A DNA stretch of 22,611 nucleotides from a virus. The first letter of the stretch is position 1, and each line of letters opens with the position of its first letter. The stretch is from positions 1 to 22,611 of IMG/VR virus record IMGVR_UViG_3300032288_001035; one strand, written 5' to 3'. The translations under genes and the position numbers were made by a program. Under the pieces are notes generated by a model, which saw only the letters and a program-made list of their open reading frames with translations, did no database searches and was not told the DNA's origin. Positions 1 through 22,611 of this stretch are shown one piece after another.

Positions 1-148
1 CCACCACATCGCCTCTCTCAATCAGCCTCACTGCCAGCTTGATCTTCTCCAGAGATAACTGAGCAATGTCGATCGGCATCGAGACGCCTGTTTTCTTCCG
101 CCACCGTGCCATCAGGGCAGGGAGTTCTTTGGATCTGTCACTGGTCAA
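1..148 (-). CDS. Small protein, cut by the window edge; unknown function
   Basis: An open frame starts with TTG at 148-146 and runs off the left edge after 49 codons. The start is well supported: an AGGAGG Shine-Dalgarno lies 6-7 bases upstream, and TTGA overlaps the stop of the HNH gene. The visible part is basic and charged (LTSDRSKELPALMARW, then RRLIERG-like ending), with no domain I recognise. If the right end of the window is joined to the left end, the frame continues as ARACFSTK and stops at 22586, giving 57 residues. That stop overlaps ATG 22589 of the small terminase by four bases. A small gene between HNH and TerS fits the packaging module, but the function is unknown. Confidence 0.6.
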   Translation of the reverse strand, partial: MTSDRSKELPALMARWRKKTGVSMPIDIAQLSLEKIKLAVRLIERGDVV

Positions 149-582
149 TTTGCACCTCCTGTGGTCAATTCACTTTGCAGGTATTCCTCAATCAGCATTT
201 CTCGGCGTTGGTTGTTGTGAGCTCTGCACTCAATCTGACAGTTGCCGACCGTCATCGCGCCGCCTTTTGAGCGTGGCACTAAATGCCCGCACTCAGCATC
301 GGAGCAACAAGGGCCTTTGCCGCGGTTACTGAAAAAGCACTCGACACCATGAGCAATTGCGACTTCGACTTTGACCTTTGTGTTGGTGTTCTTTCGAACG
401 TTCAACCGCATCTGATCAATGTCGTCCGGTGTAAAAGGAAACACTGTGTCATCGAAGTGCATGACCCATTCCTGATAGATCAGGCAGGCCGCTTGTTTAC
501 GTTCTTGACTTGTCACGAGATCACGCCCGCCAAGTTGGGCTTTGTGAATCGCGATGGCCAGTTTGAGCTCGTTGAATGTCAT
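145..582 (-). CDS. HNH endonuclease
   Basis: A 145-residue HNH nuclease. The C-terminal half carries the ββα-metal core: Cys pairs around CCSDAEC, the catalytic-type His in GHLVPRSKGG, the Asn in VGNCQ, then ECRAHN and a trailing NQRR helix. In HK97-type phages an HNH protein encoded next to the terminase acts with it in cutting packaging sites, and this gene would sit just upstream of TerS if the window is circular. Its ATG (582-580) overlaps the methyltransferase stop as ATGA, so it is translationally coupled. Pairing with a DNA methyltransferase also allows a restriction-modification-like reading, but the packaging role is the simpler one. Confidence 0.85.
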   Translation of the reverse strand: MTFNELKLAIAIHKAQLGGRDLVTSQERKQAACLIYQEWVMHFDDTVFPFTPDDIDQMRLNVRKNTNTKVKVEVAIAHGVECFFSNRGKGPCCSDAECGHLVPRSKGGAMTVGNCQIECRAHNNQRREMLIEEYLQSELTTGGAN

Positions 583-1970
583 GAAATCACCAGCCGTTTC
601 TGAGCCAAATCGACAAACGTTTCGCTCTTGTCGATGCCGATGTATTTCCGACCGTTCCGGATTGCCGCAACTCCTGTTGTCCCGCTGCCGTTGAACGGAT
701 CCACAACCAAATCGCCGGGCTCACTGGCACAAAGCACAATTGGTTCAACCAATGCCAAGGGAAGTTGTGTCGGGAACGTCGGAATCCGTTCTTCGCATGT
801 GCCTGTCAGTCGCGGAATCTGCCAAACGTCGTCCCAAATCTTTCCGCCAGCCGCGGCTCGTTTATCGTTGTACTTTGTCTGACGATCAGACGGACGTGAA
901 ACCGGCTCGGCATTCCAAACCATTGCCCGCTTGTGCATGGTCGCATAGAAGATGTGGCGGCTTGTCCGGTTGAACTTCCCGGAACAGTTCACGCCGAACG
1001 TCTCGTACCACTTGATCCAGTTCCGGATATTGAAACCGAGATCCTTCAGAATGAGGCACGACTCCGCGGCCACTTCGTCGCAGGTCATCAGCCACAGGCT
1101 GCCGTCGTCTGTCAGACACTCACGGCACAAGGACAACCAGTCTTTGCACCAGCCGACGAACTTGTCATGCGGCATTGAATCGGCTTCAGCTCCGTCGCCG
1201 TAATCGATTCCGATGTTGTACGGTGGATCCGTGAAGATCAGCCGGGCAGGTCCGTGATTGTCGCGGACTGATTCCAGCCCAGTGATCACATCGTCATTGA
1301 TCAAAGTCCACAACGGTTGATCGTCGCTGAGCTCCTGAACTGCTGCCGCTTTCTGCTCGAGCTCAACAGCCTTTTCCGTTCGCTTTATTTCCGCCATTGC
1401 TTGCGGAATTGTCAGCTTGCCCTGTTCAATCTTCTCGGCGAGATCCGTGCGCGTTGCGACGATTTTTTCGGCTGGCTTGATGTACCCGCGATTTGTTCCG
1501 GCCGATGCGGCTCGCTTTGAATCTGTCAGGGCATCATTGTCTTTTTTACTGGTGCAATTAGTTGCACCAGTTTTTGGCCTTCCACCTTTCGGCTGCTCCG
1601 CGACAGTAGCGGCAATCGCCTTTTGGTATTCCTCATCCAATTGAGCTCGTTTCGCGTCAGCAATTGCAGCCTGACTCGAGCTTAGATGTCTTCGTGTCCG
1701 ATTCTTTGACCACACGAACGACAACGCCTCTGATGCGGATCCGGTAAACTCAACAGTCTTCGGCTTCACTTGAGCGATCGCACAAGCGGCACTGCGGTTT
1801 CGACCGTCCAAAACTTTGCCGTCAAACATGACGACAGGTTCGCGGAGTCCATGCTTTGCGATGTCATCGGCCAGCGCTTGGAGCTCGTCATCTGGCATCA
1901 TCGGGAAAATGCAGGCTGCTGGATGCCATGCGAGATTCACCGGCGCGTCGCTATTTAGGCGCGTTCCCAT
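579..1970 (-). CDS. DNA methyltransferase with N-terminal ParB/Srx-like domain
   Basis: A 463-residue two-domain protein. Residues about 10-105 form a ParB/sulfiredoxin-like fold, with the KVLDGRNRSAAC motif at 52-63. Residues about 110-215 are a charged, probably helical linker. Residues 220-463 are a SAM-dependent amino-methyltransferase of the β type: catalytic DPPYN at 248-252 comes before the SAM-binding motif DPFNGSGTTG near 424-433. This class makes N6-methyladenine or N4-methylcytosine. ParB-methyltransferase fusions are common in phages and protect phage DNA or modify regulation. GGAGG at 1985-1981 lies 10 bases before the ATG. It is the first gene after the promoter and folded leader at 1986-2155, and is coupled to the HNH gene by an ATGA overlap. 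Confidence 0.92.
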   Translation of the reverse strand: MGTRLNSDAPVNLAWHPAACIFPMMPDDELQALADDIAKHGLREPVVMFDGKVLDGRNRSAACAIAQVKPKTVEFTGSASEALSFVWSKNRTRRHLSSSQAAIADAKRAQLDEEYQKAIAATVAEQPKGGRPKTGATNCTSKKDNDALTDSKRAASAGTNRGYIKPAEKIVATRTDLAEKIEQGKLTIPQAMAEIKRTEKAVELEQKAAAVQELSDDQPLWTLINDDVITGLESVRDNHGPARLIFTDPPYNIGIDYGDGAEADSMPHDKFVGWCKDWLSLCRECLTDDGSLWLMTCDEVAAESCLILKDLGFNIRNWIKWYETFGVNCSGKFNRTSRHIFYATMHKRAMVWNAEPVSRPSDRQTKYNDKRAAAGGKIWDDVWQIPRLTGTCEERIPTFPTQLPLALVEPIVLCASEPGDLVVDPFNGSGTTGVAAIRNGRKYIGIDKSETFVDLAQKRLVIS

Positions 1971-1985
1971 TCAATGCACACCTCC

Positions 1986-2070
1986 GTGCGGCACCGCTTA
2001 ACGCAGGTCCGCACTCCGTTGCATCACGCTCCACGATGTGGAGTTGTCGCCCGTTGCTCGGGCTGCGTGA
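1986..2070 (-). promoter_or_regulatory. Structured 5' leader of the methyltransferase operon (possible three-way junction plus RBS-proximal hairpin)
   Basis: Read on the minus strand, 2070-2066 pairs with 2028-2024 (TCACG/CGTGA). This encloses two perfect hairpins: 2063-2059 with 2053-2049 (GCCCG/CGGGC, 5-base loop) and 2043-2038 with 2034-2029 (CTCCAC/GTGGAG, 3-base loop). A second domain follows: 2014-2009 pairs with 1991-1986 (GTGCGG/CCGCAC), extended by ACC/GGT, and ends exactly where GGAGG begins at 1985. The stems are seen directly. The three-way-junction model and any regulatory role are inference. I do not recognise a known SAM or SAH riboswitch consensus. Confidence 0.5.
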
Positions 2071-2076
2071 CAAGTC

Positions 2077-2125
2077 TCAAAACAAAAACCCCGTTGACCG
2101 AGTTATCAGGCTCAATCAACGGGGT
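2077..2125 (-). terminator. Intrinsic terminator or attenuator after the HTH gene
   Basis: A perfect 10-bp inverted repeat (ACCCCGTTGA at 2125-2116, TCAACGGGGT at 2097-2088, minus strand) is separated by 18 bases that can pair further (TGAG/CTCG). It is followed by TTTTTGTTTTG. The T-run exists only in the leftward direction. The hairpin lies 33 bases past the HTH stop. It also begins at the predicted start point of the promoter at 2128-2155, so it could attenuate that transcript as well. Confidence 0.7.
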
Positions 2126-2127
2126 GC

Positions 2128-2155
2128 ATATTACCGCTAGAAGTAGGATAGTCAA
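2128..2155 (-). promoter_or_regulatory. Predicted sigma70-type promoter for the methyltransferase/late operon
   Basis: On the minus strand TTGACT (2155-2150) and TAATAT (2133-2128) are separated by 16 bases. The -35 box matches consensus at five of six positions, and the -10 box keeps the first two and last two bases. The expected start is near 2121, inside the first arm of the terminator-like hairpin. The -35 box begins three bases after the HTH stop codon. This is the best promoter I see for the leftward operon. Confidence 0.5.
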
Positions 2156-2157
2156 TA

Positions 2158-2346
2158 CTACCCGGCCACTTTCTTTCTTCGATCTGGAAGATTCTGGATT
2201 TTTTCGATTTCCTTCTGGCTTAGGAACCGATCCCGCCCCATGAAGATTCCAATTGAATACTCACGGCAGATCTGGCGCACGCGACCATCGGTAACGCCGA
2301 GTTTTTCGGCTGCCTGCGAAACGGAAAAGAGTTGTTGAGTTGCCAT
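2158..2346 (-). CDS. Small helix-turn-helix DNA-binding protein (excisionase/MerR-like)
   Basis: A 62-residue protein starting MATQQLFSVSQAAEKLG. The winged helix-turn-helix pattern FSVSQAAEKLGVTDGRVRQI is followed by a short wing (FMGRDRFLSQKEIEKI) and a basic tail, the usual form of excisionase/MerR-N-terminal proteins. ATG 2346-2344 was chosen because GGAG lies 8 bases upstream; longer in-frame starts lack this. ATG 2352 is also possible. It sits between the attachment site and the leftward operon promoter, so it may act as excisionase, as regulator of the operon, or both. The function is inferred from fold and position only. Confidence 0.75.
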   Translation of the reverse strand: MATQQLFSVSQAAEKLGVTDGRVRQICREYSIGIFMGRDRFLSQKEIEKIQNLPDRRKKVAG

Positions 2347-2359
2347 AATCATGCTCCGT

Positions 2360-2388
2360 AAAATACCTCGTGCGGTAGTGAATGTCCA
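2360..2388 (-). promoter_or_regulatory. Possible promoter of the HTH gene
   Basis: TGGACA (2388-2383) and TATTTT (2365-2360) on the minus strand are 17 bases apart, close to sigma70 consensus. A start 7 bases after the -10 box would leave almost no leader and would fall inside the proposed Shine-Dalgarno. The element is therefore uncertain. Confidence 0.3.
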
Positions 2389-2485
2389 TGAAAAAAGAGC
2401 CTGAAGATTCTGATAACCACCGAGACTTATCATTGAGGTGGCGACCGCCCTCGCGGGTCAATCAATCTTCAAACTCTTTTTTCAT
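2388..2485. repeat. Long inverted repeat abutting the tRNA-Leu fragment
   Basis: Arms 2388-2409 and 2464-2485 match at 19 of 22 positions: 12 perfect bases (ATGAAAAAAGAG), a 3-base mismatch, then 7 perfect bases (GAAGATT). The 54-base spacer holds two smaller inverted repeats, TGATAA/TTATCA (2411-2416, 2427-2432) and CCACC/GGTGG (2417-2421, 2437-2441). The right arm ends exactly beside the discriminator base of the tRNA fragment. T-runs leave the stem in both directions, so it may be a terminator for the restored tRNA gene, or recombination-protein sites, or both. Confidence 0.65.
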
Positions 2486-2537
2486 TGCGCAAGACAGGAG
2501 TTGAACCTGCACGAGTTTTACCTCACTAGCTCCTGAA
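2486..2537 (-). other. Attachment site: 3' half of a tRNA-Leu(CAG)
   Basis: Minus-strand reading: anticodon loop TTCAGGA (2537-2531, anticodon CAG at 2535-2533), 3' anticodon stem GCTAG, a class II variable arm with GAG/CTC pairing (2525-2511), a T arm GCAGG-TTCAACT-CCTGT (2510-2494), acceptor strand CTTGCGC (2493-2487), discriminator A at 2486. No CCA is encoded. Upstream of the loop, neither the expected CTAGC anticodon-stem strand nor a GCGCAAG acceptor strand is present, so this is not a full tRNA. A break at the anticodon loop next to a tyrosine recombinase gene is the standard signature of tRNA-targeted integration. With phage genes on both sides, attP is favoured over a prophage end. 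Confidence 0.82.
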
Positions 2538-2540
2538 AGT

Positions 2541-2687
2541 GACGCGATGCCACACGAGTGGTGGCGACGCGCTAGGCATCTTCCCCATGTGGGAACATCC
2601 GCAATGTTTTCGATACCGAAACGTTCAACCCAGACCGAAAATCTTCCGACAAATGGGGTAGCAATTGAGTTGCCCTAGTCACCAGTG
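2541..2687. repeat. Right arm of the attachment region with clustered inverted repeats; no gene seen
   Basis: The stretch between the tRNA fragment and the integrase holds several short inverted repeats: GATGCC/GGCATC (2546-2551, 2575-2580) enclosing CCAC/GTGG, TTCCC/GGGAA (2581-2595) and a TTTCG/CGAAA pair near 2609-2621. GACGCG occurs twice, 25 bases apart (2541, 2566). These could be arm-type integrase sites or the integrase leader. I see no convincing rightward promoter or coding region here. Confidence 0.4.
2568..2587 (+). repeat. 20-base direct repeat, copy 1 (flanks integrase)
   Basis: Matches 3601-3620 at 17 of 20 positions around the shared core CTAGGCATC. The two copies lie before and after the integrase gene in the same orientation. 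Confidence 0.5.
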
Positions 2688-2688
2688 A

Positions 2689-3582
2689 ATGGAGTCACAT
2701 CACTGGGAACGTACTATGCACATCGTTGATCATGCAGCCGAATACTGCCGACGTAAGTCAATCGCGAAAACTCCGCTCAGCAACGTACGACGCTTTGTAA
2801 AGGTGGTCGGAAACCTCGAGGCCGACACTATCACTCAGGCTCATGTCGAACAGTTCGTGATTGCAGCCAGAGCGGAGAAAATCCCGGAGTCCTCAATCCG
2901 TGGCATCGTGAAGGATGTCCGCACGATCGTCCTTGATGCAGGAGGCCCGGAGCTTCGCAACACTGTCAAGAAGCCCAAACCAGATCCACGCCCATGCGAA
3001 ATTTTCGACCTCGATACAATGTGGCCGTGGCTTGCTCCGTGGTCGTGCCAAATGGTTGTGCTAGCGTATTGGACCTGTGCTAGGCTGGAAGACTGCATCA
3101 AGCTTCAGCTTGCCGCCGACGCTGGCTGCCGGTCGATCAATTGGGAAGCTCAGAAGACCGGCCACCGCCATCGCATCCCAGTCCCGCCGTGGCTTTGCAA
3201 ATGGCTCGAACCTGTAAGACTTCCTTACAAGTTGAGCAACGATCACGCGCAGGTCATCGTCAGGGGAGAACTGGACCGCGTTTGCAAGGTCGCAAAGATT
3301 CCGCGAATCCTGCCAAGCCAGATCCGGGACCGGGGAATAACAGAATGGAGCAAAGTGTCAAGCGATGCCGGGGCTTTGCTGCATGGCCACGGACTTGGAA
3401 CGCGGGACCATTATGTTCCTGCTCTGGAGATTCTAACCGCCGCAATGGACCGCGTGCGAGTTCCTGCAGCGTTTGGGGCTGCATCATCGCCGGAAGAATC
3501 GTTTCTGCATTCGTTCAGGCGGCTTGATCCTGCTGCACAGAATCTACTGGGAGGCATGGCGGAACGGCTGGCGGCTGGCTAG
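2689..3582 (+). CDS. int: Tyrosine recombinase (phage integrase)
   Basis: A 297-residue site-specific recombinase. An N-terminal helical core-binding domain (about 10-95) precedes the catalytic domain (about 105-250). Catalytic residues visible: Arg132 (CARLED), Lys156 (QKTGHRHRIPV), Arg213 (SQIRDR), His234 (HGHG) and the nucleophile Tyr242 (DHYVP). The His of the usual HxxR box is Ser210 here. The gene points away from the tRNA-Leu fragment 150 bases upstream, which is its likely target. ATG 2689 has no clear ribosome site. ATG 2716 has a weak GGGAA upstream and may be the real start. An inverted repeat CCAGTG/CACTGG (2682-2687, 2701-2706) straddles the first ATG and could be an operator. 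About 45 residues follow the last motif. Confidence 0.85.
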   Translation: MESHHWERTMHIVDHAAEYCRRKSIAKTPLSNVRRFVKVVGNLEADTITQAHVEQFVIAARAEKIPESSIRGIVKDVRTIVLDAGGPELRNTVKKPKPDPRPCEIFDLDTMWPWLAPWSCQMVVLAYWTCARLEDCIKLQLAADAGCRSINWEAQKTGHRHRIPVPPWLCKWLEPVRLPYKLSNDHAQVIVRGELDRVCKVAKIPRILPSQIRDRGITEWSKVSSDAGALLHGHGLGTRDHYVPALEILTAAMDRVRVPAAFGAASSPEESFLHSFRRLDPAAQNLLGGMAERLAAG

Positions 3583-3600
3583 TCATTTGACATTCCGCCC

Positions 3601-3620
3601 CGCCCTAGGCATCCTCTCCA
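3601..3620 (+). repeat. 20-base direct repeat, copy 2 (flanks integrase)
   Basis: Second copy of 2568-2587 (17 of 20 identical), 18 bases after the integrase stop. A perfect TTGACA at 3587-3592 lies 17 bases before CATCCT at 3610-3615 inside the repeat, so it may overlap a weak promoter for the small genes that follow. Confidence 0.45.
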
Positions 3621-3623
3621 CAC

Positions 3624-3719
3624 ATGAACCCATCCCCCCGAATCGCCCGTGACCTGAAAGCCTGCCTTGTCGCAGGCCCGATTCTGCTGCTGATGTGGGT
3701 ACTGAAGGGGTGTGCGTGA
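3624..3719 (+). CDS. Tiny one-helix membrane peptide; unknown function
   Basis: A 31-codon frame beginning MNPSPRIARDLKACLV, with one hydrophobic segment (about residues 13-27, VAGPILLLMWVL). Its TGA (3717-3719) overlaps the next ATG as TGATG, which suggests translational coupling. No Shine-Dalgarno is seen. The only promoter-like element would start the transcript almost at the ATG. It may be a real small membrane protein, or just a leader that couples to the next gene. Confidence 0.4.
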   Translation: MNPSPRIARDLKACLVAGPILLLMWVLKGCA

Positions 3720-3988
3720 TGGCCGGATTGTGCGCGTTTCTATTTCCCGGCCTCGGACACCTGATCTTAGGCAAGCCCGGCCAGGCGTTGCTGTGGTGCG
3801 TCGGCATCTTCACCGGCTATCTGCTTTTCATTCTGCCGGGGATCTTCCTGCACATTGGCTCGATCGTCCATGCTGCGAGACTCGACCGCAGACAACAGGC
3901 TGAATTGATGACAAGGGCCATGCGTGGCGCTCGTGCTGAACGGCCTGATACGTGGCAGCAGCCGGAGAACTGGAAGCCACGACGGTAA
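3719..3988 (+). CDS. Small two-helix membrane protein (TM2-like)
   Basis: An 89-residue protein. The first helix AGLCAFLFPGLGHLILG and second helix ALLWCVGIFTGYLLFILPG are separated by a short KPGQ turn, with a third hydrophobic stretch IFLHIGSIVHA. A basic, soluble tail from about residue 62 ends KPRR. The PGLGHLILGKPGQ pattern is that of small TM2-like bacterial membrane proteins. ATG 3719 was chosen over 3695 because AAGGGG lies 7 bases upstream and the TGATG coupling fits. Location after the integrase suggests a lysogeny-expressed membrane protein, for example for exclusion, or a holin-like protein. Neither can be shown from sequence. Confidence 0.75.
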   Translation: MAGLCAFLFPGLGHLILGKPGQALLWCVGIFTGYLLFILPGIFLHIGSIVHAARLDRRQQAELMTRAMRGARAERPDTWQQPENWKPRR

Positions 3989-4033
3989 ACGAAGCGATCC
4001 ACTCCGATCGGAGTGGATCTCCCAGTGCTTCGT
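3989..4033. terminator. Bidirectional terminator between converging operons, containing a 24-bp perfect palindrome
   Basis: ACGAAGC (3989-3995) pairs with GCTTCGT (4027-4033). Inside is a perfect 24-bp palindrome at 3996-4019 (GATCCACTCCGA and its complement). TTTTTG follows on the plus strand and GTTTACC on the minus strand. It lies one base after the stop of the membrane-protein gene, at the meeting point of the plus and minus units. Confidence 0.75.
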
Positions 4034-4039
4034 TTTTGC

Positions 4040-4059
4040 AACCCCTATTTATCCGGGGT
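4040..4059 (-). terminator. Second terminator hairpin for the leftward operon
   Basis: ACCCC/GGGGT with a 10-base loop, 20 bases past the last leftward stop codon. The run TTGCAAAAACG that follows on the minus strand is not a clean T-run, so termination may rely on the adjacent larger hairpin. Confidence 0.4.
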
Positions 4060-4079
4060 CGCTTGCCGTAACATGACAT

Positions 4080-4760
4080 TCATTGTACGCAAAACCTCGA
4101 CACCAGTTTGTCTCCATCCGGCCGCCACGAATTTGAACTGTTTGCCGTCGCGAAGTAGTTTCGGTTTTCTTCGTCCAGATTCGTCGGATCCAGATACCAA
4201 GGCATGTGCCGGGCTGTGTAATCGCCTGCTGTTCTGACTGCTCGAATCCCAGCAACCTTTGTGGCAATCCTGACTGGCGTGTGACTGCGATACATTGCCA
4301 GCGTCGTGTCGATTGGAGCCCAGTATCGAAAGCCGTCCACGGGCCTGTTCCAGAAAGTTGACTCCCAGCCTCTGACGACTGTCTGCCACGGTGGAAGATC
4401 GTCAATCCGAAGTGCGACGCCTGACTTGACTGGCGGATTGTTCCACGACGTAAGTGGCTTGCAAAGTACGTCCATCAGATCGGCTGGCACGCCTTCGAGA
4501 TCAAGATCGCAGTCCGTGACGCAATAGAACCCGTCGCTGGGCCTTGCTGTCGCTCCAGATTTCCACGGAGCGTGATGGCCCATGTTCTCGGCCAATCGAA
4601 TCACCTCGAACGGGCAGTGCTGATACCAGTTCAGCAATGGCTCCCAAGTTGATGCGTTGTCGACGATCACCGGCACAGCGTTGTCAAGTGCTGCGATCTG
4701 CTCACACAGCCTGCGCGTGGTCGTCAGCCGGTTAAATGTGTTGACATAGACTGGAGTCAT
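4080..4760 (-). CDS. Glycosyltransferase family 2-like protein (GT-A)
   Basis: A 226-residue nucleotide-sugar transferase. The N-terminus has the GT-A pattern: MTPVYVNTFNRLTTTRRL, then VIVDNASTW near residue 31, LAENMGHHAPWKSG, and the metal-binding DXD-type cluster TDCDLD near residue 85. ATG 4760 was chosen because ATGA overlaps the stop of the methyltransferase; the frame is open 40 codons further upstream. It is the last gene of the leftward operon and forms a three-gene cassette with the methyltransferase and Cys-cluster glycosyltransferase before it. Substrate unknown; virion protein or host surface polysaccharide are the two options. Confidence 0.8.
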   Translation of the reverse strand: MTPVYVNTFNRLTTTRRLCEQIAALDNAVPVIVDNASTWEPLLNWYQHCPFEVIRLAENMGHHAPWKSGATARPSDGFYCVTDCDLDLEGVPADLMDVLCKPLTSWNNPPVKSGVALRIDDLPPWQTVVRGWESTFWNRPVDGFRYWAPIDTTLAMYRSHTPVRIATKVAGIRAVRTAGDYTARHMPWYLDPTNLDEENRNYFATANSSNSWRPDGDKLVSRFCVQ

Positions 4761-5296
4761 GGTTTCACCAGCATGGCCAGCTTGTTGTTGCAGAAAAATG
4801 AGTGAGCCGCGCCCGTCCGTTTTGCGAATGCCGTGATTCTCGCATGTGCCCGTTCTGCTTCCGGAAACCACGCCGAGCAATGCAGGTCTTCAATAAAATA
4901 TTTTCCGCCCGATCTAAGCAACTTCCAGAATACCTCCAGCGTTAGCAGTTGGTCATTCGGCCTGTGCGATCCGTCGTCGATGATTACGTCAACGCGGCAC
5001 ATCCCGTTCGCGAAATCCTCCAGCGAATCAACGCTGCCCTGATCGCAGTGATGCAGGTCTGCAATCATGAACAAATCATCGGTCATCGTTTCCGTTCTGT
5101 TGTCGATCGCGATCAGGTCCAATTCTTCCGACCACTCTGCCCACATTCGCAACGATAACCCCTTATCAATTCCGATCTCAAGCAGCGTGCATTCTTCGTT
5201 GATTGCCGATTCGTAGATCTTGGTGTATCCGTGCTTCTCATGAGCCGTCGTGCCTTTGTCGCATCCGATCCGATTGGCGATTTCGGTGAGTGTCAT
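4757..5296 (-). CDS. SAM-dependent methyltransferase (macrocin O-methyltransferase-like, class I)
   Basis: A 179-residue class I methyltransferase of the type found in polysaccharide and antibiotic-sugar clusters. It shows CDKGTTAHEKHGYTKIYE at the N-terminus, the SAM-binding motif LLEIGIDKGLSLRMW, an acidic IAIDNR, then VDVIIDDGSHRPNDQ and GGKYFIEDLHCSAW. ATG 5296 is chosen: ATGA overlaps the previous stop and GAGGGG lies about 7 bases upstream. It is flanked on both sides by glycosyltransferases, so it probably methylates a sugar they transfer. Confidence 0.85.
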   Translation of the reverse strand: MTLTEIANRIGCDKGTTAHEKHGYTKIYESAINEECTLLEIGIDKGLSLRMWAEWSEELDLIAIDNRTETMTDDLFMIADLHHCDQGSVDSLEDFANGMCRVDVIIDDGSHRPNDQLLTLEVFWKLLRSGGKYFIEDLHCSAWFPEAERAHARITAFAKRTGAAHSFFCNNKLAMLVKP

Positions 5297-6486
5297 TCGA
5301 TGCCCCTCGCTGCTTTCCAACTTGCCCATTCTGGCTCAACATGCTCTGCGAAGTAGTCGTGATTGAGTACGGAAGACGGAACCAGATCGTGGAAGATGCA
5401 GGCTGATTCAGCAAATGAAAACAGGTGCGTCGGGCAGTATTCAACCCACCAACGATTATTCTCCTTCGCCTTCCAGTCCCGCTCGAAGACCTCCTTGGCT
5501 CGCATCCAGTAGAACGATCCGGCAAAGAAATAATCCCCTGACTTCTTCCGCACCAGTGGCGTTTGTGATCGCATCACACCGCACGTCAGGTGACTCGCCA
5601 AGGCATCGTCGACAGATGGCAGATCCATGTTGCCGTCCCATAGTATCTCCGCCCATTTCTGCTCCACAGAGTCACGCTGGTGAGTAACGCCTTTCGTGTG
5701 TGCCCGTAGAATTACTGCGTTCGGGTCGTCTGTTTGCAGCAGTGACAGCATTTCGACGTGAGTCAACGTCTCGGCCAGCTTGTTGTTGTCGGCCCGCAGC
5801 CAATGGTCTACGCGGACTCCATCGAACAATGCCTGCACTTGATCCATCGTCGCCGTCTTTGAATCGACGCCCACGCCGATGACGATCTTGCCGTTGAACT
5901 TGTCTTGGTGCTCCCTGATCTGCTCAATGTGCCAGTGCCAATTCCACTCTTTGCCCTTTAGCGGATACAGGTGGAACATCAGGCTTCGAGTCGGATTCAC
6001 GAGTGGCCTGTATTCGTCTCGATGTGCTGACCACTTGCCGAGCGGACACGATGACGAGCGAGGCTTGACCTTTAGCGACAGGTTGCACCCGCAGCCGCCT
6101 TTTGTATCGTCGCACCATCCGTTGTTGTTCAGGGGGCAACTGGCACAGATTGCAGATCGTTTCGACTGCTGTTCTTCTGTGGCAACGTGCATTCCGTCAG
6201 CAAGGAAGTTGACCGCCGCCGTTTTGAGATTCTTGACTCTGTCGACTGCACGGGCAAGTGCTGACTTCTGTTTGCATGTCGTGCATGGTTTGCGGCACGA
6301 TGTCTTGACTGCCCGGCCTGTCTTTCGATTCGGCGAATGCGAAACAATCTCCGGCGGCTTCCCATCACTTGCCAAAAACGCATCGACTCGACCTTTATCT
6401 GTTCGGCAAATGCTTTGCAACGTCGGCTTCACCGCGACATTCCGCACGCTGCAAAATCCGGACAGTTCGCACTGACATTCACTCAC
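5293..6486 (-). CDS. Fusion: N-terminal Cys-cluster (zinc-ribbon-like) domain and glycosyltransferase-like domain
   Basis: A 397-residue protein starting with GTG (AAGGA 8 bases upstream). Residues 1-155 hold many cysteines: CQCELSGFC, CRKPCTTC, then ICASCPLNNNGWC and GGCGCNL, closing with CPLGKW. This resembles the zinc-ribbon segment seen in phage proteins. Residues about 168-397 look like a glycosyltransferase domain, with HLYPLKGKEWNWHWH, VIGVGVDS, AVILRAHTKGVTHQ and YFFAGSFYWMRAKEVF. The last two motifs recall the HTKG and GNFWW-type motifs of uncharacterised rhamnan-type glycosyltransferases. The metal-ribbon may dock the enzyme onto a virion partner. Domain assignment is by pattern only. 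Confidence 0.65.
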   Translation of the reverse strand: MSECQCELSGFCSVRNVAVKPTLQSICRTDKGRVDAFLASDGKPPEIVSHSPNRKTGRAVKTSCRKPCTTCKQKSALARAVDRVKNLKTAAVNFLADGMHVATEEQQSKRSAICASCPLNNNGWCDDTKGGCGCNLSLKVKPRSSSCPLGKWSAHRDEYRPLVNPTRSLMFHLYPLKGKEWNWHWHIEQIREHQDKFNGKIVIGVGVDSKTATMDQVQALFDGVRVDHWLRADNNKLAETLTHVEMLSLLQTDDPNAVILRAHTKGVTHQRDSVEQKWAEILWDGNMDLPSVDDALASHLTCGVMRSQTPLVRKKSGDYFFAGSFYWMRAKEVFERDWKAKENNRWWVEYCPTHLFSFAESACIFHDLVPSSVLNHDYFAEHVEPEWASWKAARGIE

Positions 6487-6634
6487 GAGGAAAATCCTTC
6501 TCTATCGCCGCGTCGAAGTTCTCACGCCATGAGTCGACGGAGGATTGTGCAAGGCCGCTGGCAACGTTTCGCCATCCGTGGACGAGGAACTGCGCGACGA
6601 CAGCCAAGAATATCACTCCAATGAGTCTTAGCAT
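6479..6634 (-). CDS. 51-residue membrane protein; unknown function
   Basis: A short frame that fills the gap between two longer genes: MLRLIGVIFLAVVAQFLV begins a single N-terminal membrane helix, followed by an amphipathic tail ending KDFPRE. Both ends are locked into the operon. Its ATG shares a base with the previous stop (TAATG, 6636-6632). Its stop overlaps the next GTG start over eight bases. The arrangement argues it is real despite its size. A single helix with a charged tail late in the operon would suit a holin or small accessory membrane protein; this is inference. Confidence 0.7.
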   Translation of the reverse strand: MLRLIGVIFLAVVAQFLVHGWRNVASGLAQSSVDSWRENFDAAIEKDFPRE

Positions 6635-7851
6635 TAGCAGTTCCCCGAGCTTTCCACGATCGTGACATCAAAGATCTGATAAGACCAAAGATCGCACGCC
6701 CCAGCCAGATCACTCACAGTCAGCAATGCCGGGCATGTGCAATCAGTCCTGTCGACGGTCGCAACACACCACAGCGGAGACGTGGAATCAAATCGGTAAT
6801 ACAGACAGAGCGTGCAATTGGTACACTCACAGAGTAAACGAAAATCGATTCCATCCGTCCGGCTGCCACCCATCGGAATTGCCAGTGTGCCATCGAATCG
6901 CCCTGAGTAGCCCGGAAATGGTCCCGGAGAAAACGGTAAGCAGGTGATGTCTGGTTCGTTAATCATGCCATAGGTAAGCGTCACAGAATGAATTGTCGAT
7001 GGTGCATTTGCAGAGGCAAATAACAGGGTCAGCGTCTCGCCCATCGGTCGCCCACAGATGCAATCACCGATTTCCTGAGCACAGGAGCACTGTTTGCACC
7101 GAAACGTGAACGATGATCCGTCGTACAACTCGACCGTGCCAGTCATGTCCGAGCAGCCTGTCACCGCAACCGGCTCGCCTTCGTCGCCGTTGACAGTTGG
7201 CGTTACTACACAATTGCCGTATTCGTCGCGGCCTAGTGCCAGGCTGATTGCAAAGTTGCCAATCGTTCCGGCCCACACTGGCGGATCGCATGTGCTGTAG
7301 GCCGTGTCGGTCAGTTCGCCATAGTACGTGTCGATGAAATCGCCATAAACGACTTCGCGGACATCGACGCACAGCGAGTAGCACGAGCACCGACAATCGC
7401 CACAAAAGAAGTCTCGACAGCCCGTGTCAGGATCGTCGATCAATGCCAGTTCGCGAGGTTCGTAGACGCTCCATCGAAGGGTGCCTTCTTCGTAACCGAT
7501 CGACGCTGCGACCTCACCGGCAGGATTGCGACAGGACGCCCCTTCGTAACAGGTCGCTCGGTAGACTTCTTCGCCGTCGAAGGTGACGACGAATTCACAT
7601 TCGTCGTATGTGTTGCGTTCCCAGTACGCGACAAAAGCCGCGCCGCCAACTGTTCCTGTCCATGATGACGTGCCGAAGTCTGCTGAACCGTAGGCGATGG
7701 CATCGCCATAAACTTCCCATTCAAGACATAGTTTGCACGGGATGACACCACAACATCCGTCTGTCGGATCAGTCTCACACGCCTCGAACGTGCGTTCTTG
7801 GCAGTGTTTCAATCGTGTTGGTGATGCTCTGCGGAGATATCGCGGAGGCAT
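6634..7851 (-). CDS. Cysteine-rich modular protein, probably virion/tail-associated
   Basis: A 405-residue protein with 33 cysteines (about 8%), in no family I can name. It contains repeated modules. One (near residue 35) has CKLCLEWEVYGDAIAYG and WTGTVG. The next has CYSLCVDVREVVYGDF and WAGTIG. Further CxC/CxxC clusters follow (CKQCSCAQ, CECTNCTLCLYYRF, CTCPALL). No signal peptide or membrane helix. ATG 7851 was chosen because TAATG joins it to the previous stop and GGAG lies 10 bases upstream. Position downstream of tape measure and tail-tip genes suggests a receptor-binding or tail-fibre protein held together by disulfides or metal. Confidence 0.7.
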   Translation of the reverse strand: MPPRYLRRASPTRLKHCQERTFEACETDPTDGCCGVIPCKLCLEWEVYGDAIAYGSADFGTSSWTGTVGGAAFVAYWERNTYDECEFVVTFDGEEVYRATCYEGASCRNPAGEVAASIGYEEGTLRWSVYEPRELALIDDPDTGCRDFFCGDCRCSCYSLCVDVREVVYGDFIDTYYGELTDTAYSTCDPPVWAGTIGNFAISLALGRDEYGNCVVTPTVNGDEGEPVAVTGCSDMTGTVELYDGSSFTFRCKQCSCAQEIGDCICGRPMGETLTLLFASANAPSTIHSVTLTYGMINEPDITCLPFSPGPFPGYSGRFDGTLAIPMGGSRTDGIDFRLLCECTNCTLCLYYRFDSTSPLWCVATVDRTDCTCPALLTVSDLAGACDLWSYQIFDVTIVESSGNC

Positions 7852-8288
7852 TAAGCACACTCCGGCTGCGGGCAAAGGTCATCGATGATCCACTTGGGAG
7901 TACATCCGCCAGTTAATGGATAGTGGTACGTGGCTCGTCCTGTTCCGCTGATGAGATCACCCGGTGTGAGTCCGTTGAGATAACTGCACAGGTCATAAAT
8001 GCTGTAAGTGCCGTCATCGTTCGCACCAGGTGGCGTTCCAGTGCAGCTTTGGTTGTACCATGTCGCCGTGGCCACCAGTGTCGTTTCGGAAACGTAGTCG
8101 GTGTCCGGGCACAGAACATCTGAGATTGTGAACCAGATCGTGTGGCCGCCGCCTGAGCCGCCGCCGTGAAACTGCCACCGGCCTCGATGCGGCTGCTCGT
8201 TCATCATCCGGCGCGACACTTCGCGCACCGTCTTCGCGATTTGCTGAACAGCCTTGTCGCCAAACACGGTTCCTTGTGGGTCTGTCAT
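7851..8288 (-). CDS. Phage protein of unknown function, cysteine-containing
   Basis: A 145-residue protein starting MTDPQGTVFGDKAVQQ, with a helical N-terminus, a Gly-rich linker (FHGGGSGGGHTIWF) and a C-terminal β-rich region holding about seven cysteines (SCTGTPPG, LCSYLNG, GGCTPKW, LCPQPEC). The Cys style and TAATG coupling link it to the following Cys-rich protein, suggesting they form one structure. It begins three bases after the previous stop. Likely a tail-tip or fibre component; I do not recognise the family. Confidence 0.7.
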   Translation of the reverse strand: MTDPQGTVFGDKAVQQIAKTVREVSRRMMNEQPHRGRWQFHGGGSGGGHTIWFTISDVLCPDTDYVSETTLVATATWYNQSCTGTPPGANDDGTYSIYDLCSYLNGLTPGDLISGTGRATYHYPLTGGCTPKWIIDDLCPQPECA

Positions 8289-8291
8289 GGA

Positions 8292-8660
8292 TTACTTCTC
8301 GTAAACGATCACTCTGACATTGCACGATGCCGTATTCGCCTTCAGATACAGTGTTGCATTTGGCTCGAGCGTGAACGTTGCTGGTGCCCATCCACCATAC
8401 AACCGCATTCCGTAAACTCCGGTTGCAAAACCGACCTGCACATAATTGGCTGAGTCGAGGTTGTAAACAATGCACAGCCCTTCTGTGCCAATATCCCCAA
8501 ACGCTGGGCCGGCTGTTTCTTCGCTAGTGCCAACGCTTATCGTATTGTCGTAAACAAGTGCTCCTGTTTGCGTCAATGATAATTGCGGAGGAGTGAATTC
8601 GTGCTTCATCGCTCCTTTTGTGAGCCTTACAGACTGCGTGATTTTTAGTTCATCGGCCAT
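8292..8660 (-). CDS. Phage protein of unknown function (probable tail-tip component)
   Basis: A 122-residue protein, MADELKITQSVRLTKG onward, with predicted β-strands, no signal peptide and no membrane helix. Segments such as YNLDSANYVQVGF and LEPNATLYLKAN resemble small β-sandwich virion proteins. It lies between the 280-residue tail protein and the Cys-containing genes with gaps of only 3-4 bases. No catalytic motif seen. Confidence 0.7.
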   Translation of the reverse strand: MADELKITQSVRLTKGAMKHEFTPPQLSLTQTGALVYDNTISVGTSEETAGPAFGDIGTEGLCIVYNLDSANYVQVGFATGVYGMRLYGGWAPATFTLEPNATLYLKANTASCNVRVIVYEK

Positions 8661-8664
8661 GTGT

Positions 8665-9507
8665 TTAACTCAATGGAAGGGCTGAAAAAACTTTTTCTGC
8701 GTAGACATCAAACGACAGCATAACGTTCGATGTTGCGTCCGGATCAAAAATGTGATTGCCAGCCCCGTCAAGCGGCACTGGCGCGGATGGTCTTTCATCA
8801 TCAACATCATTGAGGATGTTTTGCCGACCGCCCCCATATCCTAATTCTCGAAAACCAATGTCCTGCGACTTTACGACCCATCCATCTTTTTGAAGATGAA
8901 TCACAAGCGTCACCACGCGAAACGCTATTCCGTTTCTGCGTTGCACTTCTCCCACAGTCACGGCCTGTACCTTAGCCAGTCCAGCAGCAACAGTGATTCC
9001 GTCAATGTTGAAAGCATCAGAGTTCACCGCGTCCTGATATGTCAGAATCCATGCAGGCACGACGGCTAGGTTTTTGCTGATCGTGATGACTCTTCTTGAG
9101 TCATCCATCATGATCGGAGGGTCGAACGGATCGCCAGCCGAATTGACGACAGCATATCCGTTTTTGTCAATGACAACTGGCTTTTGAAATTGCTCACTCG
9201 CCCATGTGATTGCAGCAGGCTCTGCGGTCGGATCTTCCGTAATTTCTCGCTCGCTTGTGTATTCCGCCGTGACCGTCCAACCCTTCCACGGATTGCTGTT
9301 CTCGACCCGCAGGCTGAAACACCATGCGTTAGCATCTTCAGGATGAATACTTCCAATCTTTGGAAGGCTCCCGTTGCTCCCTACTGCGTATGGGCCATCA
9401 TCTTGCGATGTTGTTTCCAGCCGAAATGCTCGTGAATATCTTCGTATTCCTTTTTCGTTGGAAGCAGATCGACCTTGCCCAGTTTCTTCTTTGAATACTA
9501 CTGTCAT
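8665..9507 (-). CDS. Probable tail protein (downstream of tape measure), unknown family
   Basis: A 280-residue mixed α/β protein with no recognised motif. It starts MTVVFKEETGQGRSAS and has repeated short β-stretches (GWTVTAEYTSER, RVVTLVIHLQKDGWVV). Its ATG overlaps the tape measure stop as ATGA, the slot normally held by distal-tail or tail-tip genes in long-tailed phages. It lacks the length expected of a full tail-tip/central fibre protein. Role assigned by position. Confidence 0.7.
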   Translation of the reverse strand: MTVVFKEETGQGRSASNEKGIRRYSRAFRLETTSQDDGPYAVGSNGSLPKIGSIHPEDANAWCFSLRVENSNPWKGWTVTAEYTSEREITEDPTAEPAAITWASEQFQKPVVIDKNGYAVVNSAGDPFDPPIMMDDSRRVITISKNLAVVPAWILTYQDAVNSDAFNIDGITVAAGLAKVQAVTVGEVQRRNGIAFRVVTLVIHLQKDGWVVKSQDIGFRELGYGGGRQNILNDVDDERPSAPVPLDGAGNHIFDPDATSNVMLSFDVYAEKVFSALPLS

Positions 9508-10931
9508 GGGCCAATCTCCGGAACGATGTTAAGCTTTGGAGATCCGTAATTTTTCAACGCATCAACGAGCTTGTTCGTCTGCTTTTCCGTTGCCGCCACA
9601 TTCGGGTCTTTGCCGTTCTGAGCAGCTCCACCAGCCATTGCTGCCTGTAATTTTGCTGCGAGTTCATCAGGCGTTTCCTGTGGCCTGTCCGGCCTCATTT
9701 TTTTCGGATCAGGCCCAGCAATCGGAGCCTCGCCATTTAGTTGCCTCATCAGGTTTTCGAATCGTCTCTCTGCTTTCGCTTGTGAGCTTTCTGCGCCAGC
9801 TCCGACTCCCCCGGAATAGTCTGCATTTTCTGCACTAGACAGATAATCCAAAACTGAATTTGTGTATGTCGTTGGATTTAACATACCCATCAGCGTCTTG
9901 GCTTTTTCAGCCGTCGCCTTGAGCATGTCATCAAGCATGTCTCGCCAGTCGGCCTTGATAGTCTCGACGGCAAGGGAAATTGCCGCGGCGATAATCTCCC
10001 CGAGGAACTTCCATTTCTCTGGCATCGCTGACCACTTCGCCAGCAGATCCGCACTGACTGTAAGAAACTCTTTCAGCTTAGGAATGACATCCGAATCGAC
10101 CATGTCGCCGACTGTCTTCATTGCTTCAGCAAGCACTCCGCTAAGGCTGCGAGCCATCTCTGCGATCTGCGGCAGAATCTCTGTCAGTGAGTTGCTAATT
10201 TGCTCAAAGACAGGAGCAAGACTCACCGCGATATTTGAGACGACTGAGGACAGGGACGATTTCATTCTCGCCATTGCATCGTCGGCTTTTGCAATTGATT
10301 GCAGATCCTCTGTGCTGATTCCGATCTTGAGGTTCTTGGCTTCCTCCATGAGTGAGCGAATGCCCTTTTCGCCTTCGCCGAGCAACGGAATCATTTCACT
10401 TGTCGACCGGCCAAAAATAGCGACTGTCGCTGCCGCTTTTTCCGCAGCAGTCGGGAGCTTTGCGATTGCGTCCGCTATTGCCAGAAATTGATCTTCCGGC
10501 TTCATGTCTGCCAGCGATGATGCTTCAAGCCCGATCTGCTTTAAGTTGTTCGATGTTTCCTCGCTGTTTAACTGAGTCTTGCCCAGTTCGATTGTCATCT
10601 TTGCAAGGCCGCCGAGCAGGCCATCAACCGATACCCCTGACTGATCCGCAGCGAATCCCAGTTGCTGAATAAACTCAGCAGACAGCCCTGTTTGGTTTGC
10701 CTTGTCGACCACGCCAGCAAGGCTTTCGATTCTCTGCGCAATGCCATAAATACTGAGGCCTGTCGCCGCAGCCGCTGCTGCCATGCTTGTAAACACGGCC
10801 GTCACGGGATTCAGCCAGGTAGTTGCTGACTCTGCGAACCCCTTAACGCCAGTGCTCGCTTTCGCAAGCCCTTCCGTTAGCGGGTTGGAGTTTAGCCCAA
10901 GCCTAACAACTAAGTCCCCAGCGTTTGCCAT
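9504..10931 (-). CDS. Tape measure protein
   Basis: A 475-residue, strongly helical protein. It begins MANAGDLVVRLGLNSNPL with the GLAKASTGVKGF pattern usual at the start of tape measures. A hydrophobic segment (AVFTSMAAAAAATGLSIYG, about 45-63) and another near 310-325 (IIAAAISLAVETI) are present. An Ala-rich coiled region follows. It is placed directly after the frameshifted assembly chaperone, the diagnostic position. It is short for the family, implying a short tail. Its ATG shares a base with the previous stop (TAATG). Confidence 0.9.
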   Translation of the reverse strand: MANAGDLVVRLGLNSNPLTEGLAKASTGVKGFAESATTWLNPVTAVFTSMAAAAAATGLSIYGIAQRIESLAGVVDKANQTGLSAEFIQQLGFAADQSGVSVDGLLGGLAKMTIELGKTQLNSEETSNNLKQIGLEASSLADMKPEDQFLAIADAIAKLPTAAEKAAATVAIFGRSTSEMIPLLGEGEKGIRSLMEEAKNLKIGISTEDLQSIAKADDAMARMKSSLSSVVSNIAVSLAPVFEQISNSLTEILPQIAEMARSLSGVLAEAMKTVGDMVDSDVIPKLKEFLTVSADLLAKWSAMPEKWKFLGEIIAAAISLAVETIKADWRDMLDDMLKATAEKAKTLMGMLNPTTYTNSVLDYLSSAENADYSGGVGAGAESSQAKAERRFENLMRQLNGEAPIAGPDPKKMRPDRPQETPDELAAKLQAAMAGGAAQNGKDPNVAATEKQTNKLVDALKNYGSPKLNIVPEIGP

Positions 10932-11248
10932 TAAACCCGCCTCGCTCCGATTGCTTCGAGTGCTGCGATTGCCACGCTGCTATCAGCCGGAGCATCTACA
11001 GTTTTGATCCACGTTGCGAAATCACTGACCTTCGCTTCTTTCAGCCCGGATGCCATCGCGACCACCATTGCCAACCTCATCAGGATCTCGTTGGTGCCAT
11101 TGCTTCCGATCGGCTCAACCGTGTCCTTTGCGCACCACTCATCGAACTGGTCATGGGACATTGCTGACAGCATCCCATCAACGTCAATCGTCTTTGCAAC
11201 ATGCTCAGCCAGCCGAAGTGCTGTCAGCCTTCGGGGGCTTCTTCGGAG
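10931..11248 (-). CDS. Tail assembly chaperone, T part (made by -1 frameshift from the G gene)
   Basis: The frame from 11248 to the stop at 10931 encodes 105 residues with no stop, in the -1 frame relative to the upstream G gene. It contains MLSAMSHDQFDEWCAK and TVEPIG, the pattern of minor tail protein T/DUF4035-type assembly chaperones. ATG 11173 inside it has no Shine-Dalgarno. Expression as a 230-residue GT fusion through the slippery AAAAAAC at 11254-11248 is therefore the better model. In lambda-like phages the T part recruits tail tube subunits to the tape measure held by G. Confidence 0.82.
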   Translation of the reverse strand, partial: LRRSPRRLTALRLAEHVAKTIDVDGMLSAMSHDQFDEWCAKDTVEPIGSNGTNEILMRLAMVVAMASGLKEAKVSDFATWIKTVDAPADSSVAIAALEAIGARRV

Positions 11249-11622
11249 TTTTTTGCCAGCGTCTCGATATCCTGCCCGCTAAACCCTGAAAGCTTAATTG
11301 CGACGTTCACCAGTCGCTCAACCACGTCACCGCGCCTCTGGCCAAGCTGTGCAATTTGATCAAGAGTAAACAACTGAACGCCGTCGTCATTTCTGCAGCA
11401 CTCAACGAGAAGCCTTTCGCGGACTTCTTTTTTGTACTGCTCTTTCTTCGCCTTGCTCATCCGCGAGATGCGATCATCGAAATCGGTTCGTTCCTTGGGA
11501 GTCATTCCCCAAATCGGAATCACCTTTCCTTCGCCCAACTCAGGCACCGGCACATCAATTTTTTGCCGATCCATTGCCGGGGATGTCAAAAACTCATCTG
11601 CTGTCGCTACAACTCTCGTCAC
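11224..11622 (-). CDS. Tail assembly chaperone, G part
   Basis: A 132-residue protein (MTRVVATADEFLTSPA) located between tail tube and tape measure genes, the canonical place for the lambda gpG/HK97 gp13-type chaperone. It has a helical, charged middle (KERTDFDDRISRMSKAKKEQ) and ends LAKNSEEAPEG. Codons 123-125 read GCA AAA AAC, a correctly phased slippery heptamer just before its stop, so part of the product continues into the T part. The ATG overlaps the previous stop by ATGA. Confidence 0.85.
   Translation of the reverse strand: MTRVVATADEFLTSPAMDRQKIDVPVPELGEGKVIPIWGMTPKERTDFDDRISRMSKAKKEQYKKEVRERLLVECCRNDDGVQLFTLDQIAQLGQRRGDVVERLVNVAIKLSGFSGQDIETLAKNSEEAPEG
11248..11254 (-). promoter_or_regulatory. 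Programmed -1 ribosomal frameshift slippery site A AAA AAC
   Basis: Minus-strand AAAAAAC in the zero frame as xxA AAA AAC (codons 123-125 of the G gene). The zero-frame stop is at 11224. The -1 frame is open to 10931. A possible stimulatory hairpin CCGAAG/CTTCGG (10-base loop) lies about 13 bases downstream. All this is visible in sequence; the efficiency is unknown. Confidence 0.85.
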
Positions 11623-11927
11623 TCTTCATTCTCCTCTTCGTCTTCATCTTCGTCTTGAGCAATCCCGTTGCCGCTCAAGAGTCTATTCATTGCCTCTTTG
11701 GCAGCGGCTATCTCTGACGCCGTGCGGTTGCACGCCAGCTTGCATTCGTCGTCCGCAGGATCTGCCAATCCGTTTTGAACTAAAGCCACACAGTTTGCCA
11801 ATGGAAATTCGTCGTGGCAGATTAACGTGCCGGATGCGATGATCTTCTTCCCTGCCGGAGTCTCAGTGACATACGCAGGAAAGCAGTTCACGTCGGCGTC
11901 GATGTCTCGCGTCGTCTTGCACTTCAC
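11619..11927 (-). CDS. Small acidic-tailed phage protein, unknown function
   Basis: A 102-residue protein starting with GTG (GAGGTG six bases upstream). The N-terminal half is a small β-type domain with four to five cysteines (KCKTTRDIDADVNCF, LICHDEF, CKLACN). The C-terminus is extremely acidic (AQDEDEDEEENEE). Position between tail tube and assembly chaperone is typical of small tail-module proteins of unknown role. Coupled to the G gene by ATGA. Confidence 0.75.
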   Translation of the reverse strand: MKCKTTRDIDADVNCFPAYVTETPAGKKIIASGTLICHDEFPLANCVALVQNGLADPADDECKLACNRTASEIAAAKEAMNRLLSGNGIAQDEDEDEEENEE

Positions 11928-11939
11928 GTCAACACCTCA

Positions 11940-12377
11940 TCAGGTAGGAAGGACAGGGCAACCACTGTGCTTGAGCGTCACGGATGCCGCCAATCCGGAC
12001 GAAGCCTCTCCAGTGATCGAAAATCCGACGCCAGCGGCAACGAGCGTCATCTCTGTGGATGCGGTATTGGCAAAAACGATTTTCCAGTTGGTCTTGTTTG
12101 CCGTGCCGTTGGTATTTAAGCAGGCCGATGTCACTAAGTCGTGAATGTCCTGATGTCCCGCCAAAGCAGGATCATGCAGCAGCTCGAAGGTTGTTGAGCC
12201 GCCCTCAACGTAGCCAGTTGGGTCGTACTCGACACCGGCCGTGCCATCCAGCGTTCTGCTGTCGTAGGTTTCTGTTTCCAGACCATCGACACCGAAAGAT
12301 CGCACCTGAGCCACTGGCGTATATGTTGTGCCAGATGCTAACGACAGGACGGTTCCTTTTACTTTCAGCTTTGCCAT
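11940..12377 (-). CDS. Major tail tube protein
   Basis: A 145-residue β-rich protein (MAKLKVKGTVLSLASG) with a lambda gpV/HK97-like tube signature: a QVRSFGVDG strand, the long loop ETETYDSRTLDGTAGVEY, then TGYVEGGSTTFELLHDP and a closing domain VGFSITGEASSGLAAS. AAAGGAG lies upstream of the ATG. Neighbours (tail terminator before, chaperones after) fit. Builds the non-contractile tail tube. Confidence 0.9.
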   Translation of the reverse strand: MAKLKVKGTVLSLASGTTYTPVAQVRSFGVDGLETETYDSRTLDGTAGVEYDPTGYVEGGSTTFELLHDPALAGHQDIHDLVTSACLNTNGTANKTNWKIVFANTASTEMTLVAAGVGFSITGEASSGLAASVTLKHSGCPVLPT

Positions 12378-12390
12378 TTTTCAGGCTCCT

Positions 12391-12792
12391 TTAAGTGTTG
12401 TAATGGATCGTGAGATCCAGAGTGACCACGAACACGCCAACATCCGAGCCGTCTTGCGGTGGCTCGTAGTCGTCCGATTCATCATTGAGCAGCACTGCCC
12501 CAATCGTGTAACTGCCGGCCGTTCCACTGTAATCGTCGATACATGTTCTGACTGCATTGCCCAGCGATTCAGCCGTCACAGATGACTTTGCTTTGCAGTC
12601 GATATCGAAGTCCAAAAACCTCAATTGGCCAGATCCACCATCGAGCGTTCCGTTTTCATCACTGCTCATCTGGGTGATTATGATATGAGGAAAGGCTGCG
12701 TTCTGCGGGGCTCGCTGTATATAGACTCGCGTACCACTGATCGCTGTGATCGTAGCCTCTGAGCTTAGTAGTGACACGAGTCCTGATTTCAT
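12391..12792 (-). CDS. Tail terminator/completion protein (DUF3168-like)
   Basis: A 133-residue protein. The helical start MKSGLVSLLSSEATITA, the strand RVYIQRAPQNAAFPHIIIT and C-terminal VVTLDLTIHYNT match the tail-completion family (lambda gpU-like fold), which caps the tail tube where it joins the head. ATGA overlap with the gp10-like gene and the following tail tube gene confirm the module. Confidence 0.85.
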   Translation of the reverse strand: MKSGLVSLLSSEATITAISGTRVYIQRAPQNAAFPHIIITQMSSDENGTLDGGSGQLRFLDFDIDCKAKSSVTAESLGNAVRTCIDDYSGTAGSYTIGAVLLNDESDDYEPPQDGSDVGVFVVTLDLTIHYNT

Positions 12793-13355
12793 TTCTTGGC
12801 TGCTTCTCTTTCGATTCCGTCTCTGAGGTTTTCTGCCATTGCCGCAAGTGAGGCAGCGTGCCCCTTCAATGCTCCTCGCGTGACAATCGGGTTGGGCTTC
12901 ATTTGTCCAGTCTTTCGAACTTTTTTACCTGTCGAAACTCGCCTGTTAATTACGCCGCTTCGATGTGAGCCGACTCGCCTTGAGCCAGTCTCTCGCTCCT
13001 CAGTTCCAAGAATGAACCAATGGAAATTCGCCACCCCAATGCCAACGCCTTTTCTTCCGTTGCGACTCCCCTTTGATGATTCACGTTTCTCCCTCGCTTT
13101 TTTCTTTAGCCCTGCCCCGACCCCAGCCTTCGCGAATGTCGTTCCTGCAAACTTCCCTTTGCCTCTAATGAAACTGAACCCGATTGCCTTTCGCCCCTCC
13201 TTCCATGCTGAAGGAACCTCAGACTTAATAGCCTTTGCGAGCATTCTTAGCCCGGCCGAAACTGCCTGCCTTTCGAGTTTATTTTGCACTGATAGTCTTA
13301 ACGCTTTCAGTTTCTTTTTTACTAACTCGACGCCAAGCACTTCTGAGGACATCAA
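12789..13355 (-). CDS. HK97 gp10-like neck/tail protein
   Basis: A 188-residue basic protein beginning MMSSEVLGVELVKKKLKAL, with the helix LSVQNKLERQAVSAGLRMLAK typical of the HK97 gp10 family. A long Lys/Arg/Gly-rich middle follows (KKKAREKRESSKGSRNGRKG), then NFHWFILGTEERETGSRR, the usual HFVEFGT-like motif region. C-terminus ALKGHAASLAAMAENLRDGIERE. Encoded between head closure and tail terminator, with ATGA overlaps on both sides. Confidence 0.88.
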   Translation of the reverse strand: MMSSEVLGVELVKKKLKALRLSVQNKLERQAVSAGLRMLAKAIKSEVPSAWKEGRKAIGFSFIRGKGKFAGTTFAKAGVGAGLKKKAREKRESSKGSRNGRKGVGIGVANFHWFILGTEERETGSRRVGSHRSGVINRRVSTGKKVRKTGQMKPNPIVTRGALKGHAASLAAMAENLRDGIEREAAKK

Positions 13356-13699
13356 ACCTTTCTCCGCGTCTGAATCTCGATCTCGTAATGATCCATGTCG
13401 ATGTCCTGCACGCTCAGAATCTCGTACGTGTTGCCCTCAAATATCAGCCGCATGAATGGCGTAATGTTCGCCGCTGTTTTTGACCACATCGCCTTCCAAA
13501 CGTGCGACACATCCGCATTGACTTGCTGAACCTTCCAAAACTCCCGACCGCCCTTTGAAACACACGAGCACCACAGCTTGCAGTATTCAGACCAGTTGGC
13601 ATTCGTTGTTTGCTCAACCTGTCCGTGAGCGTCGACGGATTGCCCCGTCAGATGCTGAATCGTGCACTTCTTGTCGTAGTCGTGGCCGTCGCATTTCAC
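13352..13699 (-). CDS. Head-tail joining (head closure) protein
   Basis: A 115-residue SPP1 gp16/HK97-type head closure protein: KKCTIQHLTGQSVDAHGQV, then WSEYCKLWCSCVSKGGREFW and C-terminal MRLIFEGNTYEILSVQDID, the pattern of phage head-tail joining proteins. Overlaps the connector stop and the next start by ATGA. It carries four extra cysteines, in line with the Cys-rich habit of this phage. Confidence 0.85.
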   Translation of the reverse strand: MKCDGHDYDKKCTIQHLTGQSVDAHGQVEQTTNANWSEYCKLWCSCVSKGGREFWKVQQVNADVSHVWKAMWSKTAANITPFMRLIFEGNTYEILSVQDIDMDHYEIEIQTRRKV

Positions 13700-14280
13700 G
13701 CTGACACCTCATGAAACGAGGTCCACTGAATCTCTGACAGCAGGTTTTTGTATTTTGTTGTTGATCCCTCGCAGCCCCGGAAATTCGCTTTGATGTGTTC
13801 GACAATGGCAAGCTTCGCAGCCGCCGGCACTGCTGATGCCGCTCCGTATCCGCACGTCATGGTGATCACCACCTTGTTTGGTCGATACAGGTTAGTCACC
13901 GGCCATGACTTCGATTCCTTCAGCACAATCTGCGGTGGTGTCGTCGTCAGATTAGCGTAATAGTCGTCCGTTGAAACCGTCTGCAGCGTGTCGTCCTGGT
14001 CGTAGTATTTGATGTGAGTGATTGCCGACACTGGAGCCAGCCTGATAGCGATGTCGCCAAACGTTCCGGGAAAGTCCTCGATGTGCATTTCAACTGTCTG
14101 GGTGATCAACTTCCGATAGCTTTGATCCTCGACCGCAATTCGTGCCGCTTTCAGCAGGTCTTGCAGTTCGCTGTCAAAGTCGCATGTCGTTACCCGCAAT
14201 CGATTCTTCAGGTCGTCGATCGTGAGCGGTTCCGTTGTTGGTTGGCTCGTGACTTTGAAGGTTGGACTTGGCTTTGACAT
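13696..14280 (-). CDS. Head-tail connector (gp6/phiE125 gp8-like)
   Basis: A 194-residue protein with the helical family core LTIDDLKNRLRV, FDSELQDLLKAARIAVED, YRKLITQTVEMHIEDFPG, the middle β segment with LAPVSAITHIKYYDQDD, and CGYGAASAVPAAAKLAIVEHI. It forms the ring beneath the portal. ATG 14280 has GAGGA nine bases upstream. The start overlaps the previous small gene by 73 bases, unusually long for this operon. Confidence 0.88.
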   Translation of the reverse strand: MSKPSPTFKVTSQPTTEPLTIDDLKNRLRVTTCDFDSELQDLLKAARIAVEDQSYRKLITQTVEMHIEDFPGTFGDIAIRLAPVSAITHIKYYDQDDTLQTVSTDDYYANLTTTPPQIVLKESKSWPVTNLYRPNKVVITMTCGYGAASAVPAAAKLAIVEHIKANFRGCEGSTTKYKNLLSEIQWTSFHEVSA

Positions 14281-14420
14281 TTCTTTGCGTCCTCGTTTTC
14301 AAACTCTTGTGCCCAGCGAGCAATTCCACGCCTGACCAGTTCTGTTGCTGGCCCGCGCCCAATGCCAGTCCAAACATAACCCACTGGAAACTGATTCCAC
14401 GGCTTCAGTAAAACAATCAC
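14208..14420 (-). CDS. Small phage protein upstream of the connector, unknown function
   Basis: A 70-residue protein. I chose GTG 14420, which overlaps the previous stop as GTGA and gives an N-terminus (V/M)IVLLKPWNQFPVGYVW like other small phage proteins of this position; ATG 14441 is seven codons longer. The motif GPATELVRRGIARWA follows. The last third (KKCQSQVQPSKSRANQQ) is low-complexity, basic and overlaps the connector gene by 73 bases in another frame. Such proteins occur next to head-tail connectors; role unknown. Confidence 0.6.
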   Translation of the reverse strand: MIVLLKPWNQFPVGYVWTGIGRGPATELVRRGIARWAQEFENEDAKKCQSQVQPSKSRANQQRNRSRSTT

Positions 14421-15544
14421 AGCCCGTTTTCCTTTCGCCATTCGTGCACATAAATGTGCTTCGCTTGCAGGTTCTCATCGAACATCGCAACCGTTTCCTC
14501 GAGATGCCCGATCGAAACTGATGGAGCCACGTAAATCGTCTTGCCTGCTTTTCGCCATTGATGCCAAAACCAGATGTCATCATCCAGCCTATCATCACTC
14601 CAATTTCCCTCTGCGTCCGGCTGTCCAACGAACCACGGTTTTTCCACATGCTTCAGCGAATCGACACGAATGAGCGTCAGGCCAAAGTGGGCAGTAGTCA
14701 CCTTGATCGGCTTGCCATCCACTTCGACGTGCTCGTCATTGATACCCGATCCCGTCGTCATCAGCGGATACTTTCCGCCGCGTCGACACTGTAAAGCCGC
14801 TAGCGCGTCGATATGCGGATTACTTGCCATGATTGACATTAGTCGTTTGACGTGATCGGCCGTAAACAGCGAATCCGAATCCAGCGACAGAATCCAGTCC
14901 AGCCCCTTATCAACAGCATCCTGAAACATTCGCTGCATGCACTGGCCCCAAAAAACGCCCTGCGTTGTCGTAAGGTCCAGCCTGTGCGGTTTTAGTGCCT
15001 CCTGAATAATCGTGCGGGCCGCCACCGCTTCGTATCGTGGCAGTGTTAGGTATGCCCCGACCTTGACAGTCACGCCGTCCGCCTTTTTCTCTACGGCCTT
15101 TTTGAATCCCTCGAGATTTAACGAGCACGGATGTGCCGCCGTGTCTGTGTTCGGTGATTCCCAACGTCGAACGTTTTCTAGTCCGAAATGCTCCATGTGT
15201 GCCCGAAGTCGGGTTTCATTCCACGCCGATCGGTGAATGTTGTCTTCGTCCGTTTGGCCGCCCATCACAATAAACGGCCATTCATCTGGATCGGCCTTCG
15301 ACGCTGCGTCGAGGTCTGGAACCGCAAGCCGAATTTTTCCGCCGGGCTTCAAAACTCGAGTCCAATCTTTCAACGCCGCCTGAGCATCGGCAAAGCTGAA
15401 GTGTTCAAGAATGTGGCTCGCCCGAATTTCATCAACCGAGTTGTCTGGATAGCTGAGCGGATACGCCTCTGACCCTAGTTTGCGGTCGATTGGCGTGAAT
15501 CCCTGAATAACTGTCGATCCTGCTCCGATGTTTAGTTTAAGCAT
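14417..15544 (-). CDS. Methyltransferase-glycosyltransferase fusion
   Basis: A 375-residue bifunctional-looking enzyme. Residues 1-160 are a class I SAM methyltransferase domain: KLNIGAGSTVIQGFTPIDRK, then SVDEIRASHILEHF and VLKPGGKIRLAVPDLD. Residues about 163-375 are a GT-A-like domain: VGAYLTLPRYEAVAARTI, a DSDSLF metal-binding motif near 222-227, and HFGLTLIRVDSL with DDDIWFWHQWRKAG. It sits inside the head module, coupled to an FkbM methyltransferase (13-base overlap). Probably modifies a sugar on the virion or host envelope; the target is not visible. Confidence 0.8.
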   Translation of the reverse strand: MLKLNIGAGSTVIQGFTPIDRKLGSEAYPLSYPDNSVDEIRASHILEHFSFADAQAALKDWTRVLKPGGKIRLAVPDLDAASKADPDEWPFIVMGGQTDEDNIHRSAWNETRLRAHMEHFGLENVRRWESPNTDTAAHPCSLNLEGFKKAVEKKADGVTVKVGAYLTLPRYEAVAARTIIQEALKPHRLDLTTTQGVFWGQCMQRMFQDAVDKGLDWILSLDSDSLFTADHVKRLMSIMASNPHIDALAALQCRRGGKYPLMTTGSGINDEHVEVDGKPIKVTTAHFGLTLIRVDSLKHVEKPWFVGQPDAEGNWSDDRLDDDIWFWHQWRKAGKTIYVAPSVSIGHLEETVAMFDENLQAKHIYVHEWRKENGL

Positions 15545-16128
15545 GTGTTTTCAATAAAGAGTGCGTTGCAAAACGTTGTCGCCACAAGCGTGTATCCTTT
15601 AAACTCTCCCAGTCCCTTTATTTGCTTCAGCCCTGCCTGTGCGGGATATGGTTCACCCCGTTGCGGCACTGGCATTGACGGTCCCTGAGTGCTGATTTCG
15701 ACAAGCAGGATTCGCGGCCTAAATGCGACCAGATTGTGCCACATCCAATAATCCTGCCCGTCGATATCGATGATCCCAAGATCTGGCGTCTCGTCGATAA
15801 ATGTTTCCAGAAGCACGCGATCGAGATCAGAGCAAAAAGCATGGATGCAAGTTGACTGAGCATCGAAATCGGCCTTTAGCTTCTCGAATTGCCGGTCATC
15901 TCCTTCAATCAGAACAGCCTTCCAGCCTTCCTCTCGAAGCCTCAACGTGTTGGAGAAGAACCGACCGTCAGCCGCTCCGATTTCAAAGCAGTGACGGTTG
16001 GTTTCTCCTATCTTCAGCAAACAGGCCGCAATCAAACCGTCTTCACCGAATTGCGTGTAAACGTTGTGCCCCTTGCCGCGTAACCACGGCACATGGGCCT
16101 CGTAATTGATTGAACCTGTTTGCGACAT
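15532..16128 (-). CDS. FkbM-family methyltransferase
   Basis: A 198-residue SAM-dependent methyltransferase of the FkbM kind. NVYTQFGEDGLI precedes the SAM motif CFEIGAADGRFFSNT and EGWKAVLIEGDDRQF. Then DLGIIDIDGQDYWMW and ILLVEISTQ. The family O-methylates sugars and lipid-linked glycans. Start by TAATG coupling to the decoration-like gene. It interrupts the usual capsid-to-connector order, so it is probably a later insertion that became fully integrated into the operon. Confidence 0.85.
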   Translation of the reverse strand: MSQTGSINYEAHVPWLRGKGHNVYTQFGEDGLIAACLLKIGETNRHCFEIGAADGRFFSNTLRLREEGWKAVLIEGDDRQFEKLKADFDAQSTCIHAFCSDLDRVLLETFIDETPDLGIIDIDGQDYWMWHNLVAFRPRILLVEISTQGPSMPVPQRGEPYPAQAGLKQIKGLGEFKGYTLVATTFCNALFIENTCLN

Positions 16129-16550
16129 TACGCGAACACCGCCGTATCAGCCACGCTTGTGGTTCCGTTCGGTGCATCATTCAGATCACTCAGCGTCGCA
16201 ATGGCTGAGAACGTGACGTTATCGTTCGTCGCGGTGGCCGTCGTGACCGCCAGTCGCAGGTATCGCTTTTTGCCACGCAGGTCGATGCCGTAGTGCATCT
16301 CACGGGCTGCTGTCAGGTCGACGGCGGTCTGCGTGTCGATCGTTGCGAAGTTTGTCACAACCGTGTCGTCTGACTGGCTCAGCACCAGCGTCGGGCCGAC
16401 CGCGTTTGTGTTGAGTTCGGACGCAAACGCAACGCGAATAGTTGCGTAGCCTGCACCCTGAGTGTCAAGGTTTGCCGTTGTCGTTGCGCTGCTCGTTTGT
16501 GCCTTTGGAGCAATTAACAGCGAATCGTTCACCAATCGTTCTTTTATCAT
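16128..16550 (-). CDS. Probable capsid decoration or minor head protein
   Basis: A 140-residue, Ala/Thr-rich β-type protein starting MIKERLVNDSLLIAPKAQ, with strands ATIRVAFASELNT, LVLSQSDDTVV and RYLRLAVTTATATND. No membrane or signal features. Position immediately after the major capsid gene is that of decoration proteins and head fibres. GGAG 10 bases upstream of ATG 16550. Family not recognised. Confidence 0.65.
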   Translation of the reverse strand: MIKERLVNDSLLIAPKAQTSSATTTANLDTQGAGYATIRVAFASELNTNAVGPTLVLSQSDDTVVTNFATIDTQTAVDLTAAREMHYGIDLRGKKRYLRLAVTTATATNDNVTFSAIATLSDLNDAPNGTTSVADTAVFA

Positions 16551-16584
16551 TATCGAGGTCTCCGCAGAGATTGAATTCAGAGAG

Positions 16585-16611
16585 GCAGGCGATTCACGGC
16601 GAACCGCCTGC
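16585..16611 (-). promoter_or_regulatory. Hairpin between the capsid and decoration-like genes
   Basis: A perfect 7-bp stem (GCAGGCG/CGCCTGC) with a 13-base loop in the 79-base gap after the capsid stop. No T-run follows, so it is not a classic terminator. It may stabilise the upstream capsid mRNA or tune downstream expression. Confidence 0.45.
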
Positions 16612-16629
16612 GGTCATGCCGTCAACTGA

Positions 16630-18081
16630 TTAGCTGCCAGCGGTCTCGAGGCCAACAATCGGGCCTGCTTCTGTGTTGCTGCCGAAGTCATGCACAACAA
16701 CGTCGAAACGTTCTGTTCCGCGTACCCCGATCTGGTTTCGCTCGAACATGCTTTCGCCGCCGATCGTTGCCTGATCGCTGAATGCGATCTCGTCTCGCTG
16801 ACGGTCGCCAAACATTGCACCCATTGAGTGATCCCCGAAAGTAACTGGGATCTGGCTGTTCGCCTCGGTCGACGGGTACTTCTGGCAGATCTCAACAGGG
16901 TAGCCGAGAAACATCGGCATACGTCGGCCGTTGACGGTTTCCGTTGCTGTAGTTCCTCCGGCCGCAAGTGCCAGGCGAACCATAACGGTGTAATAGAACG
17001 TCTTGTGGCAAACCCACTTTGTCGACGGCGTGTCGGCGTACTGCGGAAGCGAACCAACAACGCTTTCGAAGTTTGCCAGCGTTAGTTCTGACCACAAGTT
17101 GCCCGCACCGGAAATCAGCCCCGGAGCCGTGCCTGCCGTCAGCGTGTCAAGCTTCGTTCGGATGCCGCTGATACCGCCGTAGGTTGATGTTCCTGTGCCG
17201 TTGAAAGCACAGTCATCTTCTTTGCTGGCGAAGCTGTATGCGATTTCTCGCACGAGCTTGTCGGCCCAAGAGATCACGCTGTCCATGTCCAGTTGACGGC
17301 TGATTCGGGCCAGCGTCATCAAGTCTTTCGCGACCAGAGTGATATTGTCGTGAGACATGCTCGACTCGGTTCCGGCAGCGTTTTCTCCGACGAAGTACGC
17401 CGTCAATCCGCTCAACTGTCGTGGCTCTGTCTTCTTATCGGAAGACATCGGCACGACACTCAGCAACCGGCGGGCTGTTCCAAACTGTTCGCGGAGCAGA
17501 ATCAGGTCTGTGCCAAATTCGGTTGGGACGAACACATGCGAACCAGTAGCATCCGATCCACCTTCGCCGTGAGCCGCATTAAGAATGCCCAACTCTTGCA
17601 CGTAACGTTCTGCCTGAGCCGTGACGCCCTTGTACTGCGGCAGACAATTACCAAGCAGGCTCATAGCCCACACGCCAAAGCGGAATGCTTTGACTTCTGG
17701 CGTCGTTCCGTCTTCGCCTTGGGTGAAGTTCTGGACGCGATGCGGACGAACGTTGCGAGGCAGTTTGAAGTCTACGCCGTTGCCAACGTGCGGCAATGCT
17801 GGAGCAAGCGAGCCGCCGAAATTGTCGAACATGGCTCGGATTGTCGGATTGTCGGGCTTGTTCTTGGCAGCCTGCAGTTTGTTTCGCATTTCAGACTGCT
17901 CTGTGGCTTTCTTCGCCAAAGCGTCGATCTCGTTGCCAACCGTGTCGGCTTCGTCCATTGATGCCTTGACCTTGGCGGCATCTTCGTCGGACATCATTTG
18001 ATCGCCAGCCGCGTCGATGATCTTTTGAGCGTCATCCAGCAGGGATTGTCGCTTTGCCTGCAGTTCTTTGAGTTTGTTCAT
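16630..18081 (-). CDS. Major capsid protein, HK97 fold, with N-terminal scaffold (delta) domain
   Basis: A 483-residue protein. Residues 1-75 are a coiled coil (MNKLKELQAKRQSLLDDAQK to EQSEMRNKLQAAKN), the delta domain that serves as internal scaffold and is removed by the prohead protease. The rest is an HK97-type capsid core: LLSVVPMSSDKKTEPRQL, TLARISRQLDMDSVISWAD, an E-loop-like region and GDHSMGAMFGDRQRDEIAFSD near the C-terminus. ATG 18081 follows an AGGA site held in a hairpin (18083-18110). Confidence 0.93.
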   Translation of the reverse strand: MNKLKELQAKRQSLLDDAQKIIDAAGDQMMSDEDAAKVKASMDEADTVGNEIDALAKKATEQSEMRNKLQAAKNKPDNPTIRAMFDNFGGSLAPALPHVGNGVDFKLPRNVRPHRVQNFTQGEDGTTPEVKAFRFGVWAMSLLGNCLPQYKGVTAQAERYVQELGILNAAHGEGGSDATGSHVFVPTEFGTDLILLREQFGTARRLLSVVPMSSDKKTEPRQLSGLTAYFVGENAAGTESSMSHDNITLVAKDLMTLARISRQLDMDSVISWADKLVREIAYSFASKEDDCAFNGTGTSTYGGISGIRTKLDTLTAGTAPGLISGAGNLWSELTLANFESVVGSLPQYADTPSTKWVCHKTFYYTVMVRLALAAGGTTATETVNGRRMPMFLGYPVEICQKYPSTEANSQIPVTFGDHSMGAMFGDRQRDEIAFSDQATIGGESMFERNQIGVRGTERFDVVVHDFGSNTEAGPIVGLETAGS

Positions 18082-18247
18082 TGTTGATTCCTGATTCGCC
18101 AGGGATCAACGCAAAACGCCAATCGCCTGGCAGGTTTTCGATGAAGAAAATCTGCTAAACGACTGGCGTGAAACTTATCACACAGATCGCAGTTGCCGCG
18201 TCCATCTCACTTGAGACTTCGCGACTTACGAGGGAACTCTAAACAGC
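18082..18247 (-). promoter_or_regulatory. Structured 5' leader of the capsid gene with sequestered ribosome site
   Basis: This is the longest gap within the structural operon and holds three consecutive hairpins. The first is CGCG (18223-18220/18200-18197) around TCTC/GAGA. The second has ACGCCA/TGGCGT (18169-18164/18121-18116) outside GCAG-TTTTC/GAAAA-CTGC. The third has 18110-18105 paired with 18088-18083 (GTTGAT/ATCAAC), then CCTGG (18103-18099) with TCAGG (18094-18090), around a CGAA tetraloop. The third contains the AGGA Shine-Dalgarno while leaving the ATG just outside. A promoter could also lie here; I see no strong one. Confidence 0.55.
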
Positions 18248-18943
18248 TTATTGCCGATTTGTCAACGCTGATTTTGCAATTCGATAGTTTAGCATGCTCT
18301 GAAGCTTTGCTGTGTCGTTCTTCGGCTTTGGTTTTTTGCCGCTACCCGCCTCAATAATCTCATCAATAAACCCCATATCAAGAGCCTGCTGGGCGTTGTA
18401 CTTTGTTCCATCGCCATTGGCTCCAAGCAATGCAGACGCCATCACCTTTTCTGTTTTGCCGGTCTTTGCTGCGTAGGTTTTGACGGCCGCCTCGTTAAAG
18501 TTTTCCAACCAGTCAATCGTTTCCTTGATTTCCGCAATGTGCCCGTACGCAAACCCGATCCCTTCGTGGATGTGGTATGTCGCGTTGCTGTACATCTTCA
18601 CCGAGTCAGCACCAATCGCCGCAAGACTTGCCGCCGATGCTGCAACGCTTTCAATGATTGCCGTTGTTGGGCCTTTGTGGTCTGCAATGGCGTTATGAAT
18701 CGCCAGCCCATCATAGGCAAGCCCGCCAAATGAGTTGATTCGCATCGTAACCGGCTTGTTGCGATTTGATGACAGTACCTTGGCAATTGATCCCGCGTCG
18801 GACTCGGTGTATTCGTCACCAACAACGCCGTACAGAAACAGTTCCAACTCTTCCGCCGTATTGTTGTAAAACACGCGAAAATTCTCGTCTTTTACTGCGT
18901 TTTCGATGCTTTTTGGCAAAGAAAGAGTGATTTTTGATCTCAT
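18248..18943 (-). CDS. ClpP-like prohead maturation protease (S14)
   Basis: A 231-residue serine protease of the phage ClpP-type. Visible features: TMRINSFGG (68-74), the nucleophile region ESVAASAASLAAIGAD with Ser103 as the likely catalytic serine, and the His126 motif YHIHEGIG. ALDMGFIDEI follows near the C-terminus. It cleaves the capsid delta domain during head maturation. Its ATG overlaps the portal stop by ATGA. Confidence 0.92.
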   Translation of the reverse strand: MRSKITLSLPKSIENAVKDENFRVFYNNTAEELELFLYGVVGDEYTESDAGSIAKVLSSNRNKPVTMRINSFGGLAYDGLAIHNAIADHKGPTTAIIESVAASAASLAAIGADSVKMYSNATYHIHEGIGFAYGHIAEIKETIDWLENFNEAAVKTYAAKTGKTEKVMASALLGANGDGTKYNAQQALDMGFIDEIIEAGSGKKPKPKNDTAKLQSMLNYRIAKSALTNRQ

Positions 18944-20547
18944 TTTTGCACCACTTTCATCAGATTTTCGACAAGTTGATCAGCACGAGAATCCCACGAT
19001 GCGACCACGTCTGCAACGTTTGCTTTCAGGCTTGTTGTCGTACTCACGGAATGAGCGTCAGCCAAGAGCTTCTTTGAATGCTCGGCGTGAGAAATAATCG
19101 CTAATCGTGCCTCTGATTGCTCGAGTGCCGGCAGCGTTGAGTCAGTCCATGTCGTGTAAAACTCATCCACCGCAGAAATAAACTTTGCGGCCTGCATTCC
19201 GGCACGCTGCACGACTCTGTCACGCTCGATTTTGATGGCTTGCGTGACGGAGCTGGTGATCATGGCACGAAGAATGTTTTCCGTGCCGCTGTCTTCCTTT
19301 TCTGGCTCTTCTTTCATTGGCTTTGGTCCGCCCTGGTACTCTGCCTCTTCGCCTGAAACCACCCAGTTCGCAGGATGAAAAAACTTATCGCCGTCCGGTC
19401 CTGTCGATGGCATGTTAAGACGTGCCCGACCTTCGTTGCGCGTCATCACGCCCGATTCTATCTGTCGATAAATGCCGTTGACCTTCGATTCGAACGTCAT
19501 CTGAATCAACGCTTCGCGGTTAAACTCGATGATGTGCGAATCGCTTTCCTTTTCCTTGTCTGTCAGCAGTTTATCTTCAAACTCCGCTTCCCACGTCTGT
19601 AGCCACGGCTGGAGCGTGTAGTCAAGGTAGCTTTGCCCTTCTGCTTCCAAGCTGTTGTGGCTTGTCCGCGTTGAGTCTCCGAGCATGTGAGGAGGCACGC
19701 CTGTGATATTGCTGACTGTCGATCTGACTTCGTATTCCCGCGTTTGCAGGAACTGAGCGGCATCGTTTGGAATCGTCAATTGCTGGAACTTCACGCCATC
19801 CTGAAGCAAGGCAACCTTGTGCGAATTCGTAAGCCCCTGCTGCATGCTGTTCCACGCCTGCAACGTGTTGCGAATCTTTTCTTCATTAAATGAGCCGGGG
19901 ACCATCAGAAGCCCGCTCATTGAAGAACCTTGAGAGAAATACCGTCCGCCGTACTGCTGTGCCGCCATGCCGACGCCAAGAGCATCCTTCATCAGGTCCA
20001 GTATTGGCCAGCCTGTAATTCCGTCACCGCCGAACCCCCTGATGTGAATCATGTCTTCCGCTGGAACCCTGACCGGCTTGCCGTTGATGTACGTGACATA
20101 CCACAGATTGCCGTTGTCCAGTTTGATCATGGTCTGCTGAGCGTCCCACATGATTAGCCCTACCGGCTTTCCGTTGACACGGTCGATTGCTGCGTAGGAA
20201 TTTCCATGCAATGCCGCGATTGCCGTCATTGCCCGCCGAAACGTGTAGGCGCTCACCCAGCGGTTGGGTTTTTTTTCCATCAGGTATTGGGCCGGATGGT
20301 TCATCGCAACTTTTTTGCCGCCGTTCTTTTGGCGACGAAAGCAGTCACAAGGCAACCCCGCAACGCTCGAGCTAATCAGGTTGATGGCACGCCAGAGCGG
20401 CGGATAGCCGAGAACGGTTCTCTGGTTGATTTGCACGCCTGCAGATGATTGCAGGCTCCCAGACATAGGCATGGGATTCCACAGGTGCTCTTCGTTCCGG
20501 CCGACAGGAACAGCGTTCACAACGTATTGACTGACACCGTATTCCAT
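18940..20547 (-). CDS. Portal protein (HK97-type)
   Basis: A 535-residue portal of the HK97 family: RTVLGYPPLWRAINLISSSVAGLPCDCFRR, then KPVRVPAEDMIHIRGFGGDGITGWP, AQQYGGRYFSQGSSMSGLLMVPG and REYEVRSTVSNITGVPPHMLGD, all diagnostic. A long C-terminal helical region from about 410 carries low-complexity Glu/Lys and may form the crown. ATG 20547 is chosen over GTG 20553 because GAGG lies five bases upstream. Twelve-fold ring at the head vertex through which DNA is packaged. Confidence 0.93.
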   Translation of the reverse strand: MEYGVSQYVVNAVPVGRNEEHLWNPMPMSGSLQSSAGVQINQRTVLGYPPLWRAINLISSSVAGLPCDCFRRQKNGGKKVAMNHPAQYLMEKKPNRWVSAYTFRRAMTAIAALHGNSYAAIDRVNGKPVGLIMWDAQQTMIKLDNGNLWYVTYINGKPVRVPAEDMIHIRGFGGDGITGWPILDLMKDALGVGMAAQQYGGRYFSQGSSMSGLLMVPGSFNEEKIRNTLQAWNSMQQGLTNSHKVALLQDGVKFQQLTIPNDAAQFLQTREYEVRSTVSNITGVPPHMLGDSTRTSHNSLEAEGQSYLDYTLQPWLQTWEAEFEDKLLTDKEKESDSHIIEFNREALIQMTFESKVNGIYRQIESGVMTRNEGRARLNMPSTGPDGDKFFHPANWVVSGEEAEYQGGPKPMKEEPEKEDSGTENILRAMITSSVTQAIKIERDRVVQRAGMQAAKFISAVDEFYTTWTDSTLPALEQSEARLAIISHAEHSKKLLADAHSVSTTTSLKANVADVVASWDSRADQLVENLMKVVQK

Positions 20548-20554
20548 AGTCACC

Positions 20555-22141
20555 TCAGAACAAAATGACGCCCGAGCCTGTTTGCTTATAGGCGGAACCC
20601 TCTGGATTTTCGTTAATGTAAAGAGCCAAGGCCATTCCCAGTGCTGTCATCCCGTCAATTTTATCACCTGACTTGCCTTTGTGAAACTTGAGATTGCCGT
20701 TTGAGTCTGCTAATCCTGCAGCATTCGACGCCATCCATCGCAACACCTTATTGCCATCGTGCTTCAGTCTTTGCGAGCCAAGCATTGAAAGCATCTGTTT
20801 GATTGCTTCGTTGTATGTTGATGTGCCTTGAACCATCTTAATTAAAACATCTTCAGGGATTCCAAGTTCTTTCATTCGCTGCGTTGGGCCTGCGGCGTTC
20901 CACGGATCAAAGCCTATACGGCGAACGTCGAATGGGGCACAGATTTCTGTGATCCGTTTTGCAACGTGCATCACGTCGACTTCGTTTCCTTCTGTGACTT
21001 CGACAAACCCTGCATCTGCAAACGACCGAATCACCCGCTGATCTTGCGCGGCTCTTCTGTTTATGTTGTCTTCTGGAATCCAAAAGTAGGGAAAGACATT
21101 AACGCCATCAGCCTTTGGGAACAGCAGCACGAATGCCGTAACGTCGCGAGTGGAGGAAAGGTCCAGCCCGCCGAAACACACCCCTCCGTCGAAATCTGCT
21201 ATCTCAATTGACGCGGCACACTTGTCCCATTCATTCATCGGAATCAGCCTGCTTTCCTGCTCTGTCCACTGATTCAAATGAAGGCGTCGAAACGAGTTTT
21301 CAAGCCCCGGTATTTCCTGTGCTTGCTTACACTCTGCTCGCAAATACTCTCGATTCAATGACACGTCCAAGCATGGGTTTGCTTTTGCCCATGTCTCTTC
21401 TGATTTCCAGTCGTCTTCTTGACCCGCCCCAAAGAGCAACGGGTAGAAACTATCGTCCTGAATGTTTCCATCAATAATGTTTCTGCTGTACTCGTGCTGC
21501 TCCCAGCAAACGCTCGACCTATCGTGCCCTGCTGTTGTTATCGCCATGAATACCGGCTGCGTTCTTGCCCCAAATCCAGTATGAAACGCCTCCCACATCT
21601 CTCGATCTTTTTGCAAATGCAACTCGTCGAAAACTACACAATGCGGGTTTGTTCCATGAATCGCCCCAGCTTCGGCCGAGCATGCCTGAAAGTAACCGTC
21701 AGCAGTGACGATTCGCTTTTTTGACTTGATCAACTCACAACGGCTTTTGAGCATCGGGCTATTCGACACCATGCCAGCCGCGATTTCATAAACCAGTCCT
21801 GCCTGATCTCGTGTCGTCGCTGCTGAATAAACCTCCTTTCCGTTCTCCTTGTCAACCAAAAGCATGTAAAGCAGAATGCCTGCCGCCAGCGTCGTCTTTC
21901 CGTTTTTTCGGGGAATCTCCAAATAGGTCGTTCGATACTTCCGCAATCCTGTTGACTTATGTTTCCACGACAGCAAGTTCTTGACGTACTCTTCCTGCCA
22001 AGGCTCAAGGATGAACGGCTTTGGCTTTCCGCTCCCTCCTTTCGGATGAGTGAGCATTTGGCTGAAAAACCGGCTAACCTTGAACGCTTCATTGTCGTCG
22101 AAATAGAACTCATCCGAAGAAGAGCTTTTCGTCTGGGTCAA
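20555..22141 (-). CDS. terL: Terminase large subunit (TerL, Terminase_1)
   Basis: A 528-residue packaging motor. ATPase domain: Walker A RKNGKT (78-83), Walker B VVFDELH (169-175, Asp172/Glu173), coupling motif ITTAG (201-205). Nuclease domain: Asp327 (GGLDLSSTRDV), Asp412 (IGFDPW) and Asp495 (DKIDGMTALG) are the metal ligands. The start is TTG 22141 with AAGGAG 10 bases upstream; it overlaps TerS by 32 bases. All catalytic residues are present, so it should be functional. Confidence 0.95.
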   Translation of the reverse strand: MTQTKSSSSDEFYFDDNEAFKVSRFFSQMLTHPKGGSGKPKPFILEPWQEEYVKNLLSWKHKSTGLRKYRTTYLEIPRKNGKTTLAAGILLYMLLVDKENGKEVYSAATTRDQAGLVYEIAAGMVSNSPMLKSRCELIKSKKRIVTADGYFQACSAEAGAIHGTNPHCVVFDELHLQKDREMWEAFHTGFGARTQPVFMAITTAGHDRSSVCWEQHEYSRNIIDGNIQDDSFYPLLFGAGQEDDWKSEETWAKANPCLDVSLNREYLRAECKQAQEIPGLENSFRRLHLNQWTEQESRLIPMNEWDKCAASIEIADFDGGVCFGGLDLSSTRDVTAFVLLFPKADGVNVFPYFWIPEDNINRRAAQDQRVIRSFADAGFVEVTEGNEVDVMHVAKRITEICAPFDVRRIGFDPWNAAGPTQRMKELGIPEDVLIKMVQGTSTYNEAIKQMLSMLGSQRLKHDGNKVLRWMASNAAGLADSNGNLKFHKGKSGDKIDGMTALGMALALYINENPEGSAYKQTGSGVILF

Positions 22142-22589
22142 CTTCCAATTTCTCCTTAACTGCCAGCCGCGTTCTCGATGTCGGGGTCATTCCAAACGCC
22201 GACAGCAACTTGATCATCTGGTTTGCAAGATCCCTAGCTGCTTTGCTCGCGGGATGTTCCGTAATTGCCCCTGTCTTAACGTTGATCTGCCAGCGTCCAT
22301 CCTTCTTCACCTGTCGTTCAAAATCGTGATGCTGTTGATAGGCGTGGCAGTAGCGAAGAATTGCAGGCCGCTCTGCTAGGGAGATCACACCGAGCATCTC
22401 CAGTTCAGAACAAATTCGTTTCCATTCATTCCGGCCAACAACCCCGAGCTGATCCGGACATGATGGGCAATCAGTCGAGGGCTGCGGCTCTTGATGATTT
22501 TTCCGCTGCGGGTTTTTGTCAAAATCGCCGTGAAGGATTTTCAAGGCGGTCGGTTTTCGTGGTCTAGCCATATCTAAAGGCCGTTTCAT
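22110..22589 (-). CDS. terS: Terminase small subunit (TerS, P27 family)
   Basis: A 159-residue protein of the P27 TerS family. The signature ARPRKPTALKILHGDFDKNP at the N-terminus is typical. Then CPSCPDQLGVVGRNEWKRIC, LAERPAILRYCHAYQQH and C-terminal LSAFGMTPTSRTRLAVK. It recognises packaging sites and feeds DNA to TerL. I chose ATG 22589 because, with the window closed into a circle, it overlaps the preceding small gene by ATGA. ATG 22571 matches the usual family start and is also possible; neither has a clear Shine-Dalgarno. Confidence 0.9.
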   Translation of the reverse strand: MKRPLDMARPRKPTALKILHGDFDKNPQRKNHQEPQPSTDCPSCPDQLGVVGRNEWKRICSELEMLGVISLAERPAILRYCHAYQQHHDFERQVKKDGRWQINVKTGAITEHPASKAARDLANQMIKLLSAFGMTPTSRTRLAVKEKLEVDPDEKLFFG

Positions 22590-22611
22590 TTTGTGGAAAA
22601 ACACGCGCGGG

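Follow-up and report, generated by a model that had tools for sequence, protein, structure and literature searches.

A leucine tRNA half as the probable attachment site of a temperate Planctomycetaceae phage, with a candidate antisense immunity RNA beside it

The viral DNA analysed here, a stretch of 22,611 nucleotides that we call the window, carries the 3′ half of a tRNA-Leu(CAG) gene. Judging from its sequence and from the host genes that resemble it, this half is almost certainly part of the attP of a temperate Planctomycetaceae phage that integrates in tRNA-Leu(CAG). The comparison indicates that the phage inserts into the leucine tRNA gene and brings the absent half with which the gene is mended. 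Next to the half lies a predicted folded RNA that was previously unlisted, and the best explanation of the whole is probably a model that combines this attP with an antisense immunity RNA. The source record, a viral contig of 22.6 kb, encodes portal, terminase, head protease, capsid and tape-measure proteins, and near-DNA and protein searches found no near relative of it among annotated phages.

The original prediction placed a tRNA-Leu(CAG) 3′ half, cut at the anticodon loop, at 2486..2537, and this was borne out by the minus-strand reading, where the half begins exactly at the loop, and by thirteen host genes. From 2537 to 2487 the minus strand reads TTCAGGA-GCTAG-TGAGGTAAAACTCGT-GCAGG-TTCAACT-CCTGT-CTTGCGC, i.e. 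the anticodon loop, the 3′ anticodon stem, the class II variable arm (TGAGGTAAAACTCGT), the T arm and the acceptor strand, after which comes the discriminator, an A at 2486. A search for complete tRNAs with ARAGORN gave none in the window; the 5′ half is thus absent, as had been claimed. The exact 51-nt half also occurs in three further phages. An identical 51-nt half is found in phage L011 (6171-6221), despite the fact that its integrase is only 41% identical to that of the window, which suggests a shared, unsampled host.

The host genes were found by searching GTDB genomes with a degenerate pattern for the tRNA half. This returned 13 contigs, titled Planctomycetaceae, Planctomycetales, Fuerstiella or Planctomycetota, and each hosts a complete tRNA-Leu(CAG) in the frame GCGCAAG ... 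CTAGC-TTCAGGA-GCTAG ... CTTGCGC. The start GCGCAAG and the 5′ anticodon stem CTAGC, both foreseen from the window's half, are therefore present in all thirteen. Because complete genes in the same frame occur in thirteen Planctomycetaceae contigs, the half in the window is not a chance resemblance. Two of the phages match their hosts exactly: L062 is identical to host L014 over 53-54 nt counted from the loop, and L007 (with its near-copy L008) to hosts L019 and L022 over 51 nt. The expectation that a host search would recover the gene thus held for the same-frame tRNA-Leu(CAG) and failed for the window's own version, since the exact 51-nt half is found in none of 170 family genomes with up to 3 mismatches allowed. 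A promoter-like TTGCC box lies 71-84 nt before the loop in 10 of the 13 host tRNA genes.

Close integrated relatives of this phage group are likewise not found in the 170 family genomes, which contain only distant integrases, none with the RNA element described below. One of these distant relatives adjoins a tRNA-Leu(CAA) in genome G023 (L048, G023:C67, 4261-5799 and 5946-6030) and lies at a prophage edge. Its integrase seemingly has three tandem copies of the N-terminal domain; that of L049 apparently has two.

The integrase of the window (2716..3582, plus strand) is a tyrosine integrase of 288 amino acids without an N-terminal arm-binding domain, matching PHROG 1 integrase with an E-value of 2e-5. 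Its predicted structure (AlphaFold, pLDDT 87.5) has the two-domain fold of a tyrosine recombinase with a catalytic domain, and the Foldseek matches are the Brujita integrase 5vfz (the best), 1z1b and 2a3v, with lambda Int among them. In the alignment R123, K147, R204, H223 and Y233 are invariant (residues numbered from the Met at 2716). The HxxR motif reads SxxR: the first H is S201, this position holds other residues in distant relatives, and the remaining catalytic residues are kept. The comparison covers a set of 17 distinct phages whose integrases are related. The window is one of them, and L008 and L054 are regarded as near-copies.

These relatives help to locate the crossover. In the window, identity with the host begins at the first base of the loop; the preceding base is T in the phage (2538) and C in the host. 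The anticodon loop TTCAGGA (2531..2537, minus strand) is the inferred 7-bp crossover, or overlap, region, taken from the smallest host/attP overlap in L006, L053 and L055. These three phages share with the host gene only the 7-nt loop rightward and at most 1 base leftward. The original prediction had recombination at or after the anticodon loop; this minimal overlap points to the loop itself and makes a crossover inside it very probable. When the window is joined in silico to a host 5′ half, ARAGORN reports a tRNA-Leu(CAG), and the reciprocal junction gives no tRNA. The same holds for the attL and attR of all eight Leu half-type phages. A motif, CTAGCG(C/T)G, is kept in phage attP arms about 30-45 bp left of the core; the window's copy, at 2568-2575, is the reverse complement of the host sequence right before the loop (CGCGCTAG). 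It is possibly a second integrase site.

Is the half an attP, or could it be the attR at one end of a prophage, so that the half and the genes at 145-2346 would be host DNA? The 5′ half would be absent from an attR too, and the original prediction had kept open that these genes are foreign to the phage. That reading is highly improbable. The 29-kb contig of phage L004 carries the matching genes, on the same side, and the same tRNA half in its interior, with further sequence to left and right: the HNH endonuclease-like phage gene (145..582, minus strand) is 86% identical there, and the ParB-like/N6-N4 DNA methyltransferase (579..1970, minus strand) 94%. In all 13 host genes the DNA behind the tRNA differs from that of the phage, and the RNA element is not convincingly present in the 170 host genomes. 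What follows the tRNA half is phage-specific, and as the adjoining genes are phage genes, the site is an attP and not a prophage end. A decaying phage-borne tRNA gene without a role in integration has next to no probability. tRNAs are frequent in phages, and whole tRNA-Leu(CAG) genes do occupy this position in relatives, but in all eight Leu half-type phages the half starts exactly at the anticodon loop and adjoins the integrase, and in two of them it is identical to host genes. A decaying gene would not end at one common base every time.

The 17 phages differ in how much of the tRNA they carry. Eight have the Leu half and two (L059 and L060) have a tRNA-Val(GAC) half that, as read from the sequence, is cut at the same loop. 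In these two distant integrase relatives the Val half lies upstream of the integrase and is followed by the same RNA element; it appears that the target isotype has been switched and the cut position kept. In the other seven (L003, L005, L006, L053, L055, L056 and L058) a short core is followed by a whole tRNA-Leu(CAG). These seven phages have only 7-14 nt in common with the host attB, and the tRNA is not rebuilt. A tree of 16 integrase sequences shows the half and whole states exchanged at least five times over well-supported branches. The replacement tRNA begins just 40-112 nt behind the loop, hence the host tRNA promoter could drive it following integration. In L053-L055 the replacement tRNAs keep the loop TTCAGGA with an anticodon stem of CATGC/GCATG as opposed to CTAGC/GCTAG, and in L003 both stem and loop are changed. 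Such alterations could shield replacement tRNAs from the phage's own integrase.

The whole-tRNA state resembles tRNA-dependent lysogeny, which has so far been described mainly in actinobacteriophages (Guerrero-Bustamante and Hatfull 2024, PMC10865867). In sequence, this is defined by an attL that does not rebuild the tRNA and by the carriage of a whole cognate tRNA (PMC10865867), and both features are found in the seven whole-tRNA relatives. The window falls outside the definition, as its attP rebuilds the tRNA.

In 16 of the 17 phages the tRNA, half or whole, is directly followed by an RNA element that is 72-99 nt long, usually ends in a T-run and also has the look of a terminator. In the window it occupies 2388..2485 (minus strand), where a long P1 stem, a small P2 and a P3 hairpin with a conserved loop are predicted (fold z = -6.5, with further evidence from covariation and a covariance model). 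The exception, L011, has a tRNA half and a plain terminator in place of the element, so the RNA is not required for integration. Eight phages share a three-way-junction form, with compensatory changes in 17 of 19 pairs (a level reached in 0 of 500 shuffles), and eight further phages have a second form of stacked helices. The apical loop around AAGUC is kept in both. Covariance models built from these forms find one element per phage, on the element's strand. Rfam, at gathering and relaxed thresholds, has no match for the element or for the leader discussed below, and its C4 antisense RNA model is not matched either. Among the 170 family genomes the form 1 model gives only four weak matches (E-values of 0.007-0.02 over the 170 genomes, a chance level) and the form 2 model none; form 1 also has no match in 397 class genomes. 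The idea of a host-wide terminator family was rejected, as the few weak host matches look random. A search for the loop motif in other viral contigs gave L062 as a genuine further member; the match in L063 was set aside as chance, the genes of that contig resembling those of an RNA phage.

The apical loop of the element is predicted to pair with the leader of the early genes. In the window the loop segment GAUAAGUCUC (2431-2422, minus strand) is complementary to a target, GAGACUUGUC (2078-2069, minus strand), whose first 7 nt are predicted to stay unpaired when the leader folds. Directly before the target (2079..2125, minus strand) come a hairpin and a U-rich tract, as in a terminator or an attenuator, and a leader with a predicted three-way junction lies directly behind it (2023..2071, minus strand). 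In 16 phages the loop and target form runs of 7-13 bp, with the target 310-407 nt downstream on the same strand; the weakest pairing, 7 bp, is that of L003, L009 and L053. Loop and target vary in a compensatory manner, e.g. AAAGUC/GACUUU in L004, L006, L007, L058 and L059, AGGUC/GACCU in L053, GAGUC/GACUC in L060 and UUGCAAGUC/GACUUGCAA in L055. When partners were permuted among 15 distinct pairs, the observed contiguous pairing was reached 0 times in 100,000, a count that is not a true probability, because the register was picked by eye post hoc and the phages are related rather than independent. In most loci the complement of the loop is found at the target site only. With shuffled downstream DNA as the control for each single phage, roughly half of the loops do not stand out, so the case for pairing rests on position and covariation. 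The loop is complementary to a lytic leader, with conserved compensation, which is the pattern looked for in an antisense immunity RNA. On these grounds we are confident that the element is an RNA with genuine RNA-RNA pairing.

Two other readings of the complementary segments were weighed. The first is that of a plain attP, in which the hairpin behind the tRNA is merely a terminator and the match between loop and leader has no regulatory meaning. The very stable stem and U-run end of the element fit this reading, as does the simple terminator of L011 at the same place, and a phage that targets a tRNA gene needs a terminator behind it. A terminator, on the other hand, needs neither a conserved apical loop nor inner helices, and has no use for an exact complement that co-varies with it and keeps a fixed position in 16 phages, which leaves this reading unlikely. 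In the second, also a poor candidate, both segments are DNA sites of one protein (the integrase, an excisionase or a repressor), set in opposite orientation and co-varying with the protein. The segments do flank a small HTH gene, and the co-evolution of sites with their protein would likewise produce matched changes. That said, most loci have only two copies, always mutually inverted; one always lies in a hairpin loop whose stems co-vary as those of an RNA do, and the other is predicted to be unpaired. Furthermore, L004, L005 and L009 have integrases that are 73-84% identical and their segments already differ in version, and the integrase has no arm-binding domain.

Around the target, the genes and sites run from the integrase through attP, the RNA element, the HTH gene and the early promoter to the target itself and the operon. 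A small HTH regulator gene, excisionase- or repressor-like, lies at 2158..2352 (minus strand), preceded by a promoter-like site, TGGACA-17-TATTTT (2360..2388, minus strand); several relatives have Cro/CI-type HTH genes in its place. The putative early promoter (2128..2155, minus strand) is sigma70-like, TTGACT-16-TAATAT. Palindromes of varied sequence overlap the early promoter, upstream of the target, in L003-L009, L045 and L053-L062, and these are likely to be operators of the small HTH protein. The first operon gene behind the leader, the methyltransferase in the window, varies among the phages and the target is constant. Together the gene order, the constant target, the Cro/CI-type HTH genes and the promoter palindromes point to an immunity region with two components, a repressor protein and an antisense RNA that would target the early leader.

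How might such a region work? Once the phage has integrated, the 5′ half left in the host and the 3′ half brought by the phage would together make up the tRNA again, and the phage half and the RNA element would come under the host tRNA promoter. The lysogen would then make the tRNA and a small trailer RNA, which may pair with the early leader and silence early genes in trans, on top of the repression exerted by the HTH protein. As the host promoter would transcribe first the tRNA and then the element, half-type phages would express the RNA only when integrated, unless the half has a phage promoter upstream of it. The parts of this model differ in strength. We give the silencing of early genes by the element an even chance, and coupling of its expression to integration somewhat less than that. 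Integration-coupled RNA immunity as a whole, in which a promoterless antisense RNA behind a half or replacement tRNA is made only once the phage is integrated and silences early genes, both those of the prophage and those of relatives that superinfect, is more tentative again. Counting against the model, the hairpin right before the target would by itself end most early transcripts, even with no RNA present. A literature search found no earlier case in which a host tRNA promoter drives an RNA once integration has occurred, although this absence is no proof.

Sites of the window's kind are well known. An anticodon-centred site was found for 2083 of the 3919 islands in Islander (PMC4383910), and as such sites are common, the window's attP is ordinary in kind. 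It shares with Islander class A (PMC4383910) a 3′ tRNA fragment in attP, a crossover in the anticodon loop, an attL that rebuilds the tRNA and an adjoining tyrosine integrase. It differs in that its hosts are uncultured Planctomycetaceae and that a structured RNA lies behind its tRNA half.

The nearest parallels for the RNA are the P4 CI and P1/P7 c4 RNAs, the former acting on its own operon (PMC4825925) and the latter on ant (PMC12197685). Like these, the element is a short structured phage RNA that belongs to an immunity region and has one stretch complementary to a lytic operon's leader; unlike them it has no Rfam match and is the trailer of an attP tRNA, and its effect is putative. By this analogy, we infer that it is an antisense immunity RNA comparable to P4 CI or P1 c4 RNA and that, once the phage has integrated, its transcription probably starts from the host tRNA promoter. 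A further parallel is mycobacteriophage BPs, whose attP is inside the repressor gene and in which it is a protein that integration changes (PMC4557955). Both systems have an arm-less integrase (Brujita, 5vfz, being the window's best structural match), and in both integration would alter the expression of an immunity factor. In the window, however, attP is a tRNA half, with the integrase gene on one side and the HTH gene on the other, and it is an RNA that would gain a host promoter.

Phages very commonly insert at tRNA genes, a preference usually put down to the symmetry and conservation of these genes. Should the RNA reading be true, such sites would offer a further advantage, in that the tRNA promoter would switch on an immunity RNA at integration. 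The RNA element, its co-varying partner and the repeated exchanges between half and whole tRNAs are all worth following. These exchanges, inside one integrase group, bear on how tRNA-dependent lysogeny relates to ordinary lysogeny, a question left open by PMC10865867. In sequence, the whole-tRNA relatives extend tRNA-dependent lysogeny to the Planctomycetes, where temperate phages are little studied.
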